From positions 249,402-313,401 of the forward strand of contig NZ_LS999834.1 of assembly GCF_900537175.1 (NCBI RefSeq): DNA of 64,000 bases, given 5' to 3'. This document shows, in pieces, positions 1-64,000 of the stretch. The notes under the pieces were generated by a model. It was given only the letters and a program-made list of their open reading frames with translations. It ran no database searches and was not told where the DNA came from. The stretch is from Lentilitoribacter sp. Alg239-R112. Its GTDB lineage: Bacteria; Pseudomonadota; Alphaproteobacteria; Rhizobiales; Rhizobiaceae. How positions within the stretch are numbered: position 1 is the stretch's first letter; every line of letters starts with the position of its first letter. A program made the position numbers and the translations under genes.

Positions 1-513
1 TGGTGCCATATAGGCAAGTTTTACGAAATTATGAAAATCGTCAATGGTTGCGTACCGTCGCTCGCCTTCTAAATCCCGGACAAAGGGCGGCCCGTACACG
101 GGAGCAAAAACAGTTGAATTACCGCCAATCTCAACAGAGCGTTTCGGATTTCTTGCATGCTGGATAAATGACGCGGGTGCAGTTTTTAAAAGCTCCTGAC
201 ATAAACCATTTGGGATATAGACACGCTCTCCATCTACGCGGGCTCCGGCATCTCGCCACAATTGCAAAATTTCTTCATCGCCACGAAATTCTATCCCAAT
301 TTCTGCCAAGATTTTATCAGCATTTTTTTCGATAATCTGAAGGCCCGATTCATCAAGCACCTCAAATGGCGGGAGGATTCGCTTTATATATGAATTTTGC
401 GTTCCAGAACCTTCGTTGCTTCTTGCAGCACGTCGAGCCGAGGCTCCACCACGCGCTACTCTTCTTGATCTGCTATGGTGCTCAACACCAAGCGCCTCTT
501 TATCGTCCCTCAT
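1..513 (-). CDS. MttB-family (trimethylamine/betaine:corrinoid) methyltransferase, N-terminal part
   Basis: This is the first 171 codons of a gene that runs off the left edge of the window; I translated it by eye from the ATG at 513. After an Arg/Ala/Gly-rich N-terminus it reads PPFEVLDESGLQIIEKN, then AEIGIEFRGDEEIL, then FAPVYGPPFVRDLEGERRY and DDFHNFVKLAYM, the pattern of the MttB superfamily. These enzymes move a methyl group from a methylated amine to a cognate corrinoid protein. The divergent neighbour at 750 is such a corrinoid protein, and a MetF-type reductase follows it, so the context agrees. The region where pyrrolysine would sit in true MttB lies outside the window. The substrate is therefore undecided: trimethylamine, glycine betaine, proline betaine or another quaternary amine. 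The adjacent betBA genes favour a betaine. Confidence 0.85.
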   Translation of the reverse strand, partial: MRDDKEALGVEHHSRSRRVARGGASARRAARSNEGSGTQNSYIKRILPPFEVLDESGLQIIEKNADKILAEIGIEFRGDEEILQLWRDAGARVDGERVYIPNGLCQELLKTAPASFIQHARNPKRSVEIGGNSTVFAPVYGPPFVRDLEGERRYATIDDFHNFVKLAYMAP

Positions 514-598
514 GCTTGTCTCCTCACACGTTATTGTCTCCCACGTTATTCTTCTTGCATCAAAAATCAAATAAAAAATAACACTTGAAATAATAGGA

Positions 599-630
599 TT
601 TTTCAATGGACTAATAGTAATTTTCAATGG
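599..630. promoter_or_regulatory. Direct repeat TTTTCAATGG x2 between divergent methyltransferase genes
   Basis: The 236-base gap between the methyltransferase gene (start 513, minus) and the corrinoid protein gene (start 750, plus) is AT-rich. It holds two identical 10-base copies of TTTTCAATGG at 600-609 and 621-630, 21 bases apart start to start, which is two turns of the helix. Such spacing puts both copies on the same face and is common for regulator sites. That this is an operator for the divergent pair is inference; no regulator gene lies next to it. Confidence 0.35.
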
Positions 631-749
631 TTTTAAAATTCGCTTGCACTCATAAAAAACTGTGTTACGGCTAATGAATATGACAAATAAATAACAGCAT
701 ATTTGACCTTCAAATGCTGCATGTTTTCTTGTGAAATAAAGGCGCTACG

Positions 750-1448
750 ATGTCTGAAGAAGAAGAAATCATACTCTCTGAATTGCCAGACGATGAGCTG
801 GTTCTCCAGATGCATGACGACCTTTATGATGGGTTAAAAGAAGAGATACTCGAAGGAACGCAATTGCTTCTTGATCGCGGCTGGGAACCTTATGATGTTT
901 TGACCAAATCCCTCGTTGCAGGCATGGCAATTGTCGGTGAAGATTTTCGTGATGGTATTTTATTTGTGCCAGAAGTATTGCTAGCCGCAAATGCAATGAA
1001 AGCAGGAATGGGCATTTTACGACCACTTCTCATTGAAACTGGCGCACCGAAACTTGGCAAGATGGTTATTGGGACCGTTAAAGGTGACATTCATGATATT
1101 GGCAAAAACCTTGTTGGCATGATGATGGAAGGTGCAGGCTTTGAGATTGTTGATCTTGGCATCAATAATCCTGTCGAGGACTATATCGAAGCATTGGAAA
1201 AAGAAGATGCGCAAATTCTTGGTATGTCCGCGCTTTTAACCACAACCATGCCTTACATGAAAGTCGTTGTGGACACCATGATCGAAAAAGGCATGCGTGA
1301 CGATTATATAATTCTTGTTGGCGGCGCCCCACTTAACGAAGAATTTGGAAAAGCCGTTGGTGCTGATGCATACTGCAGGGATGCAGCCATTGCAGTGGAA
1401 ATCGCTAAAGATTTCATGGCACGTAAACATAATTCAATGAACGCGTAA
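750..1448 (+). CDS. Methyltransferase cognate corrinoid (B12-binding) protein
   Basis: A 232-residue methyl carrier of the MtbC/MttC type. Residues about 15-100 form the helical cap (B12-binding-2) and about 104-228 the Rossmann-like cobalamin domain. The DxHxxG signature is present as GDIHDIG at 112-118, so His115 would be the lower axial ligand of cobalt. The SxL (GMSALL, 158-163) and GG (VGGAP, 190-194) motifs follow in order. The length is normal for the family. It would take a methyl group from the divergent MttB-type enzyme and pass it toward tetrahydrofolate, together with the MetF-type protein downstream. The start at 750 has AAAGG nine bases upstream. No methylcobalamin:tetrahydrofolate methyltransferase or corrinoid reactivase is visible in the window. 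Confidence 0.9.
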   Translation: MSEEEEIILSELPDDELVLQMHDDLYDGLKEEILEGTQLLLDRGWEPYDVLTKSLVAGMAIVGEDFRDGILFVPEVLLAANAMKAGMGILRPLLIETGAPKLGKMVIGTVKGDIHDIGKNLVGMMMEGAGFEIVDLGINNPVEDYIEALEKEDAQILGMSALLTTTMPYMKVVVDTMIEKGMRDDYIILVGGAPLNEEFGKAVGADAYCRDAAIAVEIAKDFMARKHNSMNA

Positions 1449-1477
1449 TCTATTCTCGTAACCAAATGGGAGAGTTC

Positions 1478-2362
1478 ATGTCATTATCTAAAATACCTGC
1501 ATCGATAGAGCTATCACCAAAACAAATTTTCGATTGTGAAAATCTTGAAGAATTGATGCCTGCATTTACCCATGTATATATTCCCGATTTGGGTGTTGAA
1601 ACAGCAGATTCAATGGTTGATGCGTCGAAGAGGCTAACCGAAGCTGGATACCAGCCGGTTCCGCATTTTGCTGCGCGACGGATCACAACCAAGGCTGTCC
1701 TAGAGTTGCGTATTAAAAGATTGACTGAAGAAGCTGATATAAAAGATGTTTTGATAATTGGAGGTGGCTTACCTGTTCCCAACGGAGATTTTGTGTCTTC
1801 ATTGGCACTGCTAGAAACTGGCTTGTTTGATAAATATGGAATTAGGAATATTGGCGTTGCGGGTCATCCAGAAGGATCACCGGATTTTAGCGATGACACC
1901 GCCTTAGAAATATTGCAACTCAAACAAAATTTAGCGAACCGCTCCGATGCTAATTTTCGCATAGTAACCCAATTTGGCTTCGATGCAGTGCGCTTCATAA
2001 ACTGGGCCAAACACATCAAAGCAACGGGTATAGATTTACCAGTACATATGGGAGTTGCCGGTCCAGCAAAAATTACCACTTTGATTAAGTTTGCGGCGAT
2101 GTGCGGAATTGGAAATTCGATGGAGTTTTTAAAAAAACGCTCCAGTGCAATTATGACATTGGCATCGGGTTTTAATCCCGAAGATATCGTCGCTCCGATA
2201 GAGCAACATTGGCTAAGCGATCAGAACAGCCTATCCTCTATTGAGCAAATTCATGTGTTCCCTTTTGGTGGAATAAAAAAATCTTCTGCTTGGCTCAAAG
2301 AGCGTGGCACTTGGGGTGCGGAATCAGTCCAATGTGATAAACATATGGTTGCTGCTTGTTAA
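1478..2362 (+). CDS. MetF-type methylenetetrahydrofolate reductase family protein
   Basis: About 294 residues of the methylenetetrahydrofolate reductase fold, a FAD-binding TIM barrel. Near the N-terminus SIELSP matches the family's catalytic-glutamate segment (Glu11 from this start). VPHFAARR, LIIGGG, GVAGHPEGSP and FGFDAVRF follow, as in the family. I place the start at 1478, preceded by GGGAGA, rather than at the ATG at 1466 that overlaps this site. It lies 29 bases after the corrinoid gene in what looks like one operon. In methyltransferase clusters such a protein would convert the 5-methyl-THF formed by demethylation to methylene-THF for oxidation or biosynthesis. It is divergent from classical MetF, and a dedicated catabolic role is inference. 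Confidence 0.8.
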   Translation: MSLSKIPASIELSPKQIFDCENLEELMPAFTHVYIPDLGVETADSMVDASKRLTEAGYQPVPHFAARRITTKAVLELRIKRLTEEADIKDVLIIGGGLPVPNGDFVSSLALLETGLFDKYGIRNIGVAGHPEGSPDFSDDTALEILQLKQNLANRSDANFRIVTQFGFDAVRFINWAKHIKATGIDLPVHMGVAGPAKITTLIKFAAMCGIGNSMEFLKKRSSAIMTLASGFNPEDIVAPIEQHWLSDQNSLSSIEQIHVFPFGGIKKSSAWLKERGTWGAESVQCDKHMVAAC

Positions 2363-2506
2363 GCTATAAATCCTGAGCATATAAAAATCATGGAATTATC
2401 AACCTTTGCAAAAGGTCAGCGAACGCTATATGCGAAACCATATGGGTCTATATGATCTGAAAGAAAACCAATGTTTCCCCAGAGGGGAATAAAGGCAAAT
2501 AAAATC

Positions 2507-3961
2507 ATGAGAGCACAACCGACAGCAAGCCACTTTATAAACGGCGAATATGTTGAAGATATCGCGGGCAAGGTTATCGACGTCATTTACCCTGCCACAG
2601 AAGAGCTGATTGCTCGTGTTTACTCAGCCACGCCCGCAATTATTGAGCAGGCGATTGCAGCGGGCAAAGCAGCTCAGATAGCTTGGAGTAAAACATCCAA
2701 CACCGAACGGGGCCGCATTCTGCGTCGCGCTGCAGAAATCATTATGGAACGCAACCAATCGCTCTCAGAACTTGAGACGCTGGATACTGGTAAACCTTTG
2801 CAAGAAACCATCTGTGCAGATGCAACATCGGCGGCAGAAGCGCTTGAATATTTTGGAGGTTTAATTCCTTCGGTTACTGGTGAGCATATTCCGCTCGGGG
2901 ATGATTTTGTCTATACAATTCGCGAGCCGTTAGGCCTGTGTGTCGGAATAGGTGCGTGGAACTATCCAACTCAGATCGCCTGCTGGAAAGCTGCCCCTGC
3001 CCTTGCCTGTGGTAATGCGATGATTTTCAAACCATCTGAAGTTACCCCGCTTTGTGCGCTCAAAATCGCTGAGATACTCATAGAGGCTGGATTGCCAGCT
3101 GGTTTGTTCAATGTTGTGCAAGGTTACGGCGATGTTGGCGGAGCGCTCGTTACTGATGAGCGCGTTAATAAAGTTTCGCTGACGGGCTCCGTTCCAACGG
3201 GTAAAAAAGTTTATGCAGCCGCAGCAAGCCATATGAAGCATGTAACGATGGAACTTGGCGGTAAATCACCTCTGATCATTTTCGACGATGCTAATCTTGA
3301 AGATGCCGTTGGTGGTGCCATGTTGGCCAATATGTATTCAACGGGTCAAGTGTGTTCCAACGGAACACGTGTATTTGTACAAAGTGGTATCAAAGAGGCT
3401 TTCATCAAACGCTTTGCCGAACGGGCAGCGGCTATAAAAATCGGAGACCCAATGGATATGGATACCCAAATGGGCCCATTGGTTAATAAAAGCCAACTTG
3501 AGAAAGTTCTTGGCTATGTTGAAATGGGTAAGGACGAAGGTGCACGGTTAGTCTATGGCGGCGAACGCATCAACGACCTAGATGGATACTACATAGAGCC
3601 AACGGTTTTTGCAGATGTAAAGGATGATATGACCATCGCTCGTGAGGAAATTTTTGGACCGGTAATGTCAGTCCTGGATTTTGATAATGAGGATGAGGTT
3701 ATTGCTAGGGCAAATAATACTGAGTTTGGCCTGTCCGCCGGTGTATTTACAAAAGACCTGACGCGGGCCCATCGTGTCGTTAAAGCACTTGAGGCAGGTA
3801 CATGTTGGATAAATACCTACAACTTGGCACCCGTCGAAGCGCCATTTGGTGGCTCAAAATCGTCCGGCGTTGGTCGCGAGAATTCAAAAGCTGCAATAGA
3901 ACATTATAGTGAGTTAAAATCCGTTTATGTTGCCATGGGGCCAGTTGATTCGCCCTACTAG
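2507..3961 (+). CDS. betB: Betaine aldehyde dehydrogenase BetB
   Basis: NAD(P)-dependent oxidation of betaine aldehyde to glycine betaine, the second step of choline oxidation. The 484-residue protein begins [18 protein letters not shown], the usual BetB N-terminus, so I use the ATG at 2507 rather than the one 36 bases upstream. Family features seen are PWNYP-like [19 protein letters not shown], the general-base segment [10 protein letters not shown], and the nucleophile in GQVCSNGTR (Cys283). The C-terminal [14 protein letters not shown] is also characteristic. A small inverted repeat, TTCCCC-AGA-GGGGAA, lies at 2476-2490 just upstream. It is followed after ten bases by betA. There is no betI repressor or betC sulfatase next to it, unlike the rhizobial betICBA arrangement. 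Confidence 0.95.
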
Positions 3962-3971
3962 GAGCTTGGCT

Positions 3972-5633
3972 ATGGAAGCTGATTTTGTAATTATTGGCGC
4001 AGGTTCTGCCGGTTGTGCGCTTGCCTATCGCTTATCGGAAGATGGCAAAAACACCGTTCTCGTACTTGAATTTGGCGGAACGGACATCGGGCCACTTATC
4101 CAAATGCCAGGTGCCCTGTCCTACCCTATGAGTATGTCGCAGTATGATTGGGGTTTTCAAAGTGAACCCGAGCCGCATCTGGGTAATCGTCGCTTGGCGA
4201 CACCGCGCGGCAAGGTTATTGGCGGATCATCATCTATCAACGGTATGGTTTATGTAAGAGGTCATGCACGTGACTACGATTACTGGCAAGAAAGTGGCGC
4301 AGATGGCTGGTCTTACAAAGACGTTTTACCTTACTTCAAACGGATGGAAAACTGGTCAAGCGGTGGGCATGGCGGCGATGCGAATTGGCGCGGCAATAAT
4401 GGTCCGTTGCATGTAAGTAGAGGTAAGCGCGACAACCCTTTACACGATGCATTTGTTAAATCCGGAGAACAAGCAGGATATCAGGTCACGGGAGACTATA
4501 ATGGCGAGAAGCAGGAAGGCTTCGGACCAATGGAGCAAACCGTGCATAATGGCCAAAGGTGGTCCGCAGCAAATGCTTATCTGAAGCCTGCACTAAAGCG
4601 AAAAAATTGCGACATCATTCGAGGGTTCGCACGACGCGTTCTCATTGAAGATGGCCACGCTGTTGGTGTCGAATTTGAACATAAAGGCAAGATTGAAACC
4701 ATTCGCGCACGTCGCGAGGTAATTATATCATCGTCTGCTATCAATACACCGAAAATTCTCATGCTTTCTGGTATTGGATCAGCGGCTCATCTAAGTGAGC
4801 ATGGTATTGACGTAGTTGCTGATCGCAAAGGTGTTGGTCAGAACCTACAAGATCACCTTGAACTCTATATTCAAATGGCCAGTTTACAGCCTATTACGCT
4901 CTATAAATACTGGAATTTGCTCGGCAAAGCTTATGTCGGTGCGCGGTGGTTGTTCACGAAAACCGGCCCCGGCGCATCTAATCAATTTGAATCAGCAGCA
5001 TTTATTCGATCTCAAGCAGGCGTCGAATATCCTGATATTCAATATCACTTTCTGCCAATTGCTGTTCGGTATGATGGGAAAGCTGCAGCGGAAGGGCATG
5101 GATTTCAAGCTCATGTAGGCCCAATGCGTTCCCCTTCTCGCGGAGAAATCACACTGCGTTCAAATGATCCGAATGAAGCACCGCGCATATTTTTCAACTA
5201 TATGAGCACGGAAGATGATTGGCAAAAATTCAGGACCTGCATTCGTTTGACACGTGAAATATTCGCGCAAGAAGCATTCAAACCTTTTGCGGGCAAAGAA
5301 ATACAGCCCGGAAAAGAATTGCAAACCGACGATGAGCTTGACGGTTTCATTCGTGAACATGCCGAAAGTGCCTATCATCCATGTGGCACAGCCAAAATGG
5401 GCAGTAAAGATGATCCAATGGCGGTCATTGACCCTGAATGCCGCGTGATTGGTGTAGATGGATTAAGAGTGGTCGACAGCTCAATATTCCCACGCATTAC
5501 CAACGGCAACTTAAATGGGCCTTCAATTCTGGTGGGCGAAAAAGCCTCTGATCACATACTAGGCAAGCAACCACTGCCAAGCTCCAACGCAGAACCATGG
5601 ATTCACGAAAATTGGCAAGATAAACAACGCTAA
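3972..5633 (+). CDS. betA: Choline dehydrogenase BetA
   Basis: A GMC-family flavoprotein of 553 residues that oxidises choline to betaine aldehyde at the membrane. The N-terminal FAD-binding motif reads [37 protein letters not shown] is the GMC signature 1, and the second signature is in [17 protein letters not shown]. The catalytic histidine is His469 in [11 protein letters not shown]. The start is set at 3972 because GGAG sits at 3961-3964, overlapping the end of betB. The genes are thus closely coupled. Length matches known BetA (about 550). A small hairpin, ATGGGA-AAATC-TCCCAT, at 5665-5681 follows without a clear T-run, so a terminator there is uncertain. Confidence 0.95.
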
Positions 5634-5754
5634 AATAAATAGTGTTTAGCATGATACTTGCTTGATGGGAAAATCTCCCATAAATTGAGTTGTGGCTTGC
5701 TATAAAATACATACGATGAATGGTGGTGCTGTGCATTAATGCGGAATTCCAATT

Positions 5755-6603
5755 ATGAATGATCAGGTTAGCCGGCAGGTGCTGTTTCAAAAGGTTCTCG
5801 CCCGCCTGCTGAAACCAGTCGCCAAAATCATGATTGCATATAATATGACGCTAAATGCGGCAATTGATGCCCTTAAGCGCGCCCTTTATGATGCGGCAAC
5901 ATCTGAAAACGACAAGATAACAGATAGCCGAGTGAGCCTTTTAACAGGCCTTCACAGAAAAGATGTCAGGCGCTTAAGAGAAAATCCATCGGAACGAGGT
6001 AAACGCTCCCTCATAAATCCGGCCAGCCTCGTGATCGGTATATGGCTAACACATGAAAAATTTCAAAATGAAATCGGCAGTCCATCTGCCCTTCGACGAC
6101 AAGGAAATAAAGAAACCCCCGGCTTTAACGATCTCGTCCGAATATCAAAAGTAGATATCCCCGTTTCGACTCTACTTGACGCCTTGATTGAGGAAAAAAT
6201 TATCGAATACAAAAAAGCCACCGACCAGTTCGTACTTGTAAAAGGAGCATTTCTTGCAACAACAGATGACAGTCTCATGTTGGGTGCATTTGAGAAAAAT
6301 CTAGCTGCGCATTTAGATGCCGCTAGCGGGAACCTGCTCAAAGATCAGTCAGAGAAGGCGTTTTTTGAACGCGCATTACATGTAAACAAATTATCAGAAA
6401 AATCAGTAGAAAAACTTGAATTTAAAGCTCAAAATTTGATGCAGAACATTCTTGAAACACTGAATAAAGAAGCCCTAACTCTTCAAGAGCAGGATGCTAA
6501 CGATAAACACAACAGTCAAAGATTTTCAGTCGGCGCCTATATCTTTTGCAACGATAAGAAAACAATCAAGTCAGAGGAAAATAGGCATGACGCGAGTAAA
6601 TAG
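5755..6603 (+). CDS. DUF6502 family protein
   Basis: An uncharacterised cytosolic protein of 282 residues. It resembles the DUF6502 family, with an N-terminal helical part (LARLLKPVAKIMIAYNMTL) and a helix-turn-helix-like stretch, SRVSLLTGLHRKDVRRL, about residues 61-77. The latter suggests DNA binding or regulation, but no function is established. The C-terminal end is Lys/Glu-rich. It overlaps the following DUF5666 gene by 17 bases, so the two are probably translated together. The pairing of these two families is something I recall from other proteobacteria but cannot verify here. No signal peptide or membrane segment is visible. Confidence 0.65.
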   Translation: MNDQVSRQVLFQKVLARLLKPVAKIMIAYNMTLNAAIDALKRALYDAATSENDKITDSRVSLLTGLHRKDVRRLRENPSERGKRSLINPASLVIGIWLTHEKFQNEIGSPSALRRQGNKETPGFNDLVRISKVDIPVSTLLDALIEEKIIEYKKATDQFVLVKGAFLATTDDSLMLGAFEKNLAAHLDAASGNLLKDQSEKAFFERALHVNKLSEKSVEKLEFKAQNLMQNILETLNKEALTLQEQDANDKHNSQRFSVGAYIFCNDKKTIKSEENRHDASK

Positions 6604-7534
6604 TTTCTCTGCAATAATTGCAGTCCTGATATGGATGTTGACTATCATACCTGGTGTGGCGGAAGAACCAGAAGAGCGCGAAGGTGGTATTGTCGGAACA
6701 GGGATCGTTGGTATTATCAACTCTCTTGGCAGCATTCATGTCAATGGCCAAACAATTGAATTTCCACCTGATTTTCCAGTATCATCAACATTGGGACCTC
6801 GATTGGCCTCTTCATTAAAACCTGGTGAAACTGTGGTGGTTGAAGCGGTTAAACAGACCGATAAATGGATGGCAAATAGCATTCGACAGGTTTCGCCACT
6901 GCTCGGTCCGGCGTTCTTTCATCCAGATAAAACGATCTCCATTATGGGTTCGGAAATTACCGTTACTGCAAATACCGTTTTTCAAGACTTTGAGATGTCA
7001 GATATCTCTGATAATGGCCAATGGCTTGCTATCGACGGTATTTGGAATAAGGATAAATTGATCGCAAGCTATATACGGAAAATCCAGCCGCAAACATCTG
7101 CGCAAGTTACAGCCTCCTATTTTGGTGCAAACGCCGAAAAAGAAACGTATATCGGTGGCGTTTTAGTTGATAATTTCACAGCACAGCATGCAAAGATGGG
7201 TGATGTTATAACGGTTGTGGGGGTTCCTCATAATAGAGGACTATCAGCGCAAACGATTACGCGCGGATTATTTAAACACAGGCTTAAAAGAAAACTTGTC
7301 GAGGGTTATCTATCTCAACCGGATGAAACCGGATTCTACACCGTCTACGGTTCCGGTTCGGCAGCATATGTTTCGCAATTAAATACAAAAATGCCCAATG
7401 GACGGGGATTACATTGCATTATCTATGATGCAGATGATCAAATTAAACGCATTGTAGAACTTCCGGAAACTTTAGAAGATAGAGATACTATATTATCCAG
7501 CTTTCGCAAAAACGGGAAAGACCTTTGTTTTTAA
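6587..7534 (+). CDS. Exported DUF5666 domain-containing protein
   Basis: About 315 residues, beginning with a signal peptide (MTRVNSFSAIIAVLIWMLTIIPGVAEE). Several beta-rich repeats of the DUF5666 type follow: VNGQTIEF with LKPGETVVVEAV near the start, then NGQWLAIDGIW and GDVITVVGV further on. Each looks like a small OB-like unit that states a parameter and then a strand pair. Start chosen at 6587, where AGAGGA precedes the ATG; the upstream ATG at 6494 lies inside the DUF6502 gene and would lose the signal peptide. It is likely periplasmic or cell-surface. The function is unknown; co-translation with the DUF6502 gene suggests a shared role. Confidence 0.65.
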   Translation: MTRVNSFSAIIAVLIWMLTIIPGVAEEPEEREGGIVGTGIVGIINSLGSIHVNGQTIEFPPDFPVSSTLGPRLASSLKPGETVVVEAVKQTDKWMANSIRQVSPLLGPAFFHPDKTISIMGSEITVTANTVFQDFEMSDISDNGQWLAIDGIWNKDKLIASYIRKIQPQTSAQVTASYFGANAEKETYIGGVLVDNFTAQHAKMGDVITVVGVPHNRGLSAQTITRGLFKHRLKRKLVEGYLSQPDETGFYTVYGSGSAAYVSQLNTKMPNGRGLHCIIYDADDQIKRIVELPETLEDRDTILSSFRKNGKDLCF

Positions 7535-7652
7535 TTTCTATATTCGCCTCAAATTTGCGTGTAGTATGTTTGATGATTCACGTGCAAATTAAATCCTAAC
7601 GTGACTATACGAACTGACCAAGCAAAAGAAGACACTTCAAATTGGGACATTG

Positions 7653-9026
7653 ATGACTGATATACATAATAAAACCATGATAGCTTCGATCATGCATGCT
7701 CCCGTGTGCGGGGAAGTTGATATTTGCTTAGATGCACTCATGATTATTAATGGTGAGGGGCAAATAGTAGAAGTAGTTCGCCCGAACGACCCCAGTTATG
7801 AGAAGAAAAAATCTGAAGCAAAACAAGACAATAGTCTGGTTCAACTGCCCAGTAATCAGTTTCTCCTGCCAGGCTTTGTCGATCTTCACATCCATGCGCC
7901 TCAATGGCCTCAACTAGGAAAAGCTCTGGATGTTCCGCTGGAAGTTTGGCTCATGGAGCACACATTCCCTCTCGAGGCCCGATATAGTGATGAAAAATTT
8001 GCTGAGCGTATGTACGCAGATTTGGTCGGTTCTCTTCTCGCAAACGGCACAACAACTGCGCTTTATTTTGCAACCATTCATAAAAAAGCAACTCAACTAC
8101 TTGCAGATATTTGTCTCGAAAAAGGACAACGAGCGCTTATCGGAAAAGTTGTCATGGATAATCCTGATCAATGTCCTGATTATTATAGAGACAAGTCAAC
8201 CGAAACGGCATTGGAAGAGACTGAATCTTTCATCAATTACGTTCATTCGATGAAAAATAATACGGCTGATCTTGTAAAACCAGTCATCACGCCTCGTTTT
8301 ATTCCAAGTTGTACTGATGAAGCACTATCTGGCCTTGGCAAACTGGCACAAACGCACCATTGCCACGTTCAGACACATTGTTCCGAAAGTGATTGGGAAC
8401 ACAATTATGTACTCGATCGAACAGGTAAAACTGATACAAATGCCCTTGCCGACTTCGGCTTAATAGGTAGACACACCATTCTTGCACATAGCAATTTTAT
8501 TTCTGATCAAGATATGGATGTTATTGCCGATAAGGGTGCAGGCATTGCGCATTGCCCGCTATCAAACATCTATTTTTCTACAGCAATATTTCCCCTAAAA
8601 CGAGCGTTGGAGAAGTCATTAAGAGTGGGATTGGGCACTGATATTTCTGGTGGTCCAAGTGCGTCTATTTTTGAAACCTGTCGTTTTTCAATTCATATGT
8701 CTCGTACATTAGAAGAAGGAACAGATGCCAGCTTGCCTGCCGATGAAAGAGGTATTGAAAACTCGCGGATAAACTTCCGCGAAGCGTTTCATCTGGCAAC
8801 GGCTGGCGGAGCTGATGCTTTAGATTTACCGGTTGGACGATTTGAAGCTGGCTATCAATTCGACGCTATTCTTGTTGCTCCAGATGCCTCCGCGTCACCA
8901 ATTTTCATTGATGATGAATTGGATACATTGGACGATCAACTTCAAAAAATCATTTATTCCGCAACTAGAGCCAATATATTATCGACTTGGGTGAGCGGGC
9001 GGAATGTGTTCACTGGCAAGAATTAG
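7653..9026 (+). CDS. guaD: Guanine deaminase
   Basis: An amidohydrolase of about 457 residues that converts guanine to xanthine and ammonia in purine salvage or catabolism. Seen in order are PGFVDLHIHAPQ (zinc ligands), the guanine-deaminase hallmark VWLMEHTFPLE, GKVVMDNPDQCPDYYRD, THCSESDWEHNYVL, LAHSNFI, and the zinc aspartate in GTDISGGPSASIFE. I start at the ATG at 7653, with GGGA five bases upstream; a TTG sits directly before it. The gene stands alone between the DUF5666 gene and the convergent amidase gene. No xanthine dehydrogenase or purine transporter lies nearby in the window. Confidence 0.93.
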   Translation: MTDIHNKTMIASIMHAPVCGEVDICLDALMIINGEGQIVEVVRPNDPSYEKKKSEAKQDNSLVQLPSNQFLLPGFVDLHIHAPQWPQLGKALDVPLEVWLMEHTFPLEARYSDEKFAERMYADLVGSLLANGTTTALYFATIHKKATQLLADICLEKGQRALIGKVVMDNPDQCPDYYRDKSTETALEETESFINYVHSMKNNTADLVKPVITPRFIPSCTDEALSGLGKLAQTHHCHVQTHCSESDWEHNYVLDRTGKTDTNALADFGLIGRHTILAHSNFISDQDMDVIADKGAGIAHCPLSNIYFSTAIFPLKRALEKSLRVGLGTDISGGPSASIFETCRFSIHMSRTLEEGTDASLPADERGIENSRINFREAFHLATAGGADALDLPVGRFEAGYQFDAILVAPDASASPIFIDDELDTLDDQLQKIIYSATRANILSTWVSGRNVFTGKN

Positions 9027-9048
9027 TCTCGTAGATTGTTGTTATCTA

Positions 9049-10263
9049 CTACCGGCTTTGCATGACGACCGATTTATAATCTGTAATTGATTGAGCCAGT
9101 AATTTGGCGGCTTTTGAGCGCCATTCGGGATTAGACAGCAATTTTTCATCTGTCAGGTTTGACAGAAAACCCAACTCGATGAGAATAGACGGAACGTCAG
9201 GTGCTTGCAAAACCCTAAAACCGGCACGTCTGTGCGGATTGTTAATTAGCTGCACTTGCCCCTTAAATGATCCAACAATTTGATCTGCAACGCTTTCCGA
9301 AAACTGCTTAGTCTCACGTCTGGCAAGATCAATCAATATTCCAGTTACTTCATCAGATGCATCCTCAATTTGTAATCCCGCGATAACATCAGTCAGGTTT
9401 TCAGATTCGGCTAGACTTTCAGTCACAGCATCGGTTGCCTTTTGAGACAAAGTATAAACTGAGGCTCCTCTCAAATTTCTTTGACGAATGGAATCTGCAT
9501 GGACAGAGATAAAAAGATCGGCATGTTCTCGCCGTGCGATTTGAACGCGTGAAGCAAGCGAAATAAATTTGTCGCTGTCCCGCGTTAAAACGACCTTAGC
9601 GTCACCCAGGTCAGCAAGTGCATCTCTCAGAGCAAGGACAAACGCTAGCGTTACTTCTTTCTCACTCGTACCATTTCGGCCCTCAGCTCCGCCGTCAATA
9701 CCACCATGGCCGGCATCCAATACGATAACAAAGGTATTTGTGTCCTGCTTTCCGGAAAGAAGAACACGGCTCGACTTACCGCTTTTGGGTCTTGAGTCCC
9801 ATTTTTGATCGGTCAGAATGGATTCGAAAACACTTTCCGGCGCTGAACTTATATCCAATACGAGCCGATACCTGCCATCCTCCAACTCCTGCAATTCTTC
9901 TGATTCCAGAACTGCAGATTGCTTCAATGTAAGCACCATGCGAGAACTGACATCAGACATAGAACCATAGCGCAGATCTGCTAATATTCCCCTTGGTTCC
10001 AAATCCTCTGGTAAGAAATTAAATCTGGTCTTTTTGAGGTCAATCACAATTCTGTATGGCGTATCAAGATAACGAATACTAAATTTTGGCTCGTTATTAA
10101 ACTCGATTAACAGTCGTGCCCGATTGTCGTCGCCGATAAGCCGTGCGACATCTGCGACCAATTCCTTGCTATCTTGAGCAAAGGTTTGTTGAGCCCCAGC
10201 AAGATAACAGCCTGCAAAAAACAAAAACACCAAAGTTCGAGAAAATGCACGTTGCAAAATCAT
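9049..10263 (-). CDS. amiC: Periplasmic N-acetylmuramoyl-L-alanine amidase (AmiC type)
   Basis: Splits septal peptidoglycan by cleaving the amide bond between muramic acid and L-Ala, in the periplasm. About 404 residues: a signal peptide (LVFLFFAGCYLAGAQQTFAQ), an AMIN domain around 40-140 (SIRYLDTPYRIVIDL), and a C-terminal zinc amidase_3 domain. Zinc-site segments are VLDAGHGGIDGG, SEKEVTLAF, LFISVHADS and the catalytic Glu in ILIELGFLSN. The start is uncertain: the ATG at 10263 gives a clean signal peptide, and a TTG at 10290 would add nine residues. It is divergent from rne, the arrangement seen in rhizobial genomes. Confidence 0.92.
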   Translation of the reverse strand: MILQRAFSRTLVFLFFAGCYLAGAQQTFAQDSKELVADVARLIGDDNRARLLIEFNNEPKFSIRYLDTPYRIVIDLKKTRFNFLPEDLEPRGILADLRYGSMSDVSSRMVLTLKQSAVLESEELQELEDGRYRLVLDISSAPESVFESILTDQKWDSRPKSGKSSRVLLSGKQDTNTFVIVLDAGHGGIDGGAEGRNGTSEKEVTLAFVLALRDALADLGDAKVVLTRDSDKFISLASRVQIARREHADLFISVHADSIRQRNLRGASVYTLSQKATDAVTESLAESENLTDVIAGLQIEDASDEVTGILIDLARRETKQFSESVADQIVGSFKGQVQLINNPHRRAGFRVLQAPDVPSILIELGFLSNLTDEKLLSNPEWRSKAAKLLAQSITDYKSVVMQSR

Positions 10264-11021
10264 ATGTCGCGATTTTATATGAGTGTTCAACGCTAATATT
10301 TACCCTTCAAAATTACAAACAGCGTGTTCTAACTGCCAAATCAGTGCCGGAAGAATCAAATATATTCAATAAATAAAGCCTTATTATGCAAAAATCACGA
10401 TAATATAATGGCTGGTCTATAATCGACCGCAATCAAACAACTATTGTTTCCACTTGCAAGAATCCTTTTAAAGACATAAAACAATCGGTAAGTTGGAATT
10501 CCGACGAGGTAGAATCTTTCAGATGATCGAAAATCTTTCCCAAAGATCAATCGATAGTTCCTGAATATGTTCACCTGACGTCTAAGGCTTACCAGCTTTG
10601 ATGAATGCGGCGCATTCAAAAATTGAATTTCAATTCTTCGCCAAGAAATGGCGAATAAGAATTGTTTTAAGGATCGGTGAATAGTCACCGTTTGTAAATT
10701 GTGACCAAGGTCACTGCCAATTGCAAAATTGGCAAAATCATCGGTTTGGTTAAGCTCGATATATGAGGCTTCCGAACCATAAAATTAGAGATACGCAAAG
10801 TGCGGGATCTGAAATGTTGAATGCGGTCGTGAAAAAGAAGAGTATTAGAGATAGGGCATTCTGCTCGTCGCCTACTTTTTTTGCCTGTTCTACACAGATC
10901 AAATCAGCACCTCTGCGCCCAATATTCGACACACAAAAACGTAACCAGACTTATAGGCTCAGATCTATTCCGATCCTAGAGGGAGGCTGCGGGTTTTGTT
11001 CTGTCGAGGAGCAAAATTTAA
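10264..11021. other. Long intergenic region between amiC and rne
   Basis: A gap of about 760 bases with no convincing gene. The left half is AT-rich and probably holds the divergent promoters. The right half, from about 10600, is the presumed 5' leader of rne and contains several inverted repeats, listed separately. The ribosome binding site GAGGAG lies about ten bases before the rne start at 11022. Confidence 0.7.
10603..10733 (+). promoter_or_regulatory. Array of inverted repeats in the rne 5' leader
   Basis: Six inverted repeats occur in 131 bases. They are GAATGC-GGC-GCATTC (10603-10617), AATTGAA-T-TTCAATT (10621-10635) and a longer hairpin CAATTCTT/CGCC ... GGCG/AAGAATTG (10631-10664). 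Next come CGGTGA-ATAG-TCACCG (10675-10690), GTGACC-AA-GGTCAC (10701-10714) and GCCAATT-GCAA-AATTGGC (10716-10733). The second and third overlap and could be alternative folds. In enterobacteria, RNase E controls its own mRNA through hairpins in its leader; a comparable role here is inference, as the sequence is not that element. Some repeats could instead be operators. Confidence 0.5.
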
Positions 11022-13967
11022 ATGGCAGAAAAAATGCTAATAGACGCGTCTCATGCAGAAGAGACACGCGTCGTAGTCGTTCGCGGAAATCGTATAGAGG
11101 AATTTGATTTTGAATCGCAGCATAAAAAGCAGCTGCGCGGAAATATCTATCTAGCAAAAGTAACAAGGGTGGAACCCTCTTTACAGGCTGCATTTGTAGA
11201 CTATGGCGGCAATCGTCACGGTTTCCTCGCATTTTCAGAAATTCATCCTGATTATTATCAGATCCCACTTGCAGATCGCCAAGCTCTTCTTGAGGAAGAA
11301 GCTGCAGAAGCTAGATCTATGGATCAAGATGAAGCCGAAGCTGAAACTGCGACTGAAAAATCGAGTGATGATGCAGAGCCAGAGGCGGAACAAGAAGCGA
11401 AGCCAAAGAAACGCAGAACGCGCAGGCGGAAAACTTCAGCGAAGAAAGCAGAGATTACAGCTGATTCAACTATCGCAGAAGGCGAAAGCCAATCTGAGCC
11501 AAAAACTGATCAAGCAGATACCGATACTGTTGATCCGGATATCAACGCGCAGCAGGCAATCGAGGCAGGCGCTGAACCGACTCCTGCCGAAACATCGAAT
11601 GCAGACACTGGAACCTCAGAATCATCTGAGGTGGAGCAAGAAGACACTTCAAAAAAATCCGATGATAAACCCGACACAATCGCGGCCATTGTAGAAACAG
11701 AAGACGAAGTCTCTGAACCAGTTTCCAGTGAGGTTGAATCGGCTACAGAAGGTGAAGACAATTCTAAAGCTGCAGAAACTAAATCTGAAGAAATGCCTGA
11801 AGATGATACAGTTGCTAAGGCTGAAAACTCTGAAGGTAATAACGAAAACAGCATTGCAACTTCAACCGATGAAGACAATGGTGACGATAATTCAGAGAAT
11901 GAAAGTGTAGAGAATGTAGGGACTAATGAAGATGATGCCCTTGAAGAAATTCCTACAACACCAAGAAAATCACGAAAACAATATCGTATTCAAGAAGTTA
12001 TTAAACGCCGCCAGATCCTCCTCGTTCAAATTGTAAAAGAAGAACGGGGTAATAAAGGGGCAGCGCTAACAACATACATGTCACTGGCAGGTAGATATTC
12101 CGTTCTGATGCCAAACACTGCTCGTGGCGGTGGAATTTCTCGTAAAATTACCAATGTGCAAGATCGTAAGCGTCTTAAAGAAGTCGCGCGCGACCTGGAA
12201 GTGCCACAAGGCATGGGGGTTATTTTGCGCACAGCGGGCGCCAGTCGTACGAAAACAGAAGTCCGTCGCGATTTCGAATATCTTATGCGACTATGGGAAA
12301 ATGTTCGGGAACTTACGCTCAATTCCATAGCACCAAGTCTCGTATATGAAGAAGGTAGCCTGATTAAACGTTCGGTTCGCGATCTTTATACTAAAGATAT
12401 TGGCGAAGTTATAGTTTCTGGCGAAGATGGTTATCGTGAAGCCAAAGATTTCATGAAAATGCTTATGCCGAGCCATGCAAAAGTCGTTCAGCCCTATAAG
12501 GGAGCCCGCCCGATCTTTGTGAATTACGGCATCGAAGCACAGCTTGACCAGATGATGTCTCCTCAAGTGACATTAAAATCTGGTGGCTATCTCATTATTA
12601 ATCAGACTGAAGCATTGGTTGCAGTTGATGTAAACTCCGGGCGTTCAACACGTGAAAGCTCGATTGAGGATACGGCACTTCAAACCAATCTTGAAGCCGC
12701 TGAGGAGGTTGCACGTCAGCTAAGATTACGTGACCTTGCGGGTCTTGTTGTGATCGATTTTATCGACATGGAAGAAAAGCGGAACAACAGAGCCGTTGAA
12801 AAGCGCGTAAAGGAATGCCTTAAGAGTGATCGTGCACGTATTCAGGTCGGCCGCATATCTCATTTTGGTCTTCTGGAAATGTCGCGTCAGCGAATTAGGG
12901 CAAGCGTACTCGAGAGCACAACGCAAACTTGTCCACATTGCGAAGGCACAGGACATATGCGCTCTGATAGCTCACTTGCATTACATGTATTGCGTGCCAT
13001 AGAAGAGCAATTACTTAAATCGCCTCGTAACGATGTGAATGTACGCACCAGTGCTGCAAATGCGCTTTACATTCTCAATCAGAAGAAAGACACATTGATC
13101 GAACTCGAGTTACGTTTTGGCGTAACCATTTTGATCAACGTTGATCCGGCAATTTCAGGTCAAGAGTTCAATGTCGAAAGAGGTCCGCAAAGCACCAAAA
13201 AAGCAAATGCAAGTACTGAACAACTTGTATCCAGCTACGGGACTGCCGATTCAGAGATGAATGAGGTTCAGGCTGAAACTGAAAACGACGAGAACGAAAC
13301 ACAGACCGATGAAGAAGCTCCCCGTAAGCGTCGTCGCCGGCGTCGTGGTGGTCGTAACAATAACAACAACAATTCTGAGAAAGCTAATTCAGAGACTCAA
13401 GATAGTGAAAACTCCTCAGAAGATGATACAAATGGTGAAAACTCTGCATCAGATGTAAATACAAATGATGATGATTCCGAAGATCGTCCGAAAAAACGCC
13501 GTCGTCGCGGAAGGCGCGGTGGACGCAAAAATAAAGATAAAGATCAGGAAACCCATGAAAATTCTGAAACTGATGATCAGCAAACGCCACAGCCTGAACC
13601 AGTCGCAGAGCAAATAGAAACGAGCACATCTTCACCCCCTGAACCTGTTGCCGTTGCCGACGAAGCGGACAAGGCGGAAGAAAAGCCGAAGAAACCTCGT
13701 CGCAGACGCAAGTCAAAAGCCGAGGTCGAAAACGCTGATGCTGCACAAAATGATGCGGAACCTGTAAAAGCGGAAGTTACGCCTAAAACAGAGATCGCGG
13801 CTGCGGAAGTTGTTGTTGAGACAATGGCAGAACATTCTAAGCCAAGCAGAGAATCGCGCACCAATATCGATCAGATTGCCTCTAAACCAGTCGTTACGTC
13901 TTCTAGCGACGCGGACAGCAAAAAAGAGCCGAAAAAAACGGGTTGGTGGCGTAAAGCTTTTAAATAG
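11022..13967 (+). CDS. rne: Ribonuclease E
   Basis: The essential endoribonuclease of mRNA decay and rRNA processing and scaffold of the degradosome; 981 residues. The N-terminal S1 domain starts at about residue 36 (LRGNIYLAKVTRVEPSLQAAFVDYG). It is interrupted at about 92-315 by a very acidic insertion, typical of alphaproteobacterial RNase E, and resumes at RRQILLVQIVKEERGNKGAALT. Catalytic metal ligands are Asp536 (VDVNSG) and Asp579 (VIDFIDM), 43 residues apart as in E. coli. The Zn-link is TCPHCEGTG. The C-terminal third is disordered, with Arg-rich blocks (KRRRRRRGGR, KKRRRRGRRGGRK) alternating with acidic stretches, and it ends GWWRKAFK, a probable partner-binding tail. The long structured leader suggests autoregulation. 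A strong terminator follows. Confidence 0.97.
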   Translation: MAEKMLIDASHAEETRVVVVRGNRIEEFDFESQHKKQLRGNIYLAKVTRVEPSLQAAFVDYGGNRHGFLAFSEIHPDYYQIPLADRQALLEEEAAEARSMDQDEAEAETATEKSSDDAEPEAEQEAKPKKRRTRRRKTSAKKAEITADSTIAEGESQSEPKTDQADTDTVDPDINAQQAIEAGAEPTPAETSNADTGTSESSEVEQEDTSKKSDDKPDTIAAIVETEDEVSEPVSSEVESATEGEDNSKAAETKSEEMPEDDTVAKAENSEGNNENSIATSTDEDNGDDNSENESVENVGTNEDDALEEIPTTPRKSRKQYRIQEVIKRRQILLVQIVKEERGNKGAALTTYMSLAGRYSVLMPNTARGGGISRKITNVQDRKRLKEVARDLEVPQGMGVILRTAGASRTKTEVRRDFEYLMRLWENVRELTLNSIAPSLVYEEGSLIKRSVRDLYTKDIGEVIVSGEDGYREAKDFMKMLMPSHAKVVQPYKGARPIFVNYGIEAQLDQMMSPQVTLKSGGYLIINQTEALVAVDVNSGRSTRESSIEDTALQTNLEAAEEVARQLRLRDLAGLVVIDFIDMEEKRNNRAVEKRVKECLKSDRARIQVGRISHFGLLEMSRQRIRASVLESTTQTCPHCEGTGHMRSDSSLALHVLRAIEEQLLKSPRNDVNVRTSAANALYILNQKKDTLIELELRFGVTILINVDPAISGQEFNVERGPQSTKKANASTEQLVSSYGTADSEMNEVQAETENDENETQTDEEAPRKRRRRRRGGRNNNNNNSEKANSETQDSENSSEDDTNGENSASDVNTNDDDSEDRPKKRRRRGRRGGRKNKDKDQETHENSETDDQQTPQPEPVAEQIETSTSSPPEPVAVADEADKAEEKPKKPRRRRKSKAEVENADAAQNDAEPVKAEVTPKTEIAAAEVVVETMAEHSKPSRESRTNIDQIASKPVVTSSSDADSKKEPKKTGWWRKAFK

Positions 13968-13982
13968 AGATACTTATCGAAG

Positions 13983-14010
13983 GGCTCAGTTTTATACTGA
14001 GCCTTTTTGT
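13983..14010 (+). terminator. Rho-independent terminator of rne
   Basis: Perfect 8-bp stem GGCTCAGT-TTTAT-ACTGAGCC followed by TTTTTGTT, 15 bases after the rne stop codon. Confidence 0.9.
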
Positions 14011-14177
14011 TCATCCCGATAGGTAATAGTTGCAGAATGGACGTCTGGTACCACGTCATAATTCCATCGCTTTAACGCCCTAGAACAAATTCACATTTTC
14101 GCGATTAATATGGGTTGCCCTTGTACGCACCCAACCGTCGGTTATAGTTCAAAACAGCTGTTAATTTGGAGGCAAGT

Positions 14178-15548
14178 TTGATTTCACAGATTCTTAAATT
14201 CCGCTCAGTCACGTCGCTGTTTGCAATCCTATTTTATTTGCTATCCAGCCAGCTAGCGTTGGGGCAATCTGGCAGAAGTGTATCTATTGTTCGAGATGCT
14301 GAAATTGAGGGACTATTGGCTGACTATACATCGCCCATTCTCAAAGCAGCCAGACTCCAAAGTCGCGGCATAGAAGTAATATTGGTAAATGAAAGAAGTT
14401 TTAATGCATTTGTATCTGGTCGCAGAATCTTCGTAAATATTGGTGCTATCATGCAGTCCGAAACACCTAACGAGATTATTGGTGTTATTGCGCATGAGGC
14501 AGGTCATCTGGCAGGCAACCATCAAGAGCGTTTACGAGCGCAATTGGACGGTTCCAAAACACTTGCTATCGTTGGAGCTTTATTGGGCGCTGGTGCCGTT
14601 GTTGCCGGTTCAACCTCTGGCTCAAATGGGGGAGCGGCTGCGGGATCTGCCATCATTGCTGCTGCGCCACAACTCGCGACCCGAAATATTCTCAAATATA
14701 AACGAAGCGAAGAAATTAATGCGGATACTGCGGCCTTAAAATACCTCAAAAGTACGAAGCAATCCGCACAAGGCATGCTTAAAACATTTGAACGGTTTTC
14801 ACAAAACTTGGCGCTCGCCGGAGTGCGAGTTGATCCTTATCGCTTAAGCCATCCGCTGCCAAAAGAACGAATCAGCCTTCTCCAAAAAAGTGCAACCCAA
14901 AGCCCGTATTTTGACAAAAAAGACCCAAAATCACGCCAGCTGAGACATGATATGGCGAGAGCAAAAATTGCGGCTTTTTCAGGAGGGATTAACAGTGTAC
15001 GACGCGCATTTAGTAAGTCACCAAACTCGCTTGCAGCAATCTATGGTCAGGTTATTGCAACAGATTTAGCAGGTAGGTCAAGTCAAGCGCTTCAACTGCT
15101 GAATAAGGTCATAAAAAAGCAGCCATCTAATCCATACCTGTATGAACTAAAAGGTGAATTAGAACTTAAAACCCGCAAGGCTGATCAAGCGGTTAAATCA
15201 TTCACAAAGGCAGTGAAGCTAGACAAAAAAAAGTCCGGCCTCATAAAAGCACGATTAGGATTTGCCTATGTTGCCACAGGTAAAAAATCGAACGCAAAGA
15301 AGGCTATCGCGGCGATTAAAACAGGGTTACAGTCAAACCCAAATAATTTCAATGCATACCGCTCGCTTTCTAGTGCCTATGCTTTAACTGGTGATATTGG
15401 CAATGCGGAACTTTCAATGGCTGAGGGACACTTTCGTGCTGGCAATAGAAGAAATGCAAAAATATTTGCGGGCCGCGCTTTACAAAAACTAGTTAAGGGT
15501 AAACCCAGCTGGCAACGTGCAAAAGATATTTTAACAGTTGGCAATTAA
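14178..15548 (+). CDS. M48 family metalloprotease with TPR repeats (BepA-like)
   Basis: An exported zinc protease of about 456 residues related to BepA/YfgC, which handles misfolded outer-membrane proteins. A signal peptide (LFAILFYLLSSQLALGQ) is followed by the peptidase domain with HEAGH (HExxH) near residue 106 and the third ligand in RSEEINADTAALKYL. A Gly/Ala-rich segment lies after the active site. TPR-like repeats fill roughly 290-420. I set the start at the TTG at 14178 because GGAGG (14168-14172) lies five bases before it; the more distal TTG at 14166 overlaps this site. It is followed by the DsbA-like gene, so the pair probably serves envelope protein folding. Confidence 0.88.
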   Translation: MISQILKFRSVTSLFAILFYLLSSQLALGQSGRSVSIVRDAEIEGLLADYTSPILKAARLQSRGIEVILVNERSFNAFVSGRRIFVNIGAIMQSETPNEIIGVIAHEAGHLAGNHQERLRAQLDGSKTLAIVGALLGAGAVVAGSTSGSNGGAAAGSAIIAAAPQLATRNILKYKRSEEINADTAALKYLKSTKQSAQGMLKTFERFSQNLALAGVRVDPYRLSHPLPKERISLLQKSATQSPYFDKKDPKSRQLRHDMARAKIAAFSGGINSVRRAFSKSPNSLAAIYGQVIATDLAGRSSQALQLLNKVIKKQPSNPYLYELKGELELKTRKADQAVKSFTKAVKLDKKKSGLIKARLGFAYVATGKKSNAKKAIAAIKTGLQSNPNNFNAYRSLSSAYALTGDIGNAELSMAEGHFRAGNRRNAKIFAGRALQKLVKGKPSWQRAKDILTVGN

Positions 15549-15582
15549 GTTCTTGCAAGCGAATTCAAAGGATAATTCAAAT

Positions 15583-16338
15583 ATGACAAGATATATTAAA
15601 GTTCTTCTAGCTGGAGCATTTATTGCATCTTCTCCTGTGGGAGCGTCGCTTGCATTTGATGACGCCGAGAAGAAAGAATTGGGGGAAATTATCAAGCAAT
15701 ATTTGATAGAAAATCCTGAGGTTTTGGTCGAGGCGCAAACAGTACTCGAACAACGCCAACTGATAGCTCAACAACAGCGTTTAAAGAGTATTATAACAGA
15801 CATGGCAGATGACATTGCCAATAATTCAGATGACATAGTTTTTGGAAACCCAGACGGCGACGTTACAATTGTTGAATTTTTTGATTATAATTGTGGTTAT
15901 TGCAAGCGTGCGATGTCTGATATGATTGAGATCGTAGAAAAAGACCCCAACGTCAAATTCGTTCTGAAAGAGTTTCCAATTCTCGGGCCAGAATCCGTAG
16001 AAGCAACAAGTGTAAGCATCGCTGTTAATCGTATTGCACCAGAAAAATCTGCTCAATTCCACACGGAAATGTTAGGTTCCTCCGGTAGAGCAAACAAAGA
16101 TAAAGGCATGTCCATTGCCGATAGCCTAGGAATTGACCTTGTTGCTTTGGAAAAAGAACTGCAAGACCAGACACTCCTTGAAGGAATTAACAAAACATAC
16201 GAGATTGCTCAAGCATTAGAAATCAACGGAACTCCCTCTTATATAGTGGGTGAAGAACCCATATTCGGCGCGGTTGGAGTTTCAGATATTCTCAAGAAAA
16301 TTCAAAATATGAGGTCATGTGGTAAAGCAACCTGTTAG
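15583..16338 (+). CDS. DsbA-family thiol:disulfide interchange protein
   Basis: An exported thioredoxin-fold protein of 251 residues. After a signal peptide (VLLAGAFIASSPVGASLAF) comes a helical N-terminal segment typical of the Com1/DsbA-like subgroup. The active site is NCGYCKRAM (CxxC with Gly-Tyr inside), the cis-proline loop is NGTPSYIVG, and two C-terminal cysteines (RSCGKATC) could form a further disulfide. Start set at 15583 with AAAGGA upstream; a longer frame from 15538 would overlap the M48 gene and lose the signal peptide. It probably oxidises or isomerises disulfides in the periplasm. The gene order M48 protease, DsbA-like, aroQ is shared with rhizobia. Confidence 0.88.
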   Translation: MTRYIKVLLAGAFIASSPVGASLAFDDAEKKELGEIIKQYLIENPEVLVEAQTVLEQRQLIAQQQRLKSIITDMADDIANNSDDIVFGNPDGDVTIVEFFDYNCGYCKRAMSDMIEIVEKDPNVKFVLKEFPILGPESVEATSVSIAVNRIAPEKSAQFHTEMLGSSGRANKDKGMSIADSLGIDLVALEKELQDQTLLEGINKTYEIAQALEINGTPSYIVGEEPIFGAVGVSDILKKIQNMRSCGKATC

Positions 16339-16529
16339 CGTCAATTTTGTCTATTATTAGCTGCGGAGCTTTAGATTTTCAAATTGACACAAAATTTGCC
16401 TATCTCACGAACTGGATTTAATATTTTGCATGAAAATCACCTTATATTAGCATTATGTTAGCGAAAAATGCTTTAATTACAGACCTAACAGGGCTATAGA
16501 AATTTACTTGGTTTTGATGGGACAAAAAA

Positions 16530-16970
16530 ATGTCAAATAGGGTCTCCGTAATTAACGGACCTAATCTAAATATGCTTGGTAAAAGAGAACCGGGAATATA
16601 CGGTGATCTTTCACTTACTTCTATTCATGAGTTGTGTACAAAAGCAGGTGCTGAATTAGGTTTCGAGATTGATTTTCATCAATCAAACCATGAAGGCAAT
16701 ATTATTGATTTTCTACAGGGTGCTAATGATACAGCTATCGGTGTTGTCTTAAATGCCGGCGCGTATACCCACACATCTGTTGCTCTTCACGATGCAATAC
16801 GATCAATTTCCATTCCTGTGATCGAAGTTCACCTGTCTAACGTACATGCACGAGAAAAATTCCGTCATAAATCAATGATTTCCTCTGTATGCCAAGGTGT
16901 AATTTGCGGTTTCGGGTCAAATAGTTATAAATTGGCGCTTCAAGCATTCGCCGAAACAAATAATTCGTAA
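16530..16970 (+). CDS. aroQ: Type II 3-dehydroquinate dehydratase
   Basis: Dehydrates 3-dehydroquinate to 3-dehydroshikimate, step three of the shikimate pathway. At 146 residues it matches the small dodecameric type II enzyme. Motifs visible are INGPNLNMLGKREPGIYG with the catalytic tyrosine, FHQSNHEGNIID, LNAGAYTHTSVALHDAI, and EVHLSNVHAREKFRHKS. The 190 bases upstream are AT-rich and contain a TTGACA at 16384, but no convincing -10 box at normal spacing. It heads a cluster with accB 18 bases downstream, an arrangement conserved in many alphaproteobacteria. Confidence 0.96.
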   Translation: MSNRVSVINGPNLNMLGKREPGIYGDLSLTSIHELCTKAGAELGFEIDFHQSNHEGNIIDFLQGANDTAIGVVLNAGAYTHTSVALHDAIRSISIPVIEVHLSNVHAREKFRHKSMISSVCQGVICGFGSNSYKLALQAFAETNNS

Positions 16971-16988
16971 AATAAAAGGCACATTTAA

Positions 16989-17465
16989 ATGACCACTAAA
17001 AAGAAGGGTATCGACCAATCGATTGTTCGAGATCTGGCAGCAATACTAAATGATACTGATCTGACCGAAATTGAAGTTGAACAGGATGATTTAAGAATCC
17101 GTGTATCAAGAGCAACATCAGCTCCAGCACAATATGCGACAGCTGCAATACCGGCACCTGCCCCCGCAAGTACTCCAGCACCAATGTCTGATATTGTGTC
17201 AGCACCTGTGGCTGCAACTCCTGCAACAAATGGTCATAGCGTTCCTTCACCGATGGTCGGAACAGCATATCTATCACCATCTCCAGAATCAGATACCTTC
17301 GTTAAGGTAGGCCAAACTGTGAAAGAAGGTCAAACATTGCTAATTATTGAGGCGATGAAAACGATGAACCAAATTCCGTCACCGCGCTCGGGCAAGATTG
17401 TAGAAATTCTTTTAGAAGATGGTCAGCCGGTAGAATTCGGCGATACATTAGTCATTATCGAATAG
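16989..17465 (+). CDS. accB: Biotin carboxyl carrier protein of acetyl-CoA carboxylase
   Basis: Carries the biotin that is carboxylated by AccC in the first step of fatty acid synthesis. 158 residues: an N-terminal helical part (IDQSIVRDLAAILNDTDLTEIEVEQ), an Ala/Pro-rich linker at about 40-80, and the biotinyl domain at about 82-158. The biotinylated lysine is in IIEAMKTMNQI; Thr in place of the commoner Val after AMK is usual in this bacterial group. It is followed by accC after 12 bases, giving a normal accBC operon. Confidence 0.97.
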   Translation: MTTKKKGIDQSIVRDLAAILNDTDLTEIEVEQDDLRIRVSRATSAPAQYATAAIPAPAPASTPAPMSDIVSAPVAATPATNGHSVPSPMVGTAYLSPSPESDTFVKVGQTVKEGQTLLIIEAMKTMNQIPSPRSGKIVEILLEDGQPVEFGDTLVIIE

Positions 17466-17477
17466 GCCGGTAAAATC

Positions 17478-18827
17478 ATGTTTTCAAAGGTTTTAATAGC
17501 CAACCGCGGCGAGATCGCACTACGAATTTTACGTGCTTGTAAAGAGCTCGGCATACAAACTGTCGCTGTCCACTCTACAGCCGATCAGGATGCAATGCAT
17601 GTACGATTAGCAGATGAAAGTGTCTGCATTGGGCCACCGGCATCACGCGATAGCTACTTAAATATCCATCAGATCGTGGCTGCTTGCGAAATCACCGGAG
17701 CTGAAGCAGTTCACCCCGGCTATGGTTTTCTTTCAGAAAATGCTAAATTTGCTGAAATCTTAGAAGCTCACGATATTGTTTTCATTGGACCAACTTCCGA
17801 ACATATTGGCATTATGGGTGACAAGATCACCGCTAAGAAGACAGCAGAAGAACTCGGTATACCTATTGTACCTGGCTCGCCAGGCGAAGTTTCGACTGAA
17901 GCAGAAGCACGCAAAATAGCGGATGATATTGGGTTCCCTGTCATCATCAAGGCGACAGCAGGCGGCGGTGGGCGCGGCATGAAAGTTGCAAATAACGCAG
18001 ATGAATTATCCATTGCATTGGATACTGCTAGAAGAGAAGCTGGCGCAAATTTTGGCAATGAAGCTGTCTATATCGAAAAATACTTGGCAAAACCCCGTCA
18101 TATTGAAATTCAGGTTTTGGGTGATGGTAAAGGCAATGCTATTCACCTTGGCGAACGCGACTGCTCTCTGCAGCGCAGACACCAAAAAGTCTGGGAAGAA
18201 GCAAACTCTCCTGCCCTTAATCTAGATCAAAGAATAAAAATTGGTGAAATTTGCGCCGACGCTATGCGCAAACTTAAATATCGCGGCGCTGGCACAATTG
18301 AATTCCTCTACGAGAATGGCGAGTTTTATTTCATTGAAATGAATACCCGTTTACAGGTGGAACATACAATTACCGAAGCTATTACAGGCATCGACTTAGT
18401 CAATGAGCAAATTCGTATCGCATCTGGCGGATCAATTTCCGTTTCTCAAGAAGATGTTACATTCATTGGACATGCAATAGAATGTCGAATTAATGCGGAA
18501 GATCCAAATACATTTGTTCCATCTCCTGGAACCATTACACACTATCATCCGCCCGGTGGTTTAGGTGTACGTGTGGATTCTGGCGTCTATCAGGGATATA
18601 GAATCCCGCCATATTACGATAGCCTAATAGGTAAACTGATCGTTCATGGACGCACTAGAAATGAATGTATGATGCGCCTTCGTCGCGCAATCGATGAGTT
18701 TGTGGTTGACGGTATTAACACGACACTCCCATTATTTTTAGATCTTTTGGATAATCAAGACATTGTAAACGGTGACTATGACATCCATTGGCTAGAAAAA
18801 TATCTTGAAAACAAGAACGCAAATTAA
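17478..18827 (+). CDS. accC: Biotin carboxylase subunit of acetyl-CoA carboxylase
   Basis: ATP-dependent carboxylation of AccB-biotin. The 449 residues match the family length exactly. Visible features are [20 protein letters not shown] at the start, the ATP-grasp glycine loop [14 protein letters not shown], the metal and substrate segment [12 protein letters not shown], and [13 protein letters not shown]. The carboxyltransferase subunits AccA and AccD are not in the window, as is usual. Confidence 0.98.
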
Positions 18828-18892
18828 TGAGCTTGGCGGCGATATGTCGCCAACTCACTAAATATGGCATCCATTCAAACACTGGATTTTGA

Positions 18893-19507
18893 ATGACGAC
18901 TTCATCAGACCACATGCCTTTATCGCCAGAAATTCTGCTAAGCGCATATAGTCAGGGCCTGTTTCCAATGTCGGATTCGGCAGATGATCCTGACTGTTTT
19001 TGGGTTAAGCCGGAGATACGTGGGATTATTCCACTTGACCAATTTCATATACCTCGCAGCCTAAAAAAAGTCATAGCACAACGTAAGTTTGATATCAGGA
19101 TTAACACCCGTTTTGATGACGTCATGAAGGAGTGCGCGAAAGAGACTGGCAATAGACCCTCTACTTGGATTAATAGAACGATATATGAAGCCTATTTGCA
19201 ACTACATAAAGTAGGCCATGCACATAGCATTGAAGCCTGGCGTAACAATCAGTTAGTGGGTGGTTTGTACGGCGTTTCACTCGGGGCTGGTTTTTTTGGT
19301 GAAAGTATGTTTACACGAGAGACAGACGCATCAAAAGTTTGTTTAGCTTATCTTGTTAAGCATTTAAAAAAATTAAATTATATACTTCTGGACACACAGT
19401 TCACCACAGATCACCTTAAACGTTTTGGAGCGATTGATATTCCTAATGATGAATATTTAAGCCTACTTTCAGATGCTATGTCGTACGAAGACATCGAGTT
19501 TTATTAG
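18893..19507 (+). CDS. aat: Leucyl/phenylalanyl-tRNA-protein transferase
   Basis: Adds Leu or Phe to N-terminal Arg or Lys of proteins, marking them for ClpAP through the N-end rule. The 204-residue protein shows [83 protein letters not shown] and [15 protein letters not shown], which cover the family motifs. The start codon at 18893 is 65 bases after accC with no strong ribosome site. It sits in its usual alphaproteobacterial place after accBC. Confidence 0.96.
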
Positions 19508-19516
19508 TCATATAAT

Positions 19517-21571
19517 TTATGCTCTTCTGATCTGGCTAGCATCAGCAATTTGCATCCATTTTTCAATCTTATTAAATAATTCCGGAGGGGATAATGGTTT
19601 CTTAATCTGACCATCAAGAACAGGTAATAGTAAATTTGTTTCATCCTCTCCGTCAGCAGAATCCGAGAAGGGCATCATTCCTAAAAGTGGCACCAGTCCA
19701 TTAAATCGCTTCAACTTCTCCAAACACAGTCGCGTATCTTCATTATTAAATTCACGACTAGCAGCATCAATAATAACCAGCTTAGGTTGATGCGATTTAA
19801 ATAACGCCTCGCCTTCCGCTATATCAGATGTGATTTTATATTGATAACCAATCGATTCCAAAATTTGTGCCAACATAATCTGGTTTACGGTATTACTTTC
19901 AAGCAGAAGAATATCAATATTTGTGCCTTTATCATGATTTCTAATAAGTTTATCCAAGCCCCTATCCTGTTGTATTTTTGGATCTTTTACAACCGAGCGG
20001 GGTAAATCATTTATATCTTCATGAGTGCCTTGAACATCATAATGTTCTGAAAATATACCTAGAAGAAGCGACCTTAGCGACCCTATTTCCAAGGGCTTGA
20101 GAATGTAGTTGTTGCGCTCTACCCCCTCACCAGTGGGAAAATTATCTGCGGAAGATACCATCATAAACAACGGTATATGTGATAAAACTTCATCATCTTT
20201 TATTAAAGCATATAGATCTATATTATTGCTCTGATTGGTTTCATCATCAATAAAAACACCCTCAACGGTAAAACCTTTTTCAAATAGCGCGCACATAACA
20301 GCGATCGCTTCTTCAGCGTTGCGGCAAGCAGCTACATCTCCACCCCATTCTTTAAGTTGATGCTCGAGTAGCGCCTTATCAAACTCGCTGTCATCTATCA
20401 CGATGAAGCGTTTTTTCTCTAGGTTGGGGATTTTTTGAATAGATTGAGGTATTTTCTTTGGAACATCAAAATCTAGTTCAAACCAAAACTTCGAGCCAAT
20501 ACCGGCTGCGCTATCCAATCTAATTATACCACCCATTAAAGCGATAAGTGCGCTGGAGACAGAAACACCCTGACCAACATGTAATCCCGCCTTAGTTGGA
20601 CGATACTTGTCAAATAAGTGTTCTTGCTCTTTTGCGGTAATCCCGCGACCAGTATCATGAATTTCAAAGCGCACTGTTGTGGTTTGATCATTATTGTGCG
20701 GTACAGCACTAATATTAAGTTTAACCTCACCACTCTCAGTAAATCGAATGGCATTGCTTATTAAGTTTGTAATAACCTGACGAATTTTACCGGCATCACC
20801 CAATAAGTTCATAGGTATGTCTGGATCAATATAGCTTAAAAACTGCAAATTTTTCTTGCTGGCCTCAGGCATCACTGCGGATGTGACTTCGCACACAAGT
20901 TTAAACAGTTCAAAGGATTCAGATCTTACCGGAGCCTGCATGATGTCCAAAGATGTATAATTGGATAAATCATCAACAACGCCAAGGATAGTATTACTCA
21001 AAGATAGAATTTGTTCTATAGAAGAACCTCGATCCTTATCAAAATCTCCGTCGGAAACAGAATTTACTACTGATATAATGCTTCTTGTGGGTGAACCTAC
21101 TTGGTGGCATATTTTTGCTAGAAAATCAGCACTGCGATGTTCCGCGATATTTGCCAACTCGCGCACTTTCTCCAATTCATTTCTTGTATCTTCAAGTTGG
21201 AATTCGATATCTTTATATTTGCTCACGTCTCGCAAAATTACGGTCAAGTATCGTGTACCATTTTGGGTTATAATAGGCTTGCGCTCTACTTCACGCCATA
21301 TTGTCGTTCCACGGTTAGATGTTGCTCTGTCACCAATTTGAGTAGCAGCACCTGATGCAAGAACTTTAGCTTCATCTTGTTCCAATAACCTTGTTGCAAT
21401 AGTATTGGATATTTGGGATGAGGTTCTACCAATGAAGCGCTCAGGCTCCATACCATAAAATTCAGCATAAGCAGAATTTACATAAACAAATTTGAGATTT
21501 TCATCCTTAATATAAGCAGGCGAAGACATGCGCTCAAAAAACGCTTCTATTATTTCTTGTTCAACTTCCAT
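19517..21571 (-). CDS. PAS-domain histidine kinase with two C-terminal receiver domains
   Basis: A 684-residue soluble sensor kinase with no membrane segment. Order: PAS (about 8-118), short coiled segment (120-145), HisKA with His156 in FLAKICHQVGSP, HATPase (N box ITNLISNAIRFTESG; G1 FEIHDTGRGI), receiver 1 from about 390 (RFIVIDDSEFDK, FIDDET, ILKPLEIG) and receiver 2 from about 555 (DILLLESNTVNQ, VIIDAAS, IKKPLSPPE). Two oddities stand out. The residue after the phospho-accepting His is Gln rather than the usual Glu or Asp. Receiver 2 has Glu-Ser where the acidic pair is expected. It has no partner gene nearby, so its stimulus and output are unknown. It converges with aat, ten bases apart. 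Confidence 0.85.
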   Translation of the reverse strand: MEVEQEIIEAFFERMSSPAYIKDENLKFVYVNSAYAEFYGMEPERFIGRTSSQISNTIATRLLEQDEAKVLASGAATQIGDRATSNRGTTIWREVERKPIITQNGTRYLTVILRDVSKYKDIEFQLEDTRNELEKVRELANIAEHRSADFLAKICHQVGSPTRSIISVVNSVSDGDFDKDRGSSIEQILSLSNTILGVVDDLSNYTSLDIMQAPVRSESFELFKLVCEVTSAVMPEASKKNLQFLSYIDPDIPMNLLGDAGKIRQVITNLISNAIRFTESGEVKLNISAVPHNNDQTTTVRFEIHDTGRGITAKEQEHLFDKYRPTKAGLHVGQGVSVSSALIALMGGIIRLDSAAGIGSKFWFELDFDVPKKIPQSIQKIPNLEKKRFIVIDDSEFDKALLEHQLKEWGGDVAACRNAEEAIAVMCALFEKGFTVEGVFIDDETNQSNNIDLYALIKDDEVLSHIPLFMMVSSADNFPTGEGVERNNYILKPLEIGSLRSLLLGIFSEHYDVQGTHEDINDLPRSVVKDPKIQQDRGLDKLIRNHDKGTNIDILLLESNTVNQIMLAQILESIGYQYKITSDIAEGEALFKSHQPKLVIIDAASREFNNEDTRLCLEKLKRFNGLVPLLGMMPFSDSADGEDETNLLLPVLDGQIKKPLSPPELFNKIEKWMQIADASQIRRA

Positions 21572-22076
21572 GAACTAACCCGCCCAATATTTTATGAAGA
21601 GAATCATTCTTCTAAGCATGTAAATTAAACACAATTACTAAACATACCAACATTCGCGAAGCTTATGGCTATTTACTTTTAACTGTTTTTTGACTCCTCT
21701 CGAAAGCAAAACACGCCATTGATCACTCGAAAACGCATAAGTGTCGATCTATTTATGAATACATTGTTGCAAAGTTGCTCAGCTCAATTTGAGCAAGGCC
21801 CTGAAACCAATAGTGCTGATACGGATAACCCAATATATTGTTCAATTTACTACAAAGATGGCAAATTCACTCAACCTTAGATGACATTAAAAGACATGCA
21901 AAATCTTTGTATGGAAAAAGCTCAACAACGCGAGAACCAAAATCATCACCTTGGTTACACTCGTTGAATGCACAAACTTAAACGCTGGAAAATCTGCGAA
22001 AGGGTACCGTCAATCAAGCCTGGAGCCGCCAAGTTCAAATAATAGACCAACTCAATTTTGCAAATCTTTTGAAAAA
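21572..22076. other. Intergenic region without a recognised gene
   Basis: About 500 AT-rich bases between the kinase start and tRNA-Leu. It must hold the kinase promoter and the tRNA 3' trailer. I see no convincing small gene, RNA gene or strong terminator. Confidence 0.6.
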
Positions 22077-22163
22077 TGGTGCGGCCGAGAAGACTCGAAC
22101 TTCCACGGATTTTACTCCACAGCGACCTCAACGCTGCGCGTCTACCAGTTCCGCCACGGCCGC
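22077..22163 (-). tRNA. tRNA-Leu (anticodon GAG)
   Basis: An 87-base tRNA on the minus strand, including an encoded CCA end. The acceptor stem pairs GCGGCCG with CGGCCGC. The anticodon stem CAGCG/CGCUG encloses the loop UUGAGGU, giving anticodon GAG, which reads CUU and CUC leucine codons. A long variable arm, as expected for class II tRNA-Leu, lies between the anticodon arm and the T arm GUUCGAGUC. No integrated element is seen next to it. Confidence 0.95.
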
Positions 22164-22225
22164 ACACTATACTGAACTCTGAGGTATTAATAAGCCAGCG
22201 ATGCAGCACTTAGCAAAAGCAGGTA

Positions 22226-22270
22226 CTTGACACAAGTCAAGTTTGACGAAAAAAACATATATTCTAATAA
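22226..22270 (+). promoter_or_regulatory. Probable lipB promoter with an inverted repeat at the -35 side
   Basis: TTGACG (22243-22248) and TAATAA (22265-22270) are 16 bases apart, a near-consensus sigma-70 promoter. Transcription would begin only a few bases before the lipB start at 22283, giving a nearly leaderless mRNA, which agrees with the missing ribosome site. Directly upstream is the inverted repeat CTTGAC-ACAA-GTCAAG (22226-22241), which could be an operator for lipB or for the divergent tRNA. Confidence 0.5.
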
Positions 22271-22282
22271 TGGATAGATTAA

Positions 22283-23014
22283 ATGCTTCGTGATGAGATA
22301 AAAGTTGATTTTTTGGCGCTGGATGGCTCACCACCAGTGAGATGGCGCATTGAAGGTGACATTACACCTTATGAAGATGCTTTATCTTTCATGGAAAATG
22401 AAGCAACTAAAATATCGAATGGAGAATCAAATGAGCTCATTTGGCTTGTTGAGCATCCACCTCTTTATACGGCAGGAACAAGTGCTAACATAAATGATCT
22501 TGTTTCTCCTGACAGGTTTGACGTTTACCAAACGGGTCGCGGCGGCGAATATACCTATCACGGACCGGGTCAGCGTGTTGCTTATGTAATGCTCGACCTG
22601 AAGCGCCGCAAACAAGATGTTCGCGCTTTTGTCTCAGCTTTAGAAAGGTGGATTATTGAAACACTGGCAGACATGAACGTCAAAGGAGAACGCCGCGAAG
22701 ATCGTGTTGGCGTTTGGGTCCAGCGCCCTGAAAAATCCAAACTCCCAGACGGAAGCATAAACGAAGAAAAAATAGCCGCGATTGGGATTAGACTGCGAAA
22801 ATGGGTTAGTTTTCATGGTATCGCGATCAATGTAGAGCCAGACCTAGAACACTTCTCCGGAATTGTCCCATGTGGTGTACAGAAATATGGCGTCACCAGT
22901 CTTGTGGATCTTGGACTGCCCGTAACGATGAATGATCTGGATCTATCCCTGCGCTCATCATTTGAGGGTATCTTCGGCCCGACCGAACAAGATATAAAAT
23001 CCGATACGAGTTAA
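22283..23014 (+). CDS. lipB: Octanoyl-[acyl carrier protein] transferase
   Basis: Transfers octanoyl from ACP to lipoyl domains, the first step of lipoate synthesis. 243 residues with [14 protein letters not shown], the active-site segment [48 protein letters not shown] with the catalytic lysine, and [14 protein letters not shown] with the catalytic cysteine. No LipA gene is near it. The mRNA is probably nearly leaderless (see promoter entry). Confidence 0.96.
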
Positions 23015-23216
23015 CTCCTAACGAATTCAGAACTGATATTATGATTCGAAGAAGACCATGCTAGATTTAGCAAATGCATTCCGGGCAATTTAGTTTGGCA
23101 AGTAAAATCAGTGAATTCTAAGCCTCAACAACAGACCCATATTTGGCACTTGTTCATACTACACTAATTTGACAATAGTATTGGTCTCAAACGACTTTAG
23201 AAACGATGAGGAAAAC

Positions 23217-24050
23217 ATGAAAACTATTTCTGAAAGTACCGTTCATGGCGGTGTGCAAGGCGTTTACTCAATGCAATCTGATGCATGTAAATGCGAAATG
23301 ACGTTTTCAGTTTTCATTCCACCTATTGCAAAAGAAAAACCATGCCCTGTTCTGTGGTATCTGTCAGGCCTTACGTGCTCTCATGCAAATGTTATGGATC
23401 AGGGAGAATATCGCAAACGTGCTTCTGAATTAGGTCTCATAATCGTGTGCCCTGATACTAGCCCTCGTGGTGATGCTGTGCCCGATGAAAGTGATAATTG
23501 GCAAATGGGTAAAGGCGCAGGTTTTTATCTCAATGCAACGCAAGAACCGTGGGCGAAGAATTATCAGATGGAAAGCCATATACTCGCTGAATTGCCTGAA
23601 ATCATTGCAGATAACTTTCCCGCTGATATGAAAAAGCAAGGTATATTTGGTCATTCAATGGGTGGTCATGGTGCCCTCACCTTTGCTCTCAAAAATCCTG
23701 ATCAGTTTAAGTCTTGCTCAGCATTTGCACCCATTGCCCAGCCCATGACTGCGGATTGGTCTGCTCCAGCATTTGAGAACTATCTCGGCGCAAATAAACA
23801 AGATTGGCGCGCATATGATGCAACAGCTTTGATTGAAGATGGAGCAACTTTTCCAGAATTTCTAGTAGATCAAGGTGATGCGGACTCATTTTTAGAAAAT
23901 GGTTTGCGCCCACATTTACTACAAGAAGCCTGCGAGAAAGCAAATATTCCGCTGCAACTACGTTTGCAACCAGGTTATGACCATTCCTATTTCTTCATCT
24001 CGACCTTTATGGACGATCATCTTAATTGGCATATGGAGCGGCTTAAGTAA
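23217..24050 (+). CDS. fghA: S-formylglutathione hydrolase
   Basis: Hydrolyses S-formylglutathione to formate and glutathione, the last step of glutathione-dependent formaldehyde detoxification. 277 residues of the esterase-D alpha/beta hydrolase family. Seen are YLSGLTCSHANVM, CPDTSPRGDAVPDE, FYLNATQEPWAKNYQME, the nucleophile elbow GHSMGGHGAL, and the catalytic His in GYDHSYFF. Start at 23217 with GAGGA upstream, which gives the usual family N-terminus. The glutathione-dependent formaldehyde dehydrogenase gene, its usual companion, is not in the window. It may link to the methyl-group catabolism at the left end and to formate-tetrahydrofolate ligase at 56 kb. Confidence 0.93.
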   Translation: MKTISESTVHGGVQGVYSMQSDACKCEMTFSVFIPPIAKEKPCPVLWYLSGLTCSHANVMDQGEYRKRASELGLIIVCPDTSPRGDAVPDESDNWQMGKGAGFYLNATQEPWAKNYQMESHILAELPEIIADNFPADMKKQGIFGHSMGGHGALTFALKNPDQFKSCSAFAPIAQPMTADWSAPAFENYLGANKQDWRAYDATALIEDGATFPEFLVDQGDADSFLENGLRPHLLQEACEKANIPLQLRLQPGYDHSYFFISTFMDDHLNWHMERLK

Positions 24051-24061
24051 ATTTCAGCCAT

Positions 24062-25036
24062 TTACTCCGGAACGACATTCGGCCCAAGGCAATCATTATC
24101 GACTGTGACGATGCATAAGTCACTTTCGCCAGCGACAGCTTTTTCCACATCATCATCCTTCATCATGTTCTTATCCATCTTCTTCAATGGCGCGGCCTCA
24201 TCCATAGTTGTTTTTTTCTCTGGAGCAACTACATCTTCCATAAGAGCATCTTTGACCATCTTGGCTTCTTTATTGACCTTACGCTTCATCTCCTTTGCAT
24301 CAGCGGACATCTTTTTGTCCATCTCTTTAACCTGCTCCATGATATCATCGGATCGCGTTTCAGGCGTAATCTGACCATTAAGCAATGGATCAGCAACTTG
24401 TTGCTCAGGCGAGTAGACGAGTTTAACGTCATCCCTGCTCTGAACCGCTGAGTTATTGATCGATGTCGCGACATAGGAAATCGGACGGGGAGGATAAAGT
24501 GTTAAACCAAGAATCGATCTAATTTGAGCTATAAGATCTTCTTCAATAAACAAATTTGCAATTTCGATATCGTCTTTTGTAGAGCTACTGGTTATTTGTT
24601 CATAGCGGAGAGAAGCGCCCGTTGTACTGTCCATAACACGCACGGTAGCAGTCACGCTTGTTCCACCAAGTGATGTAACTTGTCGAAAAAGTGATTTCGT
24701 TGATTTGTCCAAAACGCCGTTAGGATGCGTCTGCACATTTAACGTTACATTACGTGTGGCCGTGAAGGATGGACTACCAACGGACTGTTTTAAGTTATAT
24801 TCCAGCTGCCTTGCAAATTCATCCCCAGCCGGATCGAGCGAAGATACATCAACTTCGATAACATTTAGAGGGAACCGATTATCTCTAGAAGAATAATCCT
24901 TCTTCTTACTCGCGCAAGAGGAAAGCACACCCACACTTGCAATCAGCAATATAATTGTAGAAACAAATTTAAAACGATAACCAAGCGATGTCACGGGTGA
25001 TTCCCTCATAAGATAATTCTTAATGAAGGATTTCAT
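24062..25036 (-). CDS. Putative lipoprotein, function unknown
   Basis: A 324-residue protein with an N-terminal hydrophobic segment ending in a lipobox, GVLSSC, so it is probably a lipoprotein. The middle, about 55-200, is mixed alpha/beta and might bind ligand or protein (LNVQTHPNGVLDKSTKSLFRQV, SVTATVRVMDS). The last third is highly charged and rich in Met, Lys and Asp, for example MDKKMSADAKEMKRKVNKE, and probably helical or disordered. I do not recognise the family. The first ATG lacks a good ribosome site, so the start is uncertain; an ATG at 25009 is also possible. It converges with fghA, 11 bases apart. Confidence 0.6.
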   Translation of the reverse strand: MKSFIKNYLMRESPVTSLGYRFKFVSTIILLIASVGVLSSCASKKKDYSSRDNRFPLNVIEVDVSSLDPAGDEFARQLEYNLKQSVGSPSFTATRNVTLNVQTHPNGVLDKSTKSLFRQVTSLGGTSVTATVRVMDSTTGASLRYEQITSSSTKDDIEIANLFIEEDLIAQIRSILGLTLYPPRPISYVATSINNSAVQSRDDVKLVYSPEQQVADPLLNGQITPETRSDDIMEQVKEMDKKMSADAKEMKRKVNKEAKMVKDALMEDVVAPEKKTTMDEAAPLKKMDKNMMKDDDVEKAVAGESDLCIVTVDNDCLGPNVVPE

Positions 25037-25091
25037 TTTATGCTTAACTGAGGGTTAACTCGGGAGAATAATACCAAAGAAAACAGACAAA

Positions 25092-25868
25092 CTATTTACA
25101 ATTTAAAAGTAGGCACGCCGCCCGCATATCAGCCCATCTAAATAATCTGCGTTTTTCTGCTTCATCATCCGTGCCCCATTGAGAAATATTCCAGTCCTCA
25201 TCCACATGCGCTGCCGCCCATGCTTCTTCCGCAGAAACTATTCCTTCTGCAAGAGATAAGCCCAGCAAAGCAGAACCTGTCAACGTGGTGGCACTATGTA
25301 GACCGGTAAGCACAAAGGCTGATGTATGCCGTTTAAGCGCCTTGGAATATGCCTCTATTGCCTCAGGCGGCTGCTCGACATGCATAATGCCCTCAGTGAT
25401 AACAAAAGGCGCACCTAACGATGAACGTGCCCATTCGATGATTGGATCCCACGCTTTTGATTGAAGTTCAACTAACTTGGCAGGAGATGCAGCTCTGTAA
25501 AAAAGCATATCAGTACCGGAGAAACTTACGATCTCGTCAAAGACCGCCTCTGTATTGTCATTAACGCCATCAATCGCTGTGTTGATCATTCGCGTTAACG
25601 GCATCTTTGCCGGATCAATGCTCTTTTCCTGTTGCTTCCACTCCAACGCGACTTGATCGGCAATCAGCTTATCTGTCAATGAGAGTGAATTTTTTGCCGG
25701 TGTTTTAACTGATTTTCCATCAAGTTGAATGACGAATTGATCTGCTTCTTCTACAACGGAAACATCTGTATAGAACCTTTTCGGCAGCGCGGTCTGCTTT
25801 TGCACATCACGCATGGGATTCTTTTCTTGTTCGGATTTATCCGACATATCGTTCAGTATATCACGCAT
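25092..25868 (-). CDS. ATP12-type chaperone for F1-ATPase assembly
   Basis: A 258-residue ATP12 homologue. In mitochondria ATP12 protects the alpha subunit of F1 during assembly; the alphaproteobacterial protein is thought to do likewise. Seen are LPKRFYTDVSVVEE near residue 30, VQLDGKSVKTPAKN-like VIQLDGKSVKTPAKNSL, VALEWKQQEKSIDPAKMPLTRM, and SFSGTDMLFYRA. All are typical of the family. The start MRDILND is the usual rhizobial one. It lies three bases after the HAD gene in the same direction and is probably the last gene of this operon. Confidence 0.92.
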   Translation of the reverse strand: MRDILNDMSDKSEQEKNPMRDVQKQTALPKRFYTDVSVVEEADQFVIQLDGKSVKTPAKNSLSLTDKLIADQVALEWKQQEKSIDPAKMPLTRMINTAIDGVNDNTEAVFDEIVSFSGTDMLFYRAASPAKLVELQSKAWDPIIEWARSSLGAPFVITEGIMHVEQPPEAIEAYSKALKRHTSAFVLTGLHSATTLTGSALLGLSLAEGIVSAEEAWAAAHVDEDWNISQWGTDDEAEKRRLFRWADMRAACLLLNCK

Positions 25869-25871
25869 GTT

Positions 25872-26522
25872 TTATCCAATAATATCAATTAATTCTGATG
25901 GATTGCTAATAATATGGTTTGCACCTGAATTTTCCAATTCTGAAACGGATGCATAGCCCCAATCCACGCCAACAGATTTCGCATTGGCATGATTTGCCAT
26001 ATCCATATCAAAAGTTGAATCACCAATCACATATGTTGATGAGGCATCAATTCCAACTTCAGCACAACATTCAGTTACCATTGCAGGATGTGGTTTTGAA
26101 GGGCAGTCATCAGCTGTTCTTATGGGCAGGAAATGATCTCTTAGACCATGCCCCTCCAAAATAGCAATAAGCCCACGTGTAGATTTACCCGTAACAACAC
26201 CCAAGATAAGTTCGTCTCGCTGTTTCATTTGATCAAGTACATCACGAATACCTGCATATAATGGTTCGAGTAAATTTTCCTGCGTACGGATTTTAAAGAA
26301 ATGATCCTTATAATTCTGAACCATCTTATCAAGCTGATTGGTCGTTTGGTCTTTAAGAAGAATACCAATCGCATCATGTAACGACAGGCCGATAATTGAT
26401 TTAGTCTCACTCAAATTCGGTTGGACAAAGCCGTGATCTTCAAAACTTGCTTGCATACAACGATGGATCACATGCGCACTATCAACAAGCGTGCCATCGC
26501 AATCAAAAAGAACTAACTTCAT
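25872..26522 (-). CDS. HAD-family phosphatase (phosphoglycolate phosphatase-like)
   Basis: A 216-residue haloacid dehalogenase hydrolase. Motif I is LVLFDCDGTLVDSAH with the nucleophile Asp near residue 6, motif II is VVTGKS, motif III the Lys in CPSKPHP, and motif IV YVIGDSTFDMDMA. A cap domain at about 15-85 places it in the Gph-like group. The substrate cannot be told from sequence. Its start codon overlaps the stop of the pseudouridine synthase gene by four bases (ATGA), so translation is probably coupled. Confidence 0.88.
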   Translation of the reverse strand: MKLVLFDCDGTLVDSAHVIHRCMQASFEDHGFVQPNLSETKSIIGLSLHDAIGILLKDQTTNQLDKMVQNYKDHFFKIRTQENLLEPLYAGIRDVLDQMKQRDELILGVVTGKSTRGLIAILEGHGLRDHFLPIRTADDCPSKPHPAMVTECCAEVGIDASSTYVIGDSTFDMDMANHANAKSVGVDWGYASVSELENSGANHIISNPSELIDIIG

Positions 26523-27508
26523 CCATCTATTTCCTCAGCATCTTTCTCATCAAAACCGAGTAAGTTCCATGTCTGGACCATATGCGGTGGTAGTGGTGCA
26601 GTAACTTCAAGCATGCCGCCAGACGGATGAGGAATAGAAATTCGTCGCGCATGGAGGTGTAATCTTTTTTGAATGCCGTTTGGAAATTCCCAGTTGTAGT
26701 CTTTCGTGATGTATTTGGGGTCACCAATAATTGGTGTCTCTAAATATTGAGCATGAACGCGCAACTGGTGAGTTCGACCTGTATGGGGTTCCATTTCTAA
26801 CCATGTCAGGTTTCGACCGGCAGATATCACTGTGCGATAATGAGAAATTGCATGATCAGCACCCGGCTCGCCATGTTCGCAAACCTGCATTCTATCCCCA
26901 TCTGGTGTCTGGTGCTTCAAAAGCCACGTCGAAATACGCCCTTCGCTTTTGTACGGCGCACCTTGAACAAGTGCCCAATAGGTTTTCTTTGCATCGCGCG
27001 TACGAAACGCAGCTGTTAATGCTTGCGCGGCACCACGTGTTCTTGCAACGACCAGTACGCCTGATGTATCTCGATCAAGCCTATGAACAAGACGGGGCTT
27101 CTCACCCTTTTTATTACGCCATGATTCCAGCATCATATCGACATGACGAACAAGACCTGAACCGCCCTGCACTGCTAAACCAGAAGGTTTGTTAAAAACT
27201 AAAACTTTCGGATCTTCGTGTATAAGCATCTGCGCTAACAAATCGCCATCACCATGATTTCTCATCGTTTTTTCAGTGATCGGTTTTGAGCTTTTATGGT
27301 CAACATCCAAGGGCGGCACACGCACAGTTTCACCGGACTGAACACGGGTGTCTGACTTTGCTCGTTTTCCATCGATACGAACTTGACCGGAACGGATCAA
27401 TTTTTGCAGCTTACCAAAGCCAAGCCCCGGATAATGATCCTTAAACCAGCGATCAAGACGCATTCCGGCTTCATCATCTTCAACTTTTTTAAGTTCAACG
27501 CCAGCCAT
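26519..27508 (-). CDS. RluC/RluD-type 23S rRNA pseudouridine synthase
   Basis: A 329-residue enzyme that isomerises uridines in 23S rRNA. It has an N-terminal S4-like RNA-binding domain (RLDRWFKDHYPGLGFGKLQKLI, in two parts, then GQVRIDGKRAKSDTRVQSGETV). The catalytic domain holds the signature RLVHRLDRDTSGVLVVART with the catalytic Asp, followed by LEMEPHTGRTHQLRVH. It is of the RluC rather than RsuA type because the HRLDRDTSG form is present; assignment to RluC or RluD is not certain. Four-base overlap with the HAD gene. Confidence 0.9.
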   Translation of the reverse strand: MAGVELKKVEDDEAGMRLDRWFKDHYPGLGFGKLQKLIRSGQVRIDGKRAKSDTRVQSGETVRVPPLDVDHKSSKPITEKTMRNHGDGDLLAQMLIHEDPKVLVFNKPSGLAVQGGSGLVRHVDMMLESWRNKKGEKPRLVHRLDRDTSGVLVVARTRGAAQALTAAFRTRDAKKTYWALVQGAPYKSEGRISTWLLKHQTPDGDRMQVCEHGEPGADHAISHYRTVISAGRNLTWLEMEPHTGRTHQLRVHAQYLETPIIGDPKYITKDYNWEFPNGIQKRLHLHARRISIPHPSGGMLEVTAPLPPHMVQTWNLLGFDEKDAEEIDG

Positions 27509-27538
27509 CTCGGCCCTTTCTAGATCCCAAACGATCTA

Positions 27539-27919
27539 TCAAAAAATATTTCTCGCCAAAGCAAGGCCCAACATAAGCGCCAATATCGCACCAATAACAT
27601 TGAGCAAGATATACCCAGTCGCTGCTGACAAAGCTCCACGTTCAAACAATAATATGGCATCGAGCGAGAAAGCAGAAAATGTTGTATAGCCACCCAGTAA
27701 ACCGGTCATCAGGAATAGCCGTAAATCTGTTCCAACTCCAACGCGGCGGATAATAAACTCCGCAATCATTCCCATTAAGAAAGAACCAATAACATTAACG
27801 ACCAAAGTCCCCCAGGGAAAATTCGGGCCAAACCACCTCAGCGCAGCAATGCCTGTTAGATACCGTAAAGAGGCGCCCAAACCGCCGCCAACTGCTACGA
27901 GAACAAGATTTTTAATCAT
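27539..27919 (-). CDS. crcB: Fluoride efflux channel CrcB (Fluc)
   Basis: A 126-residue membrane protein with four hydrophobic segments, the size of a Fluc subunit that works as an antiparallel dimer to export fluoride. Motifs seen are VGGGLGASLRYLTG, PWGTLVVNVIGSFLMG with the conserved Asn, and GGYTTFSAFSLD with the fluoride-lining Phe/Ser/Thr residues. I checked the 70 bases upstream for a crcB (fluoride) riboswitch and saw none. Position between the pseudouridine synthase and rarA is the usual one in rhizobia. Confidence 0.94.
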   Translation of the reverse strand: MIKNLVLVAVGGGLGASLRYLTGIAALRWFGPNFPWGTLVVNVIGSFLMGMIAEFIIRRVGVGTDLRLFLMTGLLGGYTTFSAFSLDAILLFERGALSAATGYILLNVIGAILALMLGLALARNIF

Positions 27920-27988
27920 AAATGATCTGATAGACGATCAACTATCAAAAACCAAGCGAGAAGTTCTATTCAGGAGCTTTAAGTCTAC

Positions 27989-29296
27989 CTACGTTTCATT
28001 TCGCCGCTTGTTCCAAAAATCAAGCCGCTTACGTATGTCTCTTTCAAATCCACGTTCTGGTGGATCATAATAAACCTGACGGCCTAAATTATCCGGGAAA
28101 AAATCTTGAGCTGCAAAAGCATCTGGCGCATCATGGTCATATTGATACCCATCCGAATACCCTTCATCCTTCATCAGTTTAGTAGGTGCATTTAAAATAT
28201 GTTTCGGTGGCATCAGTGAGCCATGTTGTTTAGCATCGCGCATTGCAGCTTTATAGGCCACATAGACAGCGTTGGATTTGGGCGCGGTTGCTAAATAAAC
28301 ACAGGCCTGCGCCAACGCCAGCTCGCCTTCTGGTGAGCCAAGATAATCATACGCATCTTTGGCAGCATTTGCGATTAGAAGCGCTTGTGGGTCGGCAAGG
28401 CCTATATCTTCTGATGCCATGCGAACAAGGCGCCGACCCAAATATAGTGGATCTTCACCTGCATCAAACATGCGCGTTAGATAGTATAGTGCTGCATCTG
28501 GGTCCGAGCCACGAACCGCTTTATGCAGGGCCGAGATGAGATTATAGTGTCCATCTTGGCTTTTATCATAAACAGGTGCACGACGCTGCACGATCTCTGC
28601 TAATCCTTCAGCGTCAAAAACCTCATCTTCGCGAGCAGCCCGCCAAACTTCTTCAGAAAGCGTGAGGACCGCACGCCCATCACCATCGGCCATTCGAATA
28701 AGACTTGCGCGACCTTCATCATCAAGTGGAAGCTTCTTTCCCTCGACGTCTTCCGCCCGCTTAATAAGTGCGGCAACACTATCATCATTATGAGATTTAA
28801 AACTCAGCACTCTAGCACGCGATAAAAGCGCAGCATTTAATTCAAAAGACGGGTTTTCTGTCGTAGCACCGACGAGAATAACTGTTCCATCTTCCATAAC
28901 AGGCAGAAAACTATCCTGTTGAGCGCGATTAAAGCGATGAATTTCATCTACAAATAATAATGTTTGCTTCCCCGACTGGCGGTGAGCGCGCGCCAACTCA
29001 AACACTTTCTTTAACTCACCGACACCGGAGAAAATAGCTGATATCTGCACAAATGCATAATCACCAAAACCAGCCAGCAACCGAGCGACCGTTGTTTTAC
29101 CTGTACCTGGCGGCCCCCAAAATATCATTGAACCCAGGACTCCGGTTTCAATCATCCGTGTAAGCGCACCATCTGGACCCGTAAGGTGTTCCTGCCCGGA
29201 GACTTGAGACAAATCCCCCGGTCGCAAACGATCTGCCAACGGTCGAGACACATCATCGGTCTGTTTACTATCGTTTGAACCGAATAGATCTGCCAT
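27989..29296 (-). CDS. rarA: Replication-associated recombination protein A (RarA/MgsA)
   Basis: An AAA+ ATPase of 435 residues related to the clamp-loader family and acting at stalled replication forks. Features are PLADRLRPGDLSQVSGQEHL, Walker A GPPGTGKTT, Walker B LLFVDEIHRFNRAQQDSFLP, sensor 1 ATTENPSFELNAALLSR, and the C-terminal KSNAVYVAYKAAMRDA with YKYPHD-like YQYDHDAPD. The start ATG is one base beyond the stop of the upstream degP-like gene, so they are probably one transcript. Confidence 0.95.
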   Translation of the reverse strand: MADLFGSNDSKQTDDVSRPLADRLRPGDLSQVSGQEHLTGPDGALTRMIETGVLGSMIFWGPPGTGKTTVARLLAGFGDYAFVQISAIFSGVGELKKVFELARAHRQSGKQTLLFVDEIHRFNRAQQDSFLPVMEDGTVILVGATTENPSFELNAALLSRARVLSFKSHNDDSVAALIKRAEDVEGKKLPLDDEGRASLIRMADGDGRAVLTLSEEVWRAAREDEVFDAEGLAEIVQRRAPVYDKSQDGHYNLISALHKAVRGSDPDAALYYLTRMFDAGEDPLYLGRRLVRMASEDIGLADPQALLIANAAKDAYDYLGSPEGELALAQACVYLATAPKSNAVYVAYKAAMRDAKQHGSLMPPKHILNAPTKLMKDEGYSDGYQYDHDAPDAFAAQDFFPDNLGRQVYYDPPERGFERDIRKRLDFWNKRRNET

Positions 29297-30727
29297 TTAT
29301 CGGAGGACCTGGCGTATGCGCTGGCCATTGCGTATGATCTCTAACCGCCAAAAGCTTGCACCAGCCGATAAAATTTCTTCCAATTGTGCAACACTCTCCA
29401 ATTCCCGATTAGATACAGACGTAATAATGTCGCCCGCCCTAAATCCATAACGCCCCGCAAGAGCACCACGTTCAATTTTCAAAATGGCGATACCTTTAAT
29501 ATTACTGGGAATCTTCATCTCATTTGCAAGAAACGGGGTCAACAATGCCACTTCAGCTCCAGCAAATGGATTATTGCCTTCTAAAATAGAAGTATTAAAC
29601 ACACCTCCTGCCGGCGGAGCCTCAAGTTTTATTTTCAAACCCTTGTTTTCACCCCTGGTGCGAATACTTAGTTCGATAATATCGCCGACCAATGATGTGG
29701 ATAGCCGATAACCAAGAGCATCTGGGTGCTCAACCGCTTGCCCATTAAAGCCAAACACTAAATCTCCCACCTTTAGCCCTGCCCGCTCGGCTGGTCCGTC
29801 CGGCACAATCGCGGTTACAAGCGCACCCTTGGCAACATTCAGTCCAAGCGCTTCGGCAATGTCAGACGTTATGGGATCAAAGCTTGCACCAATGAACGGC
29901 CGTACAAATTTATCATTCCCGCCAATTGCAGCCGTCGTGACAGCTCGAACCATATTAGCAGGGATTGCAAAACCAATTCCATTAGACCCGCCAGAACGTG
30001 AGAATATTGCAGTATTAATGCCGATCAACTTACCATTCATATCAACAAGCGCACCACCCGAATTGCCAGGATTAATGGCTGCATCTGTTTGAATGAAAAA
30101 ACCAAAATCAGAAACACCAACCTGATTACGCGCTAATGCTGAAATGATTCCGCTGGTTACGGTTTGCCCAACACCAAAAGGGTTTCCTATCGCCAGCACA
30201 AGATCACCAACTTCCAATGCATCCGAATCGCCGAATTCCAGCGCGGCAAAACCTCGACCTCCCTCAATCTGCAAGATAGCAAGATCGACGCTTTTATCCT
30301 GTAATAGAATACGACTTGAATATTCACGTCCATCAGAGAATGCGACTTTGATATCATCGGCACTCTGAATTACATGATGGTTAGTAATGACGATACCAGA
30401 ACTATCGATAACAACACCTGAACCAAGCGATGATTGTTTTTCAGTACGATTGGAAAACTTTTGGCCAAAAAACTGCTCAAAGAAAGGATCACCAGCAAAA
30501 GGCGACCTTTGGCGCACCATCCGCTCAGCATAAACATTTACGACAGCATTTGCTGTTTGCTTGACCAATGGTGCAAATGAAAGCTGCATCTCAGCTTGAG
30601 ACGGCGGATTTTTCTTCAAAGACTGCGCATTCGACGCTGACCCAGAAGACAAAAGCTGCGCAATCAGGAGCAGTAATATTGCACAAAATAATATGATGTA
30701 ATTTCGGGGCATTATCATTTTGACCAT
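29297..30727 (-). CDS. DegP/HtrA-like periplasmic serine protease
   Basis: An envelope protease/chaperone with a signal-anchor-like segment (IILFCAILLLLIAQLL), a trypsin-like domain and two PDZ domains. The triad is His in VITNHHVIQSADD, Asp in DKSVDLAILQIE and Ser in INPGNSGGALVD. PDZ1 begins near ALGLNVAKGALV and PDZ2 near NIKGIAILKIERGALAG. The start is uncertain. The frame is open to an ATG at 30814, but I prefer one of the ATGs at 30712-30727, directly before the hydrophobic segment. In rhizobia a DegP gene also sits between rplQ and rarA. Confidence 0.9.
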   Translation of the reverse strand: MVKMIMPRNYIILFCAILLLLIAQLLSSGSASNAQSLKKNPPSQAEMQLSFAPLVKQTANAVVNVYAERMVRQRSPFAGDPFFEQFFGQKFSNRTEKQSSLGSGVVIDSSGIVITNHHVIQSADDIKVAFSDGREYSSRILLQDKSVDLAILQIEGGRGFAALEFGDSDALEVGDLVLAIGNPFGVGQTVTSGIISALARNQVGVSDFGFFIQTDAAINPGNSGGALVDMNGKLIGINTAIFSRSGGSNGIGFAIPANMVRAVTTAAIGGNDKFVRPFIGASFDPITSDIAEALGLNVAKGALVTAIVPDGPAERAGLKVGDLVFGFNGQAVEHPDALGYRLSTSLVGDIIELSIRTRGENKGLKIKLEAPPAGGVFNTSILEGNNPFAGAEVALLTPFLANEMKIPSNIKGIAILKIERGALAGRYGFRAGDIITSVSNRELESVAQLEEILSAGASFWRLEIIRNGQRIRQVLR

Positions 30728-30852
30728 TAATCGAATTCCGTTCATCCATCTATAGATTCTATATGTAATCAAATCCATCACGCAATAAAATGGAATTTTC
30801 ATGGCGTCATCCATATTTCTATGGTTAGACTGCTTTTTACTTAAGGGAAAAC

Positions 30853-31223
30853 ATGAAAACTAAATATAAAATGCTGGTTATTTCAACACTTATGACCGCT
30901 ACATTAACTAACATTTCACATGCTGGCTCATGCGGCTATGAACGCTGTTGGGTGCTGTAGCGATAGGTCCAAACGGTCACGCATGGAGCCACAGCTACTC
31001 ATCAGAAAACGGAGCTATAAATTCAGTTCGCAATAATTGTAACGGGCCATGCTCCACTATAAAGACGTTCTATAATACCTGTGGCTCTATAGCTTCTGCA
31101 CCCAATGGCGCCTGGGGTTGGGCTTGGAATGGAAACATGGAAGCAGCAAAAAGCGAGGCAATGAACTACTGCATGGATAATGGCCGAAATTGTACCCCAA
31201 GAGTTTGGGCCTGCTCCAAATAA
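30853..31223 (+). pseudogene. DUF4189 exported protein, interrupted by a single-base frameshift
   Basis: From the ATG at 30853, after AAGGGA, the frame encodes a signal peptide (MLVISTLMTATLTNISHA) and GSCGYERCWVL, then stops at 30958-30960. The adjoining frame continues WGAVAIGPNGHAWSHSYSS to 31223 and is a typical DUF4189 domain with paired cysteines. One extra G in the GGG run at 30950-30952 would restore YERCWGAVAIGPNG, exactly what the family needs, giving about 123 residues. So the gene has lost one base, or the base is a sequencing error, or the cell frameshifts there. There is no classic slippery heptamer. The repaired product would be a small secreted, disulfide-bonded protein of unknown function. 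Confidence 0.8.
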
Positions 31224-31252
31224 TCTTCCAGAAATAAAATTTCATATCAAAC

Positions 31253-31281
31253 GAAAAAACCGGGTAACATTTGCTACCCGG
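31253..31281 (-). terminator. Terminator of the ribosomal superoperon
   Basis: On the minus strand, 28 bases after rplQ, a perfect 7-bp stem CCGGGTA-GCAAATGT-TACCCGG is followed by TTTTTTCG. It ends the rpsM-rpsK-rpoA-rplQ transcript. Confidence 0.9.
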
Positions 31282-31308
31282 CTTTCAAAATTTTAACGAA
31301 CCAAAAAC

Positions 31309-31740
31309 TTATGCGTTTTCAGTTTCCGCTTCATTTTCTTCAGCAGCAACACGTGCTTTATCGGCGGCGCCTTTAGCTGAAATATCGCGATCTACAAACT
31401 CGACAACAGCCATTGGTGCATTATCGCCGTGACGATAGCCTGCACGCATAATGCGGACGTAACCGCCATTACGAGTTGCGTAACGAGCTGCGATTGTATC
31501 AAACAATTTTTTAACAGCATCTTGATCGCGAGTTATCGCAATTGCACGACGTCGTGAATGTAGATCACCTTTTTTCGCTAAAGTAACAAGTTTTTCGACG
31601 AATGGACGAATTTCCTTGGCTTTAGGTAATGTTGTCGTAATTTGTTCGTGCACGATAAGAGATGCAGCCATGTTGGCAAACATCGCCTTACGGTGACTTG
31701 ATGTTCTATTGAGCTTGCGGCCTGCTATTCCGTGGCGCAT
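31309..31740 (-). CDS. rplQ: 50S ribosomal protein L17
   Basis: 143 residues starting [17 protein letters not shown], the L17 signature, with the [18 protein letters not shown] core. The last 20 residues are an Ala/Glu-rich tail, common in alphaproteobacteria. Last gene of the alpha operon, followed by a strong terminator. Confidence 0.98.
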
Positions 31741-31782
31741 GAGCTTTCTCCTTCAAAGCGGTTTTCAATCCGCAAGTTTAAA

Positions 31783-32793
31783 TCAATATTGTTCTTCGTA
31801 ACGTTTCGCTAGATCTTCAATGTTCTCTGGCGGCCATGCTTGAACTTCCATTCCAAGATGCAAGCCCATAGAAGCCAGTACTTCCTTGATCTCATTCAAA
31901 GACTTACGCCCGAAATTTGGTGTACGAAGCATTTCTGCCTCTGTTTTTTGAATAAGGTCGCCGATGTAAACGATGTTATCATTTTTCAAGCAGTTAGCCG
32001 AACGAACTGAAAGTTCCAATTCATCAACCTTCTTAAGAAGAGCCGGATTAAATGCAAGTTCTGCAACTGTATCTTCTTCTTCAGCTTTTTGAGGCTCTTC
32101 GAAGTTTACGAAGACTGAAAGTTGATCTTGAAGAATACGCGCAGCAAATGCAAGAGCATCTTCCGCAGTAACCGAACCATCTGTTTCGATCGTCATAAGC
32201 AACTTATCATAATCGAGAACTTGACCCTCACGAGTATTTTCAACTTTATAAGAAACTTTTTTGACTGGAGAATAGAGACTATCAACTGGAATAAGACCAA
32301 TTGGAGCATCTTCAGCACGGTTAGCAGCAGCAGGTACATAGCCCTTACCGTTTTTAACTGTGAACTCCATGCGAATTTCTGCACCTTCATCAAGCGTACA
32401 AATAGCCAGATCAGGATTTAGAATTTCAATATCGCCGACAGTTTGAATGTCACCTGCAGTCACAACTGCTGGACCCTGTTTGCGAACGACCATACGTTTA
32501 GGCTCATCACCTTCCATACGGATCGCGATTTCCTTAGTATTCAAAACAATGTCAGTAACATCCTCCCGAACACCCGGAATAGAGGAAAACTCATGCAGAA
32601 CGCCATCAATCTGCAAAGCAGTTACAGCCGCACCACGCAGCGATGAAAGAAGAACACGGCGCAATGCATTACCAAGAGTAAGGCCAAAGCCACGCTCCAA
32701 CGGTTCTGCTACAAGTGTCGCTTTCAATTCGCCTGAAACAGCAAATTCTACTTTATTAGGCTTGATAAGTTCTTGCCAATTTTTCTGAATCAT
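31783..32793 (-). CDS. rpoA: RNA polymerase alpha subunit
   Basis: 336 residues from the ATG at 32793, which has AGGAAGG upstream; an earlier GTG or ATG frame start would add 11 odd residues. The N-terminal dimerisation domain shows [20 protein letters not shown]. The C-terminal domain that contacts UP elements and activators runs from about 250 ([20 protein letters not shown], then [18 protein letters not shown]). Between rpsK and rplQ as usual. Confidence 0.98.
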
Positions 32794-32881
32794 ATTTTTT
32801 AACCTTCCTATTGCTGCACCATCCAATCGTGTCAGCTATGTGAGAAGACGCCCGCCTAAAAAGACGGACAGACAATATTGA

Positions 32882-33271
32882 TTAACCGCGACGCTGTTTG
32901 CGTGGACGACAACCATTGTGCGGAATTGGCGTCACATCACGAATAGACGTGATTGTAAAACCAGCAGCCTGCAAAGCGCGAAGTGCAGATTCACGACCAG
33001 AACCTGGGCCACAAACTTCAACTTCAAGCGACTTCATACCATGATCTTGAGCTTTTTTCGCACAATCTTCAGCCGCAATCTGCGCAGCAAACGGTGTAGA
33101 CTTACGAGAGCCTTTAAACCCGTTAGCACCAGCAGATGACCAGGCAATCGTATTGCCTTGCTGATCAGTGATTGTAATCATTGTGTTGTTAAACGTTGAA
33201 TTTACGTGGGCAACGCCCGTAGCAATATTCTTGCGTTCTTTACGACGAACGCGTGTGGCATCTTTTGCCAT
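32882..33271 (-). CDS. rpsK: 30S ribosomal protein S11
   Basis: 129 residues from [15 protein letters not shown], with [32 protein letters not shown] and the C-terminal [17 protein letters not shown]. The start at 33271, after a ribosome site AGGAAG, is preferred over an upstream in-frame start that would give an unrelated 18-residue extension. Confidence 0.98.
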
Positions 33272-33371
33272 CGTGTATCCTTCCTTGATATCAACACCGC
33301 CGTAATTCCAGCGGCTCCACCCCAATCAAAAAGAACCCCATCTCTTAAAGACAGGGTAAACTTGATTGGAA

Positions 33372-33740
33372 TTATTTCTTTTTACCAGCGATTGCTCTTG
33401 CTGGTCCTTTGCGTGTACGCGCGTTTGTACTTGTACGCTGACCGCGAACAGGCAAACCACGACGATGACGCAGGCCGCGATAGCAGCCAAGGTCCATAAG
33501 ACGCTTGATGTTCATAGAAACTTCCCGACGAAGATCACCTTCAACTTGGTAATCCTGATCGATTGCTTCACGAATTTGCAGAACTTCTGCATCTGAAAGC
33601 TCATTTACACGTCGCTCAGCAGGAATACCCACTTTAGTTACGATCTCTTGAGCAAATTTTGGTCCAATCCCATGAATATAACGAAGCGCAATAACAACAC
33701 GCTTGTTTGTGGGAATGTTGACGCCAGCAATACGGGCCAC
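33372..33740 (-). CDS. rpsM: 30S ribosomal protein S13
   Basis: 122 residues: [21 protein letters not shown] at the start (the second half shows the usual helix), [13 protein letters not shown], and the RNA-binding end [24 protein letters not shown]. First gene of the alpha operon, with ribosome site AAGGAGA. It appears to have its own promoter and a leader of about 150 bases. Confidence 0.98.
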
Positions 33741-33764
33741 GTCGTTCTCCTTGTTAACCGATTA

Positions 33765-33870
33765 AAACCGGTGCTTATACTTAGTAGCATTTACGCTACG
33801 TGATTTATAATCCACGACAGACAAAAACGATCAGTACCGCACCTCCTCTTAGGAGAGACGCACCAACCGC
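33765..33870 (-). promoter_or_regulatory. Structured 5' leader of rpsM
   Basis: The 210-base gap between adk and rpsM contains small hairpins read on the minus strand: CTCCT-AAG-AGGAG around 33843-33856, GTAGC-GTAAAT-GCTAC (33784-33799) and ACCG-GTTTTAAT-CGGT just before rpsM. In E. coli the same operon is controlled by S4 binding to the S13 leader. Here the structure differs and any such control is inference. Confidence 0.4.
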
Positions 33871-33892
33871 CAATTTTTCGCGAGTTGAGCGG

Positions 33893-33922
33893 TTATTAGC
33901 GGATGAGTCGGCATTTCGTCAA
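33893..33922 (-). promoter_or_regulatory. Candidate promoter of the rpsM (alpha) operon
   Basis: On the minus strand TTGACG (33922-33917) and TAATAA (33898-33893) lie 18 bases apart, in the gap after adk. This would start transcription about 145 bases before rpsM. Confidence 0.5.
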
Positions 33923-33950
33923 GTCATTATGAGATTAATTTGATGCTAAG

Positions 33951-34601
33951 TTACTTTCCTTCGAACAAAGCGTTAATTTGCGATGTCACATCATCAATGT
34001 CAGCCATACCATCAACAGAACGCAAAAGACGCTTTGCGTAATAGTAACCAACAAGAGGCGCTGTTTCTTTATAGTATGTTTGAAGACGATCAACCACTGT
34101 TTCAGCGCGATCATCCGGGCGTCGCTTAAATTCAGTTCCGCCACATTTATCACATACACCATCTTTCTCTGGTTTAAGATTTTGGTCGTGATAGCCTGCA
34201 CCACAATTGCTACAAGTATAGCGGCCGGAAATACGTTCAACAAGCACACTATCATCAACTGCAAGTTCAACAACAGCGTCTAAAGACATAGATTTAGACG
34301 CGAGCAATGCTTCTGTTGCATCGGCTTGTCTTAATGTTCGCGGATAGCCATCCAAAATAAAGCCATTTTTACAATCTTCATTTTCAATACGCTCAGAAAT
34401 AATGGCGTTCACGATATCATCAGATACGAGCCCGCCTGCATCCATGATTTCCTTAGCACGCTTACCCCATTCGGTACCCTCAGCAACCGCTGCACGCAAC
34501 ATATCACCAGTAGACAGTTGGGGTATACCATATCTATCAACTAAACGCTGAGCTTGCGTACCTTTACCCGCACCTGGTGGTCCTAACAGAATTAATCTCA
34601 T
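33951..34601 (-). CDS. adk: Adenylate kinase
   Basis: Interconverts AMP, ADP and ATP. 216 residues of the long-lid type. MRLILLGPPGAGKGTQAQRL holds the P-loop, LDGYPRTLRQAD and RPDDRAETVVDRL are family motifs. The lid carries four cysteines, CSNC and CDKC, a structural zinc site not found in E. coli adk but common in many bacteria. Its start overlaps the secY stop by four bases. Confidence 0.98.
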   Translation of the reverse strand: MRLILLGPPGAGKGTQAQRLVDRYGIPQLSTGDMLRAAVAEGTEWGKRAKEIMDAGGLVSDDIVNAIISERIENEDCKNGFILDGYPRTLRQADATEALLASKSMSLDAVVELAVDDSVLVERISGRYTCSNCGAGYHDQNLKPEKDGVCDKCGGTEFKRRPDDRAETVVDRLQTYYKETAPLVGYYYAKRLLRSVDGMADIDDVTSQINALFEGK

Positions 34602-35938
34602 CTACGCTTCTTCCCTCCGCGAAGTTTTGATTTCTTAATCAAGCCTTCGTATTGCTGAGCAAACAAGTGCCCTTGCACTTGCGCCACAGTATCGAGCGTC
34701 ACACTAACAACAATCAGAAGCGACGTTCCCCCTAGATAAAATGGTACACCAGTTCTTGCGATCAAAAACTCTGGCAATAGACATACAAAAATAAGATATA
34801 TGGCACCAACTACTGTAATTCTTGTCAAAACACGGTCAATATATTCAGCTGTACGATCGCCAGGGCGAATACCTGGAATATAGCCACCATGGCTCTTCAA
34901 GTTATCCGCTGTTTCTTTAGGATTGAATACGATCGCTGTGTAAAAGAACGCAAAGAAGCCAATCAAGAGTGCATAAAACACCATATAAGCAGGTTGCCCG
35001 TGACCAAGAGACGCTAAGATAGCTGTCGCCCAATCTGGTAGCGATGACGTGTCTGAAAAACCAGCCAAAGTTGCGGGTAGAAGCAACAAAGACGAGCCAA
35101 AAATTGCTGGGATAACGCCTGCTGTGTTCAACTTAAGTGGCAGGTGTGAACTATCACCTTGGAACATTTTAGTGCCAACTTGACGCTTCGGATATTGGAT
35201 CAACAATTTACGTTGCGCGCGTTCAACAAACACAATCAAAGCAATCAAAGCAACAGCCAAAACAAGTACTGCTATGATGATGAACGTTGAAATAGATCCG
35301 GTACGACCTAACTCCAGTGTTCCCACAATGGCAGAAGGTAGTGCCGCAACAATGCCAGCAAAAATGATCAATGAAATACCATTACCGATACCACGCGCTG
35401 TTACCTGCTCACCCAACCACATGAGGAACATCGTGCCACCAACCAGCGTGATAATAGTAGATATTTTAAAGAACAAACCAGGGTCTGTCACAACCCCTGC
35501 TCCGGCCTCAAGTCCAACAGAGATCCCATAAGCCTGCATTGTCGCAAGAATGACAGTACCATAACGTGTGTATTGGTTAATAACCTTGCGCCCCTGTTCG
35601 CCATCTTTCTTGAGCTGTTCAAGAGATGGGACAACAGATGTCATCAACTGCATAATAATGGAAGATGAAATGTAAGGCATTATGCCAAGAGCGAAAAGCG
35701 CCATGCGCTCCGCTGCACCACCCACAAACATATTAAACAAACCAAGCACACCTTGGCTTTGTCTTTCAAAAGCCTGCGCAAAAGCTGCAGGGTCAACACC
35801 TGGGATTGGAACATAAGTACCAAGGCGATAAACCAAAAGCGCCGCCAGTGTAAACCAGATGCGCTTTTTAAGGTCTTCTGCTTTTGAAAATGCAGAAAAG
35901 TTCAAATTAGATGCGAGCTGTTCGGCTGCCGATGCCAT
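34598..35938 (-). CDS. secY: Protein translocase subunit SecY
   Basis: The 446-residue channel subunit of the Sec translocase, with about ten hydrophobic segments. The plug-region and first helix read RIWFTLAALLVYRLGTYVPIPG; GNGISLIIFAGI, YPKRQVGTKMFQG and GIRPGDRTAEYIDRVLTRIT are conserved cytosolic and membrane segments. A spacer of 168 bases separates it from rplO and carries two inverted repeats. Confidence 0.98.
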   Translation of the reverse strand: MASAAEQLASNLNFSAFSKAEDLKKRIWFTLAALLVYRLGTYVPIPGVDPAAFAQAFERQSQGVLGLFNMFVGGAAERMALFALGIMPYISSSIIMQLMTSVVPSLEQLKKDGEQGRKVINQYTRYGTVILATMQAYGISVGLEAGAGVVTDPGLFFKISTIITLVGGTMFLMWLGEQVTARGIGNGISLIIFAGIVAALPSAIVGTLELGRTGSISTFIIIAVLVLAVALIALIVFVERAQRKLLIQYPKRQVGTKMFQGDSSHLPLKLNTAGVIPAIFGSSLLLLPATLAGFSDTSSLPDWATAILASLGHGQPAYMVFYALLIGFFAFFYTAIVFNPKETADNLKSHGGYIPGIRPGDRTAEYIDRVLTRITVVGAIYLIFVCLLPEFLIARTGVPFYLGGTSLLIVVSVTLDTVAQVQGHLFAQQYEGLIKKSKLRGGKKRR

Positions 35939-35962
35939 GCCATTCTCCGCGAATTGTTCTGG

Positions 35963-36096
35963 TCAGGAATATTCCTGATGTGAGAGACATTTGGATCGCA
36001 GTAATTTATCGAGAAATCAAGCCGCAAACTGCCTCGTGTGGAAACATAGTTCCCAATATGGGGAAACCGCGCGTCGATTTAAAGATCAACGCGCGG
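35963..36096 (-). promoter_or_regulatory. Inverted repeats between rplO and secY
   Basis: The 168-base spacer holds a perfect 16-base palindrome TCAGGAATATTCCTGA (35963-35978). It also holds a strong GC stem, CCGCGCGT/ACGCGCGG at 36067-36096, whose loop can pair a further GAT/ATC. On the minus strand the stem is followed by GTTTCCCC, not a good T-run, so it is more likely an mRNA processing or attenuation element than a full terminator. It may set secY-adk output apart from the ribosomal genes; this is inference. Confidence 0.45.
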
Positions 36097-36106
36097 AATA
36101 TTATTA

Positions 36107-36586
36107 CTATTCGCTCGCTTCTTTTGCAGGCGAAAGAACCGTGATCGAGCTACCAGCTTTTTCAAGCTTTGCGATTGCTGATTTAGATGCGCCAGCAACT
36201 TCAAGCTTCAACTTAGCCTTAATTTCACCATCTGCTAAGACACGAACACCATCTTTAATCTTAGAGATAACGCCAGCAGCTTTAAGAGCAGCTGCATCAA
36301 CCGTTGCCTTAGGATCAAGTTTCTTAGCGTCAACAGCTTCCTGCAAACGACCTAGTGATACAACATTATAATCCGTCGGGAACGGAACGTTGAAACCACG
36401 TTTAGGCAAACGACGGTAGATAGGCATTTGACCGCCCTCAAAACCTTTGATTGAAACACCAGAACGAGACTTCTGACCTTTCACACCACGACCACCTGTT
36501 TTACCAGTACCAGATCCAATACCACGACCTACGCGTTTGCGTGCTTGGCTTGAACCTTCATTGTTACGAATTTCATTCAGTTTCAT
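36107..36586 (-). CDS. rplO: 50S ribosomal protein L15
   Basis: 159 residues: [40 protein letters not shown] and [18 protein letters not shown], all L15 marks. Ribosome site GGGAG before the start. Part of the spc operon. Confidence 0.98.
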
Positions 36587-36600
36587 GAATACTCTCCCGC

Positions 36601-36801
36601 CTAGTTCTCTTCGACGATACGAACCATGTGGCTAACGCGAGCAATCATGCCACGTACAGCTGGTGTATCTTCGAGTGTTGAACGACGATGCATCTTATTC
36701 AGGCCAAGACCAACAAGTGTCTGGCGCTGAACGTTAGGACGACGAAGTGGGCTACCAGTCTGCTCAATAGTAACAGTTTTGCCCTTTTTTGTATCAGCCA
36801 T
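36601..36801 (-). CDS. rpmD: 50S ribosomal protein L30
   Basis: 66 residues with [27 protein letters not shown] split over the usual L30 core, and [23 protein letters not shown] at the end. Between rplO and rpsE as in most spc operons. Confidence 0.96.
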
Positions 36802-36831
36802 AATAAGGCCTCCTATCGATCGGCGCTAAGC

Positions 36832-37392
36832 CTATTGATCTTCTACACCCGCAGCAGTGCGGCGAGCTTGAAGCGTTGAATATTTAATACCACGTTGCGC
36901 TGCGATATCTTTCGGGTGCATTTGGTGCTTAAGAGCATCAAAAGTAGCACGAACCATGTTATATGGGTTCGAAGAACCTGTTGATTTCGCAACAACGTCT
37001 TGCATACCAAGTGTTTCAAAAACCGCACGCATTGGGCCACCAGCAATGATACCAGTACCAGGTTTAGCAGCACGCAAAAGCACTTTACCAGCACCATGAC
37101 GACCACGAACATCGTGGTGCAAAGTACGGCCAGAGCGCAATGGCACAAAAATCATTTCGCGCTTTGCAGCATCTGTTGCTTTACGAATTGCTTCAGGCAC
37201 TTCACGTGCTTTACCGTGACCAAAGCCAACGCGGCCTTTCTCATCACCAACAACAACCAAAGCTGCAAAACCGAAACGACGGCCACCTTTGACCACTTTT
37301 GCAACTCGGTTAATATGAACGAGCTTATCAACGAATTCGCTCTGTTCCTCTTCTTTTCTGCCGCCTTTTCCGCGACGATCGTCTCTTGCCAT
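36832..37392 (-). CDS. rpsE: 30S ribosomal protein S5
   Basis: 186 residues with an extra charged N-terminus ([17 protein letters not shown]), common in alphaproteobacteria. The double-stranded RNA-binding fold ([20 protein letters not shown]) and [18 protein letters not shown] follow. Confidence 0.98.
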
Positions 37393-37435
37393 TGTCCTTG
37401 TCCTTATTTTTTTCCGGTTTCAATCGGCAGATTGA

Positions 37436-37798
37436 TTAGAATTTAAGTCCGCCCTCACGAGCAGCCTCTGCAAGTGCTTTTACACGCCCATGGTACAAGA
37501 ACGCACCACGATCAAAAACAACATCTTTGATGCCGGCTTTATCAGCACGTTCAGCAATAAGTTTACCCACTGCACTTGCAGCAGATGTGTCGGCACCTGT
37601 CTTCAAAGATTTACGCAGATCAGTATCTAATGTTGATGCTGCTGCAAGTGTAGTACCTGCAGTATCATCAATAATCTGAACGTAAATGTTCTTTGAAGAG
37701 CGATGTACTGACAAACGCGGACGACCATTTGCGACCGCTTTGACTTTACGACGAACACGTGCACTACGACGCGCGATGTCTTTTTTAATGCTAGCCAT
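37436..37798 (-). CDS. rplR: 50S ribosomal protein L18
   Basis: 120 residues: [36 protein letters not shown] and [23 protein letters not shown] are the 5S rRNA-binding L18 motifs. Confidence 0.98.
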
Positions 37799-37810
37799 TT
37801 CGCCTCTTCC

Positions 37811-38344
37811 TTACTTCTTCTTGCCTTCTTTGCGGACAATCCGCTCTTCGGCATATTTCACACCCTTACCTTTATAAGGTTCAGGCTTACGATATTGACG
37901 GATCTTTGCAGCAACTTCACCAACAGCTTGTTTGTCGATACCTGTAACAACAATTTCAGTTGGTTTTGGACAAGCAACTGTTACGCCTTCGGGTGGCGTG
38001 TAGACAACTTCATGACTAAAACCGAGCGAGAGCTGGACACCCTTACCCTGCATTGCAGCACGATAACCAACACCGTTGATTTCAAGTTTACGTTCAAAAC
38101 CCTTTTCAACACCTTCAAGAATGTTGGAAATCATTGTACGCGACATACCCCATTTAGAGCGGGCGTCCTTTGATTTATCAACGGGTGTGACTACGATTTC
38201 ATTCTCTTCCATTTTGACAAGCACTTCGTCATTTACAACGAATTTCAACTCGCCCTTTGGACCTTTAGCAGTAACCGACTGGCCTTCGACTGTAGCAGTG
38301 ACGCCGGCTGGGACCGCAATTGGCTTTTTACCTATACGAGACAT
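37811..38344 (-). CDS. rplF: 50S ribosomal protein L6
   Basis: 177 residues, [20 protein letters not shown] at the start and [20 protein letters not shown] near the end, as in L6. Confidence 0.98.
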
Positions 38345-38378
38345 TGTTCAACCTTCTTTTGAAAAGAACCCTGCTCCG

Positions 38379-38777
38379 TTAGAATACGGAGCAAAGAACC
38401 TCACCACCTACATTTTCTTCACGAGCCTGATGATCAGCCATAACACCCTTAGGTGTAGACAAAATCGTAATACCAAGACCATTCGCTACTTGCGGAATTG
38501 ATTTCACTGAGACGTAAACACGACGACCAGGCTTAGAAACGCGACCGATTTCCCGGATCACAGAACCTGTGTCTGAATATTTCAACTCAATGCTTAGCTC
38601 AGACTTACCATTTTCGAATTCGGATTGTGAATAACCACGGATATAACCTTCAGTTTCCAAAACATCCAATACGCGTGAACGCAATTTAGACGCTGGTGAA
38701 TTTACAGAAGATTTACCGCGAGCGGCACCATTACGAATACGAGTGAGCATATCGCCCAAAGGATCAGATAAAGACAT
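38379..38777 (-). CDS. rpsH: 30S ribosomal protein S8
   Basis: 132 residues: [19 protein letters not shown] at the start and [20 protein letters not shown] at the end. S8 often acts as translational repressor of the spc operon in E. coli; whether it does here is not visible. Confidence 0.98.
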
Positions 38778-38788
38778 ACTATGCTCCC

Positions 38789-39094
38789 TTACCAGCTGGA
38801 CTTAACAAGGCCAGGTATACGACCGAATGAGCCAAGCTCACGCAATGCAATACGAGACATTTTAAGTTTACGGTAGTAACCACGTGGACGACCGGACACT
38901 TCACAACGGTTGCGAATACGAGTTTTCGAACCATCACGAGGTAATTCAGCCAATTGAAGAGTAGCTTTAAAACGCTCTTCCATCGGCACTGATTGATCTT
39001 TAATTGTCGCTTTTAAAGCAGCACGCTTAGCAGCACTTTTGCTGACTAGGCCGCGGCGACGATTATTCTTCTCAACTGCGCTTTTTTTCGCCAT
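38789..39094 (-). CDS. rpsN: 30S ribosomal protein S14
   Basis: 101 residues, the long form without zinc cysteines (only one Cys, in [12 protein letters not shown]). Ends [21 protein letters not shown], in two halves, then LVKSSW, as in the family. Confidence 0.98.
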
Positions 39095-39121
39095 GTTGAA
39101 TTTCCTTCTCTACGTATGCCG

Positions 39122-39685
39122 TTACGACTGTTCAGGGAATGGGAAGTTGAACTCTTTTAAAAGAGCGCGAGCTTCATCATCCGTGTTAGCCGTCGTACAA
39201 ACGATGACGTCCATGCCCCAGATTTGATCAACTTTATCGTAATTGATCTCAGGGAACACAATGTGTTCTTTAATACCCATGGCAAAGTTGCCACGACCAT
39301 CAAAGCTTTTTGGATTCAATCCACGAAAGTCACGTACGCGTGGAAGCGCAACAGTCACCAAACGATCCATGAATTCATACATACGCGCACCGCGAAGTGT
39401 AACCTTCGCACCAAGTGGCATCTCTTCACGAACTTTAAAGCCCGCGATAGATTTACGTGCATGCGTAATAACTGGCTTTTGACCCGCAATATCTGCAAGG
39501 TCTTTAGCCGCAATCGCTGGCTTCTTAGAATCAGCAGTTGCTTCGCCGACACCCATATTGATAACAATCTTATCAATTTTAGGAATCTGCATTTCGTTTT
39601 TATATTTAAACTGCTCCTGCATTGCTGCACGGATACGGTTTAGATAATCGGTCTTAAACCGAGGGATATAATTTTCCTTAGCCAT
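39122..39685 (-). CDS. rplE: 50S ribosomal protein L5
   Basis: 187 residues: [36 protein letters not shown] and [20 protein letters not shown] identify L5. Its start overlaps the end of rplX by eight bases. Confidence 0.98.
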
Positions 39686-39989
39686 CGATCACTTCTCCGG
39701 AACGCTTAGCCACTCGTACTTTTTTGTCACCCTCAATTTTAAAACCAACACGTGTTGGCTTACCATCTTTCGGATCAGCAATTGCTATATTTGAAAGTTG
39801 GATTGGAGCTTCTTTAGTAACGATACCAGCTTCAGTTGTCTGACTTTGTTTCTGGTGACGTTTGACAACGTTAATACCAGCGACAACAGCACGACCTTCT
39901 TTTGGAATAACTTTTAAAACAGCGCCAGAACGACCCTTGTCTTTACCAGTCAATACGACGACGTTGTCGCCTTTACGAATTTTTTGCAT
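39678..39989 (-). CDS. rplX: 50S ribosomal protein L24
   Basis: 103 residues: [19 protein letters not shown] is the KOW motif, followed by [13 protein letters not shown] and [14 protein letters not shown]. Confidence 0.98.
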
Positions 39990-40001
39990 GAGATCCGTTC
40001 C

Positions 40002-40370
40002 TTACAACACTTCAGGAGCCAGCGAGATGATCTTCATGTGCTTTTTAGCACGAAGTTCACGTGGAACTGGTCCAAAAATACGCGTACCCATAGGCTCACC
40101 AGCATTGTTAACCAATACTGCAGCACTTGAGTCAAAACGGATAACACTTCCGTCAGCACGACGCAGGTCTTTGGCTGTACGAACAACTACAGCTTTAACT
40201 ACGTCACCTTTTTTCACACGGCCACGCGGAATAGCTTCTTTGACCGAACATACAATAATGTCGCCCACAGAAGCATATTTACGCTTAGAACCGCCTAGCA
40301 CCTTGATGCACATGACACGACGGGCGCCGGAATTATCCGCGACGTCGAGGTTTGTTTGCATCTGAATCAT
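40002..40370 (-). CDS. rplN: 50S ribosomal protein L14
   Basis: 122 residues: [19 protein letters not shown] at the start, [20 protein letters not shown] and [13 protein letters not shown] further on. Preceded by an unusually long spacer of 204 bases after rpsQ (see separate entry). Confidence 0.98.
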
Positions 40371-40460
40371 GTCAGAACGCCTTCTTATTTATGCTGGACA
40401 GTTACTCCAAGGCCCCATTGCCCGCAGTCTTATCCAACTATTCGAGTTGTCTTAGAACAA

Positions 40461-40574
40461 GTCAGATTTTTTTCAACCAAAATCTGACCTAAAATGTCAT
40501 TTTTATGAAAAAAGGGACATAAAGGTAAATACCCTGCCCCGATTATCACAGTTTTAGAAGCTGAACCGCTAAAA
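40461..40574 (-). promoter_or_regulatory. Three stem-loops in the long rpsQ-rplN spacer
   Basis: The spacer of 204 bases, where ribosomal genes around it are 10-20 bases apart, carries three inverted repeats. The strongest is a perfect 10-bp stem GTCAGATTTT ... AAAATCTGAC at 40461-40488, followed on the minus strand by TTGTTCT. The others are ATGTC ... GACAT (40494-40520) and TTTTAG ... CTAAAA directly after the rpsQ stop (40552-40574). They could attenuate or process the message, or bind a ribosomal protein. No small gene is seen. Confidence 0.5.
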
Positions 40575-40805
40575 TTAGCTAGTTACAACAGTCCAACGCT
40601 TATCTTTCGAAATTGGTGCACATTCCTGAATAGAAACGGAATCACCAGCTTTGAACTGATTTGCTTCATCATGCGCCTTATACTTTTTTGTACGGCGTAC
40701 AATTTTTCTCAAAACTGGGTGCGGGAACGAACGTTCGACGCGGACGACCACAGTTTTATCGTTTTTGTCACTCACAACAGTGCCCTGTAGAATGCGTTTA
40801 GGCAT
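40575..40805 (-). CDS. rpsQ: 30S ribosomal protein S17
   Basis: 76 residues: [20 protein letters not shown] and the S17 end [20 protein letters not shown]. Twelve bases after rpmC. Confidence 0.97.
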
Positions 40806-40816
40806 AACTTATTCCT

Positions 40817-41017
40817 TTAAGCCTTAGCTTGGGCCGCCTTCTGGCGGGCGATTGTTTTAATGCGCGCAATATCACGGCGCACTTGTTTCACACGAGATGT
40901 ATTCTCAAGTTGGCTAGTTGCAACCTGAAAGCGCAGGTTAAACTGCTCTTTCTTTAGCTTTGCAAGTTCATCACCAAGCTGATCTTCGCTCATTGCGTGG
41001 ACATCATTAGCTTTCAT
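40817..41017 (-). CDS. rpmC: 50S ribosomal protein L29
   Basis: 66 residues, two helices: [20 protein letters not shown] and [19 protein letters not shown]. Normal L29. Confidence 0.97.
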
Positions 41018-41028
41018 GATAATCTCTC

Positions 41029-41442
41029 CTAATCAGCAATACGCTGGATGAAACGTGTCTTAACAGAGAGCTTTGCAGATCCCAGACGTAACGCTTCACG
41101 AGCAATATCTTCATTCACACCATCGATTTCAAACATCACGCGGCCAGGTTTAACCTTGCACGCCCAATAATCGACGGAACCTTTACCCTTACCCATACGG
41201 ACTTCGGTTGGCTTTGCAGTCACCGGAACATCAGGGAAAATGCGGATCCAAACACGACCAGCACGTTTCATGTGACGTGTAATGGCACGACGGGCAGCTT
41301 CGATCTCACGCGCGTTAACACGATTTGGTTCCTGCGCCTTTAGACCATATGATCCAAAGTTAAGATCCGAACCGCCTTTTGCAGCACCCTTGATCTTGCC
41401 CTTAAACTGTTTGCGAAATTTAGTTCGCTTTGGTTGTAACAT
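41029..41442 (-). CDS. rplP: 50S ribosomal protein L16
   Basis: 137 residues: [19 protein letters not shown] at the start, [20 protein letters not shown] and [17 protein letters not shown], as in L16. Confidence 0.98.
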
Positions 41443-41464
41443 TATATTTCTCCGAACCTATCGC

Positions 41465-42169
41465 TTACGCTTTTTCGCGACGACGATTGCCACCGGCATT
41501 ATCATTTTCAGATGCACGACGCTCTGAAGCCATAGGATCATGCTCAAGGATTTCGCCTTTAAAGATCCAAACTTTGATACCGCAAATACCATATGCAGTA
41601 AGAGCTTCTGCAACACCATAATCGATGTCCGCACGAAGTGTGTGCAATGGCACACGACCTTCACGATACCACTCAGTACGCGCAATCTCAGCACCACCCA
41701 AACGGCCAGCACTTGTGATCTTGATGCCCAAAGCACCCAAACGCATAGCTGATTGAACAGCACGTTTCATAGCACGACGGAATGCAACACGACGCTCAAG
41801 TTGTTGAGCAATTGATTGAGCAACAAGAGTTGCATCAATCTCGGGCTTACGAACTTCAACAATGTTCAGGTGTGTTTCAGAATTCGTCATTGCAGACAAT
41901 TTCTGACGCAGTTTTTCAATGTCAGCACCCTTCTTACCGATGATAAGACCAGGGCGAGCTGTATGAATTGTCACGCGGCATTTCTTGTGAGGACGTTCGA
42001 TAACGACCTTGGCAACACCAGCCTGCTTCAATTTATTGACAATAAATTCACGAATTTTCATATCTTCATGAAGCAGATCACCATATTCGCCTTGATCGGC
42101 ATACCAACGGCTATCCCATGTACGGTTCACACCAAGACGGAAACCAATTGGATTAATCTTCTGACCCAT
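41465..42169 (-). CDS. rpsC: 30S ribosomal protein S3
   Basis: 234 residues: [20 protein letters not shown] at the start, the KH domain around 40-105 with [16 protein letters not shown], and [19 protein letters not shown]. The basic tail ends NRRREKA. Its start overlaps the rplV stop by one base (TAATG). Confidence 0.98.
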
Positions 42170-42555
42170 TATGCAGCCTCCTCAGTTTGAACTTCTCTCA
42201 CGACAATTGTTAAGTGAGAAAATGGTTTCAAGATACGCGTTGAACGACCACGACCGCGGACGCGAAAACGTTTCATCACGATTGATTTACCAACGTATGC
42301 TTCTGCAACAATGAGATTATCAATATCCAAATCATGATTATTCTCAGCATTAGCAATTGCTGACTGAAGTGTTTTGCGCACTTGATCAGATATGCGTTTG
42401 CGAGAAAACTCAAGATCAGCCAATGCTGCATCTACTTTCTTGCCACGGATCAATTCCGCAACAAGATTGAGCTTTTGCGGGCTGATACGAAGCGTGCGAG
42501 CAACTGCTTGCGCTTCATTATCTGCGAGCCGACGTTCTGTCTTTGCCTTGCCCAT
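42169..42555 (-). CDS. rplV: 50S ribosomal protein L22
   Basis: 128 residues: [39 protein letters not shown] and [20 protein letters not shown] show L22. Confidence 0.98.
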
Positions 42556-42557
42556 AA

Positions 42558-42836
42558 CTACTTCCTCTTCGCTTTCTTATCCGCGCCGTGACCATAATAG
42601 GTACGGCTTGGAGCGAATTCACCAAATTTATGGCCAACCATGTCTTCTGAGATCATCACTGGAATGTGCTTCTGACCATTATAGACACCAAATGTTAGAC
42701 CTACGAACTGTGGTAGAACCGTAGAACGGCGAGACCACATTTTAATCACTTCGCTGCGACCGCCTTCGCGAACCTTCTCAGCCTTTTTGAGAAGATAGCC
42801 GTCAACAAAAGGACCTTTCCAAACTGAACGAGCCAA
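42558..42836 (-). CDS. rpsS: 30S ribosomal protein S19
   Basis: 92 residues: [20 protein letters not shown] at the start, [20 protein letters not shown] and [20 protein letters not shown]. Confidence 0.98.
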
Positions 42837-42851
42837 TATAGACTTCCTCTC

Positions 42852-43688
42852 TTATTTCTTACGCTGATGGCGAGAACGCATAATAAATTTATCCGTCGCC
42901 TTATTTTTACGTGTCCGTTTACCCTTTGTTGGTTTACCCCAAGGAGAAACCGGGTGACGACCACCAGAAGTACGGCCTTCACCACCACCATGTGGGTGAT
43001 CGACCGGGTTCATAACAACACCACGAACATGTGGGCGTTTACCGCGCCAGCGTGTACGGCCAGCTTTACCATCATTCGTGTTCATGTGATCTTGGTTAGA
43101 CACAGCACCGATTGTTGCCATGCAACGACCAGAAACCAAACGTGTTTCACCAGAGTTCAGGCGAAGGATCGCCATATCTTGATCACGTCCAACAAGTTGA
43201 ACATATGTACCAGCTGAGCGAGCAATCTGACCACCCTTTTCTGGCTTCATTTCAACATTGTGTACGATTGTACCAACTGGCATTGCTGCCAATGGCATTG
43301 CATTACCAGGTTTAACATCGACAGAGCTCTGAGAAGCAATAACTTTATCGCCTGCAGAAATGCGCTGTGGAGCCAAGATGTATGCAAGTTCACCATCATC
43401 ATATTTAACAAGAGCAATAAACGCTGTGCGGTTTGGATCATATTCCAAATGCTCAACTGTGCCCTGCACGTCAAATTTCCGACGTTTGAAGTCAATTTTA
43501 CGATATGTACGTTTGTGACCACCACCAATGTAGCGAGCTGTCACACGACCCATATTGTTGCGGCCACCTTTCCCAGTAAGACCTTCTGTCAAAGATTTGA
43601 CGGGCTTACCTTTATAAAGGGCTGAACGATCTACGATAACCAGCTGGCGCTGACTAGGGGTCGTTGGATTAAAGCTTTTTAATGCCAT
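42852..43688 (-). CDS. rplB: 50S ribosomal protein L2
   Basis: 278 residues, normal length. Peptidyl-transferase region and conserved tail: [39 protein letters not shown]. Confidence 0.98.
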
Positions 43689-43699
43689 CTTACTGTTCC

Positions 43700-43993
43700 T
43701 TATAGACCCGTAGAGACATCGATAGATTGGCCTTCAGCCAATGTTACGATTGCCTTTTTAACATCGCTCTGTTTGCCTACGATACCTTTAAAGCGCTTAA
43801 CCTTGCCCTTGCGAACAAGAGTGTTAACTGCTTTTACCTTAACGCCAAACAAAGCTTCAACTGCTGCTTTGATTTCTGGCTTGGTAGCTGTACGTGCAAC
43901 ATTAAAAACGACTTGGTCATTATCTGAAGCCAAAGTTGCTTTTTCCGTAATCGCCGGTGAGACAATTACATCATAGTGATGAAGATCCGTCAT
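43700..43993 (-). CDS. rplW: 50S ribosomal protein L23
   Basis: 97 residues: [18 protein letters not shown] and NKPEIKxAVExLFGVKV-like [18 protein letters not shown], then [15 protein letters not shown]. Overlaps the rplD stop by four bases. Confidence 0.97.
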
Positions 43994-44610
43994 GCTAAAC
44001 GCTCCTCAAGAGCTGCGACTGCATCCTTTGACAAAACAAGTTTGCCACGACGCAAGATGTCGTAAACGTTGATACCTTGAACAGGCAAAACATCAACATT
44101 AGGAATGTTTTGCGCAGCCAACTTAAAGTTATTATCCAACTCTGCACCACCAATGAAAAGAGCATGCGTAATGCCCATTTTATCAAGCGCGACAGTTAGA
44201 CCTTTTGTTTTTGGATCTTTTGAAGCCAACTCATCCATGATGATCAGTTCATTCGCAGCAGCCTTCGCAGAAAGTGCATGCTTAAGAGCAAGTGCACGGA
44301 CTTTTTTAGGCATTGAATGTGAATGATCACGAACAACTGGACCATGAGCCTTACCACCACCACGGAATTGCGGCGCACTTGCAGCGTGGTGACGAGCTTT
44401 ACCCGTACCTTTTTGCTTGTACAATCTCGCACCAGTGCGGTTAACCTCAGAACGACCCAATGTTTTATGAGTGCCCTGTTGTTTTTTGGCCAACTGCCAA
44501 CGAACTACGCGTTGAATAAGATCTTGACGCGGCTCTAGACCGAATACTGAATCAGAAAGCGTTACTTTACCACTTTCCTTACCAGCCAATGTGTTTACTG
44601 AAATATCCAT
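43990..44610 (-). CDS. rplD: 50S ribosomal protein L4
   Basis: 206 residues: [39 protein letters not shown] mark the exit-tunnel loop of L4. In E. coli L4 represses its own operon; here the S10 operon has structured spacers but no recognisable E. coli-type leader. Start overlaps the rplC stop by one base. Confidence 0.98.
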
Positions 44611-45320
44611 TACTCAGCTCCCTCGCTTGCAGCTTCTGTGGAAGCAGCTTGACGAAGACCTGCCGGAATAGGAGCATCTGAAGGTAGTGCAACTTTAATC
44701 GCATCACGAACAGTAACCCAAGTTCCTTTAGAACCAGGCACAGCACCTTTAATCAAAAGCAAACCACGATCAACATCAGTAGATACAATCTCTAGGTTCT
44801 GAGTAGTCACTCGGGTTTGCCCCATGTGACCAGCCATTCTTTTACCTTTGAAAACCTTACCAGGATCTTGACAAGCACCCGTTGAACCGTGTGAACGGTG
44901 GGAGATCGAAACACCATGAGAAGCGCGTAAACCACCAAAGTTATGACGCTTCATAGCACCAGCAAAACCTTTACCGATTGAAGTACCCGTAACATCAACA
45001 AGCTGACCACCAACAAAGTGACTTGCAACAATCTCAGAGCCAACTTCAATTAAGTTGTCCGCGGAAACGCGAAACTCAACAACTTTTGACTTAGGCTCGA
45101 CACTTGCAACAGCAAACTGACCACGCTCGGCCTTATTTGTGTTTTTAACTTTTGCTTTGCCCACACCAACCTGGACGGCTGTGTAACCATTCTTTTCTTC
45201 TGTCCGTTGACCTACCACTTGGCAGTTCTCCAGACGTAAAACAGTAACAGGAATGTGTACTCCGGCGTCATCATAGACCCGGGTCATCCCTACTTTCTGT
45301 GCAACTACACCTGAACGCAT
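44610..45320 (-). CDS. rplC: 50S ribosomal protein L3
   Basis: 236 residues from [20 protein letters not shown]. The start at 45320 has AAGGATG upstream and fits the family; an upstream ATG at 45368 would add 16 unrelated residues. [20 protein letters not shown] and KMAGHxG-like [13 protein letters not shown] are conserved. A 174-base spacer separates it from rpsJ. Confidence 0.97.
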
Positions 45321-45381
45321 TGGTTCATCCTTTTTAGAGTATGTTGTGAGAAGCCTCACATCACTCATTAGTTTTAATTCC

Positions 45382-45449
45382 CAAGAGGAGCTGTTTTGAC
45401 GATGTTGCCAAATTTGAGCTCGTAAAGAATTGTTTGTTCAAACCTCTTG
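45382..45449 (-). promoter_or_regulatory. Inverted repeat in the rpsJ-rplC spacer
   Basis: CAAGAGG (45382-45388) can pair with CCTCTTG (45443-45449), closing a 54-base loop that itself contains a small GTTTG-AA-CAAAC repeat near the far arm. The spacer is 174 bases from rpsJ to the chosen rplC start. A leader-type control element for the rest of the S10 operon is possible but unproven. Confidence 0.35.
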
Positions 45450-45494
45450 CTCGAAATGTTAAAACGCTCCGAACAAGCTTACTTATCTGAGATC

Positions 45495-45803
45495 TTAAAG
45501 TTTGATCTCTACGTCAACACCAGCCGCAAGGTCTAGCTTCATAAGAGCATCAACTGTTTGCGGAGTTGGATCAACGATATCTAAAAGCCTTTTATGTGTG
45601 CGCATTTCAAACTGCTCACGGCTTTTCTTATTTACGTGCGGCGACCGGTTCACAGTGTATTTCTCAATACGTGTAGGAAGCGGAACTGGACCACGAACTC
45701 GTGCACCTGTACGCTTAGCAGTCGACACGATTTCACGTGTAGACGTATCGAGGATCCTGTGATCAAACGCTTTTAAGCGAATGCGGATATTTTGGCCGTT
45801 CAT
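45495..45803 (-). CDS. rpsJ: 30S ribosomal protein S10 (NusE)
   Basis: 102 residues: [20 protein letters not shown] at the start, [20 protein letters not shown] and [20 protein letters not shown]. Also acts in antitermination as NusE. Confidence 0.98.
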
Positions 45804-45829
45804 TGGGCGAATCCTTGTTTAAGAGATGA

Positions 45830-45871
45830 GCGCGCGACATGTACGACGCGCGCCCTAATTAACTGTTAATT
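45830..45871 (-). promoter_or_regulatory. Two inverted repeats between tuf and rpsJ
   Basis: GCGCGCG-N10-CGCGCGC (45830-45853) and AATTAAC-T-GTTAATT (45857-45871, overlapping the tuf stop) lie back to back. No T-run follows the GC stem on the minus strand, so full termination is unlikely. RNA processing between tuf and rpsJ or partial attenuation is possible. Confidence 0.4.
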
Positions 45872-47045
45872 ATTCAGTGATTGATGCAACGATACCGGCA
45901 CCGACTGTACGACCGCCTTCACGGATCGCAAAGCGAAGCTGGTCTTCCATCGCGATTGGAACGATCAACTCAACGTCGACTGTTACATTATCGCCTGGCA
46001 TCACCATTTCTGTACCTTCTTGCAAAGACACAACACCAGTCACATCAGTTGTACGGAAGTAGAACTGTGGACGGTAGTTGGTAAAGAATGGTGTGTGACG
46101 ACCACCCTCTTCTTTAGTCAAGATATATGCTTCTGCAGCAAACTTTGTGTGTGGCTTAACTGAACCAGGCTTACAAAGAATTTGCCCACGCTCAACACCT
46201 TCACGGTCGATACCACGAAGTAGAACACCAACATTATCGCCAGCTTCACCACGATCAAGAAGCTTACGGAACATCTCAACACCAGTACATGTTGTTTTAG
46301 ATGTATCACGGATACCAACAATCTCGATCTCTTCACCAACATTGATAACGCCACGCTCAACACGACCCGTTACAACTGTACCACGGCCTGAAATTGAGAA
46401 CACATCTTCAATAGGAAGAAGGAATGGCTGATCAATTGGACGTTCTGGAGTTGGGATATAAGTATCAACTTCAGCCATCAATGCACGAATAGCATCTTCA
46501 CCAATTGTTTTGTCTGAATCTTCAAGAGCTGCCAAAGCAGAACCTTTGATGATCGGAATATCATCACCCGGGAACTCATAGCTGTCGAGAAGTTCACGAA
46601 CTTCCATTTCAACAAGTTCAAGTAGCTCTTCATCATCAACTTGGTCAACTTTGTTCAGGAAAACAACGATCGCAGGAACACCAACCTGACGCGCAAGCAA
46701 AATGTGCTCGCGTGTTTGTGGCATCGGGCCATCAGCCGCTGAACAAACAAGGATAGCACCATCCATTTGAGCCGCACCAGTGATCATGTTTTTAACGTAA
46801 TCGGCGTGACCTGGGCAATCAACGTGCGCATAGTGACGGTTCTCTGTTTCGTACTCAACGTGAGCTGTCGAAATCGTAATACCACGTGCGCGCTCTTCGG
46901 GAGCACCATCAATCTCGTCGTAAGCTTTAAAATCACCAAAAAATTTCGTGATAGCAGCTGTCAAACTCGTTTTACCATGATCAACGTGACCAATCGTGCC
47001 AATGTTTACGTGAGGCTTATTGCGCTCAAACTTTTCCTTTGCCAT
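45870..47045 (-). CDS. tuf: Elongation factor Tu
   Basis: 391 residues. G1 [11 protein letters not shown]2 region RARGITIS, G3 [13 protein letters not shown]4 NKVD. Delivers aminoacyl-tRNA to the ribosome. It heads the superoperon here; the usual upstream genes fusA, rpsG and rpsL are absent, and the next gene upstream on this strand is an unrelated small protein. These genes, and probably a second tuf, must lie elsewhere. The 215 bases upstream include CGGCCT-A-AGGCCG at 47080-47092. Confidence 0.98.
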
Positions 47046-47260
47046 GATGTCCTACCTTATGTTTATCGGGCAAAAATAACGGCCTAAGGCCGACGATGGC
47101 TTCACATCAAAACTAACATAAGCCACAAATGCGAAGTGCCAGCCTGATAAGACTTTAAGCGCCGTTTCGCAAGTAATTTATGTCATTTTTGAATGATTTG
47201 ATGAAGCTTGATTAATATAGGTGTCATTTTTGCAAATGTAAGGGGTGGAACATCAACCAT

Positions 47261-47497
47261 TTATACCCAAAATGTGAACTTTGGTGTGGGCGTTTCAAAA
47301 TCCGCAATATCGTGCTCTTCACTGGCTTGCATCTCATATAAAGCTTCAAGCTGATCTGCTGCTTGCTTGGTTTGGACGAACTTATCCTCAGGCGAATAGA
47401 AAAATGCTTTTTGGAATGCTGTACGTAACGCTTGAAACATTGTCTGTTTCGGTTGAACTTTATAGATAGAGCCAGTTGTTATATTTGAATGAAACAT
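47261..47497 (-). CDS. Small hypothetical protein
   Basis: 78 residues from the ATG at 47497, which has AGGAGA just upstream; a longer frame to 47545 lacks this support. The sequence (KVQPKQTMFQALRTAFQKAFFYSPEDK, in two stretches, then TKQAADQLEALYEMQASEEHD) looks helical, without signal peptide or membrane segment. I recognise no family. It is divergent from the LysR gene, with 116 bases between the two starts, so it could be a target of that regulator. Confidence 0.6.
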   Translation of the reverse strand: MFHSNITTGSIYKVQPKQTMFQALRTAFQKAFFYSPEDKFVQTKQAADQLEALYEMQASEEHDIADFETPTPKFTFWV

Positions 47498-47613
47498 CTT
47501 AATCTCCTGTTGAATTTGAATCCAACATAGTAGTTGACTTATCATTTGTGAAACGAATATAACAAATAATCAAAATTTGAATTTCGAATAACAATAATAG
47601 ATATGGCTAGCTA

Positions 47614-48468
47614 ATGAATATTGATATCGGAAATCTTCGCGCGTTTTGCGTCGTTGCAGAAAAAGAAAGTTTCACCTTAGCGGCAGAACTTTTGGGCGCA
47701 ACACAATCAACAATTTCAATGCGCGTTAAAAAGCTGGAACAATTATTAGGCAACAAATTGTTTGACAGCTCACCACATGGTGTTGAACTGACCAATTTCG
47801 GAACGGACTTCATCCCAAAGGCAAAAGATCTTCTGGGAGCACACGATAATACGCTGCACAGCATCACCCAGCAAAGTGAGAAACAAAGTTTCAGGCTCGG
47901 CGTCACCTATCATGGAATAGATCAAAACCTGCCCGAACTTTTACGAATACTAAGCGAGAAGCTTCCCCAATATAGAATGTCCGTCAGCGTGTTAAGTTCG
48001 GAGGAACTATATGCAGGACTTGCCCGCCTGAAACTAGATACCATTGTCGCAAAACGACTTACTGGAGACCATAAGGGCCAAAGTCTGTTTAATGGTAAGC
48101 TTGTCTGGATGGCCTCTAAGGACTTTGAGTATGAGCCAGACAAACCAGTTCCACTGGTATCTTTGGGCTCACCCTGCTCACTGCGGCAAATGGCGATTAA
48201 CTCGCTCAACGCGGCTAAAATTCCATGGCAAGAGGTGTTCATTGGGTCAAATGTGTTTGCCGTGAAGGCAGCCATTTCAGCGGGATTGGGCATCGCATGC
48301 CTCGAACAAAGGACACTACCAGCAGATTGCAAGGTTCTGCCAGAAAAAATTGGCCTGTCGCCGCTTCCCTTAACTGAGTTTGTGCTGGAAGCAACTTCGT
48401 CTGCCAGAAAACAAGACGCATGCATGATCGATGCGATTACCGAATATTTTGAAGCGCAAGAAGGTTAA
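47614..48468 (+). CDS. LysR-family transcriptional regulator
   Basis: 284 residues. The N-terminal winged helix-turn-helix (about 1-62) reads [20 protein letters not shown] then [19 protein letters not shown], a standard LysR start. The effector-binding domain at about 90-280 is of the common two-subdomain fold ([32 protein letters not shown]). The effector is unknown. The gene overlaps the convergent arsH by four bases and is divergent from a small hypothetical gene. Confidence 0.9.
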
Positions 48469-49178
48469 ATCGAGCGTTGATTTACGCGTTTCATTAGCTC
48501 CTGAGCTGTTTCCACCCGTTCGGAATAGCGGTCGACGAGGTAATCGGACCGGCTTCGGGTGAGATGGGTGAATTTCACCAGCTCTTCGACCACATCGACA
48601 ATGCGATTGTAAAAACCGGATGGCTTCATGCGCCCATTTTCATCAAACTCTGCCCATGCTTTGGCAACAGATGATTGATTGGGGATCGTAATCATCCGCA
48701 TCCAACGGCCAAGAATTCGCATTTGATTCACAGCGTTGAAGCTTTGCGAACCACCACAAACCTGCATCACGGCCAGTGTTTTACCTTGTGTGGGGCGAAC
48801 AGCACCAACGGACAACGGAATCCAATCGATTTGCGCTTTCATGATGCCAGTCATCGCGCCATGTCGTTCAGGTGACACCCAGATCATGCCTTCGGCCCAC
48901 ATGGCTAGTTTACGCAACTCTTGCACCTTTTCGTTATCTTCTGCTTCGACCGCATCGGGCAAAGGCAGATCACGCGGGTCAAAGATCTTTGCTTCGCAAC
49001 CCAACGCCTCAAGCAGGCGTTTGGATTCTTCGGCCACAAAGCGTGAGAATGAGCGCTCTCGGAGCGAGCCATAAAGCAGCAAAATTCGTGGTGGGTGTGG
49101 TGGTTTATCCGCCCCGCCTAACTGTTCAATTTTAACTTGATGGAACTGCTCTTGATCCAAACTTTTCAACTCATCCAT
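48465..49178 (-). CDS. arsH: Arsenical resistance flavoprotein ArsH
   Basis: An NADPH-dependent FMN reductase of 237 residues. In studied bacteria ArsH oxidises trivalent methylated or aromatic arsenicals to less toxic pentavalent forms. [20 protein letters not shown] is the flavodoxin-like phosphate loop. [29 protein letters not shown] and [19 protein letters not shown] are ArsH motifs. Its start overlaps the arsC stop by one base, so it is translated with arsC. Confidence 0.95.
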
Positions 49179-49573
49179 TATTTAACAATCTCACCATCTT
49201 CTTTGGTAAATGCACCTATCTCACCTGACAACAGGGGTAAAACCTTCTCGGACGGACGGCAAAGTTTTACGCCTTTTGGGGAACACACAATCGGACGGTT
49301 AACGAGAACCGGATGCTCAAGCATGGCGTCTAACAACGCTTCATCTGAAACACTTTCATCGAGCAACCCCAGTTCTTCGGCAGGGGATTTTGATGTGCGC
49401 AGCGCTTGGCGCGGGGTGAGATCTGCCGCTGCAAACAACGCCAGTAATTGAGCGCGCGTCCAGCCTTCGGTGAGATATTCAATAACGATAGGTTCTTCGC
49501 CAGCAGCGCGAATCATCTCTAACACGTTGCGAGATGTGCCGCAGGCAGAATTATGGTGAATTACAATGCTCAT
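49178..49573 (-). CDS. arsC: Glutaredoxin-dependent arsenate reductase ArsC
   Basis: 131 residues. The catalytic cysteine is Cys11 in [13 protein letters not shown]. The arginines of the active-site triad correspond to [22 protein letters not shown] and KLCRPSEKV. It reduces arsenate to arsenite, which normally has to be exported. It stands between the small Cys-rich gene and arsH. Confidence 0.95.
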
Positions 49574-49596
49574 TTAAATGCTTTCTAAAATTATAA

Positions 49597-49776
49597 CTAA
49601 CTGCAACATTTTACATTTTCAGAAGTAGGTTCAGATTTAACGGTACATCCGCAACCTTCCTTTCCCAATTTTTTTGCCTTTTCATCTTCCAGACAACATG
49701 CGTTCGTGTTTTCAGTCGGCGAACCACCGCAACACTTGCTCTCATTCTTAAATCCAACATCAACAGGAACTGTCAT
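49597..49776 (-). CDS. Small Cys-rich protein of the arsenic operon
   Basis: A 59-residue frame that I translated by eye: it starts MTVPVDVGFKNESKCCGGSP, continues TENTNACCLEDEKAKKLG, then KEGCGCTVKSEPTSENVKCCS. Eight cysteines occur as three adjacent pairs (CCGG, ACCLED, KCCS) and one CGC. This pattern suits binding of soft metals such as arsenite. GCGAGG lies before the ATG at 49776, and the gene sits between arsR and arsC with short gaps. It resembles the CC-type tails of ArsR or metallochaperones, but I know no named family. A buffer or chaperone role for As(III) is inference. Confidence 0.7.
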   Translation of the reverse strand: MTVPVDVGFKNESKCCGGSPTENTNACCLEDEKAKKLGKEGCGCTVKSEPTSENVKCCS

Positions 49777-49804
49777 TTACGCCTCGCGATAAATAGATCT
49801 CGTT

Positions 49805-50137
49805 TCAACAGCACTTCAATATCTTCTCAATTGCAGGCCTACAGACCTCTGGCTTTCCACCGCAACAATCCTCCAATAGGAAAGCCAATAAGTGTCCCAT
49901 ATTCTGAAAATCTATGAAGTAACGAATTCCTCGCCCTTCTCGCTTGTTTTTAAGCAAGCCAGCTTGCATTAATACGTTTAAATTCGCAGACATAGTGTTT
50001 TGTTTAACATTCAGCGCCTCACCAATTTCTCCGGCGAGCATACCCTTATCACCCGCCTTTACCATGAGACGAAAAACACTCAATCGTGTTTCTTGAGATA
50101 ATGCCGAGAATGAGATGGTTGCAGTATTTATATCCAT
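49805..50137 (-). CDS. arsR: ArsR-family arsenic-responsive repressor
   Basis: 110 residues of the ArsR/SmtB winged-helix type: LSQETRLSVFRLMVKAGDKG, then AGEIGEALNVKQNTMSANL as the recognition helix, and KREGRGIRYFIDF as the wing. The C-terminal CCGGKPEVC and KCC provide the cysteines that would sense As(III) in this subgroup. It heads the operon arsR, Cys-rich gene, arsC, arsH. A palindrome overlaps its start codon, fitting autorepression. No strong ribosome site is visible, so translation may start near a leaderless 5' end. Confidence 0.93.
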   Translation of the reverse strand: MDINTATISFSALSQETRLSVFRLMVKAGDKGMLAGEIGEALNVKQNTMSANLNVLMQAGLLKNKREGRGIRYFIDFQNMGHLLAFLLEDCCGGKPEVCRPAIEKILKCC

Positions 50138-50151
50138 ATATCATGATATAT
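50136..50151. promoter_or_regulatory. Palindromic operator at the arsR start
   Basis: ATATATCATGATATAT is a perfect 16-base palindrome that overlaps the first bases of arsR. ArsR-family repressors commonly bind AT-rich palindromes at their own promoters, so it is probably the arsR operator. Confidence 0.55.
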
Positions 50152-50187
50152 TGGTATAAATATATTCTGTCAATATAGTTTTAGACC

Positions 50188-50949
50188 TTACTCGCACAAA
50201 CGATAGCCACCTTTGCGGTAAGCAAGGTCAAAATGAAAATGATCTTTATGTGCTGCATTGGTTCCCGGACCTAGAACAGTCGTAAAATATGCACAAGCAC
50301 CCGCACGAACTGCGGCTTGAAACTTGGCCGCATTCAAAGCATGACCGGAAACCACTCCTGTTTTAGGCGACACAGGCATCACTTTTTTATCTGCGAACTT
50401 GAATCCGGTAATATCAATCCCATTGGCAAAACCATGTTCGCTGACTTTGGTGCCTTTCGCACCATAGCGCGTTCTGCACTGGTAGCTTGTTGACGTTTTT
50501 ATCTCGATCAACTTTTTATCGAGATGCAGTTTAGCACTTGGCGCGGCGACATCAGAAACTAAGTCATCCAGCGCAAGAACAACTTCACATCGTGCGGTAA
50601 TTTCACTTGAAAGGGCGATACCTTTACCAAGCGCTGAGAGTTTTAGTGGTCTTTCAACCAAGCAACCCTTAGGGTCACTAATCTTATCGAGAAGGATAAA
50701 TTTAATTCTCCTCTTTTTTAATTCCGCCTCACATCTTTTTGCAGCCGCGAGGGTAAAAGGTGGCTTATTTTGAGCACCTTTAAACTTTGAAACCACCTTA
50801 CTCTTTGCTTGAGCTGGATTTGTCACTTGCGGTAAAGGTGCATCTGCGGGAACAGGTACTGACAAGTCATCTTCCGATAGTGCAGATGCTACGGCAATCA
50901 AATAAATAATAGCGGTAGTTGCGACGATACTCTTAACTTTTGCGAACAT
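50188..50949 (-). CDS. Extensin-like domain exported protein
   Basis: About 253 residues. A hydrophobic signal segment (ATTAIIYLIAVASA) is followed by a Pro/Lys-rich linker and an extensin-like C-terminal domain from about 75 onward. That domain shows CLVERPLKLSALG, ARCEVVLALDD, YQCRTRYGAKGTKVSEHGFA, NGIDITGFKF and AHKDHFHFDLAYRKGGYRLC. The HFHxD motif recalls metal-dependent peptidases of the M15 type, so a peptidoglycan role is possible but unproven. Start at 50949, after AAGGAT, avoids a 56-base overlap with gloB. Confidence 0.82.
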   Translation of the reverse strand: MFAKVKSIVATTAIIYLIAVASALSEDDLSVPVPADAPLPQVTNPAQAKSKVVSKFKGAQNKPPFTLAAAKRCEAELKKRRIKFILLDKISDPKGCLVERPLKLSALGKGIALSSEITARCEVVLALDDLVSDVAAPSAKLHLDKKLIEIKTSTSYQCRTRYGAKGTKVSEHGFANGIDITGFKFADKKVMPVSPKTGVVSGHALNAAKFQAAVRAGACAYFTTVLGPGTNAAHKDHFHFDLAYRKGGYRLCE

Positions 50950-50953
50950 CAGT

Positions 50954-51727
50954 CTAGAATCGATCCTTTCGGCGTCTGATTTCTGTGAAAACCTGCTCAT
51001 CGGTCGCATTTTCCATATTCAAATTGGCGCGGATAGATTTGTCTGACACACGCAAGAAAGGATTCGTCGCAAGCTCAATACTCAGCATTGTCGGGACAGT
51101 ACTTTCACCTTGTGATCTTAGGGCTGAAATTAACTCGCTACGATTTTTTAAATCTTCGTTTTCGGGGTCAACGGTTAAGGCAAATTCGACATTATTTTGC
51201 GTATATTCATGACCACAGTAAATGATGGTTTCCGGCGGCAAGCTCATGAGCTTTTGTAAACTATTCCACATCTGCTCTGGCGTGCCTTCTTTGATGCGAC
51301 CGCAACCCATAACAAACATTGTGTCACTTGCAAAAAGCGTATTATCATCAGGCAGGTAATAATTGATCAGATCAAGCGTATGCCCCGGTGTGTGCAGAAC
51401 TTGAACATTTCTACCAGCAAATGAAAATTCATCACCGTCGGAAACTTTTTGATCGAGACCATTAATTTTCCCAGTTGGTTGGCTTGCAGGACCAATAATG
51501 TGGCAGCCTGTTTTTTCCTTGACTTCCGCGATACCATCCGTGTGGTCAAAATCGTGATGTGTGACCCACAATTCGCTTAGTTTCCAGCCTGTTTCATCAA
51601 GTGCAGCCATGACGGCCGCCGCATCGCCAGCGTCAACACATGCTGTTTCTCCAGTTTCTTCGGCGTGAATTAACACGCCGTAATTGTCCATCGGAGGCGA
51701 TGCAAACTGATAAAACTTAAGTCCCAT
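50954..51727 (-). CDS. gloB: Hydroxyacylglutathione hydrolase (glyoxalase II) family protein
   Basis: A metallo-beta-lactamase-fold protein of 257 residues that would split S-lactoylglutathione to lactate and glutathione. Metal-site segments are THHDFDHTDG, HTPGHTLD, ASDTMFVMGCGRI and CGHEYTQNN, and the C-terminal ENEDLKNRSELI with NPFLRV matches glyoxalase II. One oddity: the first motif reads HxDxDH, so Asp stands where HxHxDH has its second His; I checked the codon (GAT). The start overlaps the gloA stop as TAATG, so I use 51727. Together with gloA it forms the complete methylglyoxal pathway. Confidence 0.88.
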   Translation of the reverse strand: MGLKFYQFASPPMDNYGVLIHAEETGETACVDAGDAAAVMAALDETGWKLSELWVTHHDFDHTDGIAEVKEKTGCHIIGPASQPTGKINGLDQKVSDGDEFSFAGRNVQVLHTPGHTLDLINYYLPDDNTLFASDTMFVMGCGRIKEGTPEQMWNSLQKLMSLPPETIIYCGHEYTQNNVEFALTVDPENEDLKNRSELISALRSQGESTVPTMLSIELATNPFLRVSDKSIRANLNMENATDEQVFTEIRRRKDRF

Positions 51728-52170
51728 TACCAACTACCTTCATTTTCCATTGAAGCCCAAGGCTCCTGAATAGGCAAGCTATCTCCTTCTTGAATAAATT
51801 CAATCGAGACATTGTCAGGCGATTTAACAAACGCCATACGTCCGTCACGAGGAGGACGATTGATCACAACACCTTTATCCATCAAATCTTGACATGTTTT
51901 GTAAATATCATCGACTTTATAAGCCAAATGCCCCCAGGAGCGCCCGGTTTCGTAAACTTCTTTGCTTCCCCAATTATAGGTTAGCTCCAATTCAGGAGCA
52001 CCATGTTCTTTCGCATGTGCGTGATCTTTTGGGGCCGCCAAAAAAATAAGTGTAAACTTGCCCTTCTCGTTTTCTGAACGTTTGGTCTCTATCAACCCCA
52101 TTTTGTTACACCAAAAATCAAGCGAATCTTCTAGGTTAGTTACTCGAACCATTGTGTGTACGTAGCGCAT
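51727..52170 (-). CDS. gloA: Lactoylglutathione lyase (glyoxalase I)
   Basis: 147 residues: MRYVHTMVRVTNLEDSLDFWC, with the metal His in the first beta-strand, then ELELTYNWGS, HLAYKVDDIY and the end SIEFIQEGDSLP with the second metal Glu. Converts the methylglyoxal-glutathione adduct to S-lactoylglutathione. Start at 52170 with GAGAGGAT upstream; an upstream ATG at 52206 would add 12 residues of no family match. Coupled to gloB by a one-base overlap. Confidence 0.94.
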   Translation of the reverse strand: MRYVHTMVRVTNLEDSLDFWCNKMGLIETKRSENEKGKFTLIFLAAPKDHAHAKEHGAPELELTYNWGSKEVYETGRSWGHLAYKVDDIYKTCQDLMDKGVVINRPPRDGRMAFVKSPDNVSIEFIQEGDSLPIQEPWASMENEGSW

Positions 52171-52395
52171 TTCATATCCTCTCGGTGCACTATTTGGGTA
52201 ATTCATCTAACAATACTTCAGTGAACCAATATTAACCTTTTTCGGCTAATACTTCCAAATATACGCAGGGTTTTATTTAACTGAAGTAGTTATCGCAGGC
52301 TTGGATCATTCAATCAATCTCGTTTTTATCGCATTCGAATTTAAATGATATGGAGATAATGAATTCTATCGACAGCGATTAGGGACGAAGTGAAG

Positions 52396-53943
52396 ATGGG
52401 CAACTTTTTCAAGACTAAGCTGGGATATTTCTCCGTTGTTCTGGTGTTGAGTATATCAGCACTATTTGGCACAAAGGTCGCTTACGAATACTTCCACTTC
52501 AAACAAAACAAAACCTATCTTCAAGACCTCAGTCAACGATTGCTTGTAAGGGCAGAACTTGCAGCAGATTACGCAATTTTGGCACTTCATGAGGCGAACG
52601 TAAATGCCGCCAGCACATGTGATGTTGAAAGCATAAATCGTCTTTCCGATATTTTATACTCCCGCGGAAATATAAAAGACATTGCAATCCTGGATAAAGC
52701 AGGAAACATACGTTGCACCGCGATTGCAAGTGAAAGCGCGGTCGCTGATTTTAACCTGTCTGAGAAAAAGACCTTTATCTCACTTAATGAAAACATCAAG
52801 TTTCTGGAAATCGGCACAGGCAAGAATGGACTGATAGGCATATCTTGGCAATTCGAAAACAGCGGTTTGATGGCACTCATAAATCTTGATACATTGCTTT
52901 TTGATGTTTTCCCATCTGACTGGCGTGATAATTCCGTTGCCAGCATTGGCTTTAACAGCGAAAATCCAATTGGTGCGCGCGATAATGCGATGGCCTCCGA
53001 GAAAAGCCTTGTCACATACAGTGCATCATCTTCACGATATCCGCTCTTTGTCGAGTTATCGGTCAAAAAAGAGCAACTGATTACACATCAACGTGGGAAT
53101 GAGCTGGCTTTCATTGTTGGTGGCGGCATCTTGGGCATCATATTCAGCTTACTTGTTGCACAACTACTGAGCCGCCCAGATAACCCGGTCACACTCATCA
53201 AACGCGGCATCGAAGGAGATGAATTTATTCCGTTCGTTCAACCATTGTTTGATCTAAAGAGCCGCAAAATAATCGGTGGCGAAGCGCTTATGCGTTGGGT
53301 CAAACCAGATGGTGAGATGATACCACCATACAAGTTCATACCAATTGCCGAAGATAGCGGCTTAATCGTACAAATGACGCGTACCATCATTAAGCAGACA
53401 CTTGAACAAGTGGGTGATATTCTTAATCGCGACCAATCGCTTAAAATTTCCTTTAATATTATACCTGCTGATCTGGCCTCAGATTGTTTCGTCAACGATC
53501 TTATGAGTATTGTTGGGTGCTGCAATGTTCGCCCGGAACAAATTGTTTTGGAAATAACGGAACGGCAAGAAATTGAAGACACAAAGAAAACGGTTGAACA
53601 GATAAAAATATTAAAAGACCTCGGATTTCGTGTCGCGCTTGATGATACTGGAACAGGCCATAACGGGCTTTCTTACGTTCAAGATCTGCAGGCCGACATC
53701 ATTAAGATTGATAAGAAATTCGTAGACTTCATCTCTGATGATGGGGGTGATGAAATTGTACAAATCCTTGTTCAGCTCGCTAAACGGATGAAAATGGAAA
53801 CCATTGCCGAAGGTGTTGAGACAGAAAAACAAGCCAAAATCCTTACCAAACTTGGTGTGGATCAAGGGCAAGGTTATCTCATCGCAAAACCAATGCCACC
53901 GGATGAATTTTGTGCACAGGTGGATAAACAACGCGCGTTGTAA
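52396..53943 (+). CDS. Membrane-anchored EAL-domain cyclic-di-GMP phosphodiesterase
   Basis: About 515 residues. A first membrane helix (YFSVVLVLSISALFG), a periplasmic sensor region of about 200 residues with two cysteines (STCDVES, IRCTAIA), a second membrane helix (FIVGGGILGIIFSLLVAQLL) and a cytosolic EAL domain. The layout is that of PdeC/YjcC-type proteins with a CSS-type sensor controlled by disulfide formation, though the strict CSS triplet is not present. The EAL domain keeps EALMRW, FNIIPADL, EITERQEIE, DDTGTGHNGL, KIDKKFVD and AEGVET, so it is probably active. Start at 52396 (ATG) after AGGGA; a GTG lies six bases upstream. Lowering c-di-GMP here may affect the biofilm genes at 59-64 kb; this is inference. 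Confidence 0.88.
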   Translation: MGNFFKTKLGYFSVVLVLSISALFGTKVAYEYFHFKQNKTYLQDLSQRLLVRAELAADYAILALHEANVNAASTCDVESINRLSDILYSRGNIKDIAILDKAGNIRCTAIASESAVADFNLSEKKTFISLNENIKFLEIGTGKNGLIGISWQFENSGLMALINLDTLLFDVFPSDWRDNSVASIGFNSENPIGARDNAMASEKSLVTYSASSSRYPLFVELSVKKEQLITHQRGNELAFIVGGGILGIIFSLLVAQLLSRPDNPVTLIKRGIEGDEFIPFVQPLFDLKSRKIIGGEALMRWVKPDGEMIPPYKFIPIAEDSGLIVQMTRTIIKQTLEQVGDILNRDQSLKISFNIIPADLASDCFVNDLMSIVGCCNVRPEQIVLEITERQEIEDTKKTVEQIKILKDLGFRVALDDTGTGHNGLSYVQDLQADIIKIDKKFVDFISDDGGDEIVQILVQLAKRMKMETIAEGVETEKQAKILTKLGVDQGQGYLIAKPMPPDEFCAQVDKQRAL

Positions 53944-54069
53944 CATGCGTGCCCCCTCACAAACATCTCACGATTATGCGAAGTGAAGTGATTTCACTTC
54001 CCAGACGAATACATACATATAAATACAATAAATAATTACGGCATTTCTCTTTTTGGGGTGGGAACACAT

Positions 54070-55296
54070 ATGGCAAAAGTTCAAAACATAAAATTCAATG
54101 GATCTTTGGGTTCATCATTGGCTGCTAAGCTACACTTACCTGATGGGCCAACACGTGCTTATGCGATATTTGCTCATTGTTTTACATGCACAAAAGATAT
54201 TTTAGCAGCACGCAAGATTGCTGATGAGCTTTCCAAACGCGGAATAGCACTCTTGCGATTTGATTTTACCGGATTAGGCGCATCTGCAGGCGACTTTGAA
54301 GATACAACATTTACGTCGAACATCGGAGATATTCTATCCGCTGCGGACTACTTACGTCAAAACTACGAAGCTCCATCAATACTGATTGGACATTCGCTTG
54401 GCGGGGCAGCAACGCTTGCAGCGGCTAATGATGTGCCTGAAGCAAAAGCCATTGCGACCATTGGTGCCCCTGCCGATGCTGATCATGTCATCCATAATTT
54501 CTCAGATCATCTTGATGAGATTGAAGTTAACGGTCTGGCCGAGCTCAAACTCGCCGGTCGACCATTTAAAATCAAACGCGAGTTTGTTGAAGATTTACGC
54601 AATCAAACAATTGCCGAACGTGTATCCAAAATGAACAAAGCCCTCATGGTTTTACATGCTCCAAATGATGCTACTGTTGGTATTGAAAATGCGGCAGAAA
54701 TTTATACAGCTGCAAAACATCCCAAAAGTTTTGTATCACTTGATACCGCAGACCACCTTTTGAGCAACCCGAAAGACGTTGCCTATACTGCAGAAGTTAT
54801 CGCCGCTTGGGCATCGCGCTACGTTGATTATGATCATGTTGCCGCACAAGGCGAAACGGTCGTTGGCGTTAATGTTACAGAAACCAAAGAAGGCAAATTT
54901 CAGAATGCTATTCGAGTTGGGCACCACTCATTGATTGCAGATGAACCTGAAAGCGTTGGCGGGCATGACACTGGCCCAACACCTTATGACTATTTGAATA
55001 TCGCACTTGGCGCCTGCACATCCATGACCATCCGCATGTATGCTGACTTTAAGAAAATTCCACTGAACCGAGTTTCTGTGAATGTGACACACGATAAGGT
55101 TCATGCTCAAGATTGCGAAGCTTGTGAACTTGATGATGCAGCATCCGGCAAAATAGACCGTTTCGAACGCGCAATTACGTTAGAAGGTGATTTCGATGAA
55201 GCAACACGAGAAAAGATGCTCAAAATAGCTGACAAATGTCCCGTTCATAAAACGCTTGAAGCAAATGCTGCGATTGTGACTAAGTTCGCTGATTAA
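54070..55296 (+). CDS. Alpha/beta hydrolase fused to an OsmC-family domain
   Basis: About 408 residues. The N-terminal half is an alpha/beta hydrolase with HCFTCTKD, the nucleophile elbow GHSLGGAATL and FVSLDTADHLL with the catalytic His. The C-terminal half (about 265-408) is OsmC/Ohr-like, with a peroxidatic cysteine in GACTSMTIRMYA and the second cysteine in DKCPVHKTLE. OsmC proteins reduce organic peroxides with thiols. The fusion is widespread in proteobacteria, but its physiological substrate is not known to me. The start at 54070 has GGGGTGGGA before it. Confidence 0.9.
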   Translation: MAKVQNIKFNGSLGSSLAAKLHLPDGPTRAYAIFAHCFTCTKDILAARKIADELSKRGIALLRFDFTGLGASAGDFEDTTFTSNIGDILSAADYLRQNYEAPSILIGHSLGGAATLAAANDVPEAKAIATIGAPADADHVIHNFSDHLDEIEVNGLAELKLAGRPFKIKREFVEDLRNQTIAERVSKMNKALMVLHAPNDATVGIENAAEIYTAAKHPKSFVSLDTADHLLSNPKDVAYTAEVIAAWASRYVDYDHVAAQGETVVGVNVTETKEGKFQNAIRVGHHSLIADEPESVGGHDTGPTPYDYLNIALGACTSMTIRMYADFKKIPLNRVSVNVTHDKVHAQDCEACELDDAASGKIDRFERAITLEGDFDEATREKMLKIADKCPVHKTLEANAAIVTKFAD

Positions 55297-55337
55297 GCCA
55301 AATCTTTCTACCTATACATCGGCCTTAAATGAACTTA

Positions 55338-55631
55338 TTAAGGTGTGCCAACTTCTATATTGAAATGACGTGCGATGCCCAACGTGGTTTGAAACCAAAC
55401 AGAAGCTTTATTGCGCGCCTGATGGAAATCAAAAGCAGCTTGATCCTCGAAGACCTCCGCAACAAGCAAACGGTTTGCAGTATCCGGGCATGGTTTTACA
55501 TCAAATGAAATACAGCCAGCTTCCGCCATAGTCAGCTCTATATGCTTTGGTAGCGCATCCATAACAGCATCCCAACGCTCAGCGGGAACATCCAAATAAC
55601 CGCTCAAATAAATTTTGTTATCATCAACCAT
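55338..55631 (-). CDS. Antibiotic-biosynthesis-monooxygenase-fold protein
   Basis: 97 residues of the ABM dimeric ferredoxin-like fold (YgiN/quinol monooxygenase group). KIYLSGYLDVPAERWDAVMD, EAGCISFDVKPC, LLVAEVFEDQAAFDFHQA are typical. Substrate unknown; many relatives have no known reaction. The ATG at 55631 is preferred over a GTG nine bases upstream. Confidence 0.75.
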   Translation of the reverse strand: MVDDNKIYLSGYLDVPAERWDAVMDALPKHIELTMAEAGCISFDVKPCPDTANRLLVAEVFEDQAAFDFHQARNKASVWFQTTLGIARHFNIEVGTP

Positions 55632-55727
55632 CTGAAACACTCACCAGAACTCATTGCATATTTGGTTTCTTAAAAATTCCTATGAAATTTGGAAAAATAG
55701 AAGAGATTCCACTTAGATGCATCCAAA

Positions 55728-56078
55728 CTATTTCACTGTTATTGTGATAGGATCGCCTTTGACTATCAGCTTTTCTGTGCCACGTTTACGCGCTACAAAT
55801 ATTAGTTCCCTAGCTGGGACTTCTTTTCCGCAACTCACACTATTTATAGTGCCTTTCTTACCTCGTTTAAATTTCCCTAACTTGGTTTTTGGTAACTTTC
55901 CAAAACTACCAGGCGCGCGCTTTGAATCACAATTCTTATGCCTTACACCCTTCAAGACAGCACTTTGACCTACATTTAATGTGACTTTGTTATAGTAAGG
56001 TATGTTATCAGCGTGAACTGCCCCTGAACTTACAGACAGAATAAGCGTCACGCATATTGTAGATAAAAAAGATTTCAT
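55728..56078 (-). CDS. Small exported protein, unknown function
   Basis: 116 residues after a signal peptide (FLSTICVTLILSVSSGAVHA). The mature part is very basic in the middle (GKLPKTKLGKFKRGKKG), has two cysteines (HKNCDSK, VSCGKEV), and a beta-rich pattern (KVTLNVGQSAVLKG, EKLIVKGDPITITVK) like a small Ig-type domain. I do not recognise the family. ACGAGA precedes the ATG at 56078. Confidence 0.6.
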   Translation of the reverse strand: MKSFLSTICVTLILSVSSGAVHADNIPYYNKVTLNVGQSAVLKGVRHKNCDSKRAPGSFGKLPKTKLGKFKRGKKGTINSVSCGKEVPARELIFVARKRGTEKLIVKGDPITITVK

Positions 56079-56248
56079 GATCATTCTCGTAAATTGCCTT
56101 GAATTAGTTGGATTTCCAGAACCACTTTGACATGTCGTGCATATCAGATCAATAAGTCTTATACTCATTATTTATCGTCTTTTTTGGACAAGCTGTTATT
56201 TATGATTGCTCCTACGCTACCTAAAATCACATTTTCAGGGAGCACATC

Positions 56249-57925
56249 ATGGCCTTCAAAACTGACATCGAAATTGCGCGCGAAGCAAAAAAGCAACCCA
56301 TTCAGGAAATTGGTGCAAAGCTAGGTATCCCAAATGATGATCTGCTACCGTTTGGCCATGACAAGGCAAAAGTATCTGCCGAGTTCATCAAAGCTCAGGA
56401 GGGTAAAAAAGACGGCAAACTAATTCTGGTTACGGCGATCAACCCGACACCAGCAGGAGAAGGCAAAACGACAACAACTGTCGGCTTAGGTGATGGCCTT
56501 AATTCAATTGGCAAAAAGGCAGCGATTTGTATTCGCGAAGCCTCATTAGGACCATGCTTTGGCATGAAAGGTGGCGCAGCTGGTGGTGGATACGCACAGG
56601 TTGTTCCAATGGAAGACATGAACCTTCATTTCACGGGCGATTTCCATGCCATCACATCAGCGCATAATCTATTGTCAGCCATGATTGATAACCATGTTTA
56701 TTGGGGTAATGAACAAGGGATTGATATTCGACGCATTGTTTGGCGCCGCGTTATGGATATGAATGATCGTGCCCTTCGCCAAATCACGGCATCTCTCGGC
56801 GGGATTGCCAACGGCTTCCCACGCGAAGCTGGCTTTGATATCACAGTCGCATCAGAGGTTATGGCAATCTTGTGCCTATCCAATAATCTGGAAGACCTGC
56901 AGAAGCGTCTTGGCGATATCATCGTTGCCTATCGCCGTGATCGCACACCAATTTATTGCCGCGATATTAAAGCCGATGGTGCGATGACTGTTCTGCTCAA
57001 AGATGCGATGCAGCCAAACCTTGTTCAAACATTAGAAAACAATCCCGCCTTTGTGCATGGCGGACCATTTGCAAATATTGCTCATGGCTGCAACTCTGTT
57101 GTTGCGACAAAAACAGCTCTTAAGTTGGCTGACTACGTTGTTACAGAGGCAGGCTTTGGCGCTGATCTTGGCGCTGAAAAATTCATGAACATCAAATGCC
57201 GCAAAGCAGGCATCGCACCGGATGCCGTTGTGCTTGTGGCTACAATTCGTGCAATGAAAATGAATGGTGGCGTTGCGAAAGCTGATCTTGGCAGTGAAAA
57301 TGTCGATGCCGTGAAAAACGGTTGTGCGAACCTAGGGCGCCATATTGAAAATGTGAAATCATTTGGCGTTCCGGTCGTTGTTGCGATCAACCATTTTGTG
57401 ACTGATACCGATAGCGAAGTTGAAGCGGTTAAAGAATATGTGGCCAGCCTAGGTTCAGAAGCCATACTTTGTAAACATTGGGCGCATGGCTCTGACGGCA
57501 TTCAGGAACTTGCCCATCAAGTGGTGAAAATGGCTGAAAGTGATATGGCCGCCTTCCACCCGCTCTACCCTGACGACATGCCATTATTCGAGAAAATCGA
57601 AACTATTGCAAAACGCATCTACCGCGCTGATGAGGTTCTTGCAGACAAAAAAATCCGAGACCAACTTAGAGCTTGGGAAACTGCAGGCTATGGCCATTTA
57701 CCTGTTTGCATGGCCAAAACTCAATATTCATTCTCAACAGACCCTAGTCTTCGTGGCGCACCGACTGGCCACTCAATGCCTGTTCGTGAAGTTCGTTTAT
57801 CCGCCGGCGCTGGCTTTATTGTGGTTATCTGCGGTGAAATCATGACAATGCCGGGCCTGCCTCGTACGCCGTCGGCAGAACAGATTATGCTTAATGAAGA
57901 AGGTTTGATCGAAGGCCTGTTCTAG
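56249..57925 (+). CDS. fhs: Formate-tetrahydrofolate ligase
   Basis: ATP-dependent formation of 10-formyl-THF from formate. The 558 residues fit the family. The P-loop is [16 protein letters not shown], followed by [34 protein letters not shown] and [24 protein letters not shown] precedes the ATG. It could assimilate formate released by S-formylglutathione hydrolase (23 kb) and feed the folate pool that the methyltransferase island at the left end also uses. Confidence 0.97.
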
Positions 57926-57951
57926 AGTTTACGAAGTCAAAATTTAACCAA

Positions 57952-57988
57952 ACCTTCCGCTGCGGAAATCGGCGGAAGGTCTTGTATT
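57952..57988 (+). terminator. Probable terminator of fhs
   Basis: Perfect 9-bp stem ACCTTCCGC-N11-GCGGAAGGT followed by CTTGTATT, 26 bases after fhs. The T-run is weak. Confidence 0.55.
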
Positions 57989-58020
57989 ATTAGAAGGTCA
58001 ATTTTATAGCCACGCCTTAG

Positions 58021-59181
58021 ATGGATATCTCAACTCGCCATATTATGTTCCGTGATGAAATTGCAGGAACCTCTCTGTCCTTTGAGAGCCCGCATGACAT
58101 CATAACGGCACACACGCCGGAAGAACTCATAGATGTTTTGCGGGAAATTGAGTTGCAGAGTGCATCGGGCAATTGGGTTGCTGGATATCTAAGTTATGAG
58201 GCCGGGTATTGCTTTGAAGAAAAGTTAAAAAAAATTATCCCGAGCAACAGGCGTGCACCGCTTGCCTGTTTTGGCATTTTTGATAACCCTTCCTCAAGCA
58301 CCACACCAGCAACCCAAGCGCCAGCTGATACCAATCGCACACGTTTCGACAGACCAGTTCCACTATGGGATTTTGATACCTATGCCGAAAAGTTCGATCA
58401 ACTAACGCAACATATGAAAATCGGGAATTGTTATCAAGGGAATTTAACCTTTCCGATGACATCACAATGGCAGGGCAACCCATTTGAGCTATTCGAACGA
58501 TTGCGTGACATTCAGCCTGTGAACCATGCAGCTTTTGTTGATCTTGGTGGACCGATCATCTTGTCCCGATCGCCAGAGATGTTCTTTCAAGTCGATCAAG
58601 AGGGTTGGATTGAATCACGACCCATGAAAGGCACAGCGCCACGTGGCACTACAAAAATTGAAGATCAAGCTATCATTACAACACTTAAGAATGACCCTAA
58701 GAACCTCAGTGAAAATGTTATGATTGTGGATCTGTTGAGAAATGATATCTCGCATATATGCGACGCCGGTTCTGTTTGTGTTCCACAGTTATATGAGCTG
58801 AAAACATATGCAACATTGCACCAATTGGTTAGTCGCGTTCGGGGCAAGGTGAAAGCCGGAACACGCTTTGCCGATATAGTACAAGCATTGTTTCCTTGCG
58901 GGTCCATCACGGGTGCTCCGAAGATTAGAACAATGGAAATATTGACCGAGCTTGAAGACCATCAGCCACGCGATGTATATTGCGGTGCAATTGGTTGGAT
59001 AGCGCCCTCCGGAGCGATGCAATTTAATGTGCCCATTCGCACGATTAGTCTATATGATGACCAGACCGCCTTGTTTAACGTGGGCGGCGGCGTGACATTG
59101 GAATCAACCGCGAAATCTGAATATGAAGAATGTCTGACAAAAGCGAAATTTGCGACCGAACTGGCGAAGATTTCTAATTGA
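58021..59181 (+). CDS. pabB: Aminodeoxychorismate synthase component I
   Basis: 386 residues of the chorismate-binding family. The active site shows IILSRSPEMFFQVDQEG, RPMKGTAPRG, SENVMIVDLLRNDI and PCGSITGAPKIRTMEIL. With a glutamine amidotransferase it makes 4-amino-4-deoxychorismate for folate. It lacks a fused PabC lyase domain. I choose PabB over anthranilate synthase TrpE because of the short N-terminus and the RNDI/GSITGAPK form. Terminator at 59200. Confidence 0.92.
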   Translation: MDISTRHIMFRDEIAGTSLSFESPHDIITAHTPEELIDVLREIELQSASGNWVAGYLSYEAGYCFEEKLKKIIPSNRRAPLACFGIFDNPSSSTTPATQAPADTNRTRFDRPVPLWDFDTYAEKFDQLTQHMKIGNCYQGNLTFPMTSQWQGNPFELFERLRDIQPVNHAAFVDLGGPIILSRSPEMFFQVDQEGWIESRPMKGTAPRGTTKIEDQAIITTLKNDPKNLSENVMIVDLLRNDISHICDAGSVCVPQLYELKTYATLHQLVSRVRGKVKAGTRFADIVQALFPCGSITGAPKIRTMEILTELEDHQPRDVYCGAIGWIAPSGAMQFNVPIRTISLYDDQTALFNVGGGVTLESTAKSEYEECLTKAKFATELAKISN

Positions 59182-59199
59182 TTGGCAGCAGGCAAAATT

Positions 59200-59229
59200 A
59201 ACCCCACCATCAAGTTATATAGTGGGGTT
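59200..59229. terminator. Two-way terminator between pabB and the curlin gene
   Basis: AACCCCAC-N14-GTGGGGTT is a perfect 8-bp stem between convergent genes. On the minus strand it is followed by AATTTTG, on the plus strand by ATTTAT. Confidence 0.7.
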
Positions 59230-59252
59230 ATTTATAAGACTGTGAATACGAC

Positions 59253-59675
59253 CTACCAGCCAAAGGCAAATGTTGCGCCTGCATTGCCATTACCATTTTG
59301 GTTGGCATGCGCATCAGTATTTTTCCCAAACTGAAACAAACCGTGAGAGTTATTGTTACCCACTTGCTGAACGGTTCCGTTGTGACCGTTGCCGTGTTGA
59401 TGAACAATACCCTGATTGCCTGATCCATTTTGCGCAACGCCAGCATTGTTGCCATTTCCATTTTGCGTGATGCCACCTTGAGATTTAATGCCTTTAACAA
59501 TTGAATAGAATGCTAGCCCTGTCTTGATAGCATTTGCATCTTGGGAGTTTTGTGCAGCAATATCGATTTGAATTTGACCACCTGCTTGCGCGGGCAGAAC
59601 TGCCAATGAAACCAGTGTAATAGCTGTAATGCCAGTTGCGATTGAAGTCATTGATTTACGTGTAAGTGAAGTCAT
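59253..59675 (-). CDS. Curlin-repeat protein (CsgA/CsgB-like)
   Basis: 140 residues: a signal peptide (TAITLVSLAVLPAQAGG), then from about 65 on an array of Gly/Asn/Gln-rich repeats of the curlin type. Examples are GGITQNGNGNNAGVAQNGSG, GNQGIVHQHGNGHNGTVQQV, GNNNSHGLFQFGKNTDAHAN and QNGNGNAGATF. Such repeats stack into the beta-helical amyloid of curli fibres. The region before the repeats, about 35-65, is different and could be the part that binds the cell or nucleates. Which of the two curlin proteins here is major subunit and which nucleator cannot be told. It has its own upstream motif (59729) and terminator. Confidence 0.85.
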   Translation of the reverse strand: MTSLTRKSMTSIATGITAITLVSLAVLPAQAGGQIQIDIAAQNSQDANAIKTGLAFYSIVKGIKSQGGITQNGNGNNAGVAQNGSGNQGIVHQHGNGHNGTVQQVGNNNSHGLFQFGKNTDAHANQNGNGNAGATFAFGW

Positions 59676-59728
59676 GATCTATTTCCCTAGTATATAAATT
59701 ATCTGATGACTTCAATCTACAACCCACC

Positions 59729-59758
59729 AACTGAACCTAATCCCAACACCTTGTTCAT
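59729..59758 (-). promoter_or_regulatory. Curli-regulon motif, copy 1
   Basis: On the minus strand ATGAA-N18-TTCAGTT, ending 54 bases before the curlin start at 59675. The same motif with the same spacing occurs at 60810 and 61964. Confidence 0.6.
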
Positions 59759-59805
59759 ATTCCATTAACCATACAATATCCCTTATTGCCGGTGTACGAA
59801 ACAAC

Positions 59806-59828
59806 AAACCCCGCGGTGAGCGGGGTTT
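59806..59828. terminator. Terminator after the CsgH-like gene
   Basis: AAACCCCGC-GGTGA-GCGGGGTTT, a perfect 9-bp stem with T-rich ends on both strands, 28 bases after the CsgH-like stop. Confidence 0.85.
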
Positions 59829-59855
59829 ATGGAAAGTCAAAAATCTGAATATGCA

Positions 59856-60242
59856 CTATTTGATTATCTCCTGACATTCAGCAACTTGGTCGTCAAATAT
59901 GATATGCAGATTTGCATTATATGCAGCCTGTCCTTTACTCACGACAACCTGGCTCAATGTTTGCTGTTCACCATTAGAAGTTAGGAATTCCCCACCTTGA
60001 GTGATATTTACGCCAGTGCCATTACTAATACCAAATTGATAACGTCCTAAGCCGGCGTGTTCGGCTTCAACTGTTGCTTTAACCAAAAACGTATTACCCT
60101 GTTGTGTTGCTTCTATTTGACATAATGCAGCATCAGAATTTGCTTCCAAGGCCTGTACGGTAACGACGGAATAACCCACGATTGCTGGTAGTAGCATGCT
60201 TGCCAAAAAACCAACTTGAACGACTTTGTTTTTAATAATCAT
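59856..60242 (-). CDS. csgH: CsgH-like curli chaperone
   Basis: 128 residues with a signal peptide (VGFLASMLLPAIVGYSVVTVQA). The mature part has two cysteines (ALCQIEATQQGN and AECQEIIK) and a beta-sandwich pattern (FLVKATVEAEHAGLGRYQFG, SNGTGVNITQGGEF), as in CsgH. CsgH of alphaproteobacteria is a periplasmic protein that stops curlin from forming fibres too early. It is found only with curlin genes, which agrees with its place between the two here. The gene lies 69 bases after the upstream curlin gene, with a stem-loop between them. Confidence 0.8.
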   Translation of the reverse strand: MIIKNKVVQVGFLASMLLPAIVGYSVVTVQALEANSDAALCQIEATQQGNTFLVKATVEAEHAGLGRYQFGISNGTGVNITQGGEFLTSNGEQQTLSQVVVSKGQAAYNANLHIIFDDQVAECQEIIK

Positions 60243-60261
60243 TTATTGTCTCCTTTATCAT

Positions 60262-60299
60262 TATCCGGTGATGTGATTGGGTTTCATCATCACCGGATA
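60262..60299 (-). promoter_or_regulatory. Stem-loop between curlin and csgH genes
   Basis: A perfect 12-bp stem, TATCCGGTGATG with CATCACCGGATA, around a 14-base loop, lies in the 69-base gap. No T-run follows on the minus strand. It is more likely a processing or 3'-end-protecting hairpin that sets the ratio of curlin to chaperone message than a full terminator. Confidence 0.55.
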
Positions 60300-60311
60300 G
60301 AGCCAAATCCA

Positions 60312-60740
60312 TTAGGGGCAAACTTGAACAAAGGCTGCCGTATTACCTGCGCCATTTTGATCAACATCCGCAGAGCAACCATTACCAACCTGAACACCAG
60401 CGGCGATATTGCCATGGCCATCTTGTGTTAGAACTGATGTATGATTGGCACCAAATTGGCCAACGCCAGCCGAGTTAAAGCTTCCAAGCTGATCCGTCGT
60501 TGACGCATTATTCACGCCTACTTGACCAGTTGCAGCCGTGTTGTGATGACCATCCTGCGTGCTGGTTACGTCATTATTAATGCCATCTTGAAAAACACCA
60601 ATTATATTATGAACGCCAATTTGTCCGCCACCGGCATTGTTACCAAAGCCGAACTGTTGGATGGAAACATCATTTGCCATAACTGGACTTGCGAAGATGC
60701 CAAGTGCGATTGCTGCTGTGATTACGAGTTTATGTGTCAT
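60312..60740 (-). CDS. Curlin-repeat protein (CsgA/CsgB-like)
   Basis: 142 residues; after a signal peptide (VITAAIALGIFASPVMA) nearly the whole protein is curlin repeat. VSIQQFGFGNNAGGGQIGVH, NIIGVFQDGINNDVTSTQDG, HHNTAATGQVGVNNASTTDQ, LGSFNSAGVGQFGANHTSVL and TQDGHGNIAAGVQVGNGCSA show a Q/F-x-G-x4-N rhythm. It has two cysteines (NGCSAD, QVCP), unusual for curlin. First gene of the curlin-csgH unit, with its own upstream motif (60810). The secretion genes csgG, csgE and csgF are not in the window. Confidence 0.87.
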   Translation of the reverse strand: MTHKLVITAAIALGIFASPVMANDVSIQQFGFGNNAGGGQIGVHNIIGVFQDGINNDVTSTQDGHHNTAATGQVGVNNASTTDQLGSFNSAGVGQFGANHTSVLTQDGHGNIAAGVQVGNGCSADVDQNGAGNTAAFVQVCP

Positions 60741-60809
60741 TTTCTTTTCCCTAAAATTGAGTTGTATTGTTTAATGCAACTCATCTTTAGAACAGAGCAA
60801 TTGAACGAA

Positions 60810-60839
60810 AACTGAAGGTGCTATTCATCTAGCGTTCAT
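60810..60839 (-). promoter_or_regulatory. Curli-regulon motif, copy 2
   Basis: ATGAA-N18-TTCAGTT on the minus strand, ending 70 bases before the curlin start at 60740. Same arms and same 18-base spacer as copies 1 and 3. Confidence 0.6.
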
Positions 60840-60938
60840 TATTTATTAACTCAGTTTTTGACAGAACCTTAGTTTACCAATTTGCTATATAAGATACGCG
60901 ACAGTAAGAAACTCAGTTAACGCGAAGGCTAATCTAAT

Positions 60939-61547
60939 ATGCCCATTGCTCGATATCTCTCTCATCCCCAAGTTTTAATTAACCCGGACAAAGATGTTCC
61001 AAAATGGAGCCTGAATGAAATTGGGCAAGCGCGGGTGAGGCAGCTTACAGAGCGCATCACAAAGGATGGCATTCTTTCCGATACGAAATATGTGATTTCA
61101 AGCAACGAAACAAAAGCATTAGAAACCGCCGAACCAATTGTTGATATTTTGGGCTGCACATTAACGATCTGCCCTCTCATGCATGAAAATGACCGCAGCT
61201 CAACTGGCTTTCTAAAACCTGATGAATTTGAAAGGGTAGCCGATCAATTTTTCGCCAACCCTGATGTAAGCGCTCGAGGTTGGGAAACGGCTCAACACGC
61301 GCAAACACGCATATTACAACAGGTGAATGAAAGTCTCAGTTCTCATAAACACGACGATGTTCTTTTTGTCGGACATGGCGGCGTTGGCACATTGTTATAT
61401 TGCGCATTATCAGGAAATGAAATTCACCGTAAGTTTGACCAAGGTGCAGCCAATACTGGTGCTGTCGGCGGTGGAAATTACTTTGCCTTCGATATCAACA
61501 CAAAAAAACCATTGCATGGCTGGCACGCAATGGAAGAGATGAAATAA
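60939..61547 (+). CDS. Histidine-phosphatase-superfamily protein
   Basis: 202 residues of the phosphoglycerate-mutase fold. The usual LxRHG start motif is altered to RYLSHPQV, keeping the catalytic His but losing the adjacent Arg and Gly. The second catalytic His is in FVGHGGVGTLL, and WSLNEIGQARVRQL is as in the family. Substrate unknown; the changed motif makes its phosphatase activity uncertain. It is divergent from the curlin gene at 60740. Confidence 0.8.
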   Translation: MPIARYLSHPQVLINPDKDVPKWSLNEIGQARVRQLTERITKDGILSDTKYVISSNETKALETAEPIVDILGCTLTICPLMHENDRSSTGFLKPDEFERVADQFFANPDVSARGWETAQHAQTRILQQVNESLSSHKHDDVLFVGHGGVGTLLYCALSGNEIHRKFDQGAANTGAVGGGNYFAFDINTKKPLHGWHAMEEMK

Positions 61548-61571
61548 AAAAGGCGGTCAGAGCGACCGCCT
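61546..61571. terminator. Terminator between the phosphatase-like and SH3 genes
   Basis: AGGCGGTC-AGAGC-GACCGCCT, a perfect 8-bp stem, followed on the minus strand by TTTTTATT; it ends the SH3 transcript and probably the convergent one as well. Confidence 0.8.
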
Positions 61572-61580
61572 CCGTCTCTA

Positions 61581-61910
61581 TCAATATTCATATTCGGTGA
61601 TATATTTCTTATTCACCCAGCCCCACTGGTCAGCATATTTGACCTTACACCAATCGCTAGCGTCTTCTTTATAGATACAGCGCTCAACCCAAATTCCCCA
61701 TCCGTTGTCCGGGATTGCAGCTACTTTTTGTGAATAGGAAGCCGGCCATTTTCGCATGTTCAAAACATCCCAAGAAGCAACACCATCCACATAAGCGTGG
61801 TATCCTGCTTTGTAGCCACCGGCGTGGCTTGCTGTCGTCAAAGGAAGTGTAGCCGCGAAAGCTACAAGGGCAACAATTGTGTTCTTAGCGATTGAATTAA
61901 TATTTGTCAT
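61581..61910 (-). CDS. Exported SH3-domain protein
   Basis: 109 residues from the ATG at 61910 after GGAGGGG. A signal peptide (TIVALVAFAATLPLTTASHA) is followed by a bacterial SH3 domain (LNMRKWPASYSQKVAAIP, GIWVERCIYKEDASDWCKVK, YADQWGWVNKKYITEYEY). The two Trp-near cysteines (ERC, DWC) may be bonded. Such domains often bind cell-wall or surface polymers. The motif shared with the curlin genes lies 54 bases before its start, so it may be part of the same surface regulon. Confidence 0.78.
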   Translation of the reverse strand: MTNINSIAKNTIVALVAFAATLPLTTASHAGGYKAGYHAYVDGVASWDVLNMRKWPASYSQKVAAIPDNGWGIWVERCIYKEDASDWCKVKYADQWGWVNKKYITEYEY

Positions 61911-61963
61911 AGTCCCCTCCAAGGAGTTCAAGAATTAATCTTGAACCCAACATAGAGAAGAAA

Positions 61964-61993
61964 AACTGAACAACACTTGAGCGCCCAATTCAT
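61964..61993 (-). promoter_or_regulatory. Curli-regulon motif, copy 3
   Basis: ATGAA-N18-TTCAGTT on the minus strand, ending 54 bases before the SH3 gene. It overlaps a small hairpin CCCAAT-TCAT-ATTGGG (61984-61999). Confidence 0.6.
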
Positions 61994-62068
61994 ATTGGGT
62001 TCAGGTTTCGCTCAGTCTAATTTTATTCCGGAAGGTTCATAAGCTTAATCACTGCTCATGTTACCCTT

Positions 62069-64000
62069 TCAAAATTCTATGCGCTCGATATCAAGGAAGT
62101 TGATTGTCGAACCATCATCAAGCGTGATGATACCATCGGCGTCATCACTTAGTGAAAGACTGTTTGCATCTTGTGAATCAATCGATCCAGATGTCAGTGA
62201 CACTGTCCAATCCGTGCCATACTCGCCCAGATCACCACCAGTATCTGATAATTGAATAGTATCTGTCCATCCGCCACCTTCACCGCCGCTGATGATGTCA
62301 GCTCCATCACCTTCGGAAAATAAGAACATATCACTTCCGCTTTCGCCATAGAGATTATCGTTACCAGTTCCGCCGGTTAGAATATCATTTCCACCACCAC
62401 CCCAAATGGTGTCGTTACCTGCGCCGCCATCAACAGTATCAACGATCGCCGTGTTGTTACTTGTGTCGAAAGTGTCATTACCAGCACCTAGCTGAAAACT
62501 CATATCACTGGATCCGCCATACACATTATCGGCGTGATCCGATCCGACAAAACCTTCAATACTTGTGTAGCTATCGCCATCGGCTTCGCCACCATGTCCG
62601 CCTGCAGCTACATTTTGCATCACACCGCCAGAACCGGGACCATCTGTATCTTGAAAAGCCACATCAACACCCGCAGTCGCATTTGAATAATCGACTGTAT
62701 CTGTTCCGGCCCCGCCGTCAAAAGTATCAGCTCCGCTTCCACTTATGAGAATATCATTACCATCTCCACCATTCAGGGTGTCACCAATGGCCGGTGTCAT
62801 TTCAAACAGTTGAACATTATCCAGTGCTGTTCCACCATAGTCAACATTGCCAACCTCAACAAACTGAATAGTATTACTACCATCGCCCGACCCGCCAACA
62901 ACGGTGAAGGAATTGGAAGACATTGTCGTTGTACCTGAAGTTATTGTGTCAATTAGTTCTCCGTTCCAGTAGACCTCCACACTCGCGTCATATCCACCCG
63001 TTGCAGCTGTATCAAAACTTAATTGATATGATGTACCTGTCGACAAACCAGATAATGCCTGCTCAATATCAATGTTTCCAGGAGCCTCATCCATATCAAG
63101 ATAGTAGTTACCCTCAGTAGTATTGACGCTTCTTTGGCCATCGGCATAAAACTGAAAACCCGGACCAGAATTCAACGTCCAACCCGAAGAGGTATTCTCA
63201 AATCCACCGTTCGTTATGAGGTTGGAGCCAGTTGTTGCCATTCCATCGGCATCTCCAGCGATAAGCACATCATCGCCATCCCCCCCATTCAATGTATCCT
63301 GACCACCAAACCCATGCATAATATCAGTATTTGATGTGCCTGTGAGAGTTTCAGCACCATCAGTGCCTAACTGAATTCCAACGGTTTCTGTATAGGTATT
63401 GCCACCACTATCCGTGACTTGAACGTCAATGGTATCGTTGTAAGTCGAAGATGCGTCATGTTCCGCAACCAACTTGATATCACCAGTGTTTGTGTCGATT
63501 TCAAATTTGCCGCCAGCATCGTCTGTCAAAGCAAACGTAAACGTTTCACCAGAATCAACATCGATAACAGAATCGACACCGCCAATAACTGAACCGGCGC
63601 CGATTGTATTTGATACTCCTATATCCAATCCAGCATTACCGTCAAAGGTCATATCGGTTGGGCCTTCATTGACATCATCGACTTGGATGGTGAAGTCCTG
63701 CACAGATGTTGTGCCATCTGTTGAGGTCGCTGTCACCTGGATCGTGTGAGATGTATCTGTTTCATAATCAAGGCCAGAGGCCACAGTCACCACACCCGTA
63801 TTGGCATCAATGGCAAAGAACCCGCCCGGGTTGGACGATAATGAATAACTCACATGATCGCTCGCATCCGCATCAGAGGCAAACGCCGTCACACCAACCA
63901 CGGAGCCCATGGAGGCGTTTTCAGCAACACTATTACCAGACCCATCTGTGTCACTGATCGCTGTGATCGATGTCTCGTTCACATCATTCACACCAATCGT
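62069..64000 (-). CDS. Cadherin/RTX calcium-binding surface protein, C-terminal part
   Basis: At least 643 residues; the frame is open at the window edge, so the N-terminus is missing. Order in the visible part: a cadherin-like repeat (AIDANTGVVTVASGLDYE, then VQDFTIQVDDVNE), a second related repeat (FEIDTNTGDIKLVAEHDASS), a short RTX block (GGQDTLNGGDGDDVL), and a galactose-binding-like domain of about 140 residues (NLITNGGFENTSSGW to GTALDNVQLFEM). A larger RTX block follows (GGDGNDILISGSG, GGAGNDTIWGGGGNDILTG), then an acidic tail. RTX repeats bind calcium and point to type I secretion with a C-terminal signal. No exporter genes are in view. Probably an adhesin or matrix protein. Confidence 0.85.
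   Translation of the reverse strand, partial: TIGVNDVNETSITAISDTDGSGNSVAENASMGSVVGVTAFASDADASDHVSYSLSSNPGGFFAIDANTGVVTVASGLDYETDTSHTIQVTATSTDGTTSVQDFTIQVDDVNEGPTDMTFDGNAGLDIGVSNTIGAGSVIGGVDSVIDVDSGETFTFALTDDAGGKFEIDTNTGDIKLVAEHDASSTYNDTIDVQVTDSGGNTYTETVGIQLGTDGAETLTGTSNTDIMHGFGGQDTLNGGDGDDVLIAGDADGMATTGSNLITNGGFENTSSGWTLNSGPGFQFYADGQRSVNTTEGNYYLDMDEAPGNIDIEQALSGLSTGTSYQLSFDTAATGGYDASVEVYWNGELIDTITSGTTTMSSNSFTVVGGSGDGSNTIQFVEVGNVDYGGTALDNVQLFEMTPAIGDTLNGGDGNDILISGSGADTFDGGAGTDTVDYSNATAGVDVAFQDTDGPGSGGVMQNVAAGGHGGEADGDSYTSIEGFVGSDHADNVYGGSSDMSFQLGAGNDTFDTSNNTAIVDTVDGGAGNDTIWGGGGNDILTGGTGNDNLYGESGSDMFLFSEGDGADIISGGEGGGWTDTIQLSDTGGDLGEYGTDWTVSLTSGSIDSQDANSLSLSDDADGIITLDDGSTINFLDIERIEF

Follow-up and report, generated by a model that had tools for sequence, protein, structure and literature searches.

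The curlin and SH3 genes and their shared motif

The window, a stretch of 64,000 nucleotides of Lentilitoribacter sp. Alg239-R112 (contig NZ_LS999834.1, positions 249,402 to 313,401), carries on its minus strand two curlin genes, a gene for the curli chaperone CsgH and a gene for an exported-looking SH3-domain protein. Curlin1 (59253..59675; 140 aa) and curlin2 (60312..60740; 142 aa) are exported-looking proteins with curlin repeats that match Pfam PF07012 above its cut-off, and curlin1 stays below the cut-off of the NCBIfam CsgB-like family. The csgH gene (59856..60242; Pfam PF21112, NCBIfam NF041112 above cut-off) comes next after curlin2 and is probably carried on the curlin2 transcript. 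The SH3 gene (61581..61910), read from its ATG at 61910, encodes 109 aa and matches PF08239 with 24.1 bits, below the 27-bit cut-off.

The preliminary description had noted that the motif ATGAA-N18-TTCAGTT precedes both curlin genes and the SH3 gene, and this was borne out in every detail: on the minus strand, three exact copies (59729-59758, 60810-60839 and 61964-61993) lie 54, 70 and 54 bases before the ATGs at 59675, 60740 and 61910, the base 3' of ATGAA is C, C and T, and no further copy with the N18 spacing occurs in the window. Among 100 shuffles of the window, the mean was 0.01 exact matches and none had three, and with two mismatches allowed no enrichment was seen in the window (16 matches vs a shuffle mean of 10.8). 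A genome-wide scan gave six exact copies and none in the reversed control. The six are the three window copies, a promoter-like copy at C1:1568459 and two copies within open reading frames (loci L001 and L003), which are probably due to chance.

Operator architecture and the -10 register

The shared motif forms part of a longer element, TGAA-N7-TGAA-N7-TTCA-N7-TTCA, whose four half-sites follow each other at 11-bp steps and which is separated by 12 bp from a downstream -10 hexamer. Before curlin1 and the SH3 gene ATGAA-N18-TTCAGTT spans half-sites 2 and 4, and before curlin2 half-sites 1 and 3; since they join different half-sites, the three copies do not share a register, and their true register is revealed by the -10 element. 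The curlin2 operator (60802..60838, minus strand) is perfect at all 16 core bases and is followed after 12 bp by TAAAGA (60784..60789), while the SH3 operator (61967..62003, minus strand) reads TGAA-N7-TGAA-N7-CTCA-N7-TTCA (15/16) and has TATGTT (61949..61954) at the same distance. The weakest copy, before curlin1 (59732..59768, minus strand), reads TTAA-N7-TGAA-N7-TTGG-N7-TTCA (13/16), with TAGATT (59714..59719) again 12 bp after the operator. The downstream arm, TTCA-N7-TTCA, is hence exact in curlin2, present as CTCA/TTCA in the SH3 gene, and reduced in curlin1 to one clean half-site, the third half-site being TTGG. Only three places in the window combine at least 13/16 core bases with a TA in the -10 register, the curlin1 operator among them, and 20 shuffled windows contained no site at 13 or above.

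The -10 register was also evident across other genomes. The 140 oriented sites and the sites used for position 50, the second position of the -10, were chosen by a downstream open reading frame that begins with ATG, resembles a signal peptide at its start and is preceded by a purine-rich stretch, without using the -10 itself; gene calls by script followed a longest-ORF heuristic, and scripted shuffles preserved single-base composition only. At one-sided sites, position 50 is A in 95/100 on the gene side and in 22/100 on the silent side (63/68 vs 16/68 for non-redundant sites), and at divergent sites in 33/38. Sites without a recognised open reading frame on either side have this A on 51 of 92 sides, so the -10 signal extends beyond our own gene calls. 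At locus L016 the -10 is displaced by one base. A scan of the Lentilitoribacter genome with a single arm plus TA was barely enriched, with 18 matches vs 11 in the reversed control.

Conservation of the operator across genomes

Of 297 genomes of the order, 213 contain the palindrome with at most one mismatch and none contains its reversed control. Thirty curlin loci were fetched from 53 genomes with curlin family matches, an undercount, as the Lentilitoribacter genome itself scored negative in this search though both of its curlins match PF07012 as proteins. The operator (at least 14/16) precedes a curlin-like open reading frame in 21 of these 30 loci, a count that relies on a loose curlin-repeat expression, and is absent from nine; all 25 curlin-locus operator sites have A at the second -10 position. 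When only parsed curlin open reading frames were used, the operator was found at 13/16 or better in 13/27, with none in shuffles, the crude gene calls having missed some frames. Loss of the motif with retention of the genes in close relatives, named beforehand as a refuting outcome, was not seen, as the SH3 gene (protein 62-63% identical) retains operator and -10 in all three same-genus genomes; in the SH3 neighbourhood of these three genomes, no curlin gene was found. The site is conserved before curlin genes in the order, and the earlier reading that a multimeric regulator would bind it is supported.

The operator targets that were read are largely small exported proteins, their N-termini being judged by eye, together with the genes feuN, feuP and feuQ. 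Thus, the proposal of an extracellular-matrix regulon stands as regards a shared site and a secreted or envelope regulon, while "matrix" is too narrow a term for such targets.

FeuP as the candidate regulator

The downstream arm of the operator is identical to the candidate FeuP box of Sinorhizobium meliloti, given as Motif 3 (TTCA-N7-TTCA) in the accessible text of Schlueter et al. 2013 (PMC3616915). In S. meliloti, FeuP acts as the response regulator, of the OmpR/PhoB type, in the envelope and osmotic-stress system FeuN-FeuP-FeuQ, in which FeuQ phosphorylates FeuP and the periplasmic FeuN restrains FeuQ. The Lentilitoribacter genome encodes one close FeuP (C1:694409-695089), which is 78.9% identical to the annotated S. 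meliloti FeuP and shares 67% identity with the site-linked regulator at locus L121, the next paralogues reaching 35-40%. Its receiver (PF00072) and Trans_reg_C (PF00486) domains both score above cut-off and place it in the OmpR/PhoB family, and its locus has the order feuN-feuP-feuQ, with a FeuN-like protein (47% identical to S. meliloti FeuN), the regulator and a kinase.

The feuN promoter of this locus contains TTCATTTACCGTTCA-N12-TAGAAC at -67, and that of S. meliloti TTCATTTGCCATTCA-N12-TAATGA at -68. The S. meliloti ndvA-type gene has TTCA-N7-TTCA-N12-GATAAT, with its -10 located 289 bases before the start codon; ndvA and feuN are known FeuP-dependent genes of S. meliloti, and both promoters match the operator architecture of arm, N12 and -10. 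Upstream of feuP loci the arm is found in 28 of 30 (shuffles mean 0.145) and in 18/19 when only parsed loci are counted; a TA stands exactly in register at 20/30 and is missing from 8 of the 28 arm-bearing loci. At 19 other regulator loci of the Lentilitoribacter genome, arm plus TA occurs at none and the bare arm at three. A FeuP-like regulator (51-67%) is also encoded at 24 of the 80 loci with an exact site, which come from several phyla and span up to 8 kb, such linkage being found in Alphaproteobacteria, Betaproteobacteria and Acidobacteria. Among ndvA-family loci, 5/22 have the arm (at least 7/8) with the A (shuffles mean 0.73, maximum 4); these five are the best-scoring members, three with an exact arm (shuffles mean 0.02). 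The Lentilitoribacter genome has no ndvA at E<=1e-200.

Seven of 24 FeuP-negative genomes (E>1e-65), read by hand, still have the operator; among the seven, FeuP-like pieces (64-79%) occur in three, completeness is 61-78% in three, and one complete genome (G060) has a best FeuP match of only 47%. Conversely, 67 of 273 FeuP-positive genomes have no operator at one mismatch or fewer. Because half of the FeuP-negative genomes, 12 of 24, come from a single family with small genomes, the co-occurrence of operator and FeuP is not independent evidence. Literature searches with the motif letters, and for a betaproteobacterial PepSY/response-regulator system, gave no useful match. The preliminary description had left the regulator unknown; this is not supported, FeuP being a strong candidate.

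Alternative explanations

That the site is read by CenR, a FeuP paralogue or some other OmpR/PhoB-family member sharing the repeat step is improbable. In the accessible text on Rhodobacter sphaeroides (PMC9275681), CenR is assigned TGA-N8-TGA, which has the same 11-bp step and lies within the arm, and 29 of 31 of its units are envelope or periplasmic; SMc02366/SMc02367 of S. meliloti form a FeuP-like pair, and the eight next-best regulators of the Lentilitoribacter genome align with FeuP over their full length at 35-40% (107-155 bits). However, at srlA of S. meliloti the CenR-dependent promoter has AGTCAC-N6-GTGACT, which the arm does not contain, arm plus -10 is missing at all the other regulator loci described above, and the linkage to FeuP-like genes across phyla favours FeuP over CenR. 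Within the operator consensus, the Caulobacter ChvI box, TTGC-N3-GCAA, was not found, ChvI/BvrR being compared by the Caulobacter motif alone; the Brucella BvrR motif is 14-bp long, and the Brucella CenR paper mentions no motif.

An alternative sigma factor had also been suggested, and a promoter of the ECF type, whose -35 would be ATGAAC and whose -10 TCAGTT, must be judged very improbable. The genome encodes five sigma70-region-2 proteins, of which three have open frames of a length typical of ECF factors (185-207 codons), and ECF promoters could conceivably have a GAAC-N18-TCAGT spacing. A two-element promoter is nevertheless not what is found: half-sites repeat palindromically at 11-bp steps on both sides, the two arms are out of common register across the three genes, the most conserved downstream base lies in a sigma70-like -10 outside the motif, and the sites cluster with a FeuP-type regulator. 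The suggestion lacks support, as the motif overlies the -35 and the sigma70-like -10 stands 12 bp further on. One arm also resembles the alphaproteobacterial LexA direct repeat, GTTC-N7-GTTC, in its 11-bp step and its outer half-sites GAAC/GTTC, but a LexA/SOS-type box is hardly credible, since the inner half-sites have no fixed C/G (the inner TGAA is followed by C in just 56%, position 15), an inverted second pair and linkage to feuP are present, and the downstream genes read encode exported proteins, with no repair genes noticed among them. Chance similarity of three AT-rich promoters, to which the two of six exact genome copies within open reading frames might point, has a negligible probability and is refuted by the shuffles, the absence of reversed-control matches in 297 genomes and the conservation before curlin genes and within same-genus SH3 promoters.

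A proposed model of FeuP-dependent activation

The architecture of the element, its conservation, its linkage to feuP and its identity to a published candidate box are direct observations on sequence. The binding, activation and physiological role that follow are predicted from them: very probably the shared motif is a FeuP operator, through which FeuP would co-activate the curlin genes, csgH, the SH3 gene, feuNPQ and others in a class II manner. Dimers of phosphorylated FeuP would bind direct TTCA repeats at 11-bp steps, about one helical turn, with the downstream pair lying across the -35 and 12 bp from a sigma70-type -10 (TAnAnT). Because of this position, recruitment of RNA polymerase by FeuP is probably of the class II kind known from PhoB, and activation would be expected rather than repression. 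In many targets the site is extended by another pair, inverted and immediately upstream, to a 37-bp palindrome, which could serve two divergent promoters where a -10 stands on both sides. Besides the two curlin genes and csgH, the predicted targets in the Lentilitoribacter genome include feuNPQ and the SH3 gene. At least four further genes are predicted as well, and three of these encode exported-looking proteins.

Relation to known systems

The predicted regulon resembles that of S. meliloti in half-site and 11-bp step, in having FeuP and FeuN orthologues followed by a kinase gene, and in the arm and -10 before feuN, as also seen at the S. meliloti ndvA-type gene. It differs in that two arms often combine here into a 37-bp palindrome, in that the -10 distance is defined and fixed, and in that its targets include curlin and SH3 genes, with ndvA missing at the threshold given above. 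In class II promoters of the Pho-box type, 11-bp direct repeats replace the -35 at a fixed distance to a sigma70 -10; the putative FeuP operator shares the repeats over the -35, the fixed -10 distance and a winged-helix regulator (PF00486), while its half-site is another one and its two arms stand head-to-head, some serving divergent promoters. With the R. sphaeroides CenR regulon, as far as the accessible text describes it (PMC9275681), it shares the step and core of TGA-N8-TGA and a set of envelope genes, unlike in its regulator and in the other repeat of the CenR-dependent S. meliloti promoter.

As in the enterobacterial control by CsgD, curlin genes would be switched by a dedicated regulator, here FeuP by prediction, which is a two-component OmpR-type regulator, CsgD being LuxR-type. 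A probable FeuP box before curli genes suggests how bacteria without CsgD could turn on biofilm fibres. The accessible text of a survey (PMC3521004) describes Alphaproteobacteria as lacking csgD and leaves alternative curli regulation open. In those openly accessible rhizobial papers that name FeuP and also use a "curli-" word, the word stands for root-hair curling or E. coli curli, and no FeuP-curli link was found. It is reasonably plausible that FeuP serves as a stand-in for CsgD in Hyphomicrobiales, with an ancient envelope-stress relay, whose symmetric double box would act as a bidirectional class II promoter, having recruited CsgH-type curli so that osmotic or antimicrobial-peptide stress would lead to an amyloid matrix. 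Such a relay, required for legume symbiosis, would thereby be tied to a surface amyloid. The relay in this stand-in reading extends from Alpha- to Betaproteobacteria and Acidobacteria, and the curli systems concerned are of the short CsgH type.

Now that a candidate regulator is named and both the operator and its -10 spacing are exactly defined, curli regulation becomes testable in one strain. The loose published FeuP motif is sharpened to a promoter model whose background in scans is low, since the palindrome at one mismatch or fewer gives no reversed-control match in 297 genomes, and that yields predicted FeuP targets over much of the order.

A four-part operator at the curlin and SH3 promoters

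The spaced motif ATGAA-N18-TTCAGTT, which the preliminary description had placed ahead of three minus-strand genes and nowhere else in the window, was recovered by pattern scan in these three copies only (59729-59758, 60810-60839 and 61964-61993), and the genes concerned indeed encode two curlins (PF07012; curlin1 and curlin2, with the CsgH gene between them) and one exported-looking protein, whose SH3 match is sub-threshold. A scan of the 3.91-Mb genome yielded six copies against none with the reversed control; beyond the window, one is a promoter-like exact copy (C1:1568459, assembly coordinate) and two lie within ORFs. Sequences upstream of SH3 orthologues in relatives revealed that both parts of the motif belong to four half-sites in 11-bp steps, TGAA-N7-TGAA-N7-TTCA-N7-TTCA, a palindromic operator with 16 core bases and two arms of the form TTCA-N7-TTCA. 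The register of the -10 elements shows that the original motif joins half-sites 1 and 3 at curlin2 and half-sites 2 and 4 at the other two copies. The SH3 operator of same-genus relatives (loci L008, L009 and L010) has extra arm complementarity beyond the half-sites (CTGAACGTAGT...ACTACGTTCAG).

Searching both strands of the genome with TGAA-N7-TGAA-N7-CTSA-N7-TTCA, allowing up to two mismatches, gave 17 matches versus 4 for the control, and near-perfect palindromes precede curlin2, the SH3 gene and four further genes, with sites at C1:67579, C1:188150, C1:1660238 and C1:1568462. Three of these four products look exported, and the fourth is small and hydrophobic at its N-terminus; none of the four has a Pfam match. 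Within the order, the palindrome TGAAC-N6-TGAA-N7-TTCA-N6-GTTCA with at most one mismatch is present in 213 of 297 genomes, with none for the reversed control. A scan of public genomes for the exact operator returned at least 118 stretches; the matches listed, which include 80 loci, are mostly from Alpha- and Betaproteobacteria with some from Acidobacteria, and the few from other phyla may be due to chance.

A -10 element in fixed register

Promoter statistics were derived from 140 oriented copies, each matching 14 or more of the 16 core bases and followed by an ORF for an exported-looking protein. One base outside the operator is strongly conserved in them, namely the A at position 50 (A50; operator numbered 0 to 36), which falls in a TAnAnT hexamer beginning 12 bp past GTTCA. 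Where just one side of a site has such an ORF (n = 100), A50 is found on the gene side in 95 cases and on the silent side, which serves as an internal control, in 22; upon removal of similar sequences the figures are 63/68 and 16/68. Sites with ORFs on both sides (n = 19) carry A50 on 33 of 38 sides. At those without a recognised ORF (n = 46), 51 of 92 sides have it, which is what missed genes at some of these sites would produce. With a 17-bp spacer assumed, the -35 position lands within the operator. Such a placement is known for PhoB, an activator that replaces the -35 element, and the operator described here resembles the PhoB case in lying over the -35 position. In the window, -10 elements in register are present at all three promoters (TAGATT, TAAAGA and TATGTT), a match to 13 or more of the 16 core bases combined with TA in register occurs only at these promoters, and none of 20 shuffled windows contained a site at this threshold.

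FeuP as the candidate regulator

In a Sinorhizobium meliloti transcription-start study, TTCA-N7-TTCA is a candidate FeuP box located upstream of 12 genes, five of them known to be FeuP-dependent, and also preceding feuN (PMC3616915). The genome studied here encodes one close FeuP, within a FeuN-FeuP-FeuQ-like operon. The nearest named relatives of this FeuP are from Rhizobium, Hoeflea and Agrobacterium, which probably places the organism in the order Hyphomicrobiales; identity to the annotated FeuP of S. meliloti Ak57 is 78.9%, and 47% for FeuN. The feuN promoters of both organisms contain an arm plus the -10 element, at -67 and -68 from the start codon. The ndvA-type gene, described as a known FeuP target in S. 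meliloti, is preceded there by TTCA-N7-TTCA-N12-GATAAT, though 289 bases ahead of the start codon. The Ak57 record CP090106.1 (loci L313 and L314), labelled plasmid pSymB, is 3.7 Mb long and carries feuNPQ and the ndvA-type gene, and may be a mislabelled chromosome.

An arm lies within 700 bp upstream in 28 of 30 feuP loci fetched from the order, against a mean of 0.145 in shuffles; of the two loci lacking it, one ends at a contig edge. TA is exactly in register in 20 of the 30. At 19 other regulator loci of the genome studied here, an arm with TA was found at none and a bare arm at three. A FeuP-like regulator (51-67% identity) is encoded in 24 of the 80 exact-operator loci among the matches listed; it has receiver and Trans_reg_C domains in an acidobacterial record (L126), and its gene is flanked in L087 and L095 by one for a PepSY protein (PF03413) directly upstream and a kinase gene downstream. 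In L095, the operator sits between these genes and a divergent group of DUF1924/dihaem cytochrome c genes, an arrangement which by eye L098, L132, L135 and L152 resemble.

Counting genomes with a match at E<=1e-65 as FeuP-positive (tallied by hand, with four unlisted negatives inferred from gaps), the operator is present in 206 of 273 positive versus 7 of 24 negative genomes; this co-occurrence is weaker evidence for FeuP, since one reduced-genome family supplies 12 of the 24 negatives. In a recheck of the 12 negatives outside this family, three of the seven genomes that bear the operator proved to contain FeuP-like pieces (64-79% identity), and a further three are 61-78% complete, leaving G060 as the one genome accounted for by neither.

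Proposed mode of action

In S. meliloti, FeuP is established as the response regulator, FeuQ as its kinase and FeuN as a periplasmic brake, with signals including osmotic conditions and a host peptide. Rhizobium leguminosarum feuQ mutants are reported to have reduced iron uptake. The operator site with its spacing, conservation, linkage and type of target was observed directly, and on this basis phosphorylated FeuP would bind the downstream arm at -35 and activate transcription, with the upstream arm contributing a second dimer. Where a -10 element is present on the upstream side as well, the upstream arm would provide a divergent promoter. Envelope stress may thereby switch on a surface amyloid and small exported proteins. 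The half-box TTCA-N7-TTCA has already been proposed in print as a candidate FeuP box. In the accessible parts of the literature searched, there was no match for the complete palindrome, for the -10 element at its fixed distance, for the spread of the operator, or for curlin and SH3 genes as its targets.

Candidate curlin and SH3 targets in related genomes

Profile searches detected PF07012 in 53 of the 297 genomes, an undercount because the search missed the genome studied here. Among 30 curlin loci fetched, 21 have an operator matching 14 or more of the 16 core bases ahead of a curlin-like ORF, and A50 is present in 25/25 operators so placed; the nine loci without it include long curlin-repeat proteins of one family (f44). 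In Methyloligella halotolerans, an exact operator (L122, 5129-5165) lies 71 bp before a curlin gene (PF07012). No CsgG (PF03783) was found in the genome studied here at E<=0.001, despite two curlins and CsgH, which fits the account that curlin subunits and CsgH were all that could be identified in many members of the Alphaproteobacteria and that the class is without csgD (PMC3521004).

In three same-genus genomes (L315, L316 and L317), the SH3 gene and a phosphoglycerate-mutase-like neighbour are syntenic, with operator and -10 element kept in all three, and neither curlin nor CsgH matches were found in the 12-14 kb fetched around them. In L045, L047, L056 and L060, small exported genes with the operator have as their divergent neighbour a small heat-shock gene that is Hsp20-like by eye. 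Upstream of the SH3 gene in the window, a large repetitive ORF, RTX/cadherin-like by eye (62069-63991, minus strand), runs off the window end, placing its own promoter beyond it.
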